From Methanospirillum sp. (lineage in GTDB: Archaea; Halobacteriota; Methanomicrobia; Methanomicrobiales; Methanospirillaceae), in the NCBI GenBank assembly GCA_012728895.1, contig JAAYEG010000038.1:1-64000 (forward strand): a stretch of 64,000 nucleotides of DNA, read 5' to 3'. The notes below the pieces were generated by a model. That model ran no database searches and was not told where the DNA came from. It saw only the letters and a program-made list of their open reading frames with translations. Shown one piece after another: positions 1 to 64,000 of the stretch. The position numbers and the translations under genes are program-made. Numbering within the stretch: position 1 is the first letter of the stretch; every line of letters begins with the position of its first letter.

Positions 1-127
1 CCGGATCGATCCTCAGGGACATCAACGAGGAGTGGATTACTGGCAAAAGATATTTGCTAATGGAAGAGTGATGATGATCCGGGGAGACAGGGTCCGAGGG
101 AAATTACAGCACTTCTGAGACGCTACC
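1..127 (+). mobile_element. Right end of an IS256-type insertion sequence
   Basis: The window opens inside a transposable element. A short reading frame at 3-71 reads like the C-terminus of a Mutator/IS256 transposase. It is followed by a non-coding stretch ending at about 100-127 in AAATTACAGCACTTCTGAGA then CGCTACC. IS256-family elements end in inverted repeats of this style (an AATT(A/T)ACA... start and a final CACTACC/CGCTACC). The left end lies outside the window, so the inverted repeat cannot be matched and no target duplication can be shown. The boundary near 127 is inferred from the repeat style and is good to a few bases. Confidence 0.5.
3..71 (+). CDS. IS256-type transposase, C-terminal end (partial)
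   Basis: The open frame entering from the left edge ends with SILRDINEEWITGKRYLLME and one more Glu before a TGA at 69-71. The pattern of an acidic helix, then EW-x-TG-(K/R)RY-L-x-ME, is the usual C-terminus of Mutator/IS256 transposases, so this is probably the last 22 residues of such an enzyme. The catalytic DDE residues would lie outside the window. Whether the copy is intact cannot be judged. The identification rests on a short stretch and on the terminal-repeat-like sequence just after it. Confidence 0.45.
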   Translation, partial: GSILRDINEEWITGKRYLLMEE

Positions 128-142
128 ATCTCTGGAGAGGCC

Positions 143-439
143 ATGCACAAGGACGAGTTGATAATTCTGCACCAGATGCTCTCGGAGATCAAGGAATTCT
201 TCGAGGCGACGAGTCCCGATCTGCATTTTTCCCAGTACAGGGCGCTCAGGATCACCCCGACGCAAATCCATAAGAGCAAACTCGAGCACAAATACGCGAT
301 CTTCGTACTCGGCGCCGAGATCGCGAACGCGATGAGGACCGTGGAGTTCTCGGCGTCGAACCGGATCTCGGCCAGGATGAGGGAACTGGCCGAGAAGACG
401 ATGAAGGAGATCGAGCTGCTCCAGCAGCAGCCGCAGTGA
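143..439 (+). CDS. UPF0058 family protein
   Basis: This 98-residue protein begins MHKDELIILHQMLSEIKEFF, the hallmark N-terminus of the archaeal UPF0058 family, which is widespread in methanogens and other euryarchaea and has no established function. It is predicted to be soluble and largely helical, with a middle HKSKLEHKYAIFVLGAEIA segment that is also typical. The length matches the family. The start is supported by a good Shine-Dalgarno sequence (GGAGAGG, 134-140) two bases before the ATG. The next gene starts with a GTG at 436 that overlaps this stop (GTGA), so the two are probably co-translated. The presumed insertion sequence ends only about 15 bases before the start, so the native promoter may have been displaced. 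Confidence 0.9.
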   Translation: MHKDELIILHQMLSEIKEFFEATSPDLHFSQYRALRITPTQIHKSKLEHKYAIFVLGAEIANAMRTVEFSASNRISARMRELAEKTMKEIELLQQQPQ

Positions 440-993
440 CGTCGTTCCTCATGGAGCCGGGAATTCCCACCATCGACGACGCCCTGGGGCCGCTTATCGA
501 GACGCTTCGGGAAGGGGCCGACCCTGCTGTCCGTGCGTTCGCCGCCCTGACCCTCGCGAAGTGCGGGCGCTCCGCCGTCCTGGCGCCCCTCGTCGCAGCC
601 CTCGGGGACACGGAGAAGGTGGTCCGCCGCGCAGCGGCGCAGTCGCTCGCCGGGATCGGGCCCGAGGCGGTCCCGGTCCTTGTCGCCGCGCTCGGCGACC
701 CGTCCTGGATCGTCCGCTACCGGGCGGCCGAGGCACTCGGGATGATCCGAGACCCCCGCGCCGCCCCGGCGCTCATCGGCATGCTCGGGGATCCGGAGGA
801 CCATGTCCGGTTCATGGCCGCGAAGGGGCTGGCGCTCGACCCGGGCGGGCCGGCGACGGACGCCCTGATCGGGCGGCTCGACGACAGAAACCCCTACGTC
901 CGGCGGATGGCCGCGGAAGCCCTGAGGAACGCCCCGACCCCCCTCGGCGATGCCGTCGCCTCTAGGATCCGGGAGCTCTCGCCGGGCGGGTGA
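436..993 (+). CDS. HEAT-repeat (PBS-lyase-like) protein
   Basis: A 185-residue protein built of about five HEAT-like helical repeats of around 31 residues. Recurrent patterns include VRAFAALTLAKCG, VRRAAAQSLAGIG, VRYRAAEALGMI, VRFMAAKGLAL and VRRMAAEALRNA, each with the V-R-x-x-A-A-x-x-L core of the phycobilin-lyase-type HEAT repeat. Such scaffolds mediate protein-protein contacts; the partner is unknown. There is no signal peptide or membrane segment. The start is the GTG at 436 overlapping the UPF0058 stop; an ATG at 451 is a possible alternative. Its stop is directly adjacent to that of the convergent gene at 994-1770. Confidence 0.85.
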   Translation: MTSFLMEPGIPTIDDALGPLIETLREGADPAVRAFAALTLAKCGRSAVLAPLVAALGDTEKVVRRAAAQSLAGIGPEAVPVLVAALGDPSWIVRYRAAEALGMIRDPRAAPALIGMLGDPEDHVRFMAAKGLALDPGGPATDALIGRLDDRNPYVRRMAAEALRNAPTPLGDAVASRIRELSPGG

Positions 994-1770
994 TCAGAGG
1001 GCAGCCAGGCGACGCCAGTAGGAACCGCAGTCGCCCGGGCAGAACCCCCCGATGCAGAGATGATCGGCATCGAGGACCGCGAGGGCCGTCGCGATCTCCT
1101 CCTGCCCAGGGTCGACCAGGTAGACCGTCCTCCGCCCGTACTGGTCGATCAGCCCGGCGAGGTCGGCCGCCCGGCGGCCCGGGAGGGCGAACGGGCGCTG
1201 GTGGTCGAGCAGGACGTCGAGCGCGTCCTCATCCGGATCCGGGCAGTAGACGAACGTGAACGGGTTCGCGAGGTCCTCGAGCTCCTCCCGCACCGGGGTG
1301 TCCGCGATCAGGACGTGCCCGGCGACGCCGGCGTCCCGCATCGTGCGCGTCAGGGTGCCGACGACGTCCCGCACCGCTGCCCCGGACTCGGCCGGATCGC
1401 CGAAGTACCAGTCCGTCAGCCCGAGCGCGGAGGGGGCAGGCATCGCGACGTGCGGCGATCGGACCACCTCAGCGAGCGCCCGGGCGTCCATCTCGAGGCC
1501 GCCGGGGACGGGGTGGGGTTCGGCCCGGATCACGCCGCAGGGGGCACCCCCGATCGCCTCCCGGAGTCGGTCCGCGTAGAACCGGCCTCCCCCGGCCACC
1601 GCGTCGAGCCCGGCCCGCACCTGGGGGCAGGCCGACTCGAGCAGCCTGAACGTCGTCAGGTCCGCCTCGATTCCCCGCCGCTCCCCGAGCAGGGCCGCGA
1701 GCCGGGAAGGGGCCGGTACCGGGGCCTCTGCCCCGAATCCGCGCTTGTCGAGCCTCGGTCGTGCTGCCAT
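994..1770 (-). CDS. Conserved-looking protein of unknown function (258 aa)
   Basis: I do not recognise this 258-residue soluble protein. It has good codon structure, no signal peptide and no membrane segment. The N-terminal third is rich in Arg, Leu and Ala. The middle has alternating hydrophobic strands and acidic turns (VLIADTPVREELEDLANPF, then FVYCPDPDEDALDVLLDHQ), suggesting an alpha/beta fold. The C-terminus ends with a short cysteine motif, LCIGGFCPGDCGSYWRRLAA, with three Cys within eight residues that could bind metal. It is transcribed divergently from metG, sharing a roughly 40-base interval, and converges with the HEAT gene, the two stops being back to back. Confidence 0.6.
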   Translation of the reverse strand: MAARPRLDKRGFGAEAPVPAPSRLAALLGERRGIEADLTTFRLLESACPQVRAGLDAVAGGGRFYADRLREAIGGAPCGVIRAEPHPVPGGLEMDARALAEVVRSPHVAMPAPSALGLTDWYFGDPAESGAAVRDVVGTLTRTMRDAGVAGHVLIADTPVREELEDLANPFTFVYCPDPDEDALDVLLDHQRPFALPGRRAADLAGLIDQYGRRTVYLVDPGQEEIATALAVLDADHLCIGGFCPGDCGSYWRRLAAL

Positions 1771-1778
1771 CCGCCCGT

Positions 1779-1788
1779 ACTATATATC
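1779..1788 (+). promoter_or_regulatory. TATA-like box of metG
   Basis: ACTATATATC lies about 24-33 bases before the metG ATG at 1812, the spacing expected for a promoter giving a very short or absent leader. It sits in the roughly 40-base gap between the divergent unknown gene and metG and, being nearly symmetric, could serve both directions. Confidence 0.45.
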
Positions 1789-1811
1789 GGATCGCTCTCA
1801 AAAAGCTCTGC

Positions 1812-3812
1812 ATGAGCGATGCACCCCGGCTCGTCACCTGCGGTCTCCCGTACACGAACGGTCCGTGCCACTTCGGCCACCTCCGGACCTACGTGCCGGC
1901 CGACATGTACGTCCGCTACATGCGCCTGCGGGGCGAGGAGGTCGTCTTCATCTGCGGCTCCGACAACCACGGGACACCGATCGTGGTGAGCGCGGAGGCA
2001 GAGGGGACCACGCCGGCGGAGCTATCGCGCCGTTACCACGATCACTTCGACACGACCTTTCGTCGGATGGGCGTCGTCTTCGACCATTTCGGCATGACCG
2101 ACGGCGAGACCAACCACCGCCGGACCCGCCGGATCATCCGGGCTCTCGAGGCGAACGGACATGTCTACGCCGAGCGGGTCGAGCAGTCCTACTGCTCGAG
2201 CTGCCGGCGGTTCCTGCCCGACCGCTACGTCAAGGGGCTCTGTCCCCACTGCGGGGCCGAGGCGCGGGGAGACGAGTGCGACCAGGGCTGCGGCAAGCAC
2301 CTGGAGCCCGGCGAGATCCGGGAGCCGGTCTGCACGGTCTGCGATACGCCGGCGGAGCTCCGGGAGCAGGAGCACTACTTCTTCCGCCTCTCCTCGTTCG
2401 AACCGTTCCTGCTCGAGCACCTCGAACACCTGAAGGGGACCGCGAACGCCCGGAACTACGCGCTCGGCTGGGTCCGCGACGGGCTCCGGGACTGGTGCAT
2501 CACCCGGACGCTGGACTGGGGGGTCCGGTACCCGGGCAGGGAGGACCTGGTCGTGTACGTCTGGGTCGACGCGCCGATCGGGTACATCTCGTTCACCGAG
2601 GAATGGGCAGCCGCCGCCGGCGCCGACTGGCGGCGGTACTGGTGCGGCGGCGCCGAGATCACGCACTTCATCGGCGGCGACATCACCTATCACCACTGCA
2701 TCTTCTGGCCGGCCCTTCTCGAGGGCGCCGGCTACGGCCTGCCGAACGCGGTGGTCGCCTCGGGCATGCTCAAGGTCGACGACCACAAGTTCTCGAAGTC
2801 CAGGGGATACGTGGTCTGGACGAACGAGGACTACCTGGACCTCGGTCTCCCGGCCGACTGTCTCCGCTACTACCTGGTCGCGTCCACGAGCCACACCCGG
2901 GAACTCAACTTCTCCTGGAGGGCCTTCGCCGACCGGGTCAACAACGAGCTGGTCAACACCTTCGGCAACTTCGTTCACCGGACCCTGCACTTCGCCCACA
3001 CCCGGTTCGGCGGTATCCCCGCCGTGGAGGCGGGGGCACCTGTCCTGGAAGCGATCCGGGACACCCTCGCAGCGGTCGACCGCGCGATGGAGGAGTACGA
3101 GTTCAAGGTCGCCGTCGACGCGGTGATGGGTCTCGCGGCGCAGGGCAACAACCTGATCCAGGCGAACGCCCCCTGGAAACTCGTGAAGACCGATCCGGAA
3201 GCGGCTTCCCGGGTGATCGCCGACGCGCTCCAGATCGTGAAGGCGCTCGCGCTTTTGATCGACCCCGTGATGCCGGAGACCGCCGCGCGGATCTGGAGCA
3301 TGCTCGGGCAGCAGGACGGGGTCGAGGAGCACCGGCTCTCGGAGAGCACGGAGCCCCTCGAACCGGGTCACCTCGCACTCCCGGCGCCGCTCTTCGCGAG
3401 GATCGAGGAGACGCGCCTGCAGGAACTTGAGGCGGTGCTCGAGGGGCGCGTGGCAGAGGCCGAACGGCGCGCCCGCTGCGAACCGGACGGGGAGGCGCCG
3501 CTCACGATCGACGAGTTCGCCAGGATGGAGCTCGTGATCGCCCGCGTCGTCTCCGCCGAGCCGATCCAGAACTCGAAGAAGCTCCTCCGCCTCGTGGTCG
3601 ATATCGGGGCCGAGGAGCGGGAGATCGTGAGCGGGATCGCGGGATTCTACGCGCCGTCCGACCTCGTCGGGCGGGACGTCGTCGTGATCGCGAACCTGGC
3701 GCCCGCGACCCTCTTCGGGGTCGAGAGCCGGGGGATGATCCTCGCGGCCGGGGACGAGGCCTCGCTTCTCGTGCCGCTCCGGCCGGTCGAGCCGGGGACG
3801 AGGGTCCGATAA
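1812..3812 (+). CDS. metG: Methionyl-tRNA synthetase
   Basis: A class I synthetase of 666 residues that charges tRNA-Met in the cytoplasm. The HIGH-type signature is HFGH at residues 20-23, and the KMSKS loop appears as KFSKS near residue 327. Between them is the zinc-knuckle insertion with paired cysteines (CSSC, CPHC, CDQGC, CTVC) typical of archaeal enzymes. From about residue 570 there is a C-terminal tRNA-binding OB fold of the EMAPII/Trbp111 type (FARMELVIARVV through SRGMILAA), fused as in many archaeal MetRS. The frame is open further upstream, but the ATG at 1812 is chosen because the family N-terminus begins there and a TATA-like box lies just before it. The gene appears monocistronic and is followed by tRNA-Arg on the other strand. 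Confidence 0.97.
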   Translation: MSDAPRLVTCGLPYTNGPCHFGHLRTYVPADMYVRYMRLRGEEVVFICGSDNHGTPIVVSAEAEGTTPAELSRRYHDHFDTTFRRMGVVFDHFGMTDGETNHRRTRRIIRALEANGHVYAERVEQSYCSSCRRFLPDRYVKGLCPHCGAEARGDECDQGCGKHLEPGEIREPVCTVCDTPAELREQEHYFFRLSSFEPFLLEHLEHLKGTANARNYALGWVRDGLRDWCITRTLDWGVRYPGREDLVVYVWVDAPIGYISFTEEWAAAAGADWRRYWCGGAEITHFIGGDITYHHCIFWPALLEGAGYGLPNAVVASGMLKVDDHKFSKSRGYVVWTNEDYLDLGLPADCLRYYLVASTSHTRELNFSWRAFADRVNNELVNTFGNFVHRTLHFAHTRFGGIPAVEAGAPVLEAIRDTLAAVDRAMEEYEFKVAVDAVMGLAAQGNNLIQANAPWKLVKTDPEAASRVIADALQIVKALALLIDPVMPETAARIWSMLGQQDGVEEHRLSESTEPLEPGHLALPAPLFARIEETRLQELEAVLEGRVAEAERRARCEPDGEAPLTIDEFARMELVIARVVSAEPIQNSKKLLRLVVDIGAEEREIVSGIAGFYAPSDLVGRDVVVIANLAPATLFGVESRGMILAAGDEASLLVPLRPVEPGTRVR

Positions 3813-3820
3813 CAGGGATA

Positions 3821-3895
3821 CGGGCCTGGGGGGATTCGAACCCCCGGTATCCGGGTTAGAAGCCCGGCGCTCTATCCGGGCTAAGCCACAGGCCC
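3821..3895 (-). tRNA. tRNA-Arg (anticodon TCT)
   Basis: Read on the minus strand the sequence folds into a full cloverleaf: acceptor GGGCCTG pairing with CAGGCCC, anticodon stem CCGGG/CCCGG with loop CTTCTAA, and T arm around GGTTCGAATCC. The loop gives anticodon TCT, reading AGA. No 3' CCA is encoded and no intron is visible. It lies between metG and the DUF473 gene. Confidence 0.95.
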
Positions 3896-3906
3896 GCGGG
3901 AGATCT

Positions 3907-3942
3907 CTGTTCGACCCGGGGGCTTATGAAACCGTCGAACAG
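3907..3942 (-). repeat. Perfect 9-bp inverted repeat beside tRNA-Arg
   Basis: CTGTTCGAC at 3907-3915 is matched exactly by GTCGAACAG at 3934-3942, separated by 18 bases that include a TATA-like TTTCATAAG on the minus strand. It lies between the end of the DUF473 gene and the 5' end of tRNA-Arg, so it could be a terminator stem for the first or an operator-like site framing the tRNA promoter. Which it is cannot be told from sequence. Confidence 0.5.
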
Positions 3943-3954
3943 GGAGGAGGGGGA

Positions 3955-4356
3955 TCAGCCGGCGTGGCAGCACGGCGCCCGGACCACGTCGACCCGCGTC
4001 GGCCCGAAGATGGCGCGGTCGACCACGCTCTTGACCGTCGAGTCGGCGCAGTAGCGTACCTGGACCCGGACCGAGGTTCGCTCGCGCTCCTCGTAATGCG
4101 TTCCGGACGAGAACTCGATCAGTCGCTTCATGGAGACCGCGATCGAGAGGACGTCGACCAGGATCCCGCGGTCGCCCGGGTACAGGTCCTCCGAGTCGAC
4201 GCTGGTCATGAACACGTGGTCGCCCGGCTCGATGTTGGCGATCGTGATCACGTTGTGGGCCGACTGGACCTCGAGCGTCCGCGGCAGTCCACGCTTGAGC
4301 TCCCTGAGGATCTCGGGGGAGAGGCTGGTGAGGGCAGGAATCTCCATCGCGATCAC
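3955..4356 (-). CDS. DUF473 family protein
   Basis: A 133-residue soluble protein with the features of the methanogen DUF473 family, including the N-terminal MEIPALTSLSPEILRELKRG and the following RTLEVQSAHNVITIANI and GDHVFMTS segments. Function is unknown. The C-terminus carries a Cys-Cys-His (APCCHAG) that could bind metal. The GTG at 4356 overlaps the stop of the upstream PAC2-type gene (GTGA), so the two form an operon; the ATG at 4347, three codons in, is an equally credible start given the family N-terminus. The tRNA-Arg gene and an inverted repeat follow. Confidence 0.8.
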   Translation of the reverse strand: MIAMEIPALTSLSPEILRELKRGLPRTLEVQSAHNVITIANIEPGDHVFMTSVDSEDLYPGDRGILVDVLSIAVSMKRLIEFSSGTHYEERERTSVRVQVRYCADSTVKSVVDRAIFGPTRVDVVRAPCCHAG

Positions 4357-5081
4357 CCGTACATCGGGAGGTTCTCACGCTTCTGGGAGACCTCGGTGGA
4401 CTGGACCTCCTCGGACAGCCGGTGCATGGTCGCCTCGATCTCCTCGGCCTGGTCGATCAGGGGCTGCATGTCGAGCTCCAGGCTGTAGAGCCGGTTCAGG
4501 ACGTCGAGCGTCGCGGCGGCGGCCCGCGGGTCCGGCGCGTTCACCGTCTCGCCCAGGAGGCCGATCCCGGGGATCCCGCGGATCTTGCACTCGGTGAGGA
4601 GCGAGGACGCGATCCCCGAGATCGAGCCGACCGGCAGGAACTGGGTGAGCCCGGAGATCCGGGCGAGCGCCTCTTCGGTGGTGGCGACCCCGAAGACCCG
4701 TTTTTCGGGCTCGTTTGTGACCACGCCGGCAAGGGCAACCACCTCCTTGGGGCGCTGGGGGTCGAGCCAGTCCATGATCCCGTTCGCGACCTCGTAACAG
4801 ATCATCGGGTGGACCGGGATGTCGGCCACCACCGCGACGAGCGGGGTCTTCTCGTAGATCCGGACGGGGACGTTGATCAGGCCCTTGGCCATCATCGCGA
4901 ACGGCGGGAAGTACTTGCTCGTCATGGTCCCGATCAGGGGGAACTCGAGCTGATCGACCAAGTACTGGAGCGCTATTGAGCCGACGAGGCCGCTCCCGGG
5001 AAAACCCATCATGACGGTCTGGGACTCGTCCGAGAGCGGTTTGGCCATTATTTTGATATCGGTCGAGGGTTCGGGAGCCAT
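4353..5081 (-). CDS. PAC2-family protein, proteasome-assembly-chaperone homologue
   Basis: A 242-residue protein of the archaeal PAC2/DUF75 family, related to the ATP-independent chaperones PbaA and PbaB, which are homologues of eukaryotic proteasome assembly factors. The diagnostic segments are the glycine-rich MMGFPGSGLVGSIALQYL near the N-terminus, then IPVHPMICYEVANGIMDWL, and RGIPGIGLLGETVNAPDPRAA, followed by a helical C-terminal tail (residues 200-240) probably forming a coiled coil. The frame is open further upstream, but the ATG at 5081 is chosen because the extension would run into the divergent gene at 5116 and lacks family-like sequence. It heads an operon with DUF473. The role in proteasome assembly is a family inference. 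Confidence 0.85.
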   Translation of the reverse strand: MAPEPSTDIKIMAKPLSDESQTVMMGFPGSGLVGSIALQYLVDQLEFPLIGTMTSKYFPPFAMMAKGLINVPVRIYEKTPLVAVVADIPVHPMICYEVANGIMDWLDPQRPKEVVALAGVVTNEPEKRVFGVATTEEALARISGLTQFLPVGSISGIASSLLTECKIRGIPGIGLLGETVNAPDPRAAAATLDVLNRLYSLELDMQPLIDQAEEIEATMHRLSEEVQSTEVSQKRENLPMYG

Positions 5082-5115
5082 CAGGTTATCATAGGATATC
5101 CCTCTAAAAAGTATT

Positions 5116-5436
5116 ATGGAAGAGTTCGAGGTGAAGAGAGGCATGACGAAGGACCTCGCCGAGCGGATCCCGGTCGAGCTCCGGAACCATTTCGGTCGGG
5201 AACCGGAGCCAGCCGGAGATGGGTTCGCCATCTCCTACGGCGCGATCCGCCGGCTCATCGTCAGGCCAGGCGCGACGGGAAAGACGCTGACGGTTGAGAT
5301 CGAGACCGACCCGGGGGTCGGCGACGACGCGGTGATCCTCGACACGATCCGGAAGCGGAACGCGTTCCTCGAGGCCGCCACCGGCTTCTCGTCGAAGGAG
5401 CGGGTCAAGCGGTCGAAAAAGAAGGCCGGCGAGTGA
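5116..5436 (+). CDS. Small methanogen protein, DUF5611-like
   Basis: A 106-residue soluble protein starting MEEFEVKRGMTKDLAERIPV. It resembles a small methanogen family that I believe is DUF5611, of unknown function. The body alternates short strands (FAISYGAIRRLIV, KTLTVEIETD) with helices, and the last 15 residues are a Lys-rich tail (SKERVKRSKKKAGE) that may bind nucleic acid or be disordered. It is divergent from the PAC2 gene over only 34 bases, which hold an A+T-rich stretch (CTCTAAAAAGTATT) acting as a likely promoter. The family name is from memory and less certain than the gene itself. Confidence 0.7.
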   Translation: MEEFEVKRGMTKDLAERIPVELRNHFGREPEPAGDGFAISYGAIRRLIVRPGATGKTLTVEIETDPGVGDDAVILDTIRKRNAFLEAATGFSSKERVKRSKKKAGE

Positions 5437-7026
5437 TCACTCGCGCGTTCATATCCACCCCTGCGCGCGTGGGCGACCCGACCGGTCTGCCGGGAGAGAC
5501 CACCACCCCCTGACCCCGAGCCCGGAGGCGGGCGATGATGGTGGCTGCGGCCGAATCAGCCGGTTGCCTTCGTTGCGCACGGGAGATCGCGCGGGAGGCC
5601 GGCCCGGCCTCGAGGGGCTCCCCGGCGTTCCTGCGCGGCCCTGTCCCGATCCCGTGACCGCAGCGGGCGGCATGTCTCCCCGGTCGAACGTTCCCGGGAG
5701 GGTGCCCCGGTGACAGGCTGCCGGATTCGCCTGAAGCCGGGAGGGGGTCGCCCTCCTGCCCCGGCTACTGCGCGAACGGTACCGGAGCACGGGCCTTTTT
5801 CCGGTTCGACCGGCCCGAGGCGGGGGGGGGCTCTCTGGGGGGGTGATCGTGCCGGTCGCCCGTTGGCCCGATCGATACGGGACGGCAGGTGCTCCTGGAT
5901 GAAATCGGCTCGAGCGGACCCGGAAAGGCGGAAATGTCCGCCGAAGCCGGCGAGACGAGCCCGGACGGGCCGGATGTGGGTTTCAGGACGGTTGGCCGGA
6001 GGGACCCCGAACGGGCTCCCGTCGGCGGCTGCCGGGAGGCCGCAGGGCCGGATCCGTGTCAGGCATCGCCCGGCATCCTCGGACCGATGGGGGTTCGGCC
6101 CGGGCTCGCCGGCAGGTTCGTCCGGGGTATTCAAGCGGGCCAGCGGATGCTCTCCCGGCAGACCGGCGGCGGGCGGGATGGCGGCCCGCGCCGCCGTGTG
6201 GAGACCTGCCGGACGTGTCCCGGATCGGTTGGTAGATATCGGATGCACCGGGACATCTCCGTCTCATTCCTGCCTGACGGGACCGTGCGTGCGCCGTGTT
6301 CTCCGCGGAAAACCGGGCGGGACAGAGTAGACGGTGGTGAACAGGATGACATGACGGCTCGTGCTGTGGTAGTTGAACCCCCTCGCGAATCCCCCGGATC
6401 CGGAGCAGGCGAAGAGAGTCGGGACTGCCTTCGATGACATGACGTAGAAGATGCTGGCAACGGGTGCCATTCAGGACCCGGGTATCTACGCAGACACCCG
6501 CGGAGGCATCGCCCTCCGGGACGATGGCGGTCAGACAGGGTCCGGCCTGATCTATTCCCTGGTGACGGCCCCCTGGACGAAGCCGTTCATGAACTGCCCT
6601 GTTCGGGCGGTCCTCGACATCGACCGGTCGATCGCGGCGAACGAGCGCTTGTAACGTTCGGACAGCGAGAGCGTGACAGTGGCGGGGAACGGGGGGATCT
6701 GGACGGTCGGCCCTCCCGGGGGATCACCGATCGCTCCGCCCTCCTCGCGCCCTGACCCGGCAGCCCCGCTCTCCGGCGCGTGCCCCTGGAACCAGCAGCC
6801 GGGGCTCCACCCATCGCGCCACCCCCTCGACGAGGGTCGCGATGGGCGACGGTCGCTCTCGGTGCGTTGCCCACAGAACGCTGTCGATCGGTTCCAGGAC
6901 CGTCTCCCCCGATGGAGAATCCCTGTGCCCCCGGCTCGAAGTGGGCCGCGGTCAAGACAGGACGGAGCCTGGCGGAAAAACGATTGCCTGTTTGAAAATC
7001 GGCGAAAAAGCGAACGGCCGGGCGAT
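5437..7026. other. 1.6-kb stretch without a convincing gene
   Basis: Several frames stay open here because of the high G+C content, but none shows a recognisable family, a good ribosome-binding site or the protein-like composition of the neighbouring genes. On the minus strand between about 6560 and 6960 two short protein-like stretches occur in different frames (for example PSPIATLVEGVARWVEP, and SERYKRSFAAIDRSMSRTA ending near 6562). They may be remains of a decayed gene. No tRNA, CRISPR or insertion-sequence signature is visible. Confidence 0.5.
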
Positions 7027-9813
7027 TCACTCGACCGTGATCGCCGGCTTGAACGGGAGGGCCATCCCCGCCTTCAGGTTGTCCGACTCTTCGGCGCCGA
7101 CGACCCGGACGGGGAGCCCGAGCTCCTGTTCGAGGAACTCCCGCGCTCCGGCGAAGACCGCGGGCTCGTCCAGGTCGAGCCGGAGCAGCCCGTCGACCAG
7201 CGCGGGCGGCAGGCGGTGGATCAGGGTCGTCACCTGCCGTGCCGCGTCGGCCGCCTCCTTCCCCCTCCGGCGCATACCCTCGTCCTGCATCACCGCCCGG
7301 ACGGCAGTGGTGCGGTCTTCGGACGCGGCGATCGTCCGGAAGACATCCCATTTCCAGTCGGGAGCGAGCGCGATCTCGACCGCTTTCGGCGTGATCGGGA
7401 GCAGTTTGAGGATCGACTCGACGTCTTCGAGCGTGCGGCTCAGGAGCTCCTCGCCGAGCTCGAGCTCCGGGCGCCCGCGCTCCGGATCGGCCAGGGGCCA
7501 AGGGGCGAACGAGACCAGGCCGTCCTGGCCGAGCGCCTCCCAGAGCCGCTCGCAGGTGAACGGGATGAACGGGGCGAGCAGGCGTACCCAGGCCGAACAG
7601 AGCTCCTGCAGGGCCCCCGCCCCGCCCGCGCTCCCGGCGGGCTGGCGCCGCACGTACCAGCGGAGGTCGGCCTCGATCCCGAAAAACGCCTCCTGGAGGG
7701 CCTGCCGCGTCTGGAAGGACTCGAGGGCCCGGGTCGTTCTCGCGACGTGCCGCTGGAGCCGGCTGAGGAGCCAGTCGTCGATAGGGGACGGCGGGCCGCC
7801 TCCCCGGAGCGAGTCCAGGACGGTCGTCTCGAACCGCTCGATCTGCCTCCGGGTCGAGGCGACCAGTTCGTTCCGCCAGTCGAAGTCCTGCCAGGGTTCT
7901 GCCGAGCCCATCAAAAACATCCGGACCGTGTCGGCTCCGAACTCGGCGAGCGCGTCCTCGAGCAGGAAGACGTTGCCCTTGGACGACGACATCTTGGCCC
8001 CGTTCAGCAGGCCCATCCCGAAGACCACCATCCCTCTCGGCTGGAGACCGGGGGGGAAGATCGCCGCGTGGTGAAAGAGCTGGAAGGTCAGGTGGTTCGA
8101 TATCAGGTCCTTGGCCGAGAACCGGTAGTCATAGGGGTACCAGTAGAGGAACTCCTCCCGGAGGGGAGCGAGCGCCTCCCGCCCCTCGAGTTCCTCCCCC
8201 TCGATCCCGAGGAAGAGGTAATCGAATGCAGCCGGCGTCAGGAGCGCGGGGTCGAGCTCCCGGATCCGGTGCGCGATCGTGTAGTAAGCCATGTAGATGG
8301 TCGAGTCGGAGAGTGGTTCGACCAGCCAGGTGGGGTCCCACGGGAGCCGGGTTCCGAGCCCGACGCGGCGCGTGGCCGCCCAGTCCTTGAGCCAGTCGAT
8401 CGTCCGCTCGAACTCGGCCCTGACCTCCGGCGGCACCAGGGATACCCCGGACAGGTACTCCTTGACGAGCTCCTTCCAGGCCGGGTCCGAGTACGTGAGG
8501 AACCACTGGTCGTGGAGGATCTTGACGTAAACCCGGCTCGAGCACCGGCAGACGACGGGGCGGGTGTCGAACTCGTACATCACGGCGGAGCCGTGCTCGG
8601 CGATGAGGAGGTCCCCGATCGCGTCGCGGGCCTCGCGCACGGGAAGGCCGCCGAGCCGGGCGTGGAGACGCCCTTTCGCGAACTCCGCCCCGTAGACCTC
8701 CTGCGTCAGGGCGTCCATCCGCGCGTCGTGCTGGTTCGCGACCTTCGCCCGCTCGACCGCCTCCTTCGCGGGGCACTCCCCCCACCCCTCGACCGTGATC
8801 AGGGGTTTCGGGACGATCCCGGTATACCGCCCCTCCTGCTGGAGATCGCGGAGCGCGATGTAGTCGAACGGAGCGTGGGCGGGCACGGACATCACGATCC
8901 CGGTCGCCATGTCCGGGTCGACGAACGAGGCGGGGAGTACCGGGACGTCGCCGGAGAGCGGGTGGCTCACGACCTGGTCGACGAGCGAGGACCCGGGGAC
9001 CTCCTCGAGCACCCGGACCTCGTGGTCCTGGAGGGAGAGCTTCTCCGCCGCCTCGCGCGAGACGAGCCAGGCCTTCCCGTCCACCTCGGCCCGGACGTAG
9101 GTGACCTCGGGGTTGACCCAGAGGTTGGTGACCCCGTAGACGGTCTCCGGCCGGAGCGTCGCCGTCGGCACGAGTGTCTCGCCCCACCGGAACATCACGA
9201 GCACGAACCGGATCACCTCCGCCCGGTCTCCCTCGAGCAGGTCGTGGTCCCCGACCGGGTTGTCGCAGAGCGGGCAGTACCGGACCGGGTGTGCCCCGCG
9301 GACCACGAAGCCCTTCTCGCGCAGGCGGCCGACCTGCCACTCGATGAAACGGCTGTAATGGGGGTCGACGGTCGTGAACCGCCGCCTCCAGTCGATCGAG
9401 AGCCCGGCCATCCGCATCACCCTTTCGTATTCGTCCGAGAAGTGGCGCACGATCTCGACCGGGTCCACGAACCGTTCGAGGACGTCGGGCGGGACCCGGT
9501 AGAGATCCCGGTAGAGCCGGATGGCCGCGGGATCGCGGTTCGCGATCCGCTTCGAGATCCCGATCACCGGAGCGCCGGTGACGTGAAAGGCCATCGGGTA
9601 GAGCACGCGACGCCCCCGCATCCGCCAGAAACGGGCGACCACGTCGGGGACCAGGTAGGTCCGGCCGTGGCCGACGTGCATCGCGCCGGACGGGTACGGG
9701 TACGCGACCGTCAGGTAGTATCTCTCGGCGCCGGGGGCCGGGTCGACCTGGAACGCGGTGCCCCACGCGGAACGCACCGCCTCCTCTTCTGCCTGCAGGC
9801 TGTCGTTGTCCAT
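7027..9813 (-). CDS. leuS: Leucyl-tRNA synthetase
   Basis: A class I synthetase of 928 residues that charges tRNA-Leu, of archaeal/eukaryotic type. The HIGH motif is HVGH at residues 46-49 within [20 protein letters not shown], and the KMSKS motif is KMSSSKGN near residue 607. The large editing (CP1) insertion is present between them, including [17 protein letters not shown], as is the zinc-knuckle [13 protein letters not shown]. The C-terminal 200 residues form the helical anticodon-binding and archaeal C-terminal domains. It is the last gene of a minus-strand operon, starting 11 bases after the stop of the PIN-ATPase gene. Length is normal for the archaeal enzyme. Confidence 0.97.
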
Positions 9814-9824
9814 CTCGTCCTCCC

Positions 9825-11720
9825 TCAGACCGGCCGCATCCGGATGGGGTCTCCGCTCGCGTGCCGTTTCAGCATCTCCTGGGCGATCGTGCTGGTCCTG
9901 GCCAGATGGATCTCGCCGTCCTGGTTCACGGTCGCCGTGAACAGGTACTCCTTGCCCGCGAAGACGTCGACGATCCGCCCGCTCTGGTCGGGCGCGACGA
10001 TCACGAGGTGCCGCCGATCCATCCGGATACGGATATCCCCCTCCTCGCCGGGCTCGCCGGGTCGGCGCGGGGCCGCCCCCGGGGGCTCCTCGGAGCGGGG
10101 CCGGATGTCGATCCCGACCCCGACGCGGTTCACGATCGAGGCGACGTTCTTGCCGCCCTTTCCGATCGCCGCGGGGACGTCCCGGTCATCGATGTAGACC
10201 ACGGCCTTCGTGTTCGAGAGCATCCGGACCTCGACCGGCCCGTCCGTGAACCGGCCGATCTCGCGCTGGAGTTCCTGTTCGATCTGCCGCCCGGGCGCCC
10301 GCTCCTCACCGGCAGCCTCCACGCCCCGTTCCGCCACGGGCTCTCCATGGTTCCTCCCGGGAGCGGGCGATGGTGGCGAGAGGGGCATGATCACGGTCTC
10401 GCCGCCGTATCGGAAGACCTCCAGCGCCGGTTGCCCGGTCACCACGTCGACGACCGTGACGACCGGCATGACTGTCCCCTCGCCGGGGATCGATTCGGGA
10501 GCCTTGAGCCCGAACGCGAGGTCGTAGATCCGGTCGACCTCGCCGTCAGAGACGGTCACGATCGTGGTGATCACGCGCGAGAGGGTCCCGAAGTCGACCC
10601 GGTTCAGGCAGCGGCGCAGGGCGGCCTCGACGCTCGCCGCATGCAGGACGCCGACCATCCCGACGCCGGCCAGGCGCATGTCCGCGAAGACCCGGAAGTC
10701 CTCGGTCCGCCGGAGCTCGTCGTAGACCACGTAGTCGGGCCGGAGCATCATCACCATCTCGGCCGTCGTCTCCATCCGGTCGTCGATGGCCGTGTACTGC
10801 GAGATCTGGTCGGGCACCTGCATGTCCCGCGACGCCTCCATCGTCTTGACGATCGCCCCCCCGTCCGAGAGGTGGGTCGCCAGGTTCTGGGCGAGGGTGG
10901 TCTTCCCGGCCCCCGGCTCCCCCGCGATCAGCATGCCGGTCCTGCCGGAGACGAGCCGCCCGGTGAGAAGGTCGGTGTGGTCGTAGTCCGTGAGCCCGAC
11001 CTCGACCACCGGCCTGACGGCCGTTATCTCCATGCCGTCGACGAACGGGGACCGGGCGATCACGATCCGCATCGATCCGATCTGGACGACCGTCAGACCC
11101 CGGCTCTCGTGCTCGATGAAACCGTCGGGGTCGCGCTTTGCCCGCTCCAGGATCTCCTGCGCGAGAGCCCGGAGCTCGTACTCGTTCGAGGGCTGGTCGC
11201 GAATCGTCACGAACCTGGCGTCCCGGATCGTCCCGCGTTTCGCGTGGGGCGACACGAGCTCCTTGAGGTAGACGGCGAGGGTGTGCTCGTCGAAGAACTG
11301 GTCGATCCCGAGCGGCCCGAGCTCGCCGAGCTCGGGACGGAGGTACTGCACCCTGAGGCCCTTTGCCCGGGCCACCTCGGACTGGACCCGGTCGCTGGTC
11401 AGAAAAGTGGCGTCATGGTCGTGCGCGGCCGCCCGGATCATGGCGTCGATCTCGCCGCCGGCCGCGAGCCGGACCTGGTCGAGCGAGGGCCTCGTGCCGA
11501 CGAACCGGACCGTGCACTGTCCCTCCTCGGCCATCCGGCTCAGGTTCTGGAGCTCCGCGAGACCGGAGAACCCGATCTCGCGCCCCTGGTTCGCCTGCGA
11601 TTCGAGTTCGGCGACAACGGCTTCGGGGATGATTATCTCTGCGTCCGGGCATTCACCCCGCGCTATGATGGAGGTGATGCGTCCGTCTATTATGACGCTT
11701 GTATCGGGGACGATTTTCAT
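9825..11720 (-). CDS. PIN domain / secretion-type ATPase / KH protein (PINA-like)
   Basis: A 631-residue archaeal protein with three modules. Residues 1-130 form a PIN nuclease-like domain ([12 protein letters not shown] with the first acidic residue, [21 protein letters not shown] with later ones). The centre is a hexameric type II/IV secretion-like ATPase with Walker [10 protein letters not shown] near residue 267 and a Walker B-like VVYDELRR. Around residues 500-560 lies a KH RNA-binding segment with [11 protein letters not shown]. The architecture matches archaeal PINA, for which a Sulfolobus member has been described as a Holliday-junction-acting ATPase; the role here is inferred. It sits between hisI and leuS on the same strand. 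Walker and acidic residues look intact. Confidence 0.9.
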
Positions 11721-11746
11721 AAAAAATCACCAAGACAGATCGGGTA

Positions 11747-12112
11747 TCACGCCTTATTAGAGTATACCTCGGCCGGATCCACGATCGGCGCCTCGAGCTC
11801 CTCCCCCTGGATCGTCCGGTAGAAGCAGGACCGGTGGCCCGTATGGCAGGCCGCGCCGGCCTGGTCGACACGGTAGAGCAGGCAGTCCTCGTCGCAATCG
11901 ACCAGGACCTGCCGGATCCTCTGGAGGTGGCCCGACTCCTCGCCTTTCTTCCAGAGACGGCGGCGAGAGCGGCTGTAGTAATGTGCGTAGCCCGTCTCGA
12001 GCGTGAGACGGACGGCTTCGTCGTTCGCGTAGGCGACCATCAGTACGTCGTGGGTCCCGTCGTCCTGGACGACGACCGGGACCAGTCCGTTGCTGTAGCG
12101 TATCTCAAGCAT
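11747..12112 (-). CDS. hisI: Phosphoribosyl-AMP cyclohydrolase
   Basis: A 121-residue enzyme of histidine biosynthesis that opens the purine ring of phosphoribosyl-AMP (third step). The signature regions are present: [30 protein letters not shown] with its conserved Arg/Lys-rich loop, and [15 protein letters not shown] followed by [11 protein letters not shown], supplying the Asp ligands for Mg2+ and the cysteines for Zn2+. The length is that of a stand-alone HisI without the HisE pyrophosphatase domain. It lies 4 bases after the prepilin-peptidase gene and 26 bases before the PIN-ATPase gene, so it is probably co-transcribed with unrelated functions. Confidence 0.95.
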
Positions 12113-12116
12113 GGTG

Positions 12117-12908
12117 TCATCCTCCCCCGGCGGGGGCGAGTGAAAGAAAGAGCGTGTCCCCGAGCACCAGGGTCGCGAAGAATCCGGCCGTGAGCGGGAC
12201 GATAAAAGGGATCCCGGCGGCGATCCAGACGGGGGATGCCCGGCGGATCAGCGCGAGCTCGGCGGTATACTCTTCGGGAGAGAGACGGAGCTCGCGGGTG
12301 TAAAGGCGCGTGTCCCGGACCATTCCGCCGATCGATTCGCGGAGGGTGAGGAACCGCCTGCGGAGCTCCCCGCCCTCGTCCGAGATGTCCTCCATCAGGA
12401 AGCCGAACACCCGTCCGTCCGTGATCTCGTCGACCGTGACCGGGTACCCGCGGAGCCGCGCGATCAGCGGCCCCCGTGCCCGCCTCTTCACATTCCCGAG
12501 GTAGATCCCGACCGGGGCTAGCAGGGCGGCGACCCCGGCGTTGACCAGCATCGGGAGCGGGAAGAAGCCCGGCAGGGTGTCGCCGAGGAGCGGGGTGGCG
12601 GGGAAGGCCGGCAGGAGCAGGGTGATGAAGACCAGCGCCCAGGCATCGGCCCCGCCGATGAACCCGAGTCGGCCGAAGAGGTGAAAGGCCGCTGCGAGGA
12701 CGATCGAGAGGGCCAGGAGAAGGAGAGCCCGGGAGGGGGCTGTCCCGAAGAGGGACGCGTAGAACCAGGCGGTGCACGGGGCTCCGATCGCGATCATCGG
12801 GTACCACGTCCTGAACGGCACCCGCCGTTCGCGCAGGTCCCGGTGCGAGGCGTACAGGAGCGTGACGCCGATCGCAGCGGCACCGATCAGGAGCGAATTG
12901 ATCGCCAT
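12117..12908 (-). CDS. A24-family prepilin/preflagellin peptidase-like membrane protease
   Basis: A 263-residue integral membrane protein with about six hydrophobic helices and a soluble insertion at roughly residues 150-220. The two aspartates of the aspartic prepilin peptidases are visible: [12 protein letters not shown] after the first helix, and the GxGD-type motif as GGADAWAL at about residue 88. Members of this family (FlaK, EppA, PibD) cleave type IV pilin or archaellin signal peptides at the cytoplasmic face. No pilin gene is nearby. The ATG at 12908 is preferred over a GTG at 12920 because a TATATTCC box lies about 30 bases upstream of it. It heads the minus-strand operon with hisI, the PIN-ATPase gene and leuS. 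Confidence 0.85.
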
Positions 12909-12968
12909 CGACCGGTACACGTATGCGAAGGACAGGAATATAGCTGGCGAATCTGTGATGAAAAAGGA

Positions 12969-14282
12969 TCAGGAGAGCTGGAACCAGTCCATGTCCTGGG
13001 TCCCGAGCGAGTAGACCTTGAGGGTGTGCGTCCCCTTGGAGAGCTTGAGCTTCACACCCTTCGTCGTGGCGAACCGGTCGTACGACCGGGTGTTCGGCAC
13101 CCAGACCGTGACGCTGTTCTTCGGCGTGCTCTCGTCGAACACCTTGAAGTACTGGCCGTCGCTCGGGGACGAGACGCGGGCCTTGAGCGTGTACACGCCG
13201 TCACGGGGGACCTCGACCGTGTACCTGAACCACGCGCGGTACCGCATCTTGGTCAGGTGGTATCCGCTCCCGTCCGCGTTCTTCTCGATGGCGATCGTCC
13301 CGGTGCGGTAGAGCGTGTTTTTAACCGGGGCCGGGGCGAAGTAGCCGACCCCCGGGCCGCCGAGATCGAAGTCCTCGAACTGAACCGTGCACGGGACGCT
13401 GCGGGCCACATACGCCTTCGAACCGGAGACGGGCTTCGCCGTATCCTCATCCCCGGGGGTCGTCGTCGGTTTCGCCGTCGCGCCGGACGGGCGGGCTGCG
13501 AGGGGGAGGCGGTCGACGTTGCCCGGGGCGAGCGTGAGGGGCTTCGTGATGAATCCTCCACTCTGGTCTCCCGTCTCGGAGATGCCCGTGCCATCGGGGG
13601 CGAGCCAGCAGTTACCGCCGATCGCGGGACCGCCCCGGATGTTCGTCTGCGCCCGCGATTCCACGTTCCAGGTGTTGGACGGCGTGCCGCCGCTGACGAA
13701 CCTGACGTTCTTCTCGTTCTTGATCACGTTGTTGTAGAAGGTGTTCCCTGCCGAACCGTGGAGGGCGATACCGGCCTGGTCGTTGCCCGTGATCTGGCAG
13801 CCCGTGACCGTGTTCCGCGAGGAGCCGGTCATGACCAGCCCGTAGCTGTTCGAGAACGCCCGGGAACCGGTGACCGACGAGTCCGCCGACGGGTTCAGGG
13901 CGATCCCGAAGTAGTTGGCGGAGGCCGAGACTCCGGAGATCTTCACTCCCTGCCCGCCCCAGACGTAGACGCCGTAGAACCAGCCCTGGGTCGCGAGGTT
14001 CCTGATCACGACGTTCGAGACCGGGCCCTCGCCGTGGACCACGACGCCGGCGGAGTTGGAGGCGTCGACGCCACGGATCAGGTGGCCCCTGCCGTCGAAG
14101 ACCACGTCGCTGCAGCGGATCTCGATGCAGACGGGCACATTCGTGTCCAGGATATCCTTCGTCAGTTCGTAGGTCCCGGGCCTGTCGATCACCACGGGGC
14201 CGGTCACGGCGACGGCCGAGCCGATCCCCACCGTGCACCCGATGAGGAGCAGACCCAGGACCAGCCAGCGCGCGAGACACAT
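12969..14282 (-). CDS. Exported right-handed beta-helix (NosD-like) protein with CBM-like C-terminus
   Basis: A 437-residue exported protein. Residues 1-25 are a signal peptide (LVLGLLLIGCTVGIGSAVA, cleavage probably after AVA). Residues 30-230 form NosD/PbH1-type parallel beta-helix repeats (SDVVFDGRGHLIRG, NVVIRNLATQGWFYGVYV, GSSRNTVTGCQITGN, GNTFYNNVIKN). A Pro/Thr-rich linker (AKPTTTPGDEDTAKP) leads to a C-terminal domain resembling carbohydrate-binding modules of the CBM6/35 type (VQFEDFDLGGPGVGY ... GVYTLKARVSSPSDGQYF ... MDWFQLS). It probably acts at the cell surface, binding or modifying polysaccharide. The frame is open upstream; 14282 is chosen because the signal peptide begins there. 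A longer form from 14381 is possible. Confidence 0.85.
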   Translation of the reverse strand: MCLARWLVLGLLLIGCTVGIGSAVAVTGPVVIDRPGTYELTKDILDTNVPVCIEIRCSDVVFDGRGHLIRGVDASNSAGVVVHGEGPVSNVVIRNLATQGWFYGVYVWGGQGVKISGVSASANYFGIALNPSADSSVTGSRAFSNSYGLVMTGSSRNTVTGCQITGNDQAGIALHGSAGNTFYNNVIKNEKNVRFVSGGTPSNTWNVESRAQTNIRGGPAIGGNCWLAPDGTGISETGDQSGGFITKPLTLAPGNVDRLPLAARPSGATAKPTTTPGDEDTAKPVSGSKAYVARSVPCTVQFEDFDLGGPGVGYFAPAPVKNTLYRTGTIAIEKNADGSGYHLTKMRYRAWFRYTVEVPRDGVYTLKARVSSPSDGQYFKVFDESTPKNSVTVWVPNTRSYDRFATTKGVKLKLSKGTHTLKVYSLGTQDMDWFQLS

Positions 14283-14485
14283 CCCTTCATTGCCGGAGCA
14301 GAGCATCGTCCACCACATGCGTTGCGATGCGGCCGCGGGCGGCCAGGTAAGCCGGCGAAACCGCAGCAATAATGAACGCATACACTTGTATGCGATATCC
14401 ACTAAAGAGCATTGCGATATTATCCGCGGCGGGCAGGTGGCTGCTTGCCGCTGAATACGGGTAATTTTCGCATTAATTACGCCTA

Positions 14486-15064
14486 TTATCGAGAACTGTC
14501 GCCGGGTTCCCCCCCGATGTACCCGAGGAGGAGGGCGAGGGCTTCCAGCTCGGCGGGTCCGCCGCATCGCCGGATGATCGAGGCGTGGTGCCGGATCAGG
14601 CGACCGAGGACCGGGTCGCCCGTCTGCCGGAACCTCGTCGCGTGCACGGCCGCCTCGAGTACTGCGCATCGCCCGCGGTTCGCCGGGACGCACCGGGCCT
14701 CCAGGATCTCTTCCCGTTCAACCGTCAGCCCGATCAGGTAGGCCTCGGAGGTCTCCCGCAGGATCTCTGCCCGGCAGGCGGCAAACCCGTCGGCCGCGGC
14801 CAGCCGGTCCCAGCCGAGCGCGGGCACGGTGACGAAGGCGTCGGCCGGCAGGTCCTCGAACGCGGTTCTCACGAAGACGACCGGGTCGTGGGAGACGTTG
14901 GCGACCAGCCAGCCGTCGCGGACGACGTTCCGGGCCGTGTGGGAGCCGCGGAAGAGGACCGCGGTGAGGTCGTCGCCACGCCGGATGACGCCGACCGGCG
15001 CCGCGTTCCCCCGGGTGGTCGCGATCACCTCGCTTATCCCCGGCCCTAGGAGTCCCACGCCCAT
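14486..15064 (-). CDS. DUF447 family protein
   Basis: A 192-residue protein matching the archaeal DUF447 family, which has a flavin-reductase-like split-barrel appearance and is also found near tetrahydromethanopterin genes in methylotrophic bacteria (from memory). Characteristic segments are SEVIATTRGNAAPVGVIRRG, VLFRGSHTARNV, VANVSHDPVVFVRTAFEDLP and the C-terminal HHASIIRRCGGP. It starts at an ATG overlapping the end of the CitG-like gene by 19 bases and is the last gene of that minus-strand operon. Function is not established; a role in C1-carrier cofactor synthesis is an inference from phyletic pattern and neighbours. Confidence 0.85.
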   Translation of the reverse strand: MGVGLLGPGISEVIATTRGNAAPVGVIRRGDDLTAVLFRGSHTARNVVRDGWLVANVSHDPVVFVRTAFEDLPADAFVTVPALGWDRLAAADGFAACRAEILRETSEAYLIGLTVEREEILEARCVPANRGRCAVLEAAVHATRFRQTGDPVLGRLIRHHASIIRRCGGPAELEALALLLGYIGGEPGDSSR

Positions 15065-15879
15065 CCCTCCCCGAGCGCGAGGAAGATCCCCCCGATCATG
15101 ACATCCGCGAGGGAGCCCGGGTTTATCCGGCGCCCGATGCACCATTCGTCGAACGCGACGAGCGCCTCCTCTCCCCGCAGGACGGCGGCGGCCCTGCGGC
15201 GGGTCTCGTCCGCCGTCGCCGGGCCGTGCTTCTTGACGATGAAGGTGTCGGGCTCGGCCGCGAGCAGGGAGAGGAACACCCGGCGGACGGCGGTCCGGGG
15301 CTCCGGTTCCGCGAGCAGGGAGCCGGCCGCGCGGCGGCAGAGTTCGAAGCCGTTCGTCCACTCGCGGGCGACCATGTCGCGGGGAGCCGAGTGGGCCATC
15401 ACGTCGAGGAGGTTCATGCCGCGCTCGCGGAGCGCCTCTATCGCCGTCGGGTCGTTGACGTCCAGGTCGTCGGTCGGGGTGAGGCGGACCCGCGTCAGCG
15501 AGAAGGCGCGGTAGAGGGCGACCGCGTCGTCGACCGTCGTCTCCCGGACGGCCGAGAGCGCGCCGGCCACGTTTCCTCCCCAGACGAGCGGGACGAGCAG
15601 CAGAAATGCGCCGAAGTGGGTGTTCCCCCCGGCGTGGCAGGAGGTGGCGCCGACCGCGGCCTCGATCACCCGGCCCAGGCCACCACGGCGGGCCTCCGCG
15701 TCTTCGAGAGCGGGACGGGCGGCGAGGGTCGAGACGATGAAGTGCTCGAGCCGCGTCTCCTCGTAGTCGTGGCAGCGGTCCACGTTCCCGGGCTTGGGGG
15801 AGGCGAGCACCTCCAGGGCCATCGCGAGCTGGGCGCGGTCCGCGGCCGACGCCGGAAAGGCGCATCCTGCCCGGGTCAT
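15046..15879 (-). CDS. Triphosphoribosyl-dephospho-CoA synthase-like (CitG family) protein
   Basis: A 277-residue helical protein of the CitG/MdcB family. Bacterial members make the prosthetic-group precursor of citrate lyase from ATP and dephospho-CoA. Conserved motifs are ASPKPGNVDR near the N-terminus, SCHAGGNTHFGAFLLLVPL, VKKHG and the C-terminal RRINPGSLADVMIGGIFL. Methanogens lack citrate lyase of that kind, so the archaeal homologue must have another nucleotide or pterin-linked substrate; the exact reaction is unknown. It lies between the marker-9 gene (4-base gap) and DUF447 (19-base overlap), pointing to a shared pathway. Confidence 0.88.
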   Translation of the reverse strand: MTRAGCAFPASAADRAQLAMALEVLASPKPGNVDRCHDYEETRLEHFIVSTLAARPALEDAEARRGGLGRVIEAAVGATSCHAGGNTHFGAFLLLVPLVWGGNVAGALSAVRETTVDDAVALYRAFSLTRVRLTPTDDLDVNDPTAIEALRERGMNLLDVMAHSAPRDMVAREWTNGFELCRRAAGSLLAEPEPRTAVRRVFLSLLAAEPDTFIVKKHGPATADETRRRAAAVLRGEEALVAFDEWCIGRRINPGSLADVMIGGIFLALGEGWAWDS

Positions 15880-15883
15880 GACC

Positions 15884-17014
15884 TCAGGGCGCCCCGCTCC
15901 CCCGGGCGAAGACCTCGCGGGTGATCTCCGCCGAGAGCTGCCGCTTGGCCTGCATGTACTCCTTCTTCGAGACCCCTGCCTGCTGGAGGGTCATATCCCG
16001 GAACATGCAGGGGGACGAGGCCTTGCAGCACCAGGCGAGCGAGCCGAAACAGGTCTGGGCGCCTCCCTCGAGGACCGTGCCCTGAACGGCCTCCTGCTTG
16101 ATCGCCATGTACCGATCGCGGCTCATCCCGATCTTCTCGAGCGTCGGGATCAGGGGGCAGGCCTTGACCGGCATGCAGCAGAACGCGAGGGCACGGATGT
16201 CGCCGCCCCGGCAGAGCTGCTTGGGCGAGTTGTACCACCCCTGCTCGTCGGCGTACCGCGTGATCGCCGCGTCCAGCCCGGCGAGGGTCCGCTCGTTCGC
16301 GCCGCGCGCGAGCGAGACCATGTCGGCCCCGTGGGAGAGCATCTCCCGCATCCGGTCGAAGGTGGTGATCGAGTTGTTGGCGATCAGCATGAGCGGCACC
16401 GTGTTCCGGATCTGCCGGATCTTCGGATAGCCCATGTCCATCAGGTCGACGTGGAGGATCCCGGCGCCCGCCTCCCAGCACCGGCGCGCGATCTCCCGGT
16501 CGTCGTCGGCCACCCCGGCGCGGAACTTGACCGAGACCGTGACTCCCTCGCCAGCGAGCGCCCCGACGGCGTCCGCGAGGGCGTCCGGCCGGTGGACGAG
16601 GGCCTCCCCGGCGCCGACGGTGACCATCTCGGGCTGGCGGCAGTGGGCGTCGATCTCGTATACCACGGACGGGCCGATCGCGCGTGCCACGCGGGCGTAG
16701 CCGTCCGGCGTCGCCGCCCGGATGTTCAACCCGACGACCACCCCCGACCCGTCGAGGGCGGCCACCTCGCGGGCCATCGTGCTGACAGGGTCCTCCGGCA
16801 GGAACTCGGCCCGGCCCCGCGCCGCCATCTTACGGGCAGCACCGAGCGTGAGGTTGTCCACCGAGTACCCGCCGAGGAACGTTGCGCCGATGTGGGCGGC
16901 CCGGGCGAGGGTGTACGCCGAGTCGACGACGCCGCCCATCGAGGCGAGCGCGAGCGGCGTCCGTACCCGGAACCCGTTCAGACTGAGCCCGAACCGCTCT
17001 CCATCGTCCGCCAT
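15884..17014 (-). CDS. Methanogenesis marker protein 9
   Basis: A 376-residue protein confined to methanogens and close relatives. The first 260 residues form a TIM-barrel reminiscent of dihydrouridine synthase or dihydropyrimidine dehydrogenase flavoproteins (LASMGGVVDSAYTLARAAHI, VSVKFRAGVADD, MLIANNSITTFDRMREML, GADMVSLARG). The C-terminal domain is the marker-9 cysteine region: CCMPVKACPLIPTLEKIGMS followed by GTVLEGGAQTCFGSLAWCCK and SPCMFRD, offering about seven cysteines for a metal cluster. Its biochemical role is unknown. It heads the minus-strand operon with the CitG-like and DUF447 genes and is divergent from the coenzyme F430 genes over about 110 bases. Confidence 0.92.
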   Translation of the reverse strand: MADDGERFGLSLNGFRVRTPLALASMGGVVDSAYTLARAAHIGATFLGGYSVDNLTLGAARKMAARGRAEFLPEDPVSTMAREVAALDGSGVVVGLNIRAATPDGYARVARAIGPSVVYEIDAHCRQPEMVTVGAGEALVHRPDALADAVGALAGEGVTVSVKFRAGVADDDREIARRCWEAGAGILHVDLMDMGYPKIRQIRNTVPLMLIANNSITTFDRMREMLSHGADMVSLARGANERTLAGLDAAITRYADEQGWYNSPKQLCRGGDIRALAFCCMPVKACPLIPTLEKIGMSRDRYMAIKQEAVQGTVLEGGAQTCFGSLAWCCKASSPCMFRDMTLQQAGVSKKEYMQAKRQLSAEITREVFARGSGAP

Positions 17015-17089
17015 TGAGTATACTCATCTCGTTTTGGGGCAGATAGGGTTTTGGGGAGGGCCTTCCCTGTTCCCGGTTGACCGCCGGTA

Positions 17090-17100
17090 AGATATTATTA
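17090..17100 (+). promoter_or_regulatory. TATA-like box of the cfb operon
   Basis: AGATATTATTA lies 27-37 bases before the cfbA ATG at 17127, as expected for an archaeal promoter with a short leader. It sits in the gap between the divergent marker-9 and cfb operons. Confidence 0.45.
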
Positions 17101-17126
17101 TGTTCACCGTTGTACTCTGTAAGTAC

Positions 17127-17528
17127 ATGGCCAGGTACGGTCTGCTTCTCGTCGGACACGGATCGAAGCTCCCCTACAACAGGGAACTGATCTTCGAGAC
17201 GGGACGGATGATCCAGGATAGATCGGACGCCTTCTCGGTCCGGTGCGGGTTCATGTCCATCGACGAGCCCACGGTTGACGAACAGCTCGAGGCCTTCCGC
17301 CACGATGAGATCGACGCGCTCGTCGTCGTCCCGCTCTTCCTCGCCCGGGGCGTGCACATCGAGAAAGACATCCCGGCACTGCTCGGTCTATCCGGGGGGC
17401 AGAAGACCGGGACGTTCAGGACCAACGGGTCCTCGATCCCGCTCGCCTACGCCGACCCCATCGGGGTCGACCCGCTCCTCGCCGAGATGATGCTCAGGAA
17501 CGCCCAGAACGCCCTCACGCTCATCTAG
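17127..17528 (+). CDS. cfbA: Sirohydrochlorin nickelochelatase
   Basis: A 133-residue class II chelatase, the small archaeal CbiX/CfbA type, which inserts Ni2+ into sirohydrochlorin as the first dedicated step of coenzyme F430 synthesis. The N-terminal GLLLVGHGSKLPYNRELI holds the metal-coordinating His, and ALVVVPLFLARGVHIEKDIP holds the second conserved His. The length fits the homodimeric half-size enzyme. The ATG at 17127 is chosen over an upstream ATG at 17100 because the family starts at MARYG and the TATA-like box overlaps the earlier one. It is the first gene of cfbA-cfbE-cfbD-cfbB, with 9 bases to cfbE. Confidence 0.95.
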   Translation: MARYGLLLVGHGSKLPYNRELIFETGRMIQDRSDAFSVRCGFMSIDEPTVDEQLEAFRHDEIDALVVVPLFLARGVHIEKDIPALLGLSGGQKTGTFRTNGSSIPLAYADPIGVDPLLAEMMLRNAQNALTLI

Positions 17529-17537
17529 CCCGGCTCC

Positions 17538-18734
17538 ATGGACCTGCTGGTGCTCGATACGATCCATGGAGGCGACCTCCTTGCCGACGAGCTCGCCCTC
17601 CGGGGGCACCGGGTCACCGCCGTCGACGTCTACCGCGGGACGAAGAGACCTCCCGACCCCGGCGACTTCGACCGCGTGATCGCGCCGGTACACCTGGACC
17701 CGTCGCACCCGCTCGTCTCCGCCGACGGGGACAGGCTCGTTACGCACCACGAGGCCGCGGGCTACTGCCTGCGCCACATCCGGCCGCGCCTCCTGGTCGA
17801 GGTGACGGGGGCCCGGGGCAAGACCACGACCGCGTTCGCCATCGCGGAGACGATGGAGGGGCCGGGGGTGCTGCACACCTCGGCCGGGACGTTCCTCTAC
17901 CCCCAGCGGCGCCTGCTCTGGCGCCGGTCCATCACCCCGGCATCGGTCCTGCCCGCGGCCCGGGCCGCCGCCGTGCTCGGCGGGTGGTGCGTGGCCGAGG
18001 TGTCGATCGGCGTCACGGGTGCCGGGGACCTCGCGGTCCTGACCTCCGGCGACGACTACCCCTGCGCGGCCGGCGCCCGCTCGGCGCTGGCCTGCAAGAT
18101 CGCCTCGGCCGCGCGGGCCCCGCGCCTGCTCGTCGCGGACGGGCTCTCGATCGACCACCCCGGGCTCGTGCTTGCGGGGGAGCTCGCCCCCGGCGATGGC
18201 GAGGCCCCCGCCGGCCGGCGAGGGGCGGTCGGGAACCCGCTCACCGCCCTCCCCGCGTACCGGAACGCGGTCCAGATCGCGTCCGCCGCGGCCGGGCTGC
18301 TCGGGCTCGACCCCCTGAGGCTCGTGACGATGGGGCCGGTACCGGGCCGGCTCGAGGCCCGCCGCGAGGGCGGGCGGACCGTCGTGGACGACGCGAACAG
18401 CGGGACCACCAGGGCGACCGCCTGCGAGGCCGCTTCCTACGCACGTTTCCTCTCGCCGGGCGAGCCGCTCGCCCTGGTGGTCGGCGAGGAGCACCGCGCG
18501 GTCTGCGAGGGCTTCCCCCCGGGGGACGTGGCCGAGGCGGTCGCCTCGATCGACCCCGCCGCGGCCGTTATCGTCGGCCCTCCCTCCCTCCGGGCGCAGG
18601 CCAGGGCCGCCCTCGCCAGCCGGGGATGGCACGGGCAGCTCCTGGAGGCAGGGACCCTCGACGGGGGCCGGGCCACCGCCCTCGGGGCTGTCCCGTCCGG
18701 ACCGGTCGTGCTGGCGGTCAAGACCTGGAGGTAG
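17538..18734 (+). CDS. cfbE: Coenzyme F430 synthase (Mur-ligase-like)
   Basis: A 398-residue ATP-dependent ligase-like enzyme related to MurD/MurF. In F430 synthesis CfbE forms the six-membered carbocyclic ring from seco-F430, the last step. The Mur-ligase P-loop reads VTGARGKTTT at residues 89-98, followed by the central domain (VAEVSIGVTGAGDLAVLTSGD) and the C-terminal binding domain (GRLEARREGGRTVVDDANSG, with the conserved DDAN-type motif). Its place between cfbA and cfbD, with a 3-base gap to cfbD, strongly supports the assignment. No truncation is visible. Confidence 0.93.
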   Translation: MDLLVLDTIHGGDLLADELALRGHRVTAVDVYRGTKRPPDPGDFDRVIAPVHLDPSHPLVSADGDRLVTHHEAAGYCLRHIRPRLLVEVTGARGKTTTAFAIAETMEGPGVLHTSAGTFLYPQRRLLWRRSITPASVLPAARAAAVLGGWCVAEVSIGVTGAGDLAVLTSGDDYPCAAGARSALACKIASAARAPRLLVADGLSIDHPGLVLAGELAPGDGEAPAGRRGAVGNPLTALPAYRNAVQIASAAAGLLGLDPLRLVTMGPVPGRLEARREGGRTVVDDANSGTTRATACEAASYARFLSPGEPLALVVGEEHRAVCEGFPPGDVAEAVASIDPAAAVIVGPPSLRAQARAALASRGWHGQLLEAGTLDGGRATALGAVPSGPVVLAVKTWR

Positions 18735-18737
18735 ACG

Positions 18738-19796
18738 GTGCGGTACCTCCATCCCCGGCCGAGCTCGATCGTGGCGGCGCTGTACACCGCCCGCGACCTC
18801 GGGGTGGACGTCGCGATCCTGCACGGCCCTTCCGGGTGCTCGTTCAAGCACGCCCGGCTCCTCGAAGAGGACGGGATGCGGGTGCTCACGACCTCCCTCG
18901 CCGAGAACGAGTTCATCTTCGGCGGCGAGTCGCGGCTCGAGGAGGTGCTCGCGGAGGCCGAGGCGTCCTTCGCCCCCGTCCGCATGGCCGTGATCGGGAC
19001 CTGCGTGGCGATGATCATCGGCGAGGACCTGGAGTCTGCCGTCCGCGGGGTGACCACACCGACGATCGCGGTCGAGATCCACGCCGGGTACCCCGAGAAC
19101 ATCGATGGGGTGATCGCCACGCTTGAGGCCGCCGCCGGCGCCGGGTGGATCGACGAGCAGGAGCTTGACCGGCAGCGGCGCCTGCTCACCGCCGCGAACG
19201 AGGTCGAGCGGCTCCGCGGCGGCGCGAGCCGGGCGTATATCGAGCCCGAGCGCGGGGACCTCAAGCACCTCGCGGCGCGGCGGCTCCTCGAGCTTGCCCG
19301 GTCGGGCCTGGCTGGCATCGCGGTCATGAACGCGAAGAAAGAGACCGCGTACATGTTCTCTGACGTCCTGGCGGCGCTGCACGAGGCGGCCCCGGGCGCC
19401 CCGGTGCGCTACATCGCCAACCTCGAGGAACGCGGGCTTTCGAAGATCCGGGCGGACGCGCGTCGGGTCCGGGAGGGGCTGGAGGGGCGCGGTGTCCCGG
19501 TGGAGGCCATCGGCGCGCTCGACGAGTACGGCGCGCTCGGAGAGAGGCTGGGCGCGGAGGTGAGGGCGTCGGGGGCGGCGTACGCGCTCGTCGCCGGGGT
19601 TCCGCACGCGATCCCCCGGGAGTACACGGACGGCGTCGAGGTCTTCTCGATCACGAACGGGCCGAGGCAGGTCGCCCCCCTCCGCGACCTGGGCCACGCG
19701 CACGTGATGGTCGAGGTCGATCTCCACCCCAGGACCCTCGGGGTCCGCTCGATCGTGGAGAGCGAGTTCGGCACGGTCCTGCGGAGCATGACATGA
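18738..19796 (+). CDS. cfbD: Ni-sirohydrochlorin a,c-diamide reductive cyclase, NifD-like subunit
   Basis: A 352-residue nitrogenase-component-1-like protein. CfbD works with the NifH-like CfbC to reduce and cyclise Ni-sirohydrochlorin a,c-diamide to seco-F430. Cysteines that could bind the iron-sulfur cluster are at residue 34 (GPSGCSFKH) and residue 89 (VIGTCVAMIIGED). It also has typical cfbD segments NAKKETAYMFSDVLAAL and VMVEVDLHPRTLG. It is smaller than NifD and lacks cofactor-site residues, as expected. The start is a GTG. Its stop overlaps the cfbB start (ATGA). The partner cfbC is not in this window. Confidence 0.93.
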   Translation: MRYLHPRPSSIVAALYTARDLGVDVAILHGPSGCSFKHARLLEEDGMRVLTTSLAENEFIFGGESRLEEVLAEAEASFAPVRMAVIGTCVAMIIGEDLESAVRGVTTPTIAVEIHAGYPENIDGVIATLEAAAGAGWIDEQELDRQRRLLTAANEVERLRGGASRAYIEPERGDLKHLAARRLLELARSGLAGIAVMNAKKETAYMFSDVLAALHEAAPGAPVRYIANLEERGLSKIRADARRVREGLEGRGVPVEAIGALDEYGALGERLGAEVRASGAAYALVAGVPHAIPREYTDGVEVFSITNGPRQVAPLRDLGHAHVMVEVDLHPRTLGVRSIVESEFGTVLRSMT

Positions 19797-21178
19797 AGGG
19801 GGTCGTGATCGCGGGCGACCGGTCGGGCTCTGGCAAGACCTCGATCACGCTCGCGCTCGCCGCCCTGCTCGCGGGCGACTGCGTGGTCCAGACCTTCAAG
19901 GTCGGGATGGACTACATCGACCCCTCGTACCTCTCGGCCGTCACGGCCCGCCCCTGCCGGAACCTGGACGGGTTCGTGCTCTCCGGCGACGAGAACCGGG
20001 CGATCTTCGCGAACGCCTGCCGGGGCGCCGACCTCGCGATCGTGGAGGGAGTCAGGGGGCTCTACGAAGGGGCCGAGGCGATCGGGGACGCGGGCTCCAC
20101 GGCGGAGATCGCGAAGGTGCTCGGCCTGCCGGTGGTGCTCGTCGTCAACGCGCGCTCGATCACCCGGTCGGCGGCCGCGCTCGTCAGGGGATTCCAGGTT
20201 CTCGACCCCGGCGTCTCGATCGCGGGCGTGATCCTGAACAACGTCTCGGGATCCTCTCACCGCGAGAAGGCGGTCACCGCCATCGAGCACTTCTGCGGCG
20301 TGCCCGTGCTCGGGGCCGTCCCTCCTGTCGAGGAGATGCGGCTCGCGATGCGCCACCTCGGGCTGGTCCCGTTCCGGGAGAGGAGCGGGGAGGCCGGTTT
20401 TTCCGAGCGGATCGAGACCGTGAAGCGCCTGATCGGAGAGTGCGTCCCCCCCGCGGCCCTTCTGGGGGTGATGCGGGAGGTCTCCCGGCCGTCCACTCCC
20501 CCGCTCGTCGCGCTCCGCGAGGACGGACCCGACCTGAGGATCGGCCTGGCGCACGACGAGGCGTTCACGTTCTACTACGCCGACCTCGAGGAGGTGCTCG
20601 CCTCGGCGGGGGCGGAGGTGGTCAGGTTCTCGCCCTGCCACGACCGCCTCCCGGACGCGGACGGCTACCTGATCGGCGGAGGGTATCCCGAGATGCACGG
20701 CGCCGAGCTCGAGGCGAACGGAGCCTGCCGCGAGGGATTGCGCGAGGCCGCCCGGAACGGGATCCCGGTCTACGGCGAGTGCGGCGGGCTCATCTACCTG
20801 ACCGACCGCGTCCGCCTCGCGGCCGGCTGGCAGGGGGCGAAGGGCGAGGAGGTCTTCGAGCTGTCCGGGGTGATCCCCGGCGAGGCGCGGATGCCGGCCC
20901 GGCGGGTGATCGCCTACGTCGAGGGTGTGAGCGCTCGGGAGTCATTGATGGGAGCGGGAGCGTTCCGGGGGCACGCGTTCCACTACTCGGCGGTCTCGCT
21001 CGACCCGGGGACGCGCTACGTCTACACCCTCTCGCGCGGGAGCGGGATCGACGGCCCGCTTGACGGCGCCGCCGTCGGGAACGCGCTCGGGGCATACTGC
21101 CACCTCCACCCGGTCGCGAGCCGCCGGATGTTCGCCACCTTCGTCGACCGCTGCCGGGCGGCGGGAAGAGAAGCGTAA
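19793..21178 (+). CDS. cfbB: Ni-sirohydrochlorin a,c-diamide synthase
   Basis: A 461-residue glutamine-dependent amidase of the CobB/CbiA family, amidating the a and c acetate side chains of Ni-sirohydrochlorin. The N-terminal synthetase domain has the P-loop [11 protein letters not shown] (residues 7-17) and [14 protein letters not shown]. The C-terminal class I glutamine amidotransferase domain begins near residue 245, with the nucleophile in [11 protein letters not shown] (Cys near residue 330) and a late catalytic His in the HATS-like ... [10 protein letters not shown]. The genomic position at the end of the cfb operon favours the F430 role over cobyrinate amidation, although a single enzyme could serve both. 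It overlaps cfbD by 4 bases. Confidence 0.92.
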
Positions 21179-21212
21179 AGGATACAACCCCGGCCCTCCC
21201 CATAATGTACTC

Positions 21213-22079
21213 ATGATCATCTACCTCGACGGGACCTATGTTCCACGGGAGGAGGCGAAGGTATCGGTCTTCGACCACGGACTCCTCTACGGCGACGGGG
21301 TCTTCGAGGGCATCCGGGCGTACGGCGGGTGGATCTTCCGGCTCGAGGAGCATCTGGACCGGATGTACGACTCGGCGCTGACGATCGACCTGGCCATCCC
21401 GATCTCGAAGCTCGAGATGACCGAGGCGATCCGCGAGGTACTCCGGAGAAATAAACTCACCGACGCCTACATCCGGCCGATCGTGACGCGCGGCGTGGGC
21501 GACCTCGGGCTGGACCCGCGGAAGTGCGCCAATCCGACCGTGATCATCATTGCGGTGGAATGGGGGGCGATGTACGGGGACCTCTACGAGAAGGGGCTGA
21601 CCGCGATCACGGTCTCGGTCCGCAGGAACGCCGCCGCGGCCCTTCCGCCGAACGTGAAGAGCCTCAACTACCTCAACAACATCCTGGCGAAGATCGAGGC
21701 GAACTGCAAGGGTGGGGACGAGGCGATCTTCTTCGACACGAACGGCTACCTCTCCGAGGGCTCGGGCGACAACATCTTCGTGGTCAAGAACGGGGTGATC
21801 GTCACGCCTCCGACGCTCAACAACCTCAGGGGGGTCACGCGGAACGTGGTGCTCGAGTGCGCCGCCGACCTCGGAATCTCGGTCATCGAGCGGAACATGG
21901 GCTACTTTGACCTGTACTCGGCCGACGAGGTCTTCGTGACCGGGACGGCGGCGGAGGTCGGGCCGATCGTCACGATCGACGGCCGGAAGATCGGGAACGC
22001 ACGGCCTGGACCGGTCACCCGGCAGCTGATGTCGGCCTTCCAGGCCGCCACGCGCAGTTCCGGCACCCCGATCGACTGA
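21213..22079 (+). CDS. ilvE: Branched-chain amino acid aminotransferase
   Basis: A 288-residue fold-type IV PLP enzyme performing the last step of leucine, isoleucine and valine synthesis. Family features are [36 protein letters not shown], the pyridoxal-lysine segment [16 protein letters not shown] (Lys near residue 148), [20 protein letters not shown] and the C-terminal [14 protein letters not shown]. The open frame extends upstream into cfbB, but 21213 is the family start and is preceded by an A+T-poor 34-base gap after cfbB, so it may be read from the cfb transcript. A T-rich tract (CTTTTTT, 22101-22107) after the stop may end transcription. Confidence 0.95.
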
Positions 22080-22132
22080 TCCCTCCGCAACAAACTATAT
22101 CTTTTTTCCCGTCCAGTTCTCTTGGTTCGTCT

Positions 22133-22207
<75 letters not shown>

Positions 22208-22419
22208 CTTCCCTTTCTTCCCGCGCTCGATTCTTTAACCTTTGAGTCTCAAGTGGAGTGACAGATCCGGCCATCGACTCCTTGCCCGGCGTCGACCTGA
22301 TTCCCGATCCCCGCTACCGAGCTCGCGCAGGGATAGGTTGGAGAGGCCGCACCCGTCTGAAAGAGACGGATGAACACGCCCCATTACTCCCGGCGGGAAG
22401 GACCGGATGGCCTCTCGCC

Positions 22420-22938
22420 TCACGAACCAGGGGTCCGCGTCCACTCTCCGTGCTCTTCCGCCGTATCGCGCATGTCGTGCCAGAGCCAGACCATGCGGTC
22501 CAGGAACCAGAGCTTCCCGAGGTAGACGAGCGCCGTGCCGAAGAGGGTCGGCCAGACCTCGAGCATCAACACCCCCCATCCGACGAAGAGCATGCCGACG
22601 CCGCTGACGGTCGAGAGAACGTTCGGAACCAGTCGGTGGTGGACCGGCACGGGCACGGCGTCGCGGTTGAGCCAGACGCGTTCCCCGAGGACGCCCTCGG
22701 AGGTCCAGTGGTCATAGGACTGCGGCGGCGGGAAGATGCGCGGGTTGAGCCAGGTCCAGAGCACCGCGGCAGCGAGCGGCACGATCGCCTGCCACCCGAT
22801 CCACGCCCGGCTCCAGACGGCGAGGATCAGCAGGGGGAGCGCCGTATTGCGGAGGATGACGCTCCAGGGATTCGCGTGGCGGCGCCAGGTCTCGTCGTCC
22901 AGCCGGAAGAGCTCGGCAACCCTCCTCTCCATCGTCAC
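22420..22938 (-). CDS. Small membrane protein, DUF6653-like
   Basis: A 172-residue membrane protein with about four hydrophobic segments, two near residues 25-60 (NTALPLLILAVWSRAWIGWQ and following) and two near 108-145. Between them is a soluble loop NPRIFPPPQSYDHWTSEGV and a conserved-looking GERVWLNRD, which resembles the archaeal/haloarchaeal DUF6653 family (recollection, not a search). Function is unknown. It stands alone on the minus strand between tRNA-Glu and the arsR-like gene, with 400 bases of non-coding sequence upstream. The protein ends shortly after a HDMRDTAEEHGEW segment. Confidence 0.7.
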   Translation of the reverse strand: MTMERRVAELFRLDDETWRRHANPWSVILRNTALPLLILAVWSRAWIGWQAIVPLAAAVLWTWLNPRIFPPPQSYDHWTSEGVLGERVWLNRDAVPVPVHHRLVPNVLSTVSGVGMLFVGWGVLMLEVWPTLFGTALVYLGKLWFLDRMVWLWHDMRDTAEEHGEWTRTPGS

Positions 22939-23341
22939 AGTGAAGTCAATCGGTGTTCCTGCTAGTTATCCGCTCGGATCGATCAGTCCCCGGAGCATGC
23001 CGATGCCGCCGTCTGATCCCCCGTGGTCCAGCAGGGATTCCTGCCGCAGGCGTCCAGGAATCCTCGCCCGTTCAAGGGGCTGTCGTTAAAAAAGATCTCG
23101 ACGGCTGGAAGTACAACGCACCAGATAAGCAGTAACCGGGCCGGCTCAGTGGAGGGCGTGCGCGACACCGGATTCGGCCTTGCGAACCGATCCGGTTTCC
23201 GCCAGGCCCGCAGGAAGGACGGATCCCGGCACCCCCGGATATCGTCGAGCGTCCCGACGATATCCCCGAACGAGCGCCCCCGGAATCGCACATCGGGCCG
23301 GCAAACGGGGCCGTCGTCGCGCATGGGCCGGGTTCGTTCAC
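22939..23341. other. Intergenic stretch, nothing identified
   Basis: About 400 bases between the membrane-protein gene and the arsR-like gene. Open frames on both strands here lack ribosome-binding sites and family resemblance. The part near 23085-23135 is less G+C-rich than the surroundings and may hold a promoter for the minus-strand membrane-protein gene, but no clear box is seen. Confidence 0.4.
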
Positions 23342-23689
23342 CTACCCCCGCGGTGGGTAGCGAACGCCCATGCACCGTTCGCCGAGCGGCGTGAGGTGGT
23401 AGATTATCCAGCTTCCCTGCTGCTCGCCCTCGATGAGGCCGGCCTTCTTGAGCTGGTTGAGGTGATACGAGAGCTTCGAGTCCGCGATCCCCACGATCTC
23501 CTGGATCACGCAGACGCAGAGCGGCTGAACGGCGAGGGCGTGGAGGATCCGGAGGCGGAGCGGCTCCGAGAGCGCGTGGTGGATCCGGCTCGCCCGCTCC
23601 ACTTCCGCGGGGCCGGGCAGTCGCCCCAGCAGACCCGGGACACCGCCGACGGCCTCGAGCGAGTCGGAGACCTCCTGTGGAATTGGCAT
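23342..23689 (-). CDS. ArsR/SmtB-family metal-responsive repressor
   Basis: A 115-residue winged-helix regulator. Its core reads HHALSEPLRLRILHALAVQP, LCVCVIQEIVGIADSKLSYH, then LNQLKKAGLIEGEQQGSWIIYHL, the standard ArsR recognition helix and wing. The CVC pair in the helix before the DNA-recognition helix is the As(III)/Sb(III) sensing motif of classic ArsR proteins. The ATG at 23689 is preferred; a TTG at 23701 is also possible. It is divergent from the permease gene at 23809, with a perfect palindrome between them that is a likely operator, so it probably represses itself and the permease-thioredoxin operon until thiophilic metalloid binds. Confidence 0.9.
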   Translation of the reverse strand: MPIPQEVSDSLEAVGGVPGLLGRLPGPAEVERASRIHHALSEPLRLRILHALAVQPLCVCVIQEIVGIADSKLSYHLNQLKKAGLIEGEQQGSWIIYHLTPLGERCMGVRYPPRG

Positions 23690-23700
23690 CAGTGAGTTCA

Positions 23701-23730
23701 ACTTTATATGTAATCACAAGCTATATACAG
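23701..23730. promoter_or_regulatory. Face-to-face TATA-like boxes of the arsR/permease promoters
   Basis: The divergent gap holds ACTTTATATG (23701-23710) and CTATATAC (23721-23728). Read on the minus strand, GTATATAG is about 35 bases before the arsR ATG at 23689, a good distance for a promoter. On the plus strand either box could drive the permease operon, with the palindrome at 23740-23757 just downstream near the expected transcription start. Confidence 0.4.
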
Positions 23731-23739
23731 ATTCCCGGC

Positions 23740-23757
23740 GTTCAAATTAAATTGAAC
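23740..23757. promoter_or_regulatory. Palindromic ArsR operator candidate
   Basis: GTTCAAATTAAATTGAAC is an inverted repeat of GTTCAA and TTGAAC around an A+T-only 6-base centre. It lies in the divergent arsR/permease gap about 12-17 bases downstream of a TATA-like box, where a bound repressor would block transcription of the permease operon. A further half-site, GTTCAAC, occurs at 23696-23702 next to the arsR start. The symmetry and A+T content resemble known ArsR-family operators; binding is inferred. Confidence 0.55.
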
Positions 23758-23808
23758 CCAATACGATCGGATCCATGAAATTGATGAATGTGAATCTGCG
23801 GAAGGGAG

Positions 23809-24792
23809 GTGGGGTCGCTGGTCTTTGAACCGTGGCAGGCCGTTGTCGACTGGTTCACGTACACCGTGCTCGGCCTCTCGCCCGCGTCGCCGGCCGCGTC
23901 GGCGCTGAACTTCTTCATCTTCGACACGGTCAAGATCTTCATTCTGCTGGTCGTGATCATCTTCGGAATCACGTTCCTGCGGTCGTTCTTCTCGCCGGAG
24001 AAGACGCGGGCCTGGCTCGCCGAGCGGAGAGGCTCGACGACCGTGGGAAACGTCCTTGCCGCGCTGCTCGGGATCGTGACGCCGTTCTGCTCCTGCTCGG
24101 CCGTGCCGCTCTTCATCGGCTTCGTGGAGGCAGGCATCCCCCTCGGCGTGACGTTCTCGTTCCTGATCGCCGCGCCGATGGTCAACGAGATCGCGCTCGG
24201 CATGCTCTGGGGGCTCTTCGGCTGGCAGATCGCGCTGATCTACATTACTGCCGGCGTCGCGATCGCGATCGCCGCCGGGATCGTGATCGGCCGGCTCGGC
24301 ATGGAGAAGTACGTCGAGGAGTACGTCTACCAGATCAAAGTAGGTCCTTCCGGCGGCGAGGGCGAAAAGCCGACGCTGAAGGAGCGGTTGCTTGGGGCTT
24401 GGGAGGCGTCGCTCGAGATCCTGAAGCGGATCTGGCTCTACGTCGTGATCGGCATCGCGATCGGCGCCGTGATGCATGGCTGGATCCCGACCGACGCGCT
24501 CGCGCAGTGGGCTGGGCCGGGCAACCCGTTCTCGGTGATCATCGCGGTCCTGATCGGGATACCGCTCTACTCGAACGCCGCGGGGATCCTGCCGCTCGTC
24601 TCGGAGCTGACACGCGCGGGCGTCGCGCTCGGCACGGCGCTCGCGTTCATGATGGCCGTGACCGCGCTCTCGATCCCGGAGATGATCCTGCTGCGCAAGG
24701 TACTGAAGCGGGAGCTGCTCGCGGCCTTCGTCGGCGTCGTCGGGACCGGGATCATCCTGGTCGGCTACCTGTTCAACTGGATTGTGAGCTGA
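23809..24792 (+). CDS. Metal/metalloid permease (ArsP/DUF318 family)
   Basis: A 327-residue membrane protein of the permease family that includes the methylarsenite exporter ArsP. About eight hydrophobic helices are visible. The family signature GIVTPFCSCSAVPLFIGFVE, with its CSC motif thought to contact thiophilic metal(loid), follows the first two helices, and SFLIAAPMVNEIALGMLWGL is also typical. A cytoplasmic loop lies at about residues 165-200 and a second repeat half contains GIPLYSNAAGILPLVSELT. The GTG at 23809 is the earliest start, but the Shine-Dalgarno-like GGGAGGT (23804-23810) overlaps it, so the true start may be a few codons later. It heads a run of overlapping genes under the presumed ArsR repressor. 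Confidence 0.9.
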   Translation: MGSLVFEPWQAVVDWFTYTVLGLSPASPAASALNFFIFDTVKIFILLVVIIFGITFLRSFFSPEKTRAWLAERRGSTTVGNVLAALLGIVTPFCSCSAVPLFIGFVEAGIPLGVTFSFLIAAPMVNEIALGMLWGLFGWQIALIYITAGVAIAIAAGIVIGRLGMEKYVEEYVYQIKVGPSGGEGEKPTLKERLLGAWEASLEILKRIWLYVVIGIAIGAVMHGWIPTDALAQWAGPGNPFSVIIAVLIGIPLYSNAAGILPLVSELTRAGVALGTALAFMMAVTALSIPEMILLRKVLKRELLAAFVGVVGTGIILVGYLFNWIVS

Positions 24793-25058
24793 TGAAGAAC
24801 AACGACGTCCCGTGCTGCACCGCCGGCGCGGTGCTGGGCATCAAGCCGGTGGAGGTGAACGGCGCGACGGTTGGGCTCTCGATGCTCGACCTCGTCTTCG
24901 CCGAGGTGTGGGCGCTCGAGCTCGCAGACAGTGCAGCGGTTCGTGCCGAGCTGGTCCGGCGCGTGAAGGTCTTCACCTACGTTCCGCCGGCGGCCGCCGA
25001 TGCCTGCGCCGCGGCCGTGCACCGGGAATACGAGAGATGGAACCAGGGAGGGAAATAA
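24792..25058 (+). CDS. Small Cys-Cys protein of the permease operon (88 aa)
   Basis: An 88-residue soluble protein with an N-terminal Cys-Cys (NNDVPCCTAGAVLGI) and one further Cys near residue 74. The rest reads VNGATVGLSMLDLVFAEVWA and RRVKVFTYVPPAAADACAAA, a compact alpha/beta pattern. I do not recall a named family, though similar small proteins accompany permease-thioredoxin pairs in other archaea and bacteria. It starts at an ATG overlapping the permease stop (ATGA), and its stop overlaps the thioredoxin start (TAATG), so translation is coupled at both ends. A role as a metallochaperone or regulator for the permease is a guess from context. Confidence 0.75.
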   Translation: MKNNDVPCCTAGAVLGIKPVEVNGATVGLSMLDLVFAEVWALELADSAAVRAELVRRVKVFTYVPPAAADACAAAVHREYERWNQGGK

Positions 25059-25297
25059 TGAAGGTCGAGGTTTTTGGAACCGGGTGCGATAAGTGCCACC
25101 TGCTCGAGAAGCACGTTGAGGAAGCGATCAAGGAGGTCGGTGTTAACGCCGAGGTCGTGAAGGTCGACGACATCGCCGAGATCATGAAACGCGGGATCAT
25201 CTTCACCCCGGGCCTCGCGATCGACGGCGAGACGAGAGTCTCGGGCAGGGTGCCGTCCGTCAAGGAGATCAAGGAACTGCTTGCGGGCGCGACGTGA
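25058..25297 (+). CDS. Thioredoxin-like small redox protein
   Basis: A 79-residue minimal thioredoxin/glutaredoxin fold. The redox centre is GTGCDKCHLLEKHVEEAI, a CxxC pair at residues 10 and 13, and the cis-Pro segment is IIFTPGLAIDGE, both typical of the redox-active disulfide protein 2 (Trx-like) family found beside ArsP-type permeases and in methanogens. It probably reduces or carries thiols for the adjacent permease or for the DUF2703 and DGC proteins. The start overlaps the preceding stop (TAATG) and a Shine-Dalgarno-like GGGAGGG lies at 25045-25051. Electron donor unknown. Confidence 0.9.
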   Translation: MKVEVFGTGCDKCHLLEKHVEEAIKEVGVNAEVVKVDDIAEIMKRGIIFTPGLAIDGETRVSGRVPSVKEIKELLAGAT

Positions 25298-25644
25298 TGG
25301 CGGTCGCACTGATCACCTGTTCGGGCCTCTCGAACGTCGGCCGGCTCACCACCGCCGTCGGGCAGCAGCTGCTGATGCGCCGGCCCGGGCGGACCGAGTG
25401 GGTCAGGGCGCAGGCCGGACCGGAGGCGATCGCGGACGCGGCCGACGGCGCCGACTTCGTGATCGCGCTCGACGGGTGCGAGGACTCCTGCGGCAGCAGG
25501 AAGGCGGCCGAGGCCGGGATCAAGCCGGCGGTCCGTATCATGGCCATCGACCTCGGGATCGTCAAGGACGGCCGGGCTGAGGTGATGTACAGCGAGATCG
25601 AGATGGTCATCCATACTGTGCTCGAGGCGGTGGATGGAATATGA
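25297..25644 (+). CDS. DGC-domain putative zinc-binding protein
   Basis: A 115-residue protein named for its DGC signature, here IALDGCEDSCGSRKAAEAGI (two further Cys near the Asp-Gly-Cys). The N-terminal LITCSGLSNVGRLTTAVGQQ with its TCSG cysteine is also characteristic. The family is called putative zinc-binding and its activity is unknown. The ATG at 25297 overlaps the thioredoxin stop (TGATG); a GTG one codon earlier is possible. Its own stop overlaps the DUF2703 start (ATGA at 25641), so it belongs to the same translationally coupled thiol-protein operon. Confidence 0.88.
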   Translation: MAVALITCSGLSNVGRLTTAVGQQLLMRRPGRTEWVRAQAGPEAIADAADGADFVIALDGCEDSCGSRKAAEAGIKPAVRIMAIDLGIVKDGRAEVMYSEIEMVIHTVLEAVDGI

Positions 25645-26750
25645 CCCCACTCGTTGTTGAATGGCGGCACCTCGCCGTCGGGGGCGAGACCTGCGAGCGC
25701 TGCGGAGCGACGGGGACGAACGTCCAGGCCGCGGTCGCGGCGATGCGCCCGGTGCTCGCGGCGCAGGGCGTTACGCTCGAGCTCCGGGAGGTGGAATTGC
25801 CGCCCGAGGAGCTCGCGCACTCGAACGGGGTCCTGGCCGACGGCACTCTCGTCGAGGACATGATCGGCGGTACGGCCGCAGTCTCGGACTGCCCGTCCTG
25901 CGGCGACCTCGTCGGTGCGCCCTGCAGAAGCCGGACGGTGGAGGTCGCGGGCCAAGTGCTCGAGGAGCGGCCCGAGCCGATGATCGCGGCCGCGATCATG
26001 ACCGCGGCCGATCGGCGGAGCGGGGGCTCCTGCTGCGTGGCGCCCGATCCCTCGGCCTTCTCCCTGCTGCTCACCAGCGGCGGCGCCTGCAGCGTCCTGC
26101 TGCCCGGGCGAGGCCGCCGCATCGGCCCCGACGGTCACCCTCCCGGCCGACGGGACCGGCCTGGAGACGGTCACGCACCAGATCCAGGGCATGGACTGCA
26201 CGTGCAACGCAGACCTGCTTGCCCGGAAACTGAACGCGCTGGCCGGCGTCCCGATCCGGTTCTTCGTCCTCCCGCTCCTGGTCGGCCTGGTCGCCCTCGA
26301 GGCACTGAGATGATTCACCCGCGGCGAGCACCCGTACTGGCTCTCGGAGACCTGGTTCTTCATGAAGAGGATCTTCCCTCTCCTCTTCGTCGGGATCTTC
26401 GCCGCGGACGTTTTGACCGCCCTCCTGCCGGAGAACATCCTGGGGACGTTCCTGGGCGAGAACACGGTCGTGGCGAACGTCGTCGCGGTCCTCTTCGGGA
26501 CGATCATGTACTTCCCGACCCTGGTCTAGGTGCCTATGGCGAGGATGCTTCTCGACCTCGGGATGGCCCGCGGGCCGCTGCTCGCCTTCGTCCTCGCGGA
26601 CCCGGTCATTTCGCTCCCGAGCATACTCGTCGTCCGGAGGTTCACGGGCACGAAGCAGACCCTCGTCTACGTGGTCCTGATCGTGCTCTTCTGCACGCTC
26701 GCCGGGCTCCTCTACGGGTATTTCGTGTCGTGAGGGGAGACGAACGGTGA
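25641..26750 (+). CDS. DUF2703 protein; only about 140 residues credible, then frame disrupted
   Basis: Residues 1-125 match DUF2703, a thioredoxin-like family: GGETCERCGATGTNVQAAVA with a CxxC, then GTLVEDMIGGTAAVSDCPSC, GAPCRSRTV and ERPEPMIAAAIMTAA. The frame then reads GGSCCVAPDPSAF and afterwards becomes basic, Pro/Gly-rich and unlike protein to its stop at 26748. In the neighbouring frame (+1), the DNA from about 26050 reads PSPCCSPAAAPAASCCPGEA, a Cys-pair tail typical of such proteins, so a one-base frameshift near 26050-26070 is likely. The ATG overlaps the DGC gene stop. The real C-terminus is therefore uncertain. Confidence 0.65.
   Translation: MTPLVVEWRHLAVGGETCERCGATGTNVQAAVAAMRPVLAAQGVTLELREVELPPEELAHSNGVLADGTLVEDMIGGTAAVSDCPSCGDLVGAPCRSRTVEVAGQVLEERPEPMIAAAIMTAADRRSGGSCCVAPDPSAFSLLLTSGGACSVLLPGRGRRIGPDGHPPGRRDRPGDGHAPDPGHGLHVQRRPACPETERAGRRPDPVLRPPAPGRPGRPRGTEMIHPRRAPVLALGDLVLHEEDLPSPLRRDLRRGRFDRPPAGEHPGDVPGREHGRGERRRGPLRDDHVLPDPGLGAYGEDASRPRDGPRAAARLRPRGPGHFAPEHTRRPEVHGHEADPRLRGPDRALLHARRAPLRVFRVVRGDER
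26053..26733 (+). pseudogene. Remnant of a second metal permease
   Basis: One frame (codons at 26131, 26311, 26527 and so on) carries an HMA-like fragment GMDCTCNADLLARKLNALAG, then jumps to membrane segments RFFVLPLLVGLVALEAL, SETWFFMKRIFPLLFVGIFA, VANVVAVLFGTIMYFPTLV and ARGPLLAFVLADPVISLPSI, the last typical of the 3' half of DUF318-type permeases. It is broken by TGA at 26311 and TAG at 26527 and lacks the first half of the transporter, so it is probably dead. The last segment could be expressed from a GTG at 26530 as a 67-residue fragment. It follows the DUF2703 region with no intact start. Confidence 0.75.
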
Positions 26751-26799
26751 TCCTCGGCTGCAACGAGATTCCGGCTGACACGGTCCCGACTGTCGGGGC

Positions 26800-29613
26800 G
26801 TGGACGGGACACGGGCTCCCGTCCCGCTCTCCCCGTTGCCGGGCATCTCCGGGCTGCCCATGACTCCCGCCGTCCCGGTAGATCGGGCAGCACCGTCCGT
26901 GATGGTGCCGGCTCCATTCCACGCCCTCAGCGCGGGCCAGGCGATCGAAGCCCTCGGTTCCCACGAAGACGGCCTGAACCCTGGCGAGGTCCTGGAGCGG
27001 CTGGCGGCGTACGGGCCGAATTCCATCCGCGAGAAGAAGAAGCGCAGCCTGGTCCTGCTCTTCCTGCGGCAGTTCACCGACCTCCTGATCGTGATCCTGG
27101 TCGTCGCGGCCGGCGTCTCCCGGCTGCTCGGGGAGTGGATCGACGCGGTCGCGATCCTCCTGATCGTCGTGCTCAACGGGGCGATCGGGTTCGTCCAGGA
27201 GTACCGGGCGGAACGGGCCCTGGAGGCGCTCAGGCAGATGAGCGCGCCGCAGGCACGGGTGCTCCGGGCGGGAGAGGAGGCGCTCGTCGACGCGTCGGGG
27301 ATCGTCCCCGGGGAGGTCGTCGTCATCGCGGAGGGGGACCGGGTGCCGGCCGACGCCAGGCTCCTGGAGGAGGTCGCCCTCGAGGCCGACGAGGCCCTGC
27401 TCACGGGGGAGTCGGCCCCGGTGAAAAAGGACGCCGCGACCGTCCTCGGCGCCTCCCAACCCCTGGGCGAGCGTGCAAACATGCTCTTCCAGGGGACCGT
27501 GGTCACGCGGGGCCGGGGGCGAGCGGTCGTGACGGCCACCGGCATGCGGACCGAGCTGGGCAGGATCGCCACGAGCGTGCTGGACCAGCCCGAGTCGCGG
27601 ACCCCCCTCCAGCAGAAACTCGGGGTCCTCGGCAGGCAGCTCAGCCTCGCGGCCCTCGGGCTGGTCGCGCTCATCTTCGCGCTCGGGCTAGTGCAGGGGA
27701 TGCCGCCGTTCGAGATCTTCCTCATCTCGGTCTCACTGGCGGTCGCCGCGATCCCCGAAGGGCTGCCGGCCGTGGTGACGATCACCCTGGCCATCGGCGT
27801 CCAGCGGATGGCCGCCCGGCACGCCGTGATCCGGCGGCTCCCGGCGGTGGAGACCCTGGGGGGCGCCACGGTGATCTGCACCGATAAGACCGGGACCCTG
27901 ACACGGAACGAGATGACCGTCCGGAGGCTCTCCGTCGGGGACTCGATCGTCCGGGTCACGGGGGAGGGCTACTCGGTGAGGGGCGGGCTCGTCACGGAGG
28001 CTCCCGCGGCCACTGCCGGCGACGTCGCCGCGCTCAGGGAGCTCCTGGTGATCGGGGTCCTCTGCAACACCAGCAGCCTGGCGATCGACCCCGCCACCGG
28101 CTCGGGGGAGATCGCCGGCGACCCGACCGAGGCGGCGCTGCTCGTCCTGGCGGAGAAGGCCGGGCTCGACCACCGGGAGCTGCGGGGGGCGTTCCCCCGC
28201 GCGGAGGAGATCCCGTTCGATCCCGTCCGGAAGATGATGACGGTGATCTGCTCCCGCGGTGGCCAGCTGAGAGCCCACGTGAAGGGGGCGCCCGAGGAGG
28301 TCCTCGCCCGCTGCGACCGGATCCTCCGGGCCGGAACCGTTCTCCCCCTATCGCCGGAGGACAGAGACGGGGTCCTCCAGGTCACGCGGGAGTTCGGGGG
28401 CGAAGCCCTGCGTGTGCTCGGGTTCGCATACCGCGACCTCGCGTCGCCGGAGGAAGGCGGACCCGAGATGCACCTGGTCTTTGTCGGGCTGGCCGGAATG
28501 ATGGACCCCCCGCGCCCCGAGGCGCGAGACGCCGTCAAGACCTGCAGCGAGGCCGGGATCCGGGTGATCATGATCACCGGGGACAACCCCGAGACGGCCA
28601 GAGCGGTCGCCCTGGAGCTCGGTCTCGCCGATACCCCCTCCGGGCTCACCGTTGTGACCGGCGCGGATCTGGACGCCTGGCCGGACGAGGCCTTCCGGGG
28701 CGCCGTTCAACAGGAGGCCGTCTTCGCCAGGGTCAACCCCGAGCACAAGCTTCGGATCGTCGAGTTTCTCCAGGCGGACGGGGAGGTCGTGGCGATGACA
28801 GGAGACGGGGTGAACGACGCGCCCGCGATCGTCAGGGCCGACATCGGCGTCGGGATGGGGATCACCGGGACCATGGTCACGAAGGAGGTGAGCGACATGG
28901 TGATCACGGACGACAACTTCGACGGCATCGTCCGGGCCGTCGAGGAGGGGCGCGTGATCTACGCCAACATCCTGAAGGCCGTGCAGTACCTGCTCGCCTG
29001 CAACCTGGGGGAGCTTGCTGCCATCACGCTAACCATGCTCGCGGGTCTCGGGAGCCCCCTCATGCCCCTTCAGATCCTCTGGATGAACATCGTCACCGAC
29101 AGCCCGCCCGCCCTCGCGCTCGCCGTGGACCCCCGCGATCCCGATACGATGAACCGCCCGCCGCATCGCCCGGGGGAGCCGATCCTCACGTGGCGGTCAT
29201 CGGCAGAGCTGCTCACCGCCGGGCTCGTCCTCGCCTGCGGAACGGCCGGCATCTTCGCCTGGTATCTCGCAGGGGGGCCCGGGTCGGCCGTGAAAGCAGG
29301 CACCGTGGCGTTCGCGGCCATCGTCTTCTCGCAGAAGTTCCTCGCGATCGCCTTCAGCGGGTCACGGGAGAGGTCCCTGTTGCGGACCGGTGTCTTCAGG
29401 AACAGGTGGCTCTGGCTCGCGGTGGGGTTCGGAATCCTGGCACAGGTCATGATCACCGAATGGGAGCCGCTCCGGGAGGTGTTCGGAACGGTGCCTCTCG
29501 CCCCCGCCGACTGGGTCGCCGTCCTGCTGGTCTCCCTCGCGGCGAGCGCCGTGCCGGTGACGATAAAGACGGCGAGACGGGCTTCAAAGGCACGAGAGAG
29601 AGGCACCCGGTGA
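26800..29613 (+). CDS. P-type cation ATPase, Ca2+-transporter-like (type II)
   Basis: A membrane pump of up to 937 residues. Cytoplasmic motifs are intact: LLTGESAPVKK in the actuator, the phosphorylated Asp in CTDKTGTLTRNEM near residue 361, the nucleotide-domain VKGAPEEV, and hinge motifs MITGDNPETA and MTGDGVNDAPA. Ion-site residues fit Ca2+-ATPases: VAAIPEGLPA in helix 4, ACNLGELAAI in helix 5 and NIVTDSPPALAL in helix 6. Three or four further helices follow. The GTG at 26800 gives a 40-residue Pro-rich lead; ATG codons at 26860 or 26902 are as plausible. The gene stands alone after the permease remnant and may be unrelated to the ArsR operon. Confidence 0.92.
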   Translation: MDGTRAPVPLSPLPGISGLPMTPAVPVDRAAPSVMVPAPFHALSAGQAIEALGSHEDGLNPGEVLERLAAYGPNSIREKKKRSLVLLFLRQFTDLLIVILVVAAGVSRLLGEWIDAVAILLIVVLNGAIGFVQEYRAERALEALRQMSAPQARVLRAGEEALVDASGIVPGEVVVIAEGDRVPADARLLEEVALEADEALLTGESAPVKKDAATVLGASQPLGERANMLFQGTVVTRGRGRAVVTATGMRTELGRIATSVLDQPESRTPLQQKLGVLGRQLSLAALGLVALIFALGLVQGMPPFEIFLISVSLAVAAIPEGLPAVVTITLAIGVQRMAARHAVIRRLPAVETLGGATVICTDKTGTLTRNEMTVRRLSVGDSIVRVTGEGYSVRGGLVTEAPAATAGDVAALRELLVIGVLCNTSSLAIDPATGSGEIAGDPTEAALLVLAEKAGLDHRELRGAFPRAEEIPFDPVRKMMTVICSRGGQLRAHVKGAPEEVLARCDRILRAGTVLPLSPEDRDGVLQVTREFGGEALRVLGFAYRDLASPEEGGPEMHLVFVGLAGMMDPPRPEARDAVKTCSEAGIRVIMITGDNPETARAVALELGLADTPSGLTVVTGADLDAWPDEAFRGAVQQEAVFARVNPEHKLRIVEFLQADGEVVAMTGDGVNDAPAIVRADIGVGMGITGTMVTKEVSDMVITDDNFDGIVRAVEEGRVIYANILKAVQYLLACNLGELAAITLTMLAGLGSPLMPLQILWMNIVTDSPPALALAVDPRDPDTMNRPPHRPGEPILTWRSSAELLTAGLVLACGTAGIFAWYLAGGPGSAVKAGTVAFAAIVFSQKFLAIAFSGSRERSLLRTGVFRNRWLWLAVGFGILAQVMITEWEPLREVFGTVPLAPADWVAVLLVSLAASAVPVTIKTARRASKARERGTR

Positions 29614-29972
29614 CTCCGTCTCTCTGCCGCATTGGTACGAGAGGCTGGTGGAAGTCGCGGGGATACCCGCGAACCGAACATCCGGCCATGGCGGGAGGCG
29701 CGCTGCCAACGGTCGGCGCAAGGGCCCGGGCAGCGGAGCGCGGGGAGGCGATCAGACCGTCACGACACCTCGCGCCGTGCCGCCGCTATCGATACGCGGG
29801 GAGGGATTATCTCCGGGGAGGGTGAACCCGATATCGGTCTGGAACGGGGCTCCGGCGACTGAACCGGACACCACCACAAGCGCAGGCCCGGGCAGGTCGA
29901 ACCCGGGAGTTCACGGAAAGGATCCCCCTCCAGCGGTTCGCCTGACAGAGACAGGAATTCCAGGACGATGAG
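29614..29972. other. Intergenic region with one strong hairpin
   Basis: No credible gene is seen in these 359 bases. Shortly after the ATPase stop, TCGCGGG-GATA-CCCGCGA (29655-29672) forms a perfect 7-bp stem with a four-base loop. No T-tract follows, so it is not a classic intrinsic terminator. The remaining sequence shows no RNA-gene pattern. Confidence 0.4.
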
Positions 29973-30272
29973 ATGATGAACCTCTTGGACGCGGCACGGT
30001 TCTCCCGGGAAGGCCCGGTGAAGACCGAGATCGCACAGACCGCCGGCTCGAACATCGCCCTCGTCTGCCTCGAGCAGGGGCAGGTGATCCCGCCGCACCC
30101 AGAACCCTACGCCGTGGCCTTCGTCGTCCTCGAGGGCGAGGGGGTCATCACATCGGGACTGAAAGAGCACACGGTCACCCCCCTGCACCTCGTCCCGGTG
30201 GGAGAGGACGAGGATAGGGGAATCCGCTGCACGCAGCGGATGATCCTCCTCGGGATCCGTGACGACGTGTAA
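29973..30272 (+). CDS. Small cupin-domain protein
   Basis: A 99-residue single-domain cupin. The beta-barrel motifs appear as SNIALVCLEQGQVIPPHPEP, with His and Glu near the usual metal positions, and AFVVLEGEGVITSG followed by VTPLHLVPVGEDE. The usual His pair of motif 1 is reduced to one His (PPHPEP), so metal binding is uncertain. Small cupins of this kind are found in many archaea with unknown ligands. Start is ATG 29973 (or the next ATG at 29976). It is 13 bases upstream of the ABC ATPase gene and probably in the same transcript. Confidence 0.85.
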   Translation: MMNLLDAARFSREGPVKTEIAQTAGSNIALVCLEQGQVIPPHPEPYAVAFVVLEGEGVITSGLKEHTVTPLHLVPVGEDEDRGIRCTQRMILLGIRDDV

Positions 30273-30285
30273 GGGATGATACGCG

Positions 30286-31215
30286 ATGCCATTCACGATC
30301 GAGGCCCGGGACCTGACCAAGGTCTTCGGGGCGACAACCGCCGTCGACCGCGTCTCGTTCAGCGTGCGGCAGGGTGAGATCTTCGGTTTTCTCGGGCCGA
30401 ACGGCGCCGGCAAGACCACCACCACGCGGATGCTGACCGGCGTGATCCCGGCGGACGGGGGGACCGCGACGGTGCTCGGGCACGACATGCGCACCGACCC
30501 GGTCAGGGCCAGGCAGCGGTTCGGCGTGGTGCCCGAGACCGCGAACGCCTACGCCGACCTCTCGGCCTGGCAGAACCTGATGCTGATGGGCGAGCTCTTC
30601 GGCCTCGAGCGCCGCCCTGTAGCGGCGCGCGCGTCGGAGCTCCTCGGGGTGCTGGACCTGTCGGAGCGAAAGGACCAGAAGGTGCAGGCGTACTCCAAGG
30701 GGATGAAGCAGCGGCTGATCCTGGCGATGGCCCTCCTCCACGAGCCCGAGCTCGTCTTCCTCGACGAGCCGACCAGCGGTCTCGACGTGCGGTCCGCTCA
30801 CCTGATCCTCGCCCTCCTCCGGGACATGAACCGGGAGGGGACCACCATCTTTCTCACCACGCACAACATGGAGGAGGCGAACCGGCTCTGCGACCGCGTC
30901 GGGATCATCCGAAGAGGGCGGCTCGTCGCTCTCGATGCCCCCGAGCGGCTCAAGTCGGCCATCCAGAGGATCCACCGGGTCGAGGTGAGTTTCGATCGCG
31001 AGATCTCTGGCAGTGATATCACCTCGCTCGAGGCGGTAGTCACGGCCGAAAGGGAGGGCGACAAGTGGAGGCTCGTCGTAGATGACACCGGCGTCGCCGT
31101 CCGTGCTGTCGTCGATCTTGCGCGGGAGCAGGGGGCCGCGATCGTGACCCTGAACACCCCCGCGCCCTCGCTGGACGAGGCGTTCCTCCAGTTGACCGGG
31201 GAGGAGATGCCGTGA
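30286..31215 (+). CDS. ABC transporter ATP-binding protein
   Basis: A 309-residue ATPase of the drug/lipid-export (CcmA/DrrA-like) type. Walker A is GPNGAGKTTTTRML near residue 37, the Q loop follows, the signature is YSKGMKQRL, Walker B is VFLDEPTSGLD and the switch His is in FLTTHNMEEANRL. A C-terminal extension (residues 225-309, including IHRVEVSFDREIS) matches the regulatory domain of this subfamily. It pairs with the permease gene that starts within its stop (GTGA). The substrate cannot be deduced. It may be co-transcribed with the cupin gene upstream. Confidence 0.95.
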   Translation: MPFTIEARDLTKVFGATTAVDRVSFSVRQGEIFGFLGPNGAGKTTTTRMLTGVIPADGGTATVLGHDMRTDPVRARQRFGVVPETANAYADLSAWQNLMLMGELFGLERRPVAARASELLGVLDLSERKDQKVQAYSKGMKQRLILAMALLHEPELVFLDEPTSGLDVRSAHLILALLRDMNREGTTIFLTTHNMEEANRLCDRVGIIRRGRLVALDAPERLKSAIQRIHRVEVSFDREISGSDITSLEAVVTAEREGDKWRLVVDDTGVAVRAVVDLAREQGAAIVTLNTPAPSLDEAFLQLTGEEMP

Positions 31216-31967
31216 ACCCTGCCGGCACCGCCGAGCAGGCGCGGCGGGCCTGGGCGATCGCGAAGAAAGACATCCGGATCTACTACCTCAAGGGGCCGGT
31301 CCTGATCTTCGGGGTCTTCATGCCGGTCTTTCTCTTCCTCGCGTTCCTGATGGGGGGCCGGCAGCTCCCGCTCGCGTTCCTGGTCTCCGGCCTGGTCGGG
31401 ATGACCCTCTTCTTCACGTCGACGGCCGTCTCGCCAGCGATCTTCCCCTGGGAGGGGCAGGCCAGGACCCTGGAACGGCTCGTTTCCTGCCCCGTCAGGA
31501 TCGAGACGATCGTACTTGGCGACATGATCGCCTCTACCCTGTTCGGCATCGGGATCACGGCGGTCACCATCGCCATCGGCCTCGGGCTCGGGCTTCCGCT
31601 CCTGCACGGGGCCGTCCTGGTGGGGGCCGTCCTGGTCGGGGCCTGCTGCTTCTCGGCGATCGGGATGCTGCTGGCCGTGCCGCCGACGAACGTGCCGTCC
31701 AACATCATGATGCTTTCGTCGCTGATCAAGTTCCCGCTCGTCTTCATCTCCGGGATCTTCGTGCCGCTCGAGCAGCTGCCGTCATGGGGACTCGCGCTCG
31801 CCGCCTGCTCCCCGCTCACCTACTTCGCCGACCTGATTCGCTACGCATTCACCGACGCGTCCTATTTCCCGGTTGGGATCGGGCTTGCCGCCCTCGCCCT
31901 GTTCACGCTGGCCTTCACCGCCGTTACGATGGCGCTGCACCGGCGGACCATGCCGCGGCGGATGTAG
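31212..31967 (+). CDS. ABC-2 type transporter permease
   Basis: A 251-residue membrane protein with about six hydrophobic helices of the ABC-2 family, forming the channel for the adjacent ATPase. Helices are visible around residues 25-45, 55-75, 100-125, 135-160, 170-190 and 220-240. Features include IFPWEGQARTLERLVSCPVR and GIFVPLEQLPSWG before the last helices, typical of the family. It lacks its own start spacing: the GTG overlaps the ATPase stop by four bases. The pair forms a compact exporter of unknown substrate. Confidence 0.93.
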   Translation: MNPAGTAEQARRAWAIAKKDIRIYYLKGPVLIFGVFMPVFLFLAFLMGGRQLPLAFLVSGLVGMTLFFTSTAVSPAIFPWEGQARTLERLVSCPVRIETIVLGDMIASTLFGIGITAVTIAIGLGLGLPLLHGAVLVGAVLVGACCFSAIGMLLAVPPTNVPSNIMMLSSLIKFPLVFISGIFVPLEQLPSWGLALAACSPLTYFADLIRYAFTDASYFPVGIGLAALALFTLAFTAVTMALHRRTMPRRM

Positions 31968-32161
31968 GGGCCTGTTCCCCCCCTTTTTTCAGGGCATCTC
32001 ACCGTCGTGTGTCTCGCCAGGCGGGAGGTTCTCCAGGGGGTATCGTGCGTCCGGCCCCCCGGGGCCCGCAGATCTCGCCACGGCACGCCCGGGGCTCGGG
32101 AGGGATGAAACGGCGCCTCCTGCAGGGCGCTGTGCCTCGCGGTACCCGCCCGTTCCGGGTT

Positions 32162-32186
32162 GGATATCGGTGCCGGGCCGATATCC
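32162..32186. repeat. Perfect 9-bp inverted repeat upstream of the esterase gene
   Basis: GGATATCGG and CCGATATCC are exact inverted copies around a 7-base centre TGCCGGG. The site ends about 27 bases before a TATA-like box and 48 before the esterase ATG. It could be an operator, or a terminator for the ABC transporter operon whose last stop is 195 bases upstream; a short T-run (GGTTTTATC) follows. Confidence 0.5.
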
Positions 32187-32210
32187 AGAGGTTTTATCTC
32201 GTTACCGAGC

Positions 32211-32222
32211 AGGAATATTTAT
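32211..32222 (+). promoter_or_regulatory. TATA-like box of the SGNH esterase gene
   Basis: AGGAATATTTAT lies 13-24 bases before the ATG at 32235. Another A+T-rich run, GTTTTATCTC, at 32191-32200 is a better-spaced alternative. Either would give a very short leader. Confidence 0.35.
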
Positions 32223-32234
32223 TGTGTTGGTCCC

Positions 32235-33824
32235 ATGACCTGCAGACTGCCCTCTGAAGGTCGGGTGTGGTTTATCCTGGTCGGGATCGTTCTCGTCGCC
32301 CTGGCCCTCGGCGGCGCTGCGGAGGCCGCAACCCGGATCATCCCTCTCGGCGACTCCCTCACGAAAGGGATGCTCGACACGGACGACGGGGACGTCCACC
32401 CGACCTACCGCTTCTGGCTCTGGGAGAAACTCGAAGAGAATGGATACGACGTCAACTTCGTCGGCTCCCAGAACTCACCGGCGTTTCCCGGGTACTCGTT
32501 CGATCGGGACAACGAGGGACACGGCGGGTTCACGATCGGCGGGGTCGTGGACGGTGTCGGCGGGAGCGGGAAGCTCTCGGGATGGCTCAAGGGCTATACC
32601 CCCGACATGGCACTGGTCCTGCTCGGCACGAACGACGTGCTTCACCAGGTTCCGATGGAGACGCGGTTCAAGAACCTCGACCGGCTGGTCGAGACCCTCC
32701 GCGCCAAGAACTCCAAGATCACGGTCTTCGTCGCCAAGCTGCCGCCGACGGGCGACAGCCTCCGGAACAAGAACTCCGGCCTGATCACGTTCAACAGCCG
32801 GCTTTCGGGGTGGGCGTCCGGCGAGTCGACCGCGGGATCGAGGATCATCGTGGTCGACCTCTACTCGGGGTACGACGGGCGCGCCGACAACCAGGCCCCC
32901 CTGTACATCCACCCCGACGAGTCGGGTGAGAAGAAGATCGCGGACCGCTGGTACGCCGCGATCACCCGCTACCTTGAGCAGGGAGAAATCCCGGAGACCG
33001 AGACACCGACGACGACACCCACCGCCACACCGACGCCGACGGCGACACCCACCGCCACACCGACGCCGACAGTGACTCCCACCGCGACACCGACGGCGAC
33101 ACCCACCGCCATGCCGACGGCGACGGCGACGACCGGTGCGAGGTACCAGGAGGCCCGTGCGCACTACGGGTCCGGCGGGGCAGCGTGGGCCCAGGCCTGG
33201 GGCGCATACGACGTCGGCGTGATCCGCCAGTTCCTGACCCAGGCCAAGAACGCCTACTCGACCTGCCTGAAGACCGCGAACAGGGTCGATGATCCGGCAA
33301 ACCGGGCGAACCTCGCGCTGGTCAAGGGGATCTCGGCCGCGTACGTCGACCTGGCCGACGCCGCGCTCGCGATGTACGACGGCGCGGACGCCTTCGAGAC
33401 GGGTCGGTCCCGGATGAACGCCGGGAATCACGCCGCCGCCGCATCCTCGTTCGAGAAGGCGGGAAAGAAGTTCGCGGACTCGAGATCCCTGTTCATCCGG
33501 GCGACGACCGGGCTCCAGTCGGTCTCGTACGCCGGGACTGAGTACGGCGACGGCACGGCGTACACGGCCACGATCGTCCCGATCCTGAACGACAAGGGGG
33601 CATACATGGGGGAGTTCTCGACCTACGCCGGGGGGTGGCAGCACACGGCACTCGCGTACGGGGCGATGGTCGACGGCGACCCTGCCAAATTCCGGAGCGA
33701 CGCGACGGAGGCGATGGCCCTCTTCGCTGGCCTGAGGACCTCACCGGCGTTCGGCGCAGACGCGTCCGCGAACCACGGGATTCTCCAGGGGCTCCTCCGT
33801 CAGGTCCCGTCGACGTCGGGCTGA
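32235..33824 (+). CDS. Exported SGNH/GDSL-type esterase with Thr-Pro linker
   Basis: A 529-residue exported enzyme. A signal peptide occupies residues 1-33 (VWFILVGIVLVALALGGAAE then AAT). The hydrolase domain (35-255) has the nucleophile block IIPLGDSLTKG, the LLGTNDV block and the catalytic Asp-His block YIHPDESGEKKIAD, resembling carbohydrate esterases of the CE3 type. Residues 256-296 are a Thr-Pro-Ala linker (TPTATPTPTATPTATPT pattern), likely glycosylated and extended. The C-terminal 230 residues form a helical, tyrosine-rich domain of no family I recognise. The ATG at 32235 precedes the signal peptide; an upstream in-frame start would add nothing signal-like. It probably acts on cell-surface or environmental polysaccharide. 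Confidence 0.85.
   Translation: MTCRLPSEGRVWFILVGIVLVALALGGAAEAATRIIPLGDSLTKGMLDTDDGDVHPTYRFWLWEKLEENGYDVNFVGSQNSPAFPGYSFDRDNEGHGGFTIGGVVDGVGGSGKLSGWLKGYTPDMALVLLGTNDVLHQVPMETRFKNLDRLVETLRAKNSKITVFVAKLPPTGDSLRNKNSGLITFNSRLSGWASGESTAGSRIIVVDLYSGYDGRADNQAPLYIHPDESGEKKIADRWYAAITRYLEQGEIPETETPTTTPTATPTPTATPTATPTPTVTPTATPTATPTAMPTATATTGARYQEARAHYGSGGAAWAQAWGAYDVGVIRQFLTQAKNAYSTCLKTANRVDDPANRANLALVKGISAAYVDLADAALAMYDGADAFETGRSRMNAGNHAAAASSFEKAGKKFADSRSLFIRATTGLQSVSYAGTEYGDGTAYTATIVPILNDKGAYMGEFSTYAGGWQHTALAYGAMVDGDPAKFRSDATEAMALFAGLRTSPAFGADASANHGILQGLLRQVPSTSG
33000..33135 (+). repeat. In-gene tandem repeats coding for the Thr-Pro linker
   Basis: Short direct repeats of the type CGACACCCACCGCCACACCG encode the Thr-Pro-Thr-Ala linker of the esterase. 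They are coding microsatellite-like repeats, prone to length change by slippage, not spacers of a CRISPR array. Confidence 0.7.
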
Positions 33825-34440
33825 GGGGGACCCGGAGCCGCTCGGAAGCCTGTCCCGTCGCCGGTACCTCCGGGCCCGGGCTTCCCCGTTTTCTGACAAC
33901 CTCCGCCGGATCGTGAGCCCGGTCTCGTGGTAACAATCCCCGGGTTCAGCGGGATATCCTGCGTGACGCACGGCGGTACTGCCTATGCCCACCGAAGGTC
34001 CCACGACGGGACCGGTACTTCTCCACCCGGGCTCCCCGCAGCGTGCACGGGAGACGGAGCGGGCCCGTACGGCGGTCCTGTCAGGATGCTTTCCCCACTG
34101 GCCACCGGGTCGTCGCGTCCCGGACCGGATCCGATCCGGCCGGGGTGAGACGGAGAGACGGCTCGGGATTGCGCCGGCCCCGAGAGGCGATGAACGCTGA
34201 CGCCAGTTCCGGGAAGCCCGTCCGGGATCTCCCTGTGCCGAGCGTCGGGCTCCAAGATCGCCGCTTCGCCCGCTTTCAGTCGGGCAAAAGGCAGCTCGAC
34301 TGGCGTCGACCGGCGGCAGGCCGGGGCTGGCCGGTCGTGGAGCGGGCGGGGGAGATGAGGAAAAGGCTCCGAATGTCGTCCATGGACAGACAGGGAAACC
34401 GTTCGTGCTCGAGCGGCTGATAAGGAGGGAGGGTGCGGGT
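33825..34440. other. 0.6-kb intergenic stretch, nothing identified
   Basis: Between the esterase gene and the convergent spt5 gene. The open frames here are overlapping and rich in Arg, Pro and Gly, the pattern of G+C-rich non-coding sequence, and none has a matching ribosome-binding site or family resemblance. No RNA gene or insertion-sequence ends are visible. Confidence 0.5.
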
Positions 34441-34920
34441 TCAGTCGTCCGGCTCGCGCGTGTCGATTACACGGACGTTATCGCCCCGCACCGTGATCGG
34501 AATCGGGACCAGGGACTCGTAGAGCTCGACCGTGATCTCCTCCTTGCCGGTGTCAACGCGCTTGACCACGGCCTTCTCGCCCTTGAACGGCCCCGCGATC
34601 AGTTCGACGATCGTTCCCTCGTTGATCCCCGAGACGACCGGTTTCGGGACGAGGAAGTGCTGGATCTCGTCGAACGAGGTCTCGCCGCGGACGACGGCAC
34701 GCGCATGGGGAACGCGCTCGACCAGCTGCTCCATCCGGGCGAACTCCTCCGGGGTCTCCACCAGCACATACCCCTTGAGCTCCTTCGGAGCGATCACCGC
34801 GTAGACCTTGATGTCGGACTGCTCGACCGCCTTCTGGATATTGTCGGCCACCGTCCGCTCCTGCTTCGAGGTCGTCTTGACCGCGAAGTAATGGAGCCCG
34901 GGGCTTTCGTCCCCGTTCAC
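34441..34920 (-). CDS. spt5: Transcription elongation factor Spt5 (NusG homologue)
   Basis: A 159-residue archaeal Spt5, which closes the RNA polymerase clamp and promotes processive elongation. The N-terminal NGN domain reads LHYFAVKTTSKQERTVADNI, with KGYVLVETPEEF, and the C-terminal KOW domain reads VELIAGPFKGEKAVVKRVD. Length and architecture are normal; bacterial NusG-like ribosome contact is possible. It overlaps secE by four bases (ATGA) and is the last gene of the dtdA-ftsZ-secE-spt5 operon, echoing the widespread secE-nusG/spt5 pairing. No terminator is evident downstream. Confidence 0.96.
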   Translation of the reverse strand: MNGDESPGLHYFAVKTTSKQERTVADNIQKAVEQSDIKVYAVIAPKELKGYVLVETPEEFARMEQLVERVPHARAVVRGETSFDEIQHFLVPKPVVSGINEGTIVELIAGPFKGEKAVVKRVDTGKEEITVELYESLVPIPITVRGDNVRVIDTREPDD

Positions 34921-35141
34921 GAAGGTAACACCAGCATCAGTTCGTAGATCGCAAACCCGATGATCCCGATGATCACAACACCGGCCGCAGCCACGAGCGC
35001 GATCTTCGTGAACTCGTCGCGCGTCGGCGTCCGGGCGAGCTTGAGAACCCGCCAGTACTTGCGGAAGAGTTCCTCGTTGACGCTGCCCTTCGAGATCTTG
35101 ACATCCTTGACCTGGTCGCGAAGCGTGCTGAGATCTACCAT
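34917..35141 (-). CDS. secE: Protein translocase subunit SecE/Sec61-gamma
   Basis: A 74-residue tail-anchored subunit of the Sec translocon. The amphipathic N-terminal helix carries the conserved KYWRVLKLARTPTRDEF, followed by a single transmembrane helix IALVAAAGVVIIGIIGFAIY. The length and layout match archaeal SecE. It starts seven bases after ftsZ and overlaps spt5 by four. It would work in the membrane with SecY, which is not in this window. Confidence 0.95.
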   Translation of the reverse strand: MVDLSTLRDQVKDVKISKGSVNEELFRKYWRVLKLARTPTRDEFTKIALVAAAGVVIIGIIGFAIYELMLVLPS

Positions 35142-35148
35142 GACGAAA

Positions 35149-36246
35149 TCACTTGAGGAAGTCGATGTCGAACTGCCGGCTCACGACCGGCGTCTTCTTC
35201 TCGGAGCGTCCGTAGATCTGAGGCGACCGGACGCCCGTGACGACGAGCATGGTCCGCATTTTGTGCTCCATGTCGGGGTCGATCTGCGCGCCCCAGATGA
35301 TACGGGCGTTCGGGTCGATCCGGTTGTAGACCTCCTGGACGACGCCCTCGGCCTCTTCCATGGTCATGTCGGGGCCACCGACCACGTTGACGAGGGCCGC
35401 CGTCGCGCCGGAGATCTCGACGTCGAGGAGGGGCGAGCGGAGCGCCTTCTTGACCGAGTCGATCGCCTTGTCCTCCGAGTCCGATTCGCCCATGCCGATC
35501 ATCGCGACCCCGCCACGCTCCATGACCGTCCGGACATCGGCGAAGTCGAGGTTGACCAGGCCGGGCATGGTGATCAGCTCGGTGATCCCCTTGACCGCCC
35601 GCATCAGCACCTCGTCGGCCACCTTGAACGCGGCGTAGAGGGGGAGCCGCGGCACGACCTCGAGGAGCCGGTCGTTCGGGACCACGATCACCGTGTCCGC
35701 GACGTCGCGCAGGCGCTCGAGTCCGGCCTCAGCGTTCTCCATTCGGATCGCCCCCTCCGCGACGAACGGCAGGGTGACGATGGCGATCGTCAGCGCGCCC
35801 TCCTCGCGGGCCGCCTTCGAGATGACGGGCGCGCAGCCCGTCCCGGTGCCGCCGCCGAGACCCGCCGTGATGAAGACCATGTCCGCGCCCGAGACGGCGC
35901 GCCGGATCTCCTCCTCGGTCTCAAGGGCGGCTTCCTCGCCGATCTGCGGGAGCGAACCGGCGCCGAGGCCCCGCGTCCGCTGCCGGCCGATCAGGATCCG
36001 CTGGTCGGCCTGGACCCTCGAAAGGTGCTGGGCGTCGGTGTTCACCGCGATGAGGCGGGCCCCGTGGATGCCCTCCTCCATCATCCGGGTGATCGTGTTG
36101 GACCCCCCGCCACCGCAGCCGATCACGACGATCTCGGTTCGGAGCTCGCGGAGCACCTCCTCGAGGTCCTCGTTGTTCTGTGAATAATCCATCATGTGGT
36201 CGCTATCCTTGACCCGTGCGAGCGCTTCCTCGACTATTGACCTCAT
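35149..36246 (-). CDS. ftsZ: Cell division GTPase FtsZ
   Basis: A 365-residue tubulin-like GTPase forming the division ring. The nucleotide-binding elements are visible: [29 protein letters not shown], the tubulin signature [20 protein letters not shown], and the T7-type catalytic loop [15 protein letters not shown] with its Asp. The C-terminal domain ends in a short tail without an obvious conserved Leu/Pro peptide but ending RQFDIDFLK, as in many archaeal FtsZ1-type proteins. It follows dtdA with an ATGA overlap and precedes secE. Another FtsZ paralogue elsewhere is likely. Confidence 0.96.
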
Positions 36247-37541
36247 AGATACTTCTCCAACCCCTCTACAAAGATCTCGGTGGCGCAGGGGGACCTCACC
36301 ATCTCCGGGCGTATCTCCAGTCCGTCGATGACCACGGGTTCGCCGCGCTGGAGCCGTCCGAACAGCGCTCCCTGGGGCACGCCGAGTGCGGACGCCTTTT
36401 CGGGATCGAACCTGTCTCGTCTGATGATCAGACGGTCGCCCACGATGGCGGTCTGCTGGTTACCCGTTATGGTTTTTACACACAGGGTTATTAAATCATG
36501 TATGATCTGGTCCGCGCAGGCCGACGGGACGAGCAGGATCGGCAGGGGCCGGCCGCCCTCGACCAGAGAGGCGATCGGCAGGGTGTCGAATCTCTCCAGG
36601 AGCCCCCCGCTGTCCCCGCGGAGAGCCCCGGCGACGAGCGCCCCGTCGAGACGAACCGGGACCGGGTCCGGGCAGGAGGTGAGTCTCCCGATCCGGAGCG
36701 AGGCACCAGGGGCGACATCTGCGGCGAGCGCGAGCAGGGCGGCGTAATCGCTCCACGGGAGAGTCCCCAGGTTCCCGAGCGACCCCTCGCCCAGGACGGG
36801 CAGCCCAGCCTGTTCGAGCTGCCCGGCGAGCCGGTCCTGCCCGCCGCTCTGCACGGCTTTCCGGTCGACGTACGCGGCCACCGCGCCCGAGACCCGTGCG
36901 AGGCGTTCGATCGTCCCCACATCGAGCCGATCGAGGTCGATCGACCTGACGATGTGGCCGAACGCACCGCGGGTGGAGAGCGCGATGGCGGTCTGGCGGG
37001 CCGCGTACTGCGTGCCCCCGAACCCGAGGAGCGGGACCGCGAGCGGATCCGGCCCCGCGGTCAGGACGGCCCGGGCGACGGCATCGGCCGCGGAGGGGTC
37101 GGTCCACTGCTCGATTCCCGACCCGATCTCGACGAAGCAGGACGGGGTCTCGAGGTCGGTCGGGCCGTGGTGGGTCCGCTCGTAGCTGGCGCGGTAGCCC
37201 GGCGGAGCGAGCGCGGCGAGCCGGCGGAGCACGGACTGCATGAATCCGGGGGAGCAGGGGGCCGCGCGGTCCGCCTCGCCGCCAAGCACCGCCTCGCCGA
37301 CGTTCCCGGTCGCGTGGACCGTCAGCTGCGGGACCGGCCGCACCGAGGTGTGGCGGGAGAGGAAGACCAGGAGGTCCGCGTCCAGGTCGCGGTCCACCCG
37401 CCCGGCGTGGACGAGCCGCCCGTCGACCTCGCGGAACTCCCAGTCGTGGACCGGTCGCAGCTCCGGCACCAGCGCCTCGCAGCGGGCCCGGATCCCGACG
37501 CCGGCCGGGTCGTCCCGGGAATTGATGCCTGTGATGCGCAT
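36243..37541 (-). CDS. dtdA: D-aminoacyl-tRNA deacylase (archaeal GEK1 type)
   Basis: A 432-residue proofreading enzyme that frees D-amino acids from mischarged tRNA. The N-terminal deacylase domain has [57 protein letters not shown] and the [16 protein letters not shown] segment, diagnostic of archaeal/plant DtdA. The C-terminal 130 residues ([20 protein letters not shown] and onwards) form the usual extension seen in Methanomicrobiales-type proteins. It is the first gene of the operon with ftsZ (overlap ATGA). A divergent gene begins 93 bases away at 37634. Confidence 0.93.
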
Positions 37542-37633
37542 GCCTGCCAGAGCGTGGACCGTCCCGCCTCAAGAGTCCTCTGGTCGAGAGCGCCTGGACA
37601 AAACCTATCTCTCCCGCCCGCGAGTAAGATCGC

Positions 37634-37807
37634 ATGGACGAGATCAAGATCCGACAGGCATTCGACGAGATGGGCATCGAGGGTGAGATCCGTTGTCCCC
37701 AGGCCTTCGCTATCGCCGCCAAGTACGGGATTCCGAAGGAGGATATCGGGACGTTCTGCAACCAGCACGATGTGAAGATCCGGGGCTGCCAGCTCGGCTG
37801 CTTCTGA
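37634..37807 (+). CDS. 57-residue Cys-rich protein coupled to moeA
   Basis: ATG at 37634 to TGA at 37805-37807 encodes a 57-residue protein. It starts MDEIKIRQAFDEMGIEGEI, continues RCPQAFAIAAKYGIPKEDIG and ends TFCNQHDVKIRGCQLGCF. The middle looks like a helix-turn-helix fold, and four cysteines are spaced C-x(22)-C-x(9)-C-x(3)-C. The ending GCQLGCF is reminiscent of short methanogen proteins near molybdopterin or formylmethanofuran/formate dehydrogenase genes, but I cannot name the family. Its TGA overlaps the moeA ATG (TGATG), so translation is coupled. A regulatory or metal-binding role in molybdenum/tungsten cofactor handling is a guess. Confidence 0.85.
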   Translation: MDEIKIRQAFDEMGIEGEIRCPQAFAIAAKYGIPKEDIGTFCNQHDVKIRGCQLGCF

Positions 37808-39012
37808 TGGTTCGGTTCCTCTCCGTCGTCCCGGTCGAGGAGGCGGTCCGGGTCGCGACCGGGCTCGCACGCCCGGTCGGCACCGAGGTCGTCCAGATCG
37901 AGGAAGCGGCCGGGAGGGTCCTCGCGGTCGACGTGACGGCCGACGCGGACCTCCCGGGCTTTCGCCGCTCCACGGTCGATGGCTACGCGGTTCGCGCATC
38001 CGAGACGATCGGGGCGTCGGAGGCCCTTCCCTCGATCTTCCGGCTCGCGGGGCGGGTCTCGATGGGTGCCGGGGCGCCGTTCACGCTCGGCCCCGCCGAG
38101 TGCGCCTACGTCCCGACGGGCGGCGAAGTCCCCGAGGGCGCGAACGCGGTGGCGATGGTGGAGCACGCCGAGGTTCTCGGCGGGGAGGTGCTGATCGGCC
38201 GGCCGGTGGCGGACGGCGAGAACATGATCCTGCCCGACGAGGACTTCGCGGCCGGCGAGGTCGTGGTCCCGGCAGGGCGCCGGCTCTCCCCCCAGGATGT
38301 GGGGGCGCTCGCCGCGATCGGCCGGGGATCGGTCGAGGTCCGCCGGCGGCCCGTGGTGGGCATCCTCTCGACCGGGAACGAGGTCGTCCCGGTGGACGCG
38401 GCGCCGGGGCGGAGCGAGGTCCGGGACGTGAACTCGTACCTCCTCCGGGCGTTCTGCCGGGAGCGCGGCTGCGAAACCCGGTTCTACGGCATCGTCCGCG
38501 ACGAGCCGGGCGCCCTCCGCGCCGCCCTCGAGACCGCCGGGCGGGAGTGCGACGCGCTCCTGGTCTCGGGGGGATCGTCCAAGGACGACCGCGACCTGGG
38601 CGCCCGGACGATCGCAGACCTGGGCGCGGTCCTGGTCCACGGGATCGCACTCGCGCCGGGCAAGCCCACGATCGTCGGCCGGGTGGGGGAGGTGCCCGCG
38701 CTCGGGCTGCCGGGCCACCCGGCGTCGACCTTCGTGGTCATGCTCGTGGTCGCGGGGCCCATGCTCGCAGTGCTTTCCGGCGACACGACCGACCGCTCGC
38801 GGCGGGTCCGCGCCCGTCTCGCCGAGAACGTTCCCTCGGCCCGGGGGCGCGAGGACTACGTCCGCGTGACGGTGCGCGACGGCACGGCGCGCCCCGTCTT
38901 CGCGAAGTCGGGGCTCCTCAACTCGCTCGTCCGCGCGGACGGGCTGCTCAGGGTGCCCGCGGGTCGCGAGGGCTTCGAGACCGGGGACGAGGTGGAGGTG
39001 CTGTTGTGGTGA
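37807..39012 (+). CDS. moeA: Molybdopterin molybdenumtransferase MoeA
   Basis: A 401-residue enzyme that inserts molybdate (or tungstate) into adenylated molybdopterin. It shows the MoeA N-terminal region FLSVVPVEEAVRVA, the FRRSTVDGYAVRASE active-site region, AVAMVEHAEV, the MogA-like domain with GILSTGNEVV, SGGSSKDDRD and ALAPGKPTIVGR, GLPGHPAST and the C-terminal domain ending EVEVLLW. The ATG at 37807 overlaps the stop of the 57-residue protein. A second MoeA gene follows immediately at 39009. Methanogens need this cofactor for formylmethanofuran and formate dehydrogenases. Confidence 0.95.
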   Translation: MVRFLSVVPVEEAVRVATGLARPVGTEVVQIEEAAGRVLAVDVTADADLPGFRRSTVDGYAVRASETIGASEALPSIFRLAGRVSMGAGAPFTLGPAECAYVPTGGEVPEGANAVAMVEHAEVLGGEVLIGRPVADGENMILPDEDFAAGEVVVPAGRRLSPQDVGALAAIGRGSVEVRRRPVVGILSTGNEVVPVDAAPGRSEVRDVNSYLLRAFCRERGCETRFYGIVRDEPGALRAALETAGRECDALLVSGGSSKDDRDLGARTIADLGAVLVHGIALAPGKPTIVGRVGEVPALGLPGHPASTFVVMLVVAGPMLAVLSGDTTDRSRRVRARLAENVPSARGREDYVRVTVRDGTARPVFAKSGLLNSLVRADGLLRVPAGREGFETGDEVEVLLW

Positions 39013-40868
39013 AGCGCTACCTCGCGGTCGTTTCGCTCGAGGAGGCGCTGGAGGTCCTCGGGACCGGGTTCACGTACCCCCGCCCGTCGGAGACCGTCCC
39101 GCTCGAGGAGGCGGTCGGGCGCGTGACCGTGGCGCCGGTCCACGCCCGGTTCTCGGTCCCGGAGGTCCACCTCTCGGCCATGGACGGCATCGCGGTCCGC
39201 GCGGCCGAGACGGCCGGCGCGAGCGAGGGGCGGCCCGTGCGGCTCCTGGACGCGCTCCGGGTCAACACGGGCAACGTGGTCCCACCGCCGTACGACGCCG
39301 TGATCATGATCGAGGACGTGCTGATCAACGACGACGGCACGTTCACCATCCGGAAGGCCGCCGCCCCCTGGCAGCACGTCCGGCCGGCGGGAGAGGACAT
39401 CGGGGAGACCGAGATGGTCGTGCCGCGGGGCCGCCGGCTCCGCGCCGAGGACCTGGGGGCGCTCGCTGCCTACGGCCTGACGGGCGTCGAGGTCGCGACC
39501 GTCCGGGTCGGCTTCGTCCCGACCGGCTCGGAGCTGGTCCCGCACGGCCGGCGGCCCGAGCCGGGGCAGGTCGTGGAGTCGAACACCCTCTTCGCCTCGG
39601 CGTGGCTCGCCTCGCTCGGGTGCCGCTGCACGCGGTTCCCGAACACGCCCGACGAGTACGGGCTAATCCGCGACCGGATACGGGAGGCCGTCGCCGTGAA
39701 CGACCTGGTGATCGTCTCGGCCGGGTCGTCCGCGGGGACCCGCGACTACACCGCCGACGTGGTCGCGGAGCTCGGCGAGGTCCTGGTCCACGGCGTCGCG
39801 ATCAAGCCGGGCAAGCCGGTGATCATCGGCCGGGTCGACGGTAAGCCGGTCATCGGCCTCCCGGGGTACCCGCTCTCGGCGCTGACCGTGCTCCGCGAGA
39901 TCGTGCTCCCCGTCCTCGCCCGGTTCGGGCTGCCGTCGCCGGCCCCGGAGGAGGTCGAGGCCGTGCTCGCCTCGCCCCTGACGAAGGAGGTCGGCTCGGA
40001 CGAGTTCGTGCTCCTCGCGATCGGGCGCGTGGGCGACCGCTGGGTCGCCATCCCGCAGTCGCGGGGCGCCGGGGTCCAGATGGCCGTGGTCCGGTCGAAC
40101 GCCTACCTCCGGGTGCCGGCCCGGACCGAGGGGCTCGAGGCCGGCGCGGAGGTCCCGGTCCGCCTGAGCGTGCCGCGGAGCGAGGCGGAGCGGGCCCTGC
40201 TGGTCACCGGGTCGCACGACCCGGCCGTCGACGTCCTGGCGGACCTGCTCTCGGCGGAGGGGATCGACCTCCACTCGGCCCACGTGGGCTCGACGGGCGG
40301 GATCTTCGCGCTCCGGCGGGGGCACTGCCACGCGGCCCCGATGCACCTGCTCGCCCCCGACGGCGACTTCAACATCCCGTTCCTGCGGCAGTACCTGCCC
40401 GGGCAGCGGGTCCTGCTGGTCTGCGTCGCCGAGCGGCAGCAGGGGATCATCTCGCGGGACGGGCTCGGGATCGAGGCGATCACCGGGCACGCGTTCGCGA
40501 ACCGCCAGCGGGGCTCGGGCACGCGGATGCTGCTCGACCGCTGGCTCGACGAGCACGGCGTGGAGCCGGCGCGGGTCCGCGGCTACGACCGCGAGTTCAC
40601 GACCCACCTCGGCGTCGCCGTCGCCGTGAAGTCGGGCGAGGCGGAGATGGGGCTCGGGGTCTATTCGGCCGCGCAGGCCCTCGGGCTCGCGTTCGCCCCG
40701 GTGGCGACGGAGCGGTACGAGCTCGCGCTCGACCCCGGCTCGCTCCAGGACCCCCGGGTGTCGGCGCTGGTCGACGCGATCTCGTCCGACGCCTTCCGTG
40801 CCCGGCTCGAGGCCCTCGGCGGGTACGACCTCACCTTCAACGGGGAACGCCGCTTCTCGCTGCCCTGA
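39009..40868 (+). CDS. moeA: MoeA-type protein fused to periplasmic-binding-like domain
   Basis: A 619-residue protein with MoeA core (residues 1-395: LSAMDGIAVRAAETAGA, VIMIEDV, VRPAGEDIGETEMVV, GFVPTGSELVPHG, SAGSSAGTRDY, IKPGKPVIIGR, GLPGYPLSA) and a C-terminal PBP-like/LysR-effector-type domain (from about residue 400: ERALLVTGSHDPAVDVLADL, then HVGSTGGIFALRRGHCHAAP). The same fusion occurs in many archaea and some bacteria, where the extra domain may sense or bind molybdate or tungstate. The start GTG overlaps the moeA stop (GTGA). Having two MoeA genes in tandem may reflect separate Mo and W insertion. Its 3' end overlaps the convergent gene at 40837 by 32 bases. Confidence 0.93.
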   Translation: MKRYLAVVSLEEALEVLGTGFTYPRPSETVPLEEAVGRVTVAPVHARFSVPEVHLSAMDGIAVRAAETAGASEGRPVRLLDALRVNTGNVVPPPYDAVIMIEDVLINDDGTFTIRKAAAPWQHVRPAGEDIGETEMVVPRGRRLRAEDLGALAAYGLTGVEVATVRVGFVPTGSELVPHGRRPEPGQVVESNTLFASAWLASLGCRCTRFPNTPDEYGLIRDRIREAVAVNDLVIVSAGSSAGTRDYTADVVAELGEVLVHGVAIKPGKPVIIGRVDGKPVIGLPGYPLSALTVLREIVLPVLARFGLPSPAPEEVEAVLASPLTKEVGSDEFVLLAIGRVGDRWVAIPQSRGAGVQMAVVRSNAYLRVPARTEGLEAGAEVPVRLSVPRSEAERALLVTGSHDPAVDVLADLLSAEGIDLHSAHVGSTGGIFALRRGHCHAAPMHLLAPDGDFNIPFLRQYLPGQRVLLVCVAERQQGIISRDGLGIEAITGHAFANRQRGSGTRMLLDRWLDEHGVEPARVRGYDREFTTHLGVAVAVKSGEAEMGLGVYSAAQALGLAFAPVATERYELALDPGSLQDPRVSALVDAISSDAFRARLEALGGYDLTFNGERRFSLP

Positions 40869-41289
40869 CCGCGGCGAGGGCGGCCTCCTCGGGGGTGGCG
40901 CAGGCGAGCGCCCCCGGGAGGTCCCACGAGCGGTAGCAGGCGACCGGGATCCCCTCTTTCAGCGCGATCGCCAGCTCCGAGAGCGTGCCGAACTCCCCGC
41001 CGACGGCGACCACGGAGTCGGCCGACTGGACCAGGATCACGTTTCTCGCATGGCCCATCCCGGTCCGGACGCGGACCGAGAGGTACGGGTTGCCGTCCGA
41101 GAGGTCGGGCAGGACGCCGACGACGAGCCCGCCGGCCTCGCGGGCGCCCCGGGCCGCGGCCTCCATGACCCCGCCCCGTCCGCCGGTCAGGACGACCGCG
41201 CCGCGTTCGGCGAGCGTTCGGCCGACCGTCCGTGCCGCCTCGAGCAGGTCCTCGCCGCAGACGCTCGCCCCGCAGACTGCGATCTGCAT
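40837..41289 (-). CDS. TIGR00725/LOG-like Rossmann protein
   Basis: A 150-residue Rossmann-fold protein of the TIGR00725 family, related to the lysine-decarboxylase-like/LOG nucleoside phosphoribohydrolases. It begins MQIAVCGASVCGEDLLEAAR, with ERGAVVLTGGRGGVMEAAAR corresponding to the PGGxGT-type loop and SVVAVGGEFGTLSELAIALK the second glycine-rich motif. The catalytic pattern of true LOG enzymes is only partly visible, so the activity is uncertain. It converges on the second moeA gene with a 32-base overlap and has its own presumed promoter near 41305. Confidence 0.88.
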   Translation of the reverse strand: MQIAVCGASVCGEDLLEAARTVGRTLAERGAVVLTGGRGGVMEAAARGAREAGGLVVGVLPDLSDGNPYLSVRVRTGMGHARNVILVQSADSVVAVGGEFGTLSELAIALKEGIPVACYRSWDLPGALACATPEEAALAAVRAARSGVPR

Positions 41290-41321
41290 GAAGACCGATC
41301 GATCGGGAAAATGAGTTAAGG

Positions 41322-42723
41322 TTACCGCCGCCGGGCAGCGAGGAGACCGATCCCGCCGAGCGCGGCGAACACAGCCGGAAGGCCGACGGGCGCCCTCGTC
41401 GTGGTCGGCGCTTCGGCGGTCGTGGCCGATGTGCCTGTCGCGGTCGGCGTCGGGGTCGTCGGGAGCAGGGTCGCTGTCGCGTTCGCCGTCGCGTTCACGG
41501 TCGCGGCGGAGGTCGCGTTCACGGCAACGCCCTCGGCAGAGACCTTGGTGACCATGATGTCCAGGGCTCCGGCACCCTTCGAATCCGTCTCTTCGACGAG
41601 TATCCAGCCGCCGTCCGAAGTCGGCTGGGAGGCATATCCCCGGTCATGGCCACTCCACGCGGTGAGGTTCGTCTCCCAGATCTTTACGCCATCTCGTCCG
41701 ATCTTCATGAGCTCGAAGTTCTCGATCCCGTCCGCGACGGTCTTCGAGCCGAACAGGACGTATCCGTCCGCCACCTCCTCGCCGTCCCACGCCCAGTCGA
41801 ATCCCGGACCGCCATAGGTCTTCTCCCACTGCTTCACTCCGTCCTTATCGACGCGAAGCACATTGATCTCGGAGCTCTGAGGCTGGGTGCCGTCCCCGAA
41901 TCCGGCTCCGAGGAATGAGCGCCCCACGACGAGAAAGCCGCCGTCCGAGGTGCGGTCGATGTCGAATCCGACCTCGTTTCGGTCGTCGCTCCCGTGAACT
42001 TCTCCCAGGCGCAGTCTCCCTCGGCGTCGATCTTCAGGAGGTAGGCGTCCCCGGTGGTCGCGCCCGGCCGGATCATTGCCCCGGCCACCACGTACCCGCC
42101 GTCGGCGGCCCCCACGATCGCGAAGCCCCGATCCTCCCCGTTTCCGCCGTAGCACTTCTCCCAGAGGCGGTTGCCGGCCCTGTCGACCTTCACTAGGTAG
42201 ATGTCTTTCGGACTCCGACTGTCCGCAGCCGATAGACCGACCGCGATGAACGAGCCGTCGGGGGTCTCAAGGGCATCGAGTCCCAGCGCCTCGCCACGGC
42301 CAGAGAAGTTGGCCTCGAAGACCTTCGTACCGTTCATGTCGACTTTCATCAGCAGGAGCCGCGAGGTCGCGTTCGGTCCAGTCGCGGTGTACCCGGTCAG
42401 GATGAAGCCGCCCGCGGCCTTATCGATGGCCGTGAAGTCGTCGTTCCCCGCCCCGCCGAACGTCTTCTGCCAGAGCTGGGTTCCGTTGACATCGATCTTG
42501 ACCAGGAACGCATCCTCGGTGCCGTTTGCGGGGTCGTATTGCCGACGAGCAGATACCCGCCGTCGCCGGACTCGAAGATGTGTTACGCGGTATCGATCCC
42601 GGGCCCGCCGATCACGCCTGTCCACTCCACGATCGGCGCGGACACGGCCGCCCCGATTCCCCCGACGAGGGCCTCGCACCCGAGGAACGCGACCACGGCA
42701 ACCAGTTGAGAGTTCGTCTTCAT
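41322..42723 (-). pseudogene. Disrupted exported beta-propeller-like surface protein
   Basis: On the minus strand a signal peptide (start ATG at 42723: MKTNSQLVAVVAFLGCEALV) leads into repeats of the form DGGYLVVG...LLKVDxxGxxxWEKxYG, ending in a Thr-rich linker and a C-terminal hydrophobic helix and RRR tail (LPAVFAALGGIGLLAARRR), a CTERM-like anchor. The frame is broken three times: a TAA early in the first repeat at about 42580, a frameshift near 42540 (ATACGACC region) and another near 42000 (GGAGCGACGACCG region). Adjacent intact pieces in different frames are still recognisable, so decay is recent. The gene beside it at 42962-44370 is a paralogue. Confidence 0.8.
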
Positions 42724-42961
42724 TGCTGCATCGCCCGTTCTTGGTTGTAAGCTCCGCGGGGTGTGGATTAAAACGCGACGAACAAGTTGCCGTGTTCGTC
42801 GATAGCCGAGCGGCGGGTGACGAGAGATCCCGCATCCATGCCAGGATAGGGACCGGAGACGTCCGGGCAGGCGGCGACCGTGCCCGTGGAGGCGCCCCGG
42901 GGGGGGGGCGAGCGAGACGACCGCCGGAGGAGGGAGACGGTGCCGGCACCGGAAAGAGGGG

Positions 42962-44370
42962 TTAATGCCGCCGCAGCGCGGCGACGAGGGCGACGCCCGC
43001 TATCGCGACGAGGCAGAGCGGCAGGGTGACGCCGGCCCGCGTCGTGGCCGGAACCGTCGTCGCCTGAACTGCCGTACCTGTCGCGTTCGCCGTCGGCGTC
43101 GAGCTGGGGGTCGCGGTGAGGTTCGACGTCACGTCGACGATCGCGGTCGGCGTGGCGTTCGGCGCGACAGTGGGACGCACGACCGAGCTCAGGTAGAGGT
43201 CGTTGAGTGCGTCCGTCGTCCGGCTCGCCTCGCCGCCGACCACGAGACGGGTGTCATCCGGGGCCGTCACGGCGAGGGCCCGCGACGGGCCGTTGCCGAT
43301 CGCGAACGACCGGTTCCAGGCCTCGGTGCCCGTCCGGTCGAGAACGGCCACCCAGGACCGAGTGGTCCCCTCCCGCGACTCGGCGGCGCCGACGACGGCG
43401 TACCCGCCCCCGCCTGCCGGGGCGAGGGCGTACCCCCACGTTCGCGCGCCTCCGGCCGAGAGCCGCTTCCGCCACTGCTCGTTCCCGGCCGTATTCACCT
43501 TCACCAGGACGGCCTCTTCCGAGTTCGCCCCGCCCACCCCGCCGAGGAGGAGCCAGCCGCCGTCGGAGGCCGGCGCGAGCGTCCGGCCGGAGGCCGTCTC
43601 CGCGCCGAACGAGTACGTCCGCTGCCACTCCCGGTACCCGCCGGACGAGACCTTCACGAGGAGCATGTCGAGAAGGGCGCCCCGGTCTCCGCCGGTCGAG
43701 CCTACGACGAGGTACCCGCCGTCCGGCGTCGCCACGAGGTCGCCGACGACCAGGACGGAGCCGCCGAGCGGAAGGGACCGGTGCCAGGTCTCGCCGCCGT
43801 CCCCGCCGACCTTCAGCAGCAGGAGCCCGGGGCTCCCGCCGCCCGGCGAGTCTGTCGTCCCGGCCACGAGGTACCCGCCGTCGGTCGCCTGCCGGACGGC
43901 AGCGGCGGTATCCCTCCCGCTCCCGACGGAGTACGACCGGGACCAGAGCTGCCGCCCGTCGGGGTCGAGCCGGACGAGCACGACGTCCGCGCTCCCGGGC
44001 CCTGCCCCGCCCGTCTCTCCGATCACCACGGTCCCGTTCTCCGGCGTCCGCGCGGCCGCGACCGGGCTTCCGGCCCCGAACGGCACCCGCGCCTCGCGAG
44101 CCGGAGTGCCGTTCGAGTCCGCCCGGACCAGGTAGACATCCCCGCCGGCCCCGTCCCCGGCCGACTCCCCGACCAGCAGGTATCCGTCCCCGGTCTCCCC
44201 GAGCAGGGAGATCAGGGTCTCGTTCGAAAGGCCGCCGTAGGTGTGCTCCCACGCTGCCGGCGGCGTCGCGTTCGCCTCCAACGTGGTGTTCGCGTCGGCC
44301 GCCGCGGCACCGACTGCGAGCAGGAGGGAGAGGACGCACCCGCCACGAATCTGAACAGGCCTCTCGTCAT
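42962..44370 (-). CDS. Exported beta-propeller-like protein with CTERM-like anchor; N-terminal frameshift suspected
   Basis: About 470 residues, paralogous to the disrupted gene at 41322-42723. Seven or so repeats of about 50 residues show DGGYLVVGTTDS-type turns followed by LLLKVGGDGGETW blocks. A Thr/Ala-rich linker and a hydrophobic segment with basic tail (LPLCLVAIAGVALVAALRRH) form a CTERM-like anchor. The hydrophobic signal stretch (VLSLLLAVGAAAADA) has no in-frame start. The ATG at 44370 (MTRGLFRFVAG, after GGTGGTGG) is in another frame, and losing one base near 44325-44345 would explain it. The gene may be a pseudogene or carry a sequencing error. Predicted surface protein of unknown function. 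Confidence 0.7.
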
Positions 44371-44522
44371 GCCACCACCGTCCATACCGTGATGAGAGAC
44401 TATCGGCGGTGCAGAGAATAAACCCGGCAGGATCGGCCGCGGCGCGGCCCCGGGCCCCCGCGAAAAAGTACTTGGGCTGTGACGACCGACCTTTCCCCAC
44501 TCATGGACGGAGAGGAGACGCG

Positions 44523-47500
44523 GTGAAGGACGTCGCCGGAGGCTACCGCCCGGTCGAACTCGAGGCCGGAGTGCGTGCGTTCTGGGACGCGGAGCAGGTC
44601 TACGCGAAGGTCAGGGCGTTGCATGCCGCCGATCCGCCGTTCTTCTTCGTGGACGGCCCGCCGTACACGACCGGGCACATCCACCTGGGCACCGCCTGGA
44701 ACAAGATCATCAAGGACGCGGTCCTCCGCCAAATCCGGATGCAGGGGCGGAACGTGATCGACCGGGCCGGGTACGACATGCACGGCCTGCCGATCGAGGT
44801 CCAGGTCGAGCGGCAGCTCGGGTTCACGACCAAGGGTGAGATCGAGGACCACGGCATCGAACGGTTCATCGAGGAGTGCCGGGCGTTCGCCGAGAAGAAC
44901 CGCGAGCTGATGTCCGACCAGTTCAGGGCCCTGGGGGTCTGGCTCGACTTCGACGACCCGTACCAGACGGTGACCCCGGACTACATCGAGGCGGCCTGGT
45001 GGGCGCTCGCCCGGGCCGACGAGAAGGGCATGCTCGATCTCGGGCACCGTGTCGTGAACTGGTGCCCGCGCTGCGAGACGGCGATCGCGGACGCCGAGGT
45101 GGAGTACTGGGACGAGCGCGATCCCTCGGTCTTCGTCAAGTTCCCTGTTGAGGGCTCGCCGGGCGAGTACCTGGTGATCTGGACCACGACGCCCTGGACC
45201 CTCCCGGCGAACGTCGCGGTGGCGGTCGACCCGGGGCTCTCCTACGCCCTCGTCCGGGCCGTCAAGGAGGGGTACGACGAGCGGCTCTGGATCGCGGAGG
45301 ACCTGGTCGAACCCGTGCTGAAGCGGGGCCGGTACCGCGACTACGAGGTGCTCGAGACGAAGATCGGCCGGGATCTCATCGGAACCGCGTACCGCTCGCC
45401 GCTCGAAGACCTGATCGAGGCCCAGCGGACCATGCCACACCGGGTGGTCGAGGCCGACTTCGTGGCGCTCGAGAACACCGGGCTCGTCCACATCGCCCCG
45501 GGCCATGGGTGGGACGATTACCTGGTCGGGGTCCGCGAGGGGCTTCCCTTCCTCTGCCCGGTCGACGAGGCCGGCATCTTCACGGAAGAGGCCGGGGTGT
45601 ACGCGGGCCGGCCGATCCGGGAGGCGAACGACGAGGTGCTCGACGCGCTCGGCGACCGTCTGCTCGCCCGGGTCGAGGTCGTCCACCGCTACGGCCACTG
45701 CTGGCGCTGCCGCACCCCGATCATCTACCGCGCCACATCCCAGTGGTTCCTCCGGATCCCCGAGGTGAAGGAGCAGATGCTCCAGGAGATCGGGAACGTC
45801 CGCTGGCACCCCGACTGGGCCGGCTCGGCCCGGTTCCACGACTGGGTCAGGGACGCCCGCGACTGGTGCATCTCGCGGCAGCGTTACTGGGGGATCCCGA
45901 TCCCGGTCTGGGTCTGTTCGGCCTGCAACGCCCGGAAGGTCGTCGGGACGATCGCCGAGCTCGAGGCGCTCTCCGGCTGCGCCGTCCCCGACCCCCACCG
46001 ACCCTTCGTGGACGAGGTGACCATCCCCTGCGCCTGCGGCGGGGACATGCGCCGGGTCGAGGACATCTTCGACGTCTGGTTCGACTCGGCCGTCGCGTCG
46101 TGGGCCACGCTCGGCTTCCCGGGGAAGATCGACGCCTGGGAGCAGCTCTGGCCCGCGGACTTCATCACCGAGGGGCAGGACCAGACCCGCGGCTGGTTCT
46201 ACTCGCAGCTCGGGGCAGCGATCTTCGCGTTCGGCCGAGCGCCCTATAAATCCGTCCTCATGCACGGGTTCGCGCTCGACGCCGAGGGGCGGAAGATGTC
46301 GAAGTCGCTCGGGAACGTGGTCGCGCCGAGCGAGGTCGTGGAGAAGGTCGGGGTGGACGTGCTCCGGCTCTACGTCCTCTCGGCGAACGCCCCCTGGGAC
46401 GATTTGAAGTTCAACTGGGACGGGGTAAAGACGGTGGCCCGGACAGCGAACATCCTCTGGAACGTCTACCGGTTCCCGCTCCCGTACATGCTCCTCGACG
46501 GCTTCGCGCCCGAGGCCGACGACGCCTGGGACGGCGCGTACGTCCACCGACGGTACGCGGCCATGGCGACCGAGGACCGGTTCATCGTTTCGCGGGTCAA
46601 CACCCTCGCCCACCAGTGCGCGAACGATCTGGCCGACTACCAGCTCCATCGCGTGGTCCGCGAGCTCCTCTCGTTCGTGCTCGAGGACCTCTCGCGCTGG
46701 TACATCCAGCTCGTCCGGCCGAGGATGTGGCTCGAGGGCGAGGACGAGGGGAAGCGGGACGCATACGAGACCCTCTACTACGTGCTTCGCCGCCTCTTCG
46801 CCCTGCTCGCGCCGTTCGCGCCGCACCTGGCCGAGGCCTGCTACCGGAACCTCCGGCTCGAGGCCGACCCCGAGTCGGTCCACATGCTCGCCTGGCCCGA
46901 GGGGAACCCCGACCTCGTGGACCCCGTGCTCGAGCGGGCGACGGCGCTGGTCCGCTCGTTCGACGACGCGGTCCAGAACGCCCGGCAGGCCGGGAAGCGG
47001 AAGCTCCGCTGGCCCGTCCAGACGGTCACGGTCGTGACAGACGCGGACGAGGTCGAGGACGCGCTCGCCTCGCAGAACGCGGTCTGCCGTTCCCGCGCGA
47101 ACGCCCGCGAGGTCGAGGTCGTCCGGGGCGCCTGGGAGCGGATCGGCTGGCGGGCCGAGCCCGTGATGAAGGCGCTCGGGCCCGCGTTCGGCCGCGAGGC
47201 CCCGAAGGTGAAGAACCTGGTCGAGGGAGCTGACGGCACGGCCCTGAAGGCCGCGCTCGAGCGCGACGGGACGGTCGTGCTCGGCGACTATACGCTCGAC
47301 GCCTCGCAGCTCGTCTTCCACGAGTCCCTGCCCGAGAACGTCTTCGCCGCCCCGATGGACGGCGGCACGGTCTATGTCGACGTCGCCCTCGACGACGAGC
47401 TCGAGGGGGAGGGCTGGGCCCGCGAGCTGATCCGGCGGGTCCAGGAGATGCGGCGGCAGCTCGACCTCGCGGTCGACGATATCATCGAGGTCGGCGTCGT

Positions 47501-47705
47501 GCTCCGCGACCCCCGGATCGCGGCCCTCGTCGCGGACTGGCACGCGACGATCGGAGAAGAGGTCCGGGCCGCGACCCTCGCCGTCGCGGACCAGGGCGAG
47601 ATCGAGGATGCCGGGGACGAGCCCCTGGCCCTCGAGGCCGACTGGGACCTCGACGGCCTCGCGGTCACGATCCGGGTCGCCCGGGCCGAGCAACTGGCCC
47701 TGTAG
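44523..47705 (+). CDS. ileS: Isoleucyl-tRNA synthetase
   Basis: A class I synthetase of 1060 residues charging tRNA-Ile. The HIGH motif is GHIHLGTAWNKIIKD near residue 52, the CP1 editing domain contains TTTPWTLPANVAVAVDP and LVHIAPGHGWDDY, the WCISRQRYWGIPIPVW segment is typical, and the KMSKS loop is GRKMSKSLGNVVAPS near residue 590. The C-terminal third is helical anticodon-binding. GTG at 44523 is chosen because a GAGGAG Shine-Dalgarno lies at about 44513-44518 and an upstream ATG (44503) is out of frame. It is divergent from the beta-propeller gene across about 150 bases. Confidence 0.97.
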   Translation: MKDVAGGYRPVELEAGVRAFWDAEQVYAKVRALHAADPPFFFVDGPPYTTGHIHLGTAWNKIIKDAVLRQIRMQGRNVIDRAGYDMHGLPIEVQVERQLGFTTKGEIEDHGIERFIEECRAFAEKNRELMSDQFRALGVWLDFDDPYQTVTPDYIEAAWWALARADEKGMLDLGHRVVNWCPRCETAIADAEVEYWDERDPSVFVKFPVEGSPGEYLVIWTTTPWTLPANVAVAVDPGLSYALVRAVKEGYDERLWIAEDLVEPVLKRGRYRDYEVLETKIGRDLIGTAYRSPLEDLIEAQRTMPHRVVEADFVALENTGLVHIAPGHGWDDYLVGVREGLPFLCPVDEAGIFTEEAGVYAGRPIREANDEVLDALGDRLLARVEVVHRYGHCWRCRTPIIYRATSQWFLRIPEVKEQMLQEIGNVRWHPDWAGSARFHDWVRDARDWCISRQRYWGIPIPVWVCSACNARKVVGTIAELEALSGCAVPDPHRPFVDEVTIPCACGGDMRRVEDIFDVWFDSAVASWATLGFPGKIDAWEQLWPADFITEGQDQTRGWFYSQLGAAIFAFGRAPYKSVLMHGFALDAEGRKMSKSLGNVVAPSEVVEKVGVDVLRLYVLSANAPWDDLKFNWDGVKTVARTANILWNVYRFPLPYMLLDGFAPEADDAWDGAYVHRRYAAMATEDRFIVSRVNTLAHQCANDLADYQLHRVVRELLSFVLEDLSRWYIQLVRPRMWLEGEDEGKRDAYETLYYVLRRLFALLAPFAPHLAEACYRNLRLEADPESVHMLAWPEGNPDLVDPVLERATALVRSFDDAVQNARQAGKRKLRWPVQTVTVVTDADEVEDALASQNAVCRSRANAREVEVVRGAWERIGWRAEPVMKALGPAFGREAPKVKNLVEGADGTALKAALERDGTVVLGDYTLDASQLVFHESLPENVFAAPMDGGTVYVDVALDDELEGEGWARELIRRVQEMRRQLDLAVDDIIEVGVVLRDPRIAALVADWHATIGEEVRAATLAVADQGEIEDAGDEPLALEADWDLDGLAVTIRVARAEQLAL

Positions 47706-47801
47706 AATACCTCCGAATTTTTTTCGTGATTGCGGGAAACAGTCTAGATAGAACCGGCGCCCCCAGTATGGCTCGGACCAGACACCCAGGAGGCATCTGC
47801 A

Positions 47802-48723
47802 GTGTCATCGAACCGGTCTATCAGGTTTCTTCATGCTGCCCATGCTCACGTCCAGCGGCTCCCTCTTCGTCGCTACTCCCATCGATTCTCTCGCCATACG
47901 TATACGCAACAACAACTCCTGATGCTTGTCCTCTTCAAGGAGTATCTCACGGCGACCTATCGCGATATCGTCGATCTTGTCAGTCTCATGCCGGAGGTCC
48001 GCGATCTCCTCAATCTGAAGACCATGTCTCATTTCACGACCCTGCAGAAGTTTCTGACACGGACATCCTCCGGCCATCTCTCCACGGTGATCTATCACTG
48101 TTCCCAGGTGACGCTCCCTCCCGAGGCGGCTGGTTCCCTGGTTGCGGTCGGTGCAACGGGGTTCACCTGTGGTAATGCCAGGGACCGGTACTGCGAACGA
48201 GCCGGGCGACCGAGAAAACCTTGCATGGAAATCTCGGTTGCCGTGGACACCGACAGCTTGACGCTTGTGGGATTCGCCATGAGCCGAACCCCGATCCATG
48301 AGGGTCGTCATGCGCCGGCCGTCCTTCGACAAGCGAACCGCCATGTCCATGCGCCTGTCAACGTCATGAACGGAGCGTACGATGCAGAGTCGGTCCACCG
48401 GTTTGTCGTGGAAGTCCTGAAGGCAGAAGTTCTCAATCCAGCGAGGAAATCCTCCGGAAACGGTCGTAACCGGGCCATATTGGAACAGAGTTCATGACCG
48501 ATTCGATCCCGATCGCTATCATCGACGCTCCGCCGTGGAAACCACCATTTCGATCTTGAAACGAAAATGGGGAGGACACCTCACCGCACGAACACGCCGC
48601 ACTCGGTGAAAAGAGATGGAACTCAAACTGATGATCTATGCTCTGGAGAGGGTCGGAACCCTCTCTTTCTGGTGGAGGAAGCAGGCCATTCTACAGAGCC
48701 GAATAACTCTTATCAGAGCCCCG
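47802..48723 (+). pseudogene. Decayed IS5-type transposase
   Basis: The frame at 47802-48497 encodes 231 residues with a transposase N-terminus (TYTQQQLLMLVLFKEYLTAT, LLNLKTMSHFTTLQKFL). The first catalytic region reads VAVGATGFT where an Asp is expected in place of Gly, so the DDE triad is broken, and a second is YDAESVHRF. After a TGA at 48495 the rest lies in another frame (YHRRSAVETTISILKRKWGG, holding the last catalytic Glu), itself interrupted by a TGA near 48608. This is typical for an IS5-group element decayed by point mutation and frameshift. The element boundaries were not resolved. Confidence 0.75.
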
Positions 48724-49444
48724 GGATGAGCCGGGCGAGGAGGGCCCGCCCCTCCTCCGAAGTGAAGAGCGGCGGTTCGCGGTCGATCCAGGCCCGCGAC
48801 CGGACCGCGACCGCGACCTCGCCCGTCCGGGGGTCGCGCCCCGTCACCTCGACCGGCCGGCGGTAGACGAGCGTGCCCCGCCGCTGCCAGGCCGGGGTCT
48901 CCCCGAGGTTCACCCCGTGCTGGTATGCCAGCTCGTGTAGGGCCGGCGACGTGAGCCCCCGCAGGCGGGCCGCGGCCTGGCGCGACGAGAGCCCGTCGGC
49001 GATCAGGAGGGCCTGGGCGTAGGCGTTGATGTGGTTGCGCCAGGCCTCGGCCTGCCGCCCGGCCAGGTACGCGTGCGCCGAGGCCGGGTCGACGAAGACG
49101 ACGCGGGCGTCGAACGCGACGGGCTCCTCGAGGCCGAGCTCGATCGTCAGGGCCGAGGCCGTGAACGCGGCGAGGACCGAGTCGAGCTTCTCGACGCGTC
49201 CCCCGAACGGGAGACGAGTGTAGAAGAGGCTGCACTCATCCGAGAACGTGTACGCGAAAACCGGCGAGGTGCCCGAATCGACCACGAGCCGGCGGGCGAC
49301 ACCGGCCATCGCGGCGGCGAAGTGCTCGTCGAACGGGCGGGCGAGGTCGAGGATCCGGGCGAGACGGTGGAAAGCGCGACCGTCCAGACGGACGAAGAGG
49401 GGCGGCAGCGCGGCAAGCGAGGAATAGAGCTCCCGGTCGCGCAT
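48713..49444 (-). CDS. tRNA-His guanylyltransferase-like protein (Thg1 family)
   Basis: A 243-residue Thg1-type 3'-to-5' nucleotide polymerase, which in archaea adds or repairs the 5' end of tRNAs, classically the extra G of tRNA-His. The metal-binding and catalytic motifs are visible: LFVRLDGRAFHRLARILDLA (the first Asp), FAYTFSDECSLFYTRLPFGG (the SDE motif), NHINAYAQALLIADG and NLGETPAWQRRGTLVYRR. The length is normal. The ATG at 49444 is the first start. It lies downstream of the PRC-barrel gene on the same strand, separated by 35 bases. Its 3' end abuts the decayed transposase. Confidence 0.93.
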   Translation of the reverse strand: MRDRELYSSLAALPPLFVRLDGRAFHRLARILDLARPFDEHFAAAMAGVARRLVVDSGTSPVFAYTFSDECSLFYTRLPFGGRVEKLDSVLAAFTASALTIELGLEEPVAFDARVVFVDPASAHAYLAGRQAEAWRNHINAYAQALLIADGLSSRQAAARLRGLTSPALHELAYQHGVNLGETPAWQRRGTLVYRRPVEVTGRDPRTGEVAVAVRSRAWIDREPPLFTSEEGRALLARLIPGL

Positions 49445-49479
49445 GAAAAATGGGGGTCGCCGATGTGCGGGGAGCGGGA

Positions 49480-49740
49480 TCAGGCCTTCGCCTTCTGCTT
49501 GAAGAGCCCGGGCATGTGCCGGACCAGGATCACATCCCCGATCGAGCGGATCATCCGGAACGGGATCTGCAGCCCCTTGTAGCCCTTGATGTCGATGATG
49601 TCCGTGTTCAGGTTGCCGAGCGCAAGCGCCCGGATCGTCTTCCGGTCAAGGTCGATCACGACATCGTCGACGTCCCCGACAAAGACAGCCCGGTCCGTAT
49701 AGACAGAAAGGCCCAGCACATCGGTGATCTGTGATTTCAT
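49480..49740 (-). CDS. PRC-barrel domain protein
   Basis: An 86-residue single-domain protein with the PRC-barrel fold: ITDVLGLSVYTDRAVFVGDV, DDVVIDLDRKTIRALAL and IDIKGYKGLQIPFRMIRSIG, ending in a basic tail. PRC-barrels occur in 16S rRNA processing (RimM) and photosynthetic reaction centres; small archaeal versions are of unknown role but are common near cell-division and RNA genes. The ATG at 49740 is preferred over an upstream in-frame start because the family begins there. It is divergent from the site-2 protease gene at 49794, which starts 54 bases away. Confidence 0.9.
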   Translation of the reverse strand: MKSQITDVLGLSVYTDRAVFVGDVDDVVIDLDRKTIRALALGNLNTDIIDIKGYKGLQIPFRMIRSIGDVILVRHMPGLFKQKAKA

Positions 49741-49793
49741 CGAACTCCCGTTCAAGGTATATACTATAAAAGTAAAAAAGGTGATCCTTTCAC

Positions 49794-50927
49794 ATGGACG
49801 GCTCACTGCGGATCGGTAGGCTCTTCGGGATCCCGATCGAGCTCCACTGGACGTTCCTGCTGGTGATTCCGCTCTTCGCCTGGATCATCGGGTCCCAGAT
49901 CGACCTGACCATCGCCCTTCTCGAGACGCTCTTCGGGGTCGCGATCGACACGACCCTGATCACGGCCGGATGGGTTCCCTACCTCCTCGGCGCCGCCGTC
50001 TCGCTCGGGCTCTTCGCAGGCGTGCTGGTCCACGAGGTCGCCCATTCGATCGTCGCGCTCCGGCAGGGGATCGAGATCCACGCGATCACCCTGCTGCTCT
50101 TCGGAGGGGTCTCCCAGATGGAGGAGACCACGCCCGACCCCCGGGTCGAGCTCCCGATGGCCCTCGCCGGTCCCCTGACGAGCCTGGCGATCGGGCTCGC
50201 CTGCATCGGGCTCGTCTACGTCGTCGACGGATCGGCCGGACAGGGGCCGGTCTCTTCGCTCCTCGTCTTCTTTCTCTCCTACCTCGGGCTCCTCAACGTG
50301 ATCCTCTTCGTCTTCAACCTGCTCCCCGCTTTCCCGATGGACGGGGGGCGGGTGCTCCGTGCCTACCTGGCCCGGCGGATGCCGCTTACCCGCGCGACGA
50401 AGATCGCGGCGGACGTGGGCCGGGGCTTCGCCGTCCTCTTCGGGATCTTCGGGCTTCTCACGCTCAGCCCGCTCCTGGTGATCATCGCCTTCTTCATCTA
50501 CATCGGGGCGTCGCAGGAGTCGACCGCCATCCGGTACAGCGCCCTGCTCCAGGACGTGACGGTCGGCCAGATCATGAGCCGAGAGGTGCCGATCGTGGAA
50601 CCCTCGACCCCGATCCCGGCCGTGCTCGACCGGATGTTCGCCACCAAGCAGCTCGGGTTCCCGGTGGTGGACCGCGGGACGCTGGTCGGCATGGTCACCC
50701 TCGAGGACATCCACCGCGAAAACCCGATCGACCGCGAGGCCCTCCAGGTACGCGACATCATGACCCGGGGGGCGATCTCGCTCCCGCCGTCCGCGCCGGT
50801 GGTCGAGTCCCTCCGCCTGATGGCGGCGAACAACATCGGCCGGGTCCCCGTGGTCGACGATGGGGAGCTCCTGGGGATGGTAACCCGTAACGACATCATG
50901 ACCGTGATCGAGCTCCGCGAGACCTAG
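49794..50927 (+). CDS. Site-2-type membrane metalloprotease (M50) with CBS domains
   Basis: A 377-residue intramembrane zinc protease. The HExxH motif is GVLVHEVAHSIVALRQG at residues 80-84 and the third ligand region is NLLPAFPMDGGRVLRAYLAR (Asp near residue 181). Several transmembrane helices surround these. From about residue 245 two CBS domains (VGQIMSREVPIVEPSTPIPA ... and IMTRGAISLPPSAPVVESLR ...) could bind adenosyl ligands and regulate proteolysis. Archaeal members cleave membrane-bound regulators. The stop TAG is shared, as the palindrome CTAG, with the convergent radical SAM gene. Confidence 0.95.
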   Translation: MDGSLRIGRLFGIPIELHWTFLLVIPLFAWIIGSQIDLTIALLETLFGVAIDTTLITAGWVPYLLGAAVSLGLFAGVLVHEVAHSIVALRQGIEIHAITLLLFGGVSQMEETTPDPRVELPMALAGPLTSLAIGLACIGLVYVVDGSAGQGPVSSLLVFFLSYLGLLNVILFVFNLLPAFPMDGGRVLRAYLARRMPLTRATKIAADVGRGFAVLFGIFGLLTLSPLLVIIAFFIYIGASQESTAIRYSALLQDVTVGQIMSREVPIVEPSTPIPAVLDRMFATKQLGFPVVDRGTLVGMVTLEDIHRENPIDREALQVRDIMTRGAISLPPSAPVVESLRLMAANNIGRVPVVDDGELLGMVTRNDIMTVIELRET

Positions 50928-52570
50928 GAGAGATCGAGCTGTCCGTCGATCGGGGTCTGCCCCACGACCCCCCGCCACACCTCGAGCGAGCGGAACGGAC
51001 GTCGGGCCGCGATCGCCGCCGCCCGCCTCTTCCCGACGCCGGGGAGCCAGCGGAGGGCAGCGAGGGGGAGGGTGTTGACCGGAACCGGGTAGGGGAGGGC
51101 CGTGACGGACCGCTGGCCGTGGTCGACCACGACCGCGTCGAGCACGGTCCCGGGAGGCAGGCGGAGGGGGAGCCCGAGGAGGATCGGGTACGACCCGAGC
51201 GGCCGTGCGAGCGAGAGCGTTCCTGACCGTTCCACGACGGCGTGCCGGACCACGCAGCCGACAGGGAAGACCCGTTCGAGCATCGGCCGGTCGATCTCCT
51301 GCCGGACCGCGGCCTTGAACGCCCGGAACTCGCGGTCGTGCGTTCCGAGCGTGTTCTCCGCGTGCGCCCTGGTGCCCGGGAACGGCATCAGCCAGCGGAG
51401 GTTGATCCGGCGGACAAGCAGGTTCGCGGCGAGGACCCGCCTGAGAAACGCGATGTTGAGATCGAAGGTCGCCGCCGTCTCGCCCGCGAGTCCGCTTACG
51501 AAGTTCAGGCCCGGAAGGAGCTCGGGGATCCCGTTCCGGCGCCCCCCGCCGACCTCGTTGACAACCCGGATCGCCCGGAAGACCTGGTCAGGCGAGGCCT
51601 TCAGGTTGTTGCGGGCGATCACCACGGGGTCGGCGGTCTCCATTCCGAACGCGGCCACGTCGCCAGGGGTGTGCATGGCAACGATCCGCTCGAGCGCCGC
51701 GCGGGACGCCTCCTCGTGTCGAGCGATGGTGATCGGGTTGACGTTGTCGATGTGGAGGGTCAGGAGGTCCGGCGCCCCGGCCCTGACCGAAGCGAAGAGC
51801 GCCCCGATCCGGTCGGGGTCGGGGACCGGGTCCGGTCCGGGCGGCGACCCGTACGCGAGGATGTCGGGCTGCCGGCCGAGCCGGAAGTGGCGGGCACCCG
51901 TGGCCGCGAGGGCCGCAACCTCCTGCCCGACAGCGGCGGTCGGGCGGTAGCGGGGAGGGCCGTACATCGGCTCGGTGCAGAACGAGCACCCCCCGGCGGC
52001 CTGGCGAGCGCAGCCCCGCGCGGTCTCGAGCTCGCAGACGACATGGGGGAAGGACGGGTGCTGGGGGAGCATGGCTGCACCGGCGACGGCGAACGGGTCG
52101 GTGACGGTGTAGTCGAAGGAGCCGCGCGGCTCGCCGCCCCCGAGGGCGGCGTCGAGCGCAGCGGCCGGGTGGCCGGAGAGAAGGAGGTCGTAGCGGTCAA
52201 GCCCCGCGGGGGGGGCGCGCCCGCCGGCGATCGGGGAGGAGCCGAGCAGCACCGGGCCGCCGAGCGCGGTCGTGGGAGCCTGGAGCTGCCGACCGAGCTG
52301 GCTGAGTTCGTCCCTGCCCGCCGGGGTCCCGGCAAGATACTTGCCCGGCACTGTCGTGCCGGCATGGACAACGACCAGGTCGGCCCGCTCAAGAACGCCC
52401 AGGAGGAGGGGGTCGGCGCGGAGCTGGTCGATGGTGAGGTAGCGGACCCCGTAGCCGCGCCCGTACAGGACGCCCGCAACCTGCCTGACCTCGGGGGCGA
52501 GGTACGGCGGGACCCCCAGGCAGGCGGGCTCGTCCACGTAGCCGTCGAGCAGGACCGCGCTAGAGGTCAT
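50924..52570 (-). CDS. Radical SAM protein with C-terminal helix-hairpin-helix
   Basis: A 548-residue archaeal radical SAM protein. An N-terminal domain resembling B12-binding or Rossmann folds (residues 1-175) precedes the SAM cluster motif in ELETARGCARQAAGGCSFCT, with cysteines near residues 186, 195 and 198 (spacing differs from CxxxCxxC, as in some archaeal subgroups). The barrel includes DLLTLHIDNVNPITIARHEE, AAFGMETADPVVIARNNLK and LPGLNFVSGLAGETAATFDL. The last 40 residues carry a helix-hairpin-helix (LRWLPGVGKRRAAAIAARRPF) suggesting nucleic-acid contact. It follows mptE on the same strand with an 11-base overlap. Substrate unknown. Confidence 0.88.
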   Translation of the reverse strand: MTSSAVLLDGYVDEPACLGVPPYLAPEVRQVAGVLYGRGYGVRYLTIDQLRADPLLLGVLERADLVVVHAGTTVPGKYLAGTPAGRDELSQLGRQLQAPTTALGGPVLLGSSPIAGGRAPPAGLDRYDLLLSGHPAAALDAALGGGEPRGSFDYTVTDPFAVAGAAMLPQHPSFPHVVCELETARGCARQAAGGCSFCTEPMYGPPRYRPTAAVGQEVAALAATGARHFRLGRQPDILAYGSPPGPDPVPDPDRIGALFASVRAGAPDLLTLHIDNVNPITIARHEEASRAALERIVAMHTPGDVAAFGMETADPVVIARNNLKASPDQVFRAIRVVNEVGGGRRNGIPELLPGLNFVSGLAGETAATFDLNIAFLRRVLAANLLVRRINLRWLMPFPGTRAHAENTLGTHDREFRAFKAAVRQEIDRPMLERVFPVGCVVRHAVVERSGTLSLARPLGSYPILLGLPLRLPPGTVLDAVVVDHGQRSVTALPYPVPVNTLPLAALRWLPGVGKRRAAAIAARRPFRSLEVWRGVVGQTPIDGQLDLS

Positions 52571-53180
52571 GGCCGAGCCGGCGGAGGAGGCGCCGGGCGA
52601 AGCGGAGCTTGCCGCGCTTCATCGGGTTGACCGCCTCGTCGTCCAGGTCGAAGCCGGCGAAGCGGATCGTGGCGGCTCCCAGGTGGTCGGCTGCGAACGC
52701 GGCCCGGTCTCCGTCCGAGAACCCGCCCAAGTTGTGCACGTGGGGGAGGGGGGGGCCCTGGGTCGTCCCGACGATCGGACCGGAGAACCGCGGTACCCAG
52801 CGACGCAGGAGGTTCGAGTTGTCGCCGTGGGCGTGCACGACCATGATCGTCCCCGCTGCGTTCATCTCGCAGAACGCGTCGGTGGCGCCGTCGAGGTCGG
52901 TGAAGACCGCGCCCGGCCTGACGCCGCGGGCATACAGGACGTCCGCCGCCCCGTCCGCCGCCAGGACGACCCCGCGGACCCGGCCGATCTCGCGGACGAG
53001 GGTCGGAGCGTTGCCGCAGACGGTGACGTCGCGCCCGCGGATCAGGCGCTCGAGCGGTTCGAGGTCGTCGCGCGGGAGGAGGGTGGCGAGGAGCGTGGCG
53101 GCATCCGCGTCGGCATCGCGGTCGAACGCGAAATAGTCGATGATCTCGTCGTAGAGGGGCGCCCACTCGTCATAGTTCAT
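52560..53180 (-). CDS. mptE: 6-hydroxymethyl-7,8-dihydropterin pyrophosphokinase MptE
   Basis: A 206-residue DUF115-family enzyme of archaeal tetrahydromethanopterin synthesis, activating hydroxymethyl-dihydropterin by pyrophosphorylation. Diagnostic segments are the N-terminal EWAPLYDEIIDYFAFDRDAD, the nucleotide-binding region VVLAADGAADVLYARGVRPG, VFTDLDGATDAF, IMVVHAHGDNSNLLRRW, IVGTTQGPPLPHVHNLGGFS and IRFAGFDLDDEAVNP. Length and pattern match Methanocaldococcus MptE. It overlaps the upstream DHH/TrkA gene and the downstream radical SAM gene by 11 bases each, so translation is coupled. Confidence 0.94.
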   Translation of the reverse strand: MNYDEWAPLYDEIIDYFAFDRDADADAATLLATLLPRDDLEPLERLIRGRDVTVCGNAPTLVREIGRVRGVVLAADGAADVLYARGVRPGAVFTDLDGATDAFCEMNAAGTIMVVHAHGDNSNLLRRWVPRFSGPIVGTTQGPPLPHVHNLGGFSDGDRAAFAADHLGAATIRFAGFDLDDEAVNPMKRGKLRFARRLLRRLGHDL

Positions 53181-54666
53181 TGCGCCCCTCTTTCTTGTCG
53201 AGGCCCACGATGGTCTCGAACCGCTTCAGGATGGGTTCGATGACGAGCGAGAGAAGCTGCTCCTTGTCTTTGACCATGGTGAAGTACGAGAGCGGGATCA
53301 CGGCCGCTGCCATGTTCGGGTGGCCGCCCGCGTCGCCGATCTCCCCGAAGGCCTCGGAGAGGACGGTCCCGAGGTCGATCCGGACGTCGCGAGACCGCGC
53401 CGTCAGGATGATCCCCGTGTCGCTGATCCCGTATATCAGGGCCGTGTTGACGCCCTCGAGGTTGATCAGATAGTCGGCGGCCTGGGGTAGGGCGTCGCGG
53501 TTCATGATGTACCCGACGTTTGAGAAGAGGTAGCCGGACCGGATCTCGCGGTTCTGGATCGCCTGGCCGAGGATGTCGAGCGTCTCCCTCGAGAGCGAGG
53601 GGCTCATGATCCTGTCGAGCAGTTCGTTGTCCCCGAGGGGGAGAAGGAAGGCGACGTTGTTGAGATCCTGCGGCGTCACGTTCCGCCGGAAGTCGCGGGT
53701 GTCGGCGCGGATCCCGTAGAGGAGGCCGGTTGCCACCTTCTTGTCGACCGAGACATCGAGATCCTGCAGGTACTGCGTCAGGATCGAGGCAGTCGCGCCC
53801 ATGGTGGGCCTGATATCGACGAACTCGGCTGTCGGGACCGCCTCGTCCTCGTGGCGGTGATGGTCGATGATGATCTGGACGGGGGTCCCCGGCGGGATGG
53901 CGTTGTTGACACCCGGTGCCGAGGAGTCGACGAGGGCGAGGTAGCGGCACTCCGCGAGCACCTGAGGGGTGAGCCGCTCCATCCGGATGTCGAGCAGGTT
54001 CACAAACGCCCGGTTCTCCTGGTGGCCGATGTTCCCATCGTACAGGATCCGCGTCTGGAGGCGGTGGTCGGTGGCCGAGCGGGCGATGGCGGCGAGCGCC
54101 ATCGCGGACGAGATCGCGTCGGGATCCGGGTTGCTGTGCGTGACGATCCCGAGAATCCCCTCCCAGGACTCGAGCAGGCGAAAGAGCCGCTGGGCGAGCC
54201 GGGTCACGTGCAGCCGGCGGATCTGGTGGACGGCCGCCCTCGCCACCACGTCCTGGGGATAGATCACGAACTCGGCGCCGGCCGCCTCAAGCGCACTCTG
54301 CGAGAGCGGGTCGAGTGCCCGGGCGATCACCTCGGTCTCGGGGTACCTGGCCTTGATCGCCTGGACGGCCGCGAGGTTCGCGTCCTTCTCGTTCGAGAGG
54401 ACGAAGACGACCTTGGGGGTCCGGAGTCTATCGAAGAGCGACGGGTCCCGTATGTCCCCGGTGACCGCCTCGTAGTTGAGCTCGAGCAGGTCCTTGACCC
54501 TCTTGTCGTCCTTGTCGACGACCAGGATCGACCTGGTCTCTCCGGAGAGCTCCTCGATCACGTTCCAACCGATGGAACCGCAACCGAGCACCATGTACTC
54601 GACCTCCCCCAGCGGCTCCCGGGGATCGGCGTCTGTCATGTTGAACAGGGTGGGTTGCCTGGCCAT
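53170..54666 (-). CDS. DHH phosphoesterase with N-terminal TrkA-N domain
   Basis: A 498-residue archaeal protein with a TrkA-N NAD-binding domain (residues 20-140: YMVLGCGSIGWNVIEEL, ILVVDKDDKRV, VVFVLSNEKDANLAAVQAI) and a DHH/DHHA1 phosphoesterase (IVTHSNPDPDAISSAMALAA with the DHH-type Asp cluster, LVDSSAPGVNNAI, IIDHHRHEDEAV, then GGHPNMAAAVI at the end). DHH proteins hydrolyse short oligonucleotides or cyclic dinucleotides (RecJ, NrnA, GdpP), so a nucleotide or c-di-AMP-type role is possible. The ATG at 54666 or at 54639 may be the start. It heads the mptE operon. Confidence 0.92.
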   Translation of the reverse strand: MARQPTLFNMTDADPREPLGEVEYMVLGCGSIGWNVIEELSGETRSILVVDKDDKRVKDLLELNYEAVTGDIRDPSLFDRLRTPKVVFVLSNEKDANLAAVQAIKARYPETEVIARALDPLSQSALEAAGAEFVIYPQDVVARAAVHQIRRLHVTRLAQRLFRLLESWEGILGIVTHSNPDPDAISSAMALAAIARSATDHRLQTRILYDGNIGHQENRAFVNLLDIRMERLTPQVLAECRYLALVDSSAPGVNNAIPPGTPVQIIIDHHRHEDEAVPTAEFVDIRPTMGATASILTQYLQDLDVSVDKKVATGLLYGIRADTRDFRRNVTPQDLNNVAFLLPLGDNELLDRIMSPSLSRETLDILGQAIQNREIRSGYLFSNVGYIMNRDALPQAADYLINLEGVNTALIYGISDTGIILTARSRDVRIDLGTVLSEAFGEIGDAGGHPNMAAAVIPLSYFTMVKDKEQLLSLVIEPILKRFETIVGLDKKEGRNEL

Positions 54667-54749
54667 ATTAAGCCAGCCATCCGGGCGTTCGAGGAGCGGA
54701 GCCGTCAGGTTTATTTTGATGGACCAGCAACCTAAGAGAGCACAAACAC

Positions 54750-54823
54750 GGGCTTGTAGCTTAGTTCGGTAGAGCGACGGACTCTTAATCCGTAGGCCAA
54801 GGGTTCAAATCCCTTCAGGCCCG
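54750..54823 (+). tRNA. tRNA-Lys (anticodon CTT)
   Basis: Complete cloverleaf with acceptor GGGCTTG pairing with CAGGCCC (one G-T pair), anticodon stem ACGGA/TCCGT with loop CTCTTAA giving anticodon CTT, and T arm AGGGTTCAAATCCCT. No CCA and no intron. A TATA-like GTTTATTTTG lies about 40 bases upstream (54710-54719). Confidence 0.95.
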
Positions 54824-54904
54824 CTGTTCCTCTCATTCCCGCCCGGCTCGCGGACCGATATCTTTAACGTCCCGGACAGGCACCACAGATCCCGGTGACC
54901 TCCG

Positions 54905-55345
54905 ATGCGACTCGCCCTCCTCGTTCTCATCACCGCTCTCGTCGCCTCAACCTCCGCTGTATTCGCCGCAGGGAGCGCCCTCGAGCCGGGGATCATCGTC
55001 GCAGACGGGAGCGAGGACCACGGCGCTCTCGTCCTCATGCTCGTCCGCAGCGGGCACAAGGACGTCCAGTCCGTCTGCGTGGTCCGGCCTGTCGCCCGCT
55101 GCAACGATCCCGGCGGCCCGGGCTGGTACGCCCTCTCTCCTGCCCCGGGGATCCGGTCCGCCGCGGACCTCGAGGGGCGGCCGTGGCTCGGCAGGATCCG
55201 TCCCGCGGCTCTCCCTGCCGTCTGCCGGGAACCGGCCTGTCCCCTGTCCAGTCCGCCCCGGCGAAGCACGACCTGGGAACGGGTGCTCGACGGGACCTTC
55301 GCCCCGTTTGGTCCCGTCGCCCACCCCCTCCCCGGCCCTGCGTGA
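54905..55345 (+). CDS. Small exported Cys-containing protein (unknown)
   Basis: A 146-residue protein with a clear signal peptide (LALLVLITALVASTSAVFAA, cleavage after AFAA/AAG). The mature part has four cysteines arranged VCVV, ARC, VCRE and PAC, enough for two disulfides, and a Pro-rich C-terminus (PFGPVAHPLPGPA). No family is recognised. A TATA-like GATATCTTTAACG at 54859-54871 and the tRNA upstream fit a stand-alone transcript. It converges with the DUF6508 gene, the stops being 12 bases apart. Plausible, but the lack of a homologue I know keeps confidence moderate. Confidence 0.6.
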   Translation: MRLALLVLITALVASTSAVFAAGSALEPGIIVADGSEDHGALVLMLVRSGHKDVQSVCVVRPVARCNDPGGPGWYALSPAPGIRSAADLEGRPWLGRIRPAALPAVCREPACPLSSPPRRSTTWERVLDGTFAPFGPVAHPLPGPA

Positions 55346-55356
55346 GCGGCACGATC

Positions 55357-55803
55357 TCACTCTGAAAGCCCGGCGTCGGCGAGCGACTCGAGCCGGCGGA
55401 GGATCGCCTGGATGTGCCCCTCGCGTAGCATCTGCGCGAGGTGACCCTCGCAGCCGACGTTCTTTCGGACATGGAAGGTCAGCAGACGCCTGATGACGCC
55501 GCAGTCCGCCCCGTCGAGCCTGGCTGGTTCACGGTAATACGCGACCGCCTCTTTCTCCCAGGGCCCCCAGTCGAACCGGACGATGAAGCCCGTGCGGTAC
55601 AGGGTCCTTTCGAACTCGTAGACCTCGCGCGTGTACTGTTCGAAGGGCCACTCCCGCTCCTCGACCACGACCTCGGGCAGGAACCGTGGGTCCTCGAATA
55701 TGGGTAGAAAGGCGAGCACGCCCTCGACTCCGGCCCGGGACGGGCGGGTATTCTCGTCCGCACCGATAATCACGCGATCGGCTCCATAAAGACCGGTGGT
55801 CAT
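55357..55803 (-). CDS. DUF6508-like protein
   Basis: A 148-residue protein with the pattern I associate with DUF6508: VLAFLPIFEDPRFLPEVVVE, FERTLYRTGFIVRFDWGPWE and LLTFHVRKNVGCEGHLAQML, ending ILRRLESLADAG. It is soluble with one central Cys, function unknown. The ATG at 55803 is chosen since the upstream extension to 55923 has no homology and reads as non-coding sequence. It is convergent with the small exported gene. The ATP synthase promoter lies about 200 bases beyond its start on the opposite strand. Confidence 0.75.
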   Translation of the reverse strand: MTTGLYGADRVIIGADENTRPSRAGVEGVLAFLPIFEDPRFLPEVVVEEREWPFEQYTREVYEFERTLYRTGFIVRFDWGPWEKEAVAYYREPARLDGADCGVIRRLLTFHVRKNVGCEGHLAQMLREGHIQAILRRLESLADAGLSE

Positions 55804-55998
55804 GGGCACGCATAAGCGTGCGGATCCGGGCACGGGCACCGCAATGAGGGGACTCTCCCTCCGTTCCGTCACCCGGGCGACCGGATGTTTCCTCACAGCC
55901 CCCCGGCAGATCGGTGCGGGCACCCGGGGGTGAACGTCGAAGGCGGGATCCCGGGGACGGCGCTGGACCTGAAAAAGAAGAAGAAAAAAATACGCAGC

Positions 55999-56011
55999 CG
56001 AAGTATTTAAG
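55999..56011 (+). promoter_or_regulatory. TATA-like promoter of the ATP synthase operon
   Basis: CGAAGTATTTAAG about 40-52 bases before the first ATG (56051) fits a strong archaeal promoter, with a purine-rich run (AAAAAGAAGAAGAAAAAAAT, 55973-55991) just upstream as a possible BRE/activator region. Transcription would begin near 56030, leaving a short leader with a GGTGGT Shine-Dalgarno (56041-56046). Confidence 0.6.
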
Positions 56012-56050
56012 TCCTTTTAGAGCAAGTCTGGCGTATCCCGGGTGGTCAGG

Positions 56051-56221
56051 ATGCCCTTCGATGTCGACAAGATCCGCGAGATGCAGCTTGCCGTACTCAG
56101 GAGGTGCGGGGACCGTATCGAGCGGGCGGGTTACACTCCGTCCGAGTGCTACCGTCTGGCAGACCAGCGGGCCTCGATGCGCGGATTCACGGGGGGGGTC
56201 CGAGCCCGGCATGGGTTGTGA
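56051..56221 (+). CDS. 56-residue protein, first cistron of the ATP synthase operon
   Basis: The ATG at 56051 follows GGTGGTCAGG and gives a 56-residue soluble, basic protein MPFDVDKIREMQLAVLRRCG, DRIERAGYTPSECYRLADQR, ASMRGFTGGVRARHGL. The first half should form an amphipathic helix. Its TGA overlaps the ahaH ATG (TGATG), so the two are translationally coupled. I do not recognise it, and canonical archaeal ATP synthase operons begin with ahaH. The good ribosome-binding site and promoter spacing make it a real gene in my view. It may be a small assembly or regulatory protein or a leader peptide. Confidence 0.65.
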   Translation: MPFDVDKIREMQLAVLRRCGDRIERAGYTPSECYRLADQRASMRGFTGGVRARHGL

Positions 56222-56550
56222 TGGGAATGGCGGAAGAGAAGTCGCTGCTCGAGCAGGTTCGGGAGAAGGAGCTCGCGCTGGCAGCGGAGTACGACCGCGT
56301 CTGCGCCCAGATGGATGCTTTGAAGGAGTCGGCCCGCCGTGACGCATGGTTGATAGTCGACCGGGCAGAGGGCGAGGGGCGCGCGGCGGCCTCTGCCCGC
56401 TACGACGAGGCGACGGCTGCGCTCGACGCCGAGATCAGCGCCATGCGCGAGGAGGCCCTTCGACGGGAGCGAGAGATGCACACGGCCATCGAGTCCCGCC
56501 TTGCCGGGGTGGCGGAGGAGCTTGTCGGGTACGTCGTCAGGAAGTCCTGA
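56221..56550 (+). CDS. ahaH: A1A0 ATP synthase subunit H
   Basis: A 109-residue long-helical protein forming the peripheral stalk with subunit E (G-subunit equivalent of V-ATPase). Heptad patterns run through LLEQVREKELALAAEYDRV, SARYDEATAALDAEISAMRE and EREMHTAIESRLAGVAEELV, with no signal or membrane segment. The ATG at 56221 overlaps the stop of the small upstream gene (TGATG). It is followed by ahaI after three bases. The length and order match the Methanosarcina aha operon. Confidence 0.9.
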   Translation: MGMAEEKSLLEQVREKELALAAEYDRVCAQMDALKESARRDAWLIVDRAEGEGRAAASARYDEATAALDAEISAMREEALRREREMHTAIESRLAGVAEELVGYVVRKS

Positions 56551-56553
56551 GCC

Positions 56554-58473
56554 ATGCTTGAGAAGATGAGCAGCATCGTCGTGGTCGGCCCGCGCGGCGA
56601 GACTGAGCAGATCGTCGACACGATATACCAGGAGGGGAGGGTTCATCTCGTCGACATCAGCCCGGATGCGACGGCCGGACACGGCGAACTCCAGCGGATC
56701 GACGAGGCGTCGCTCGTCGAGGTCGACCAGCTGCTGCTCAAGGTGAACGGACTGCTCAAGCTGCTCCCCAGAGAGCGCCCCGGCGCCAGAGGGGCTGAGG
56801 GGGTCGAAGATTCCCTGCGCTCCCTCCCCCTCAGCGAGATGATCGGGACCATCCGCAGCCGGCTCGAGGGGCTCGACGCGAAGACGGTGGATATGTCGAA
56901 CCGGAAGGCCGACCTGCAGCTGACGGCGACGACGCTTGAGCGGTACGCCCACATCCTGAGCCGCCTCCAGCCGATCGAGGACGCCCTGCCCCAGCTGGAG
57001 GGGTTCGAGATGACCGTCCTTCTGCTTCAGAAGGAATACGCCCACCTCTTCGAACAGATCGTGCCGAGGCTGCGCGAGATCACCAACAACCAGTTCGAGT
57101 ATGTCTCGGCCGAGCTCGACGAGTCGACCATCGCCGCCATCACGATCTTCAACAAGTGGTACTCGCGGGAAGTGCACTCCTTTCTCTTCTCCCAGAATGT
57201 CAACGAGGTCCGGATCCCGCCGGACTTCTCGGACATGCCCATAGAGGAGGCGATCAGGACCATCCGCCGGCAGCAGGAGGAGGGGCGCGCGGAGATCGGG
57301 CGGATCGACGCGGAGCTGTCAGAGCTCTCGGGCCGCTGGCGCCGGGAGTTGCTGGACATACAGCGGGTTCTCGAGGAGCAGCGCGACGAGCTCCGCGTCT
57401 TCTCCAGGTTCGCCCACACCGATTACACCTTCGTGATGAAGGGCTGGATACCCAAGTCGTCGATCCCGGGCGTCCGGAAATGCCTCCAGAACGTCTTCGG
57501 GGGGCGGGTAGCGCTCGCCGAGGTCCCGGCGACGCCCGAGGAGATAGAGGGGGCGCCCATCTCGTTTGCAAACCCGTTCTGGGCGCGACCCTTCGAGTTC
57601 TTCTCGCGATTGATGGGGTTCCCGAGGTACGGTGAGGTCGACCCCATCCCGTTCATGGCCATCTTCTTCCCGTTCTTTTTCGGCCTGATAGTGGCGGACG
57701 TCGGTTACGGGATATGCATCCTGGCGCTCACGCTCTTCATCCGGTGGCGGTATCCCGCGCTCGTCTGGCTCCGGGAGCTCGCGATGATCTTCATGATATC
57801 GGCGATCCCGACGATCATCTTCGGATATCTCTTCGGCGAGTTCTTCGGGGATTTCGGGGAACACATGGGCTGGTTCCATCCCGTCGTCTTCGCCGGGGTC
57901 ACCTGGAACCGGATGGAGGCGATGATCCCGCTCCTGGTCCTGGCCATCGCGGTCGGCGTGGCCCACGTTCTACTCGGGCTCGGGCTCGGAGTGGTGAACG
58001 CGGTGACCCGTCGGAACCGCCGCCACCTCTTCGAGAAGGTGGGGATGATCGCCGTGATCCTGGGCATCCTCCTGGTGCTCATCGGGGTGGTCGATCTCGG
58101 CCCGCCCGCACTTCTCCTGCTGGGAGCCGGCCTGCTCGTCCTTGGGCTCCCGCCTCTCCTCTACGGGGGCGGGGTCCGGGGAGCCGTGGAGATCATGGGC
58201 GCCATCGGCAACATCATGTCTTACGCCAGGCTCATGGCGATCGGCATGGCCTCTGTGCTTCTCGCGGTCGTCGCGAACGAACTGGCCGGCGCGGTCGGGA
58301 CGGTCTTGGTCGGCGTGCTGATCGCGGCCTCCCTCCACCTCCTGAACCTGGTCCTGGCCCTCTTCAGCCCGTTCATTCAGTCCACGCGTCTCCACCTCGT
58401 CGAGTTCAACTCGAAGTTCTACGAGGGTTCCGGGCGACCGTACGACCCATTCGGTTATCGCCCGGGCGGCTGA
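56554..58473 (+). CDS. ahaI: A1A0 ATP synthase subunit I (a subunit)
   Basis: A 639-residue subunit forming the ion half-channels and stator. The cytoplasmic N-terminal half (about 1-350) contains long helices and IVDTIYQEGRVHLVDISPDA, VMKGWIPKSSIPGV. The C-terminal half has about seven to eight transmembrane helices, including PFMAIFFPFFFGLIVADVGYG, MISAIPTIIFGYLFGEFFGD and YARLMAIGMASVLLAVVANE, the last with the conserved Arg that serves the ion path. It ends NSKFYEGSGRPYDPFGY, typical for the family. Downstream a hairpin and T-rich region precede ahaK. Confidence 0.95.
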   Translation: MLEKMSSIVVVGPRGETEQIVDTIYQEGRVHLVDISPDATAGHGELQRIDEASLVEVDQLLLKVNGLLKLLPRERPGARGAEGVEDSLRSLPLSEMIGTIRSRLEGLDAKTVDMSNRKADLQLTATTLERYAHILSRLQPIEDALPQLEGFEMTVLLLQKEYAHLFEQIVPRLREITNNQFEYVSAELDESTIAAITIFNKWYSREVHSFLFSQNVNEVRIPPDFSDMPIEEAIRTIRRQQEEGRAEIGRIDAELSELSGRWRRELLDIQRVLEEQRDELRVFSRFAHTDYTFVMKGWIPKSSIPGVRKCLQNVFGGRVALAEVPATPEEIEGAPISFANPFWARPFEFFSRLMGFPRYGEVDPIPFMAIFFPFFFGLIVADVGYGICILALTLFIRWRYPALVWLRELAMIFMISAIPTIIFGYLFGEFFGDFGEHMGWFHPVVFAGVTWNRMEAMIPLLVLAIAVGVAHVLLGLGLGVVNAVTRRNRRHLFEKVGMIAVILGILLVLIGVVDLGPPALLLLGAGLLVLGLPPLLYGGGVRGAVEIMGAIGNIMSYARLMAIGMASVLLAVVANELAGAVGTVLVGVLIAASLHLLNLVLALFSPFIQSTRLHLVEFNSKFYEGSGRPYDPFGYRPGG

Positions 58474-58482
58474 GTCGAGCTG

Positions 58483-58545
58483 CGCTCCCCGAGGGGGGAG
58501 CGGGCCCGTCTCCGGTTAATTGCGTTTTTGCTTTGATCTTTTTCG
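58483..58545 (+). terminator. Terminator-like hairpin and T-tracts between ahaI and ahaK
   Basis: CGCTCCCC-GAGG-GGGGAGCG (58483-58502) is a perfect 8-bp stem with a 4-base loop, followed about 20 bases later by TTTTT and CTTTTTC runs (58524-58544). It lies ten bases after the ahaI stop. It probably terminates or attenuates part of the transcript, or processes and protects the ends of the ahaHI and ahaKECFABD messages. Confidence 0.6.
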
Positions 58546-58548
58546 ATA

Positions 58549-58561
58549 GTATTAAATAAAA
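58549..58561 (+). promoter_or_regulatory. Internal TATA-like promoter of ahaK
   Basis: GTATTAAATAAAA lies 31-43 bases before the ahaK ATG at 58592, just after the hairpin. A separate promoter here would let the c subunit, needed in many copies, be made in excess of subunits H and I. Confidence 0.5.
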
Positions 58562-58591
58562 AGAGCGTGTCCTCCTAACCGGTGGAGTTCG

Positions 58592-58804
58592 ATGGCAAGT
58601 CTTGAGGCATCAGTTGGAGCCGCGATCGCGTTTAGTTTTGGGTCGATCGGCACCGCCTATGCCCAGTCAAAGATAGGGCCGGCGATCGCTGGTACCCTCG
58701 CTGAGAACCCCGACATGGTGGGTCCGGCAGTGATTCTTGTCGCGCTTCCCGAGACACTCGTGATCCTGGGATTCGTCGTCGCGGCGATGCTCATCATCAT
58801 GTGA
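58592..58804 (+). CDS. ahaK: A1A0 ATP synthase subunit K (c ring)
   Basis: A 70-residue two-helix membrane proteolipid. Helix 1 covers GAAIAFSFGSIGTAYA and helix 2 VILVALPETLVILGFVVAAM. The ion-binding carboxylate is Glu54 in the PET motif, with Gln25 (AYAQ) in helix 1, the pair that in methanogens accompanies Na+ (or H+) binding. This is the single-hairpin type, not the double or triple hairpin of some methanogens. ATG at 58592 is preceded by GGTGGAG (58581-58587). It has its own presumed promoter. Confidence 0.96.
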   Translation: MASLEASVGAAIAFSFGSIGTAYAQSKIGPAIAGTLAENPDMVGPAVILVALPETLVILGFVVAAMLIIM

Positions 58805-58885
58805 GGGACGGAAAGGGCGAGTGGCCGCCCGTCGCGAGGGAGAGGGGGTGGCCCGATTCCACCCCGCACCGGGGAAGTGAGACAG

Positions 58886-59473
58886 ATGGCGTACGAGGAA
58901 CTGATCCGTTCCATGGAGATGGATGCCGCCCTGCGCATCCAGGAGGTGCGCGTGGCGGCGCAGGCCTTCGTCGACGAGACACTGGGTGCGGCCCGCCAGG
59001 AGGCGGACAGGATAACGGCCGGGCAGCTCGCCGAGGCCGAACGAAGGATCGAGGTCGAGCGGCACCAGCGGCTCTACCGGGTTCGGGAGGACCTGAAGGC
59101 CGACCTCGCCAGCATCCAGGAGAAGTATTTCCGGCGCGCCATCGCGATGGCGAGCGATGATCTGGCGCACCGTCGGAGTGACGGCGGGAACCCGGATGTC
59201 CTGGAGCACCTGATCCGGGAGGCGCTCGAGGCACTCGGGGAGAAAAGGGCGCGCGTCCACGTGGATCCGCGCGACGAATCGGCCGTACGCTCGATCCTGG
59301 CGGGCCTGCCGGGGGAGCTCGAGGCGATCCCCGACCTGGAGACCACCGGCGGCGTGGTCGTGGAATCGGCCGACGGGCTCGTCCGGGTCGACAACACCTT
59401 CGAGGCCCGCCTCTCCCGCGCCGCGGAGGTCCACCGCCAGGAGATCTATCGACGGCTGTTCGGAGGCGGGTAA
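58886..59473 (+). CDS. ahaE: A1A0 ATP synthase subunit E
   Basis: A 195-residue peripheral-stalk subunit. The N-terminal 100 residues form a long helix with heptads (LIRSMEMDAALRIQEVRVAA, AEAERRIEVERHQRLYRVRE), and the C-terminal half is the globular alpha/beta domain (GVVVESADGLVRVDNTFEAR). It pairs with subunit H. ATG at 58886 has GGGGAAGTGAG just upstream; a GTG at 58877 is possible. It overlaps ahaC by one base. Confidence 0.93.
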   Translation: MAYEELIRSMEMDAALRIQEVRVAAQAFVDETLGAARQEADRITAGQLAEAERRIEVERHQRLYRVREDLKADLASIQEKYFRRAIAMASDDLAHRRSDGGNPDVLEHLIREALEALGEKRARVHVDPRDESAVRSILAGLPGELEAIPDLETTGGVVVESADGLVRVDNTFEARLSRAAEVHRQEIYRRLFGGG

Positions 59474-60531
59474 TGGACCAGGGCTACATCAACGCCCGCG
59501 TGAGGGGGATGTACCGGACACTCCTCGGTCCAGACGCGCTTCGGAACCTGATCCTGGTGCCCGACCTGGATGCGATGATCTCCGAGCTCCAGAAGACCCC
59601 GTACCGAGAGGAGCTCGAGACCTCGTGCGTCCGCAGATCGAGCGTCGTCTGCATCGAGGACGCGCTCCGCCGGCACCTCGCGCGGGTCTACTCGAAGATC
59701 CTCGCGATGTTCGACGACCAGCGCGAGTCCCGGGAGGCCCGCTATGTCCGCATCTTCCTGAACCGCTGGGACGTGCACAACCTCAAGACGATCCTGCGGG
59801 GCAAGTCCATCCGTTCCTCCCCCGAGGAGATCCGCGAGGCCCTCGTCCCTGCCGGCACTCTCGACGAGGCGACCCTGGTCGAACTGCTCAAACAGAACGA
59901 CGTGCGGCAGGTCATCGACCTGCTCGCCACCTGGAATATCGACTACGCGAAGGCCCTGACGCCGAACATCGACGAATGGAGCCGTTCGGGCCAGCTGCTC
60001 GTCCTGGAGCACGCGCTCGACAGGTACTACTTCCAGTACGCCCGGGACGCCGTCCGGGGCCGGCAGCCCGAGGCGTTCGCGCTCCAGGAGCTGGTCGGGA
60101 CCGAGATCGACGTCACCAACCTCAAGACCGTGATCACCTTCATCCGGGATGGTATCGACCTCGAGGACGGGGAGCGGTTCCTGCTGGAAGGTGGAGGAGA
60201 GCTGACCACGGAGGTGCTCAGCGGAATGGTCTCCGACGGGAATCTCGGGAAGGCGGGGGAGCGGCTCGAAGGAACCCGCTTCATCTCTCTCAGGCCCCTG
60301 CTGACCGAGGCGCAGAACAGCGGCCGATTTTCGCCCGTCATGAAGGAACTCGACTGGCACCTGATCCGCGCCGGCGCGTCCCTCTTCCGCAGGGACCCGC
60401 TCAGCATCACGGTCGTCATCGGTTTTCTCTACCGCTTCCTGATCGAGGTCACGAATATCCGGATCATCGCCCGGTGCAGGGACGCCGGGCTCTCCGACGA
60501 GGAGTTGGAGGCGGAGCTGATCCATGTATAA
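59473..60531 (+). CDS. ahaC: A1A0 ATP synthase subunit C (d-type)
   Basis: A 352-residue helical funnel linking the central stalk to the c ring. Recognisable segments are INARVRGMYRTLLGPDALRN, RYVRIFLNRWDVHNLKTILR, WNIDYAKALTPNI, EIDVTNLKTVITFIRDGID and LYRFLIEVTNIRIIARCRDA, repeated helical hairpins typical of V-type subunit C/d. It overlaps ahaF by eight bases. Confidence 0.94.
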   Translation: MDQGYINARVRGMYRTLLGPDALRNLILVPDLDAMISELQKTPYREELETSCVRRSSVVCIEDALRRHLARVYSKILAMFDDQRESREARYVRIFLNRWDVHNLKTILRGKSIRSSPEEIREALVPAGTLDEATLVELLKQNDVRQVIDLLATWNIDYAKALTPNIDEWSRSGQLLVLEHALDRYYFQYARDAVRGRQPEAFALQELVGTEIDVTNLKTVITFIRDGIDLEDGERFLLEGGGELTTEVLSGMVSDGNLGKAGERLEGTRFISLRPLLTEAQNSGRFSPVMKELDWHLIRAGASLFRRDPLSITVVIGFLYRFLIEVTNIRIIARCRDAGLSDEELEAELIHV

Positions 60532-60844
60532 GTTCATGGTGCTGACCGATCCCGACACGGCCGCGGGGTTCCGGATGGCCGGCGTTGACACCTGGGAGGC
60601 CTGGAACATCGAGGAGGCCCGGCGGATGCTCCCCGAGCTGATGCTGGAGGGCGATGCCGGGATCATCGCGGTGAATGAGGACTTCATGCAGGGACTCGAC
60701 GAGCGGCTGATGAACCGGATCGAACGGTCGGCGCGTCCGATCGTGATCCCCATACCCGGGCGTTCCCGGAAGGGAGGGGGAATGGACTACATCGAGAGAC
60801 TTCTCCGCCGGGCCATCGGGTACAACGTTGTGTTGAGGCGGTAA
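60524..60844 (+). CDS. ahaF: A1A0 ATP synthase subunit F
   Basis: A 106-residue central-stalk subunit with a CheY-like fold: [40 protein letters not shown] and [20 protein letters not shown], ending with the helical tail that inserts into the AB hexamer. The ATG at 60524 overlaps ahaC by eight bases. ahaA follows after two bases. Confidence 0.93.
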
Positions 60845-60846
60845 CA

Positions 60847-62586
60847 ATGATCCAGGGCGAAGTAATCAGGGTCTCGGGGCCGGTGGTCCATGCCGGCGGG
60901 TTGCGAGGCTCGAAGATGTACGACGTGGTCATGGTCGGCGAGGAGGCGCTCACCGGGGAGGTGATCCGGCTCGACCAGGACGTCGCGATCATCCAGGTCT
61001 ACGAGGACACGACGGGGCTCGGGACCGGGGAGGTCGTCGAGAACACGGGCGAGCCCCTCCGCGTCGAGCTGGGCCCGGGCCTCCTCACCTCGATCTACGA
61101 CGGGGTCCAGCGCCCGCTCCCGCTCCTCGCGGAACAGAGCGGCGACTTCATCTCCCGGGGGCTCCGCGTCCCCGGGATCGACCATTCACGGCGGTGGGAG
61201 TTCGAGCCTGTGGCCCGGGAGGGCGACGCGGTCGGCCCGGGCGACGTGCTGGGGACCGTCCGGGAGTATCACCTGGAGCACCGGATCCTGGTGCCCCCCG
61301 GGGTGAGCGGGACCCTCGAGAGCGTCTCGGACGGCTCGCTGACCGTCGACGACGTGGTCGCCAGGCTCGACGGCGAGCGTCCGATCCCGATGGTGCAGGC
61401 CTGGCCGGTGCGGAAAGGCCGGCCGTACGCCCGGAAGCTCGACCCATCCCTGCCGCTGGTGACCGGGCAGCGGATCTTCGATTCGCTCTTCCCGATCGCC
61501 AAGGGCGGGACGGCCATGATCCCGGGGGGGTTCGGTACCGGAAAGACCGTCTCGGAGCAGACCCTCGCCAGGTGGGCCGACGCCCACGTGGTGGTCTATA
61601 TCGGCTGCGGCGAACGCGGCAACGAGATGACCGACGTCCTCTCCGAGTTCCCCGAACTGGTGGACCCGCGCACCGGCAACCCCCTGATCGAGCGGACCAT
61701 CATGATCGCCAACACCTCTAACATGCCCGTCGCGGCCCGCGAGGCATCGATCTACACCGGGATCACCATGGCCGAGTACTACCGCGACCAGGGCTACGAC
61801 GTGGCCCTTCTCGCGGACTCCACCTCGCGGTGGGGAGAGGCGCTCCGCGAGGTCTCGGGCCGGCTCGAGGAGATGCCCGGCGAAGAGGGGTACCCGGCGT
61901 ACCTCGCGGCCCGGCTCGCGGCCTTCTACGAGCGGGCAGGCCGGACGGCCTGCCTGGGTGCAGGTGACCGGGCGGGTTCGGTCACGGTGGTTGGCGCGGT
62001 CTCCCCGCCGGGCGGCGACTTCTCGGAGCCGATCACGCAGAACACGCTCCGGATCGTCGGGACCTTCTGGGCGCTCGACACCAACCTTGCCTACCGCCGC
62101 CACTTCCCGTCGGTGAGCTGGATCAAGTCCCACTCTCTCTATCTCGACAGCCTGAAAGACTGGTACTCCGCCTCCGTCGCACCCGACTGGGTCGCGCTCC
62201 GGGACCGGACCATGTATCTCCTCCAGAAAGAGGCCGAGCTGCAGGAGGTCGTCCAGCTCGTCGGGCCCGACGCCCTGCCCGAGGGCGAGAAGGCGGTCCT
62301 CGAGGTCACGCGGATGCTCCGCGAGGACTTCCTCCAGCAGAGCGCCTACAGTCTGGTCGACGGATTCTGTCCGCTGGAGAAACAGTACCTGATGCTCAAG
62401 GCGATCCTGGCCTACTACGACGCCGCGGTCGCCACGATGGGCCGCGGTGTCGCCCTGCGGCAGGTGCTCGCCCTGCCCGAGAAGAACGAGATCGCCCGGA
62501 TGAAGGAGCAGTACGACGCCCCCCGGATCCGGGACCTGATAGAGTCGATCGGGGTCTCGGCCCGCGCGCTGGAGGCGGAGCGATGA
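60847..62586 (+). CDS. ahaA: A1A0 ATP synthase catalytic subunit A
   Basis: A 579-residue ATP-hydrolysing/synthesising subunit. It has the archaeal non-homologous insertion after the N-terminal barrel, the P-loop as [16 protein letters not shown] near residue 230 (GGFGTGKT where many archaea have GPFGSGKT), the catalytic [35 protein letters not shown] and the C-terminal helical domain. Length is full. Start ATG 60847 lies two bases after ahaF. It forms the hexamer head with subunit B. Confidence 0.97.
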
Positions 62587-63980
62587 GGCCGCTCTTCACG
62601 AAGGAGTACCGGACCGTCAGCTACGTCTCCGGCCCGCTCATCTACGTGGAGAGGCCGCGCCGTATCTCGTACGGCGAGGTGGCCTCGATCACGCTCCCCG
62701 ACGGGGAGGAAAGGACCGGGCAGGTGCTCGACATCTCCCGCGAGGTCGCGGTGGTCCAGGTCTACGAGGGCACCAACCGTGTCGACGACCGCGACACCCG
62801 GGTCCGGTTCACGGGCGAGCCGCAGCGGCTCGACGTCTCGATCGAGATGCTCGGGCGGGTCTTCGACGGCCTGGGCCGCCCCCGCGATACGCGCCCGCCC
62901 ATCGTCCCCGAGGAGCGTCCCGATATCAACGGGATGCCGATCAACCCGTTCGCACGGGACAAGCCGGCGGACTTCGTCCAGACCGGGGTCTCGGCGATCG
63001 ACGGGCTGAACACCCTGGTCCGGGGCCAGAAGCTCCCGATCTTCTCGGGCGCGGGATTGCCGGCGAACCGGCTCGCGGCCCAGATCACGCGGCAGAGCCG
63101 GGTGCGCGAGGAGGAGGGGAACTTCGCGGTCGTCTTCGCCGCGATGGGAATAACCTGGCAGGAGGCCTCGTTCTTCACCCAGGAGTTCGAGGAGACCGGC
63201 GCTCTGGAGCGCGTCATCTTTTTCCTGAACTTGGCCGACGACCCGACCATCGAGCGGATCGCGACTCCGCGATGCGCGCTCACCGCCGCCGAGCACCTGG
63301 CCTACGCACACGACCTGCACGTCCTGGTGATCATGACGGACATGACCAACTACTGCGAGGCCCTTCGCGAGATCTCCACGGCCCGTGAGGAGGTGCCGGG
63401 GAGGCGCGGCTACCCGGGATACATGTACACGGACCTCTCTTCGCTCTACGAGCGCGCAGGCCGGATCAAGGGGCGTAACGGCTCGATCACGCAGATCCCG
63501 ATCCTGACCATGCCCGATGACGACATCACGCACCCGGTCCCCGACCTGACCGGGTACATCACCGAGGGGCAGATCGTCCTCTCGCGCGACCTCTTCCGCC
63601 GCGGGATCGATCCCCCGATCGACGTCCTCCCCTCGCTCTCCCGGCTGATGAGCCTCGGGATCGGTCCCGGAAAGACCCGGGAGGACCACCGGAACGTCTC
63701 GGACCAGGTCTATGCCAGCTACGCCTACGGGCGGGATCTCCGGCGGCTCGTTGCGATCGTCGGGGAGGAGGCCCTGACCGAGCTCGACCGGGCGTATCTC
63801 GCCTTCGCCGACAGGTTCGAGGGGGGCTTCGTCTCTCAGCGGAACGAGGACCGGTCGATCGAGGAGACGCTCGGCATCGCCTGGGAGCTGCTCTCGAGCC
63901 TGCCGGTCCACGAGCTGAAGCGGATCAGCCCGGAGCTGATCGACCGCTACCACCCGACGCACGGGAAGGAAGAGTCGTGA
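62583..63980 (+). CDS. ahaB: A1A0 ATP synthase subunit B
   Basis: A 465-residue regulatory subunit of the A3B3 head. It keeps the overall ATPase fold ([60 protein letters not shown]) but lacks a normal P-loop, as expected for non-catalytic B, and ends [19 protein letters not shown]. It overlaps ahaA by four bases (ATGA) and ahaD by four (GTGA). Start ATG 62583. Confidence 0.97.
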
Positions 63981-64000
63981 CGACGGAACCGGTGAAGCCG
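63977..64000 (+). CDS. ahaD: A1A0 ATP synthase subunit D, N-terminal fragment
   Basis: Only the first eight codons, MTTEPVKP, are present before the window ends. The GTG overlaps the ahaB stop (GTGA), the position expected for ahaD, the central-stalk gamma-like subunit. The short sequence, with a VKPT-type start, is consistent but not decisive. Confidence 0.7.

Follow-up and report, generated by a model that had tools for sequence, protein, structure and literature searches.

The window, meaning the whole 64,000-nucleotide stretch of the Methanospirillum sp. contig JAAYEG010000038.1 (assembly GCA_012728895.1) that was analysed, carries an A-type ATP synthase operon whose cistrons follow the order small gene, ahaH, I, K, E, C, F, A, B, all on the forward strand. 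The small gene occupies positions 56051–56221, with an ATG start codon at 56051 and a TGA stop codon at 56219–56221, and its product is a protein of 56 amino acids, MPFDVDKIREMQLAVLRRCGDRIERAGYTPSECYRLADQRASMRGFTGGVRARHGL. As the preliminary description had stated, it is the first cistron of the operon and stands directly before ahaH.

The gene for an ahaH-like stator subunit (56227–56550) was recognised from its position and from the pattern M.EEK.LLEQVREKE of its homologues, while no Pfam or NCBIfam match above cut-off was obtained for this reading frame. It is followed by ahaI (56554–58473; PF01496), which belongs to a clade designated type 1 and defined below. The remaining genes are ahaK (58592–58804; PF00137 and comparison), encoding a c subunit with a single hairpin and the motifs AQSKIG and PET, ahaE (58877–59473; PF01991), ahaC (59473–60531; PF01992), ahaF (60524–60844; PF01990), ahaA (60847–62586; PF00006, PF16886, and PF22919), and ahaB (62583–63980), the last assigned by homology to AhaB of other type-1 operons (73–90%). 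On the reverse strand, a gene for a DUF6508 (PF20118) protein (55357–55770) is divergent from the operon, and a homologue occurs in the same neighbourhood of a genome of the same genus (G001). A protein joining a TrkA-N domain with DHH/DHHA1 domains is also encoded near the operon on that strand (53170–54666).

A promoter and a GGTGGT ribosome-binding site had been proposed for the small gene, and both could be located. The putative archaeal-type TATA element of the operon promoter, TATTTAAG, was read from the sequence by consensus only and lies at 56004–56011 on the forward strand, about 40 nt 5' of the small gene; TATTTATG was found at a nearly equal offset in two loci of the same genus (L087 and L089). 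The candidate Shine-Dalgarno sequence GGTGGTC (56041–56047, forward strand) is separated from the ATG by 3 nt.

The boundary with ahaH required a correction. The TGATG overlap described earlier is present in the window sequence, but relatives of the same genus read TGATC at this place and share the next ATG, which corresponds to window position 56227. For this reason, the ahaH start is most likely the ATG at 56227, 5 nt past the small-gene stop codon, with 56221 as a further possible start; the overlap as the true start was rejected by the locus comparison. GTGAT at 56218–56222 (forward strand), read as GTGATC in the same-genus loci, is the likely Shine-Dalgarno sequence of ahaH. It overlaps the small-gene stop codon, and translation of the small gene and ahaH may be coupled through it.

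An open reading frame of 56 codons is by itself unremarkable in such GC-rich DNA; the homology of its product, in contrast, was far above chance. Homologues in four other genomes of the genus were 50–56% identical (E values of 2e-12 to 5e-14), and more remote homologues were found mostly 5' of an ahaH-like reading frame. A profile built without any member of the genus picked only the small reading frame among the 1,037 of the window (E = 4.6e-10), with the runner-up at 0.09 and the best match of the reversed-frame control at 0.95. For close pairs, dN/dS was mostly 0.1–0.4, indicating purifying selection; one pair gave a value above 1, based on just three synonymous changes. Both homologues and codon-level conservation, on which the preliminary description had made the reality of the gene depend, were consequently found. 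Judged by these comparisons, the reading frame at 56051–56221 is a genuine protein-coding gene.

The family shares the motif I..LK..A..RC.ERI..A...G.TS.LK.RHGL-COOH, which the window protein matches. Across 77 members, C19, R22, and G55 were invariant and R18, A26, G45, and L56 nearly so. The C terminus was HGL, RGL, or YGL in 69 of 82 members, and the C-terminal half otherwise diverged among members. The basic character claimed for the protein was borne out, with a net charge of +4 in the window and a family median of +5. The proposed amphipathic N-terminal helix fared less well: the window member scored 0.41 for helical amphipathicity, but the family as a whole gave 0.31 versus 0.29 for shuffled sequences. 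No transmembrane helix was detected, the window protein being charged throughout, with no hydrophobic segment that could cross a membrane.

The impression that the sequence resembles nothing known was also correct as far as curated families are concerned. No credible Pfam or NCBIfam family was obtained for 32 members, the PDB sequence search gave no match (including no analogue among solved A/V-ATPase chains), and Foldseek returned no fold match. Two hits of single members, to RPAP1_C (0.027) and F-type subunit B (0.028), were judged to be chance. No description of the gene was found in a literature search of open-licence PMC papers. The small gene is a member of a previously unnamed and unannotated family in methane-producing archaea.

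When AhaI proteins were compared with the window AhaI as phmmer query, they fell into two classes, type 1 with at least 558 bits and type 2 with at most 210 bits. In a tree made with a quick method and rooted at the midpoint, type-1 AhaI formed one group (SH-aLRT 100), which clustered with A/V-ATPases of Actinomycetota and Deltaproteobacteria/Myxococcota, separate from every canonical archaeal AhaI in the sample.

In the order Methanomicrobiales, profile searches detected the small gene in about 104 of 232 genomes, and type-1 AhaI was present in 100 of the 232. Both occurred together in 95 genomes, the small gene only in 9, type-1 AhaI only in 5, and neither in 123 (Fisher p = 2e-47, a statistic that ignores shared ancestry). 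All nine genomes with the small gene only were incomplete or fragmented assemblies. Beyond the order, the gene was found in Methanocellales and in one further family of the phylum, with two genomes each of families f14, which includes Methanocella paludicola (G248), and f7.

In a phylum sample of 394 genomes there were 46 carriers: the small gene was present in 46 of 48 genomes with type-1 AhaI and in none of 346 without it, so that no family member was found outside type-1 carriers. As for the two exceptions, G258 retains a recognisable remnant with ambiguous bases in it, and G014 is without the gene. Weak matches in other families of the phylum, seen with the first profile at E of about 0.01, were gone with the 77-row profile. 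The eight bacterial relatives of type-1 AhaI and the canonical archaeal relatives were all without the small gene. It was evident that the gene follows one divergent ATP synthase clade and not archaeal ATP synthases in general. The simplest account would be one gain in the methanogen branch and a few losses. Since two type-1 operons (G014 and G209) have no detectable copy, though the operon or much of it is kept, the small gene is not strictly essential.

The position of the gene was mostly constant. Among 54 copies with a located ahaH start, 38 lay within 21 nt of that start, and most copies were 5–21 nt 5' of ahaH. Where the operon is split (loci L059 of M. paludicola and L071; genomes G248 and G031), the small gene stays with ahaH-ahaI and not with ahaKECFABD. 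It was likewise found with ahaH-ahaI in L069 and L070, with no further aha gene within the stretch fetched. The divided arrangement (small gene-ahaH-ahaI and ahaKECFABD) of L059, L069, L070, and L071 belongs to M. paludicola and part of Methanoregula; the AhaI proteins of these operons group together in the tree, which suggests a transfer between orders.

Relocated copies were also observed. In Methanocalculus and several genomes of the Methanoregula group, the only copy or a second one is placed at the 3' end of the operon, convergent with ahaD, and in one Methanocella sp. (G265) the gene is convergent with ahaI. In G011, a copy is located on a different contig with no aha gene nearby. Both displaced copies of the latter two genomes (L062 of G265 and L137 of G011) are near 2-oxoacid:ferredoxin oxidoreductase genes. 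In genus g8, a 260-nt gap holds an intact tandem copy of the small gene in G170 and G172 (L067, 11298–11722, and L068, 11449–11877) and apparently decayed remnants of one in some sister species (L079, L085, and L091). As the sequence is kept after relocation, the gene appears to act in trans through its protein and not as a cis-acting leader.

The host carries both types of AhaI, type 1 and canonical, and a second, canonical AhaB (66% identical) is encoded on another of its contigs (C64). Several of the carriers examined likewise have a second, canonical synthase. In G028, read as Methanospirillum hungatei JF1, three copies of AhaB were counted, in agreement with the genome paper of this strain, which reports three Aha clusters with 27 genes, arranged as usual, and does not refer to an additional gene (PMC4704411). 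The small gene of G028 (1996657–1996821) lies 5' of the type-1 cluster and adjoins a second cluster, an arrangement that resembles the neighbouring Aha2 and Aha3 clusters (Mhun_1757–1765 and 1768–1775).

The c subunits of type-1 operons mostly read AQ(S/A)(R/K)IG together with PET, with M in place of Q in Methanocalculus, and canonical c subunits of the order mostly have E at the position of Q. By analogy with Ilyobacter, the glutamine and Pro-Glu-Thr pattern of the type-1 c-ring hints at a predicted Na+-type site.

Taken together, the small protein very probably serves the type-1 ATP synthase in one accessory role or another. Assembly factor or stator regulator appears to be the best class of explanation, and nothing points to the rotor. 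The best explanation as a whole, to which about an even chance is given, would be a soluble, basic, mostly helical accessory component of the type-1 A-type synthase, likely on the stator/AO side. It is based on the linkage to ahaH-ahaI, the small size, the basic charge, and the conserved tail. Its targets would be AhaH in the peripheral stalk and AhaI, with the protein either assisting assembly or stability or being bound as a small subunit. Most of the contact may be provided by the N-terminal helix, which bears the invariant RC..R motif, and the tail conserved at the C terminus (HGL/RGL) may dock into a pocket; sequence and structure searches (PDB and Foldseek) gave no match pointing to a contact surface. 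AlphaFold2 predicted a helix at residues 5–28, with pLDDT of about 86–95 over its first half, compared with 64–69 for the protein's second half. Among the possible roles, that of an assembly or stabilising factor is preferred, followed by a hydrolysis inhibitor and, third, a stoichiometric subunit, a tentative ranking drawn from sequence data.

The inhibitor would be an analogue of IF1 or epsilon, a regulatory protein whose helix or C-terminal tail would keep the enzyme from hydrolysing ATP once the ion gradient has collapsed. A small, basic, helical protein with a conserved C-terminal tail could play such a part, and its occasional loss and displacement, together with the second, canonical synthase of several carriers, are consistent with it; such control would be useful to organisms that possess two synthases and live close to the energetic limit. 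However, in split operons the gene accompanies the stator genes ahaH-ahaI and is parted from the catalytic genes. Searches of Pfam, NCBIfam, and the PDB related the sequence to no known inhibitor, and the comparison with IF1- and epsilon-type inhibitors yielded neither a PDB-chain match nor a fold match. This reading is considered rather unlikely.

A structural role in the type-1 synthase at fixed stoichiometry, for instance as an additional element of the peripheral stalk or as a peripheral AO protein, would agree with the near-obligate co-occurrence and with the position in the operon. It is harder to reconcile with G014 and G209, which lack the gene, and with copies on the opposite strand, outside the operon transcript, for which matched expression is not guaranteed. 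The protein matched no known A/V-ATPase subunit in Pfam, NCBIfam, or the PDB, and it has no analogue among the solved chains. A subunit of this kind is regarded as improbable.

It is more doubtful still that the gene is a passenger in the operon and serves a different pathway. The unlinked copy of G011, adjoining 2-oxoacid:ferredoxin oxidoreductase genes, and the copy of G265 near such genes would favour this, but no genome of the phylum sample had the small gene without the type-1 synthase, and the gene has stayed with the operon through several rearrangements. The translated leader suggested earlier, in which translation would control ahaH in cis by coupling or attenuation and the peptide would have no function in trans, fits a first cistron after the promoter whose stop codon is overlapped by the ahaH Shine-Dalgarno sequence, but it is strongly disfavoured by an amino-acid sequence conserved across two orders under purifying selection and by the same motifs in convergent 3' copies and in the unlinked copy of G011, which cannot lead ahaH.

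An accessory protein on the stator/AO side can be compared with known small proteins of ATP synthase operons. UncI/AtpI of F-type and Vma21 of V-type enzymes are assembly factors and integral membrane proteins, and UncI is encoded by the first gene of its operon. The family described here resembles them as a small non-catalytic protein, and UncI also in gene position, but it has no membrane-spanning segment and no Pfam match.

AhaG of Methanosarcina mazei is likewise a small protein (6.3 kDa) of an archaeal ATP synthase operon, absent in several archaea, with an unsettled role in the enzyme (PMC4350412). It is encoded by the last gene of the aha operon and described as giving a very hydrophobic tryptic peptide (PMC4350412). 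By this description, the two differ: the small gene is located 5' of ahaH or convergent after ahaD, not downstream of ahaD on the operon strand, and the window protein is basic, without a hydrophobic stretch.

The inventories of ATP synthase subunits are regarded as settled, and yet one synthase clade has a near-universal protein that is not curated. Its carriers are widespread methane producers, including cultured ones (Methanospirillum, M. paludicola, and Methanocalculus). It is conceivable, as a tentative proposal from the sequence comparisons, that the protein is a subunit or regulator specific to the type-1 clade and enables methanogens to operate two A-type synthases side by side, for example by controlling the assembly or direction of the second enzyme. 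One of the two would be canonical, and the other of the type that groups with bacterial A/V-ATPases and has a Gln/Pro-Glu-Thr, Na+-like ion site in its c ring. The family provides a handle on a question recorded for M. hungatei, namely the reason why two or three ATP synthase clusters are retained in some methanogens. Where a genome paper discusses a single synthase for a species, as was the case for M. paludicola, only one enzyme of a pair whose predicted ion sites differ may have been covered.
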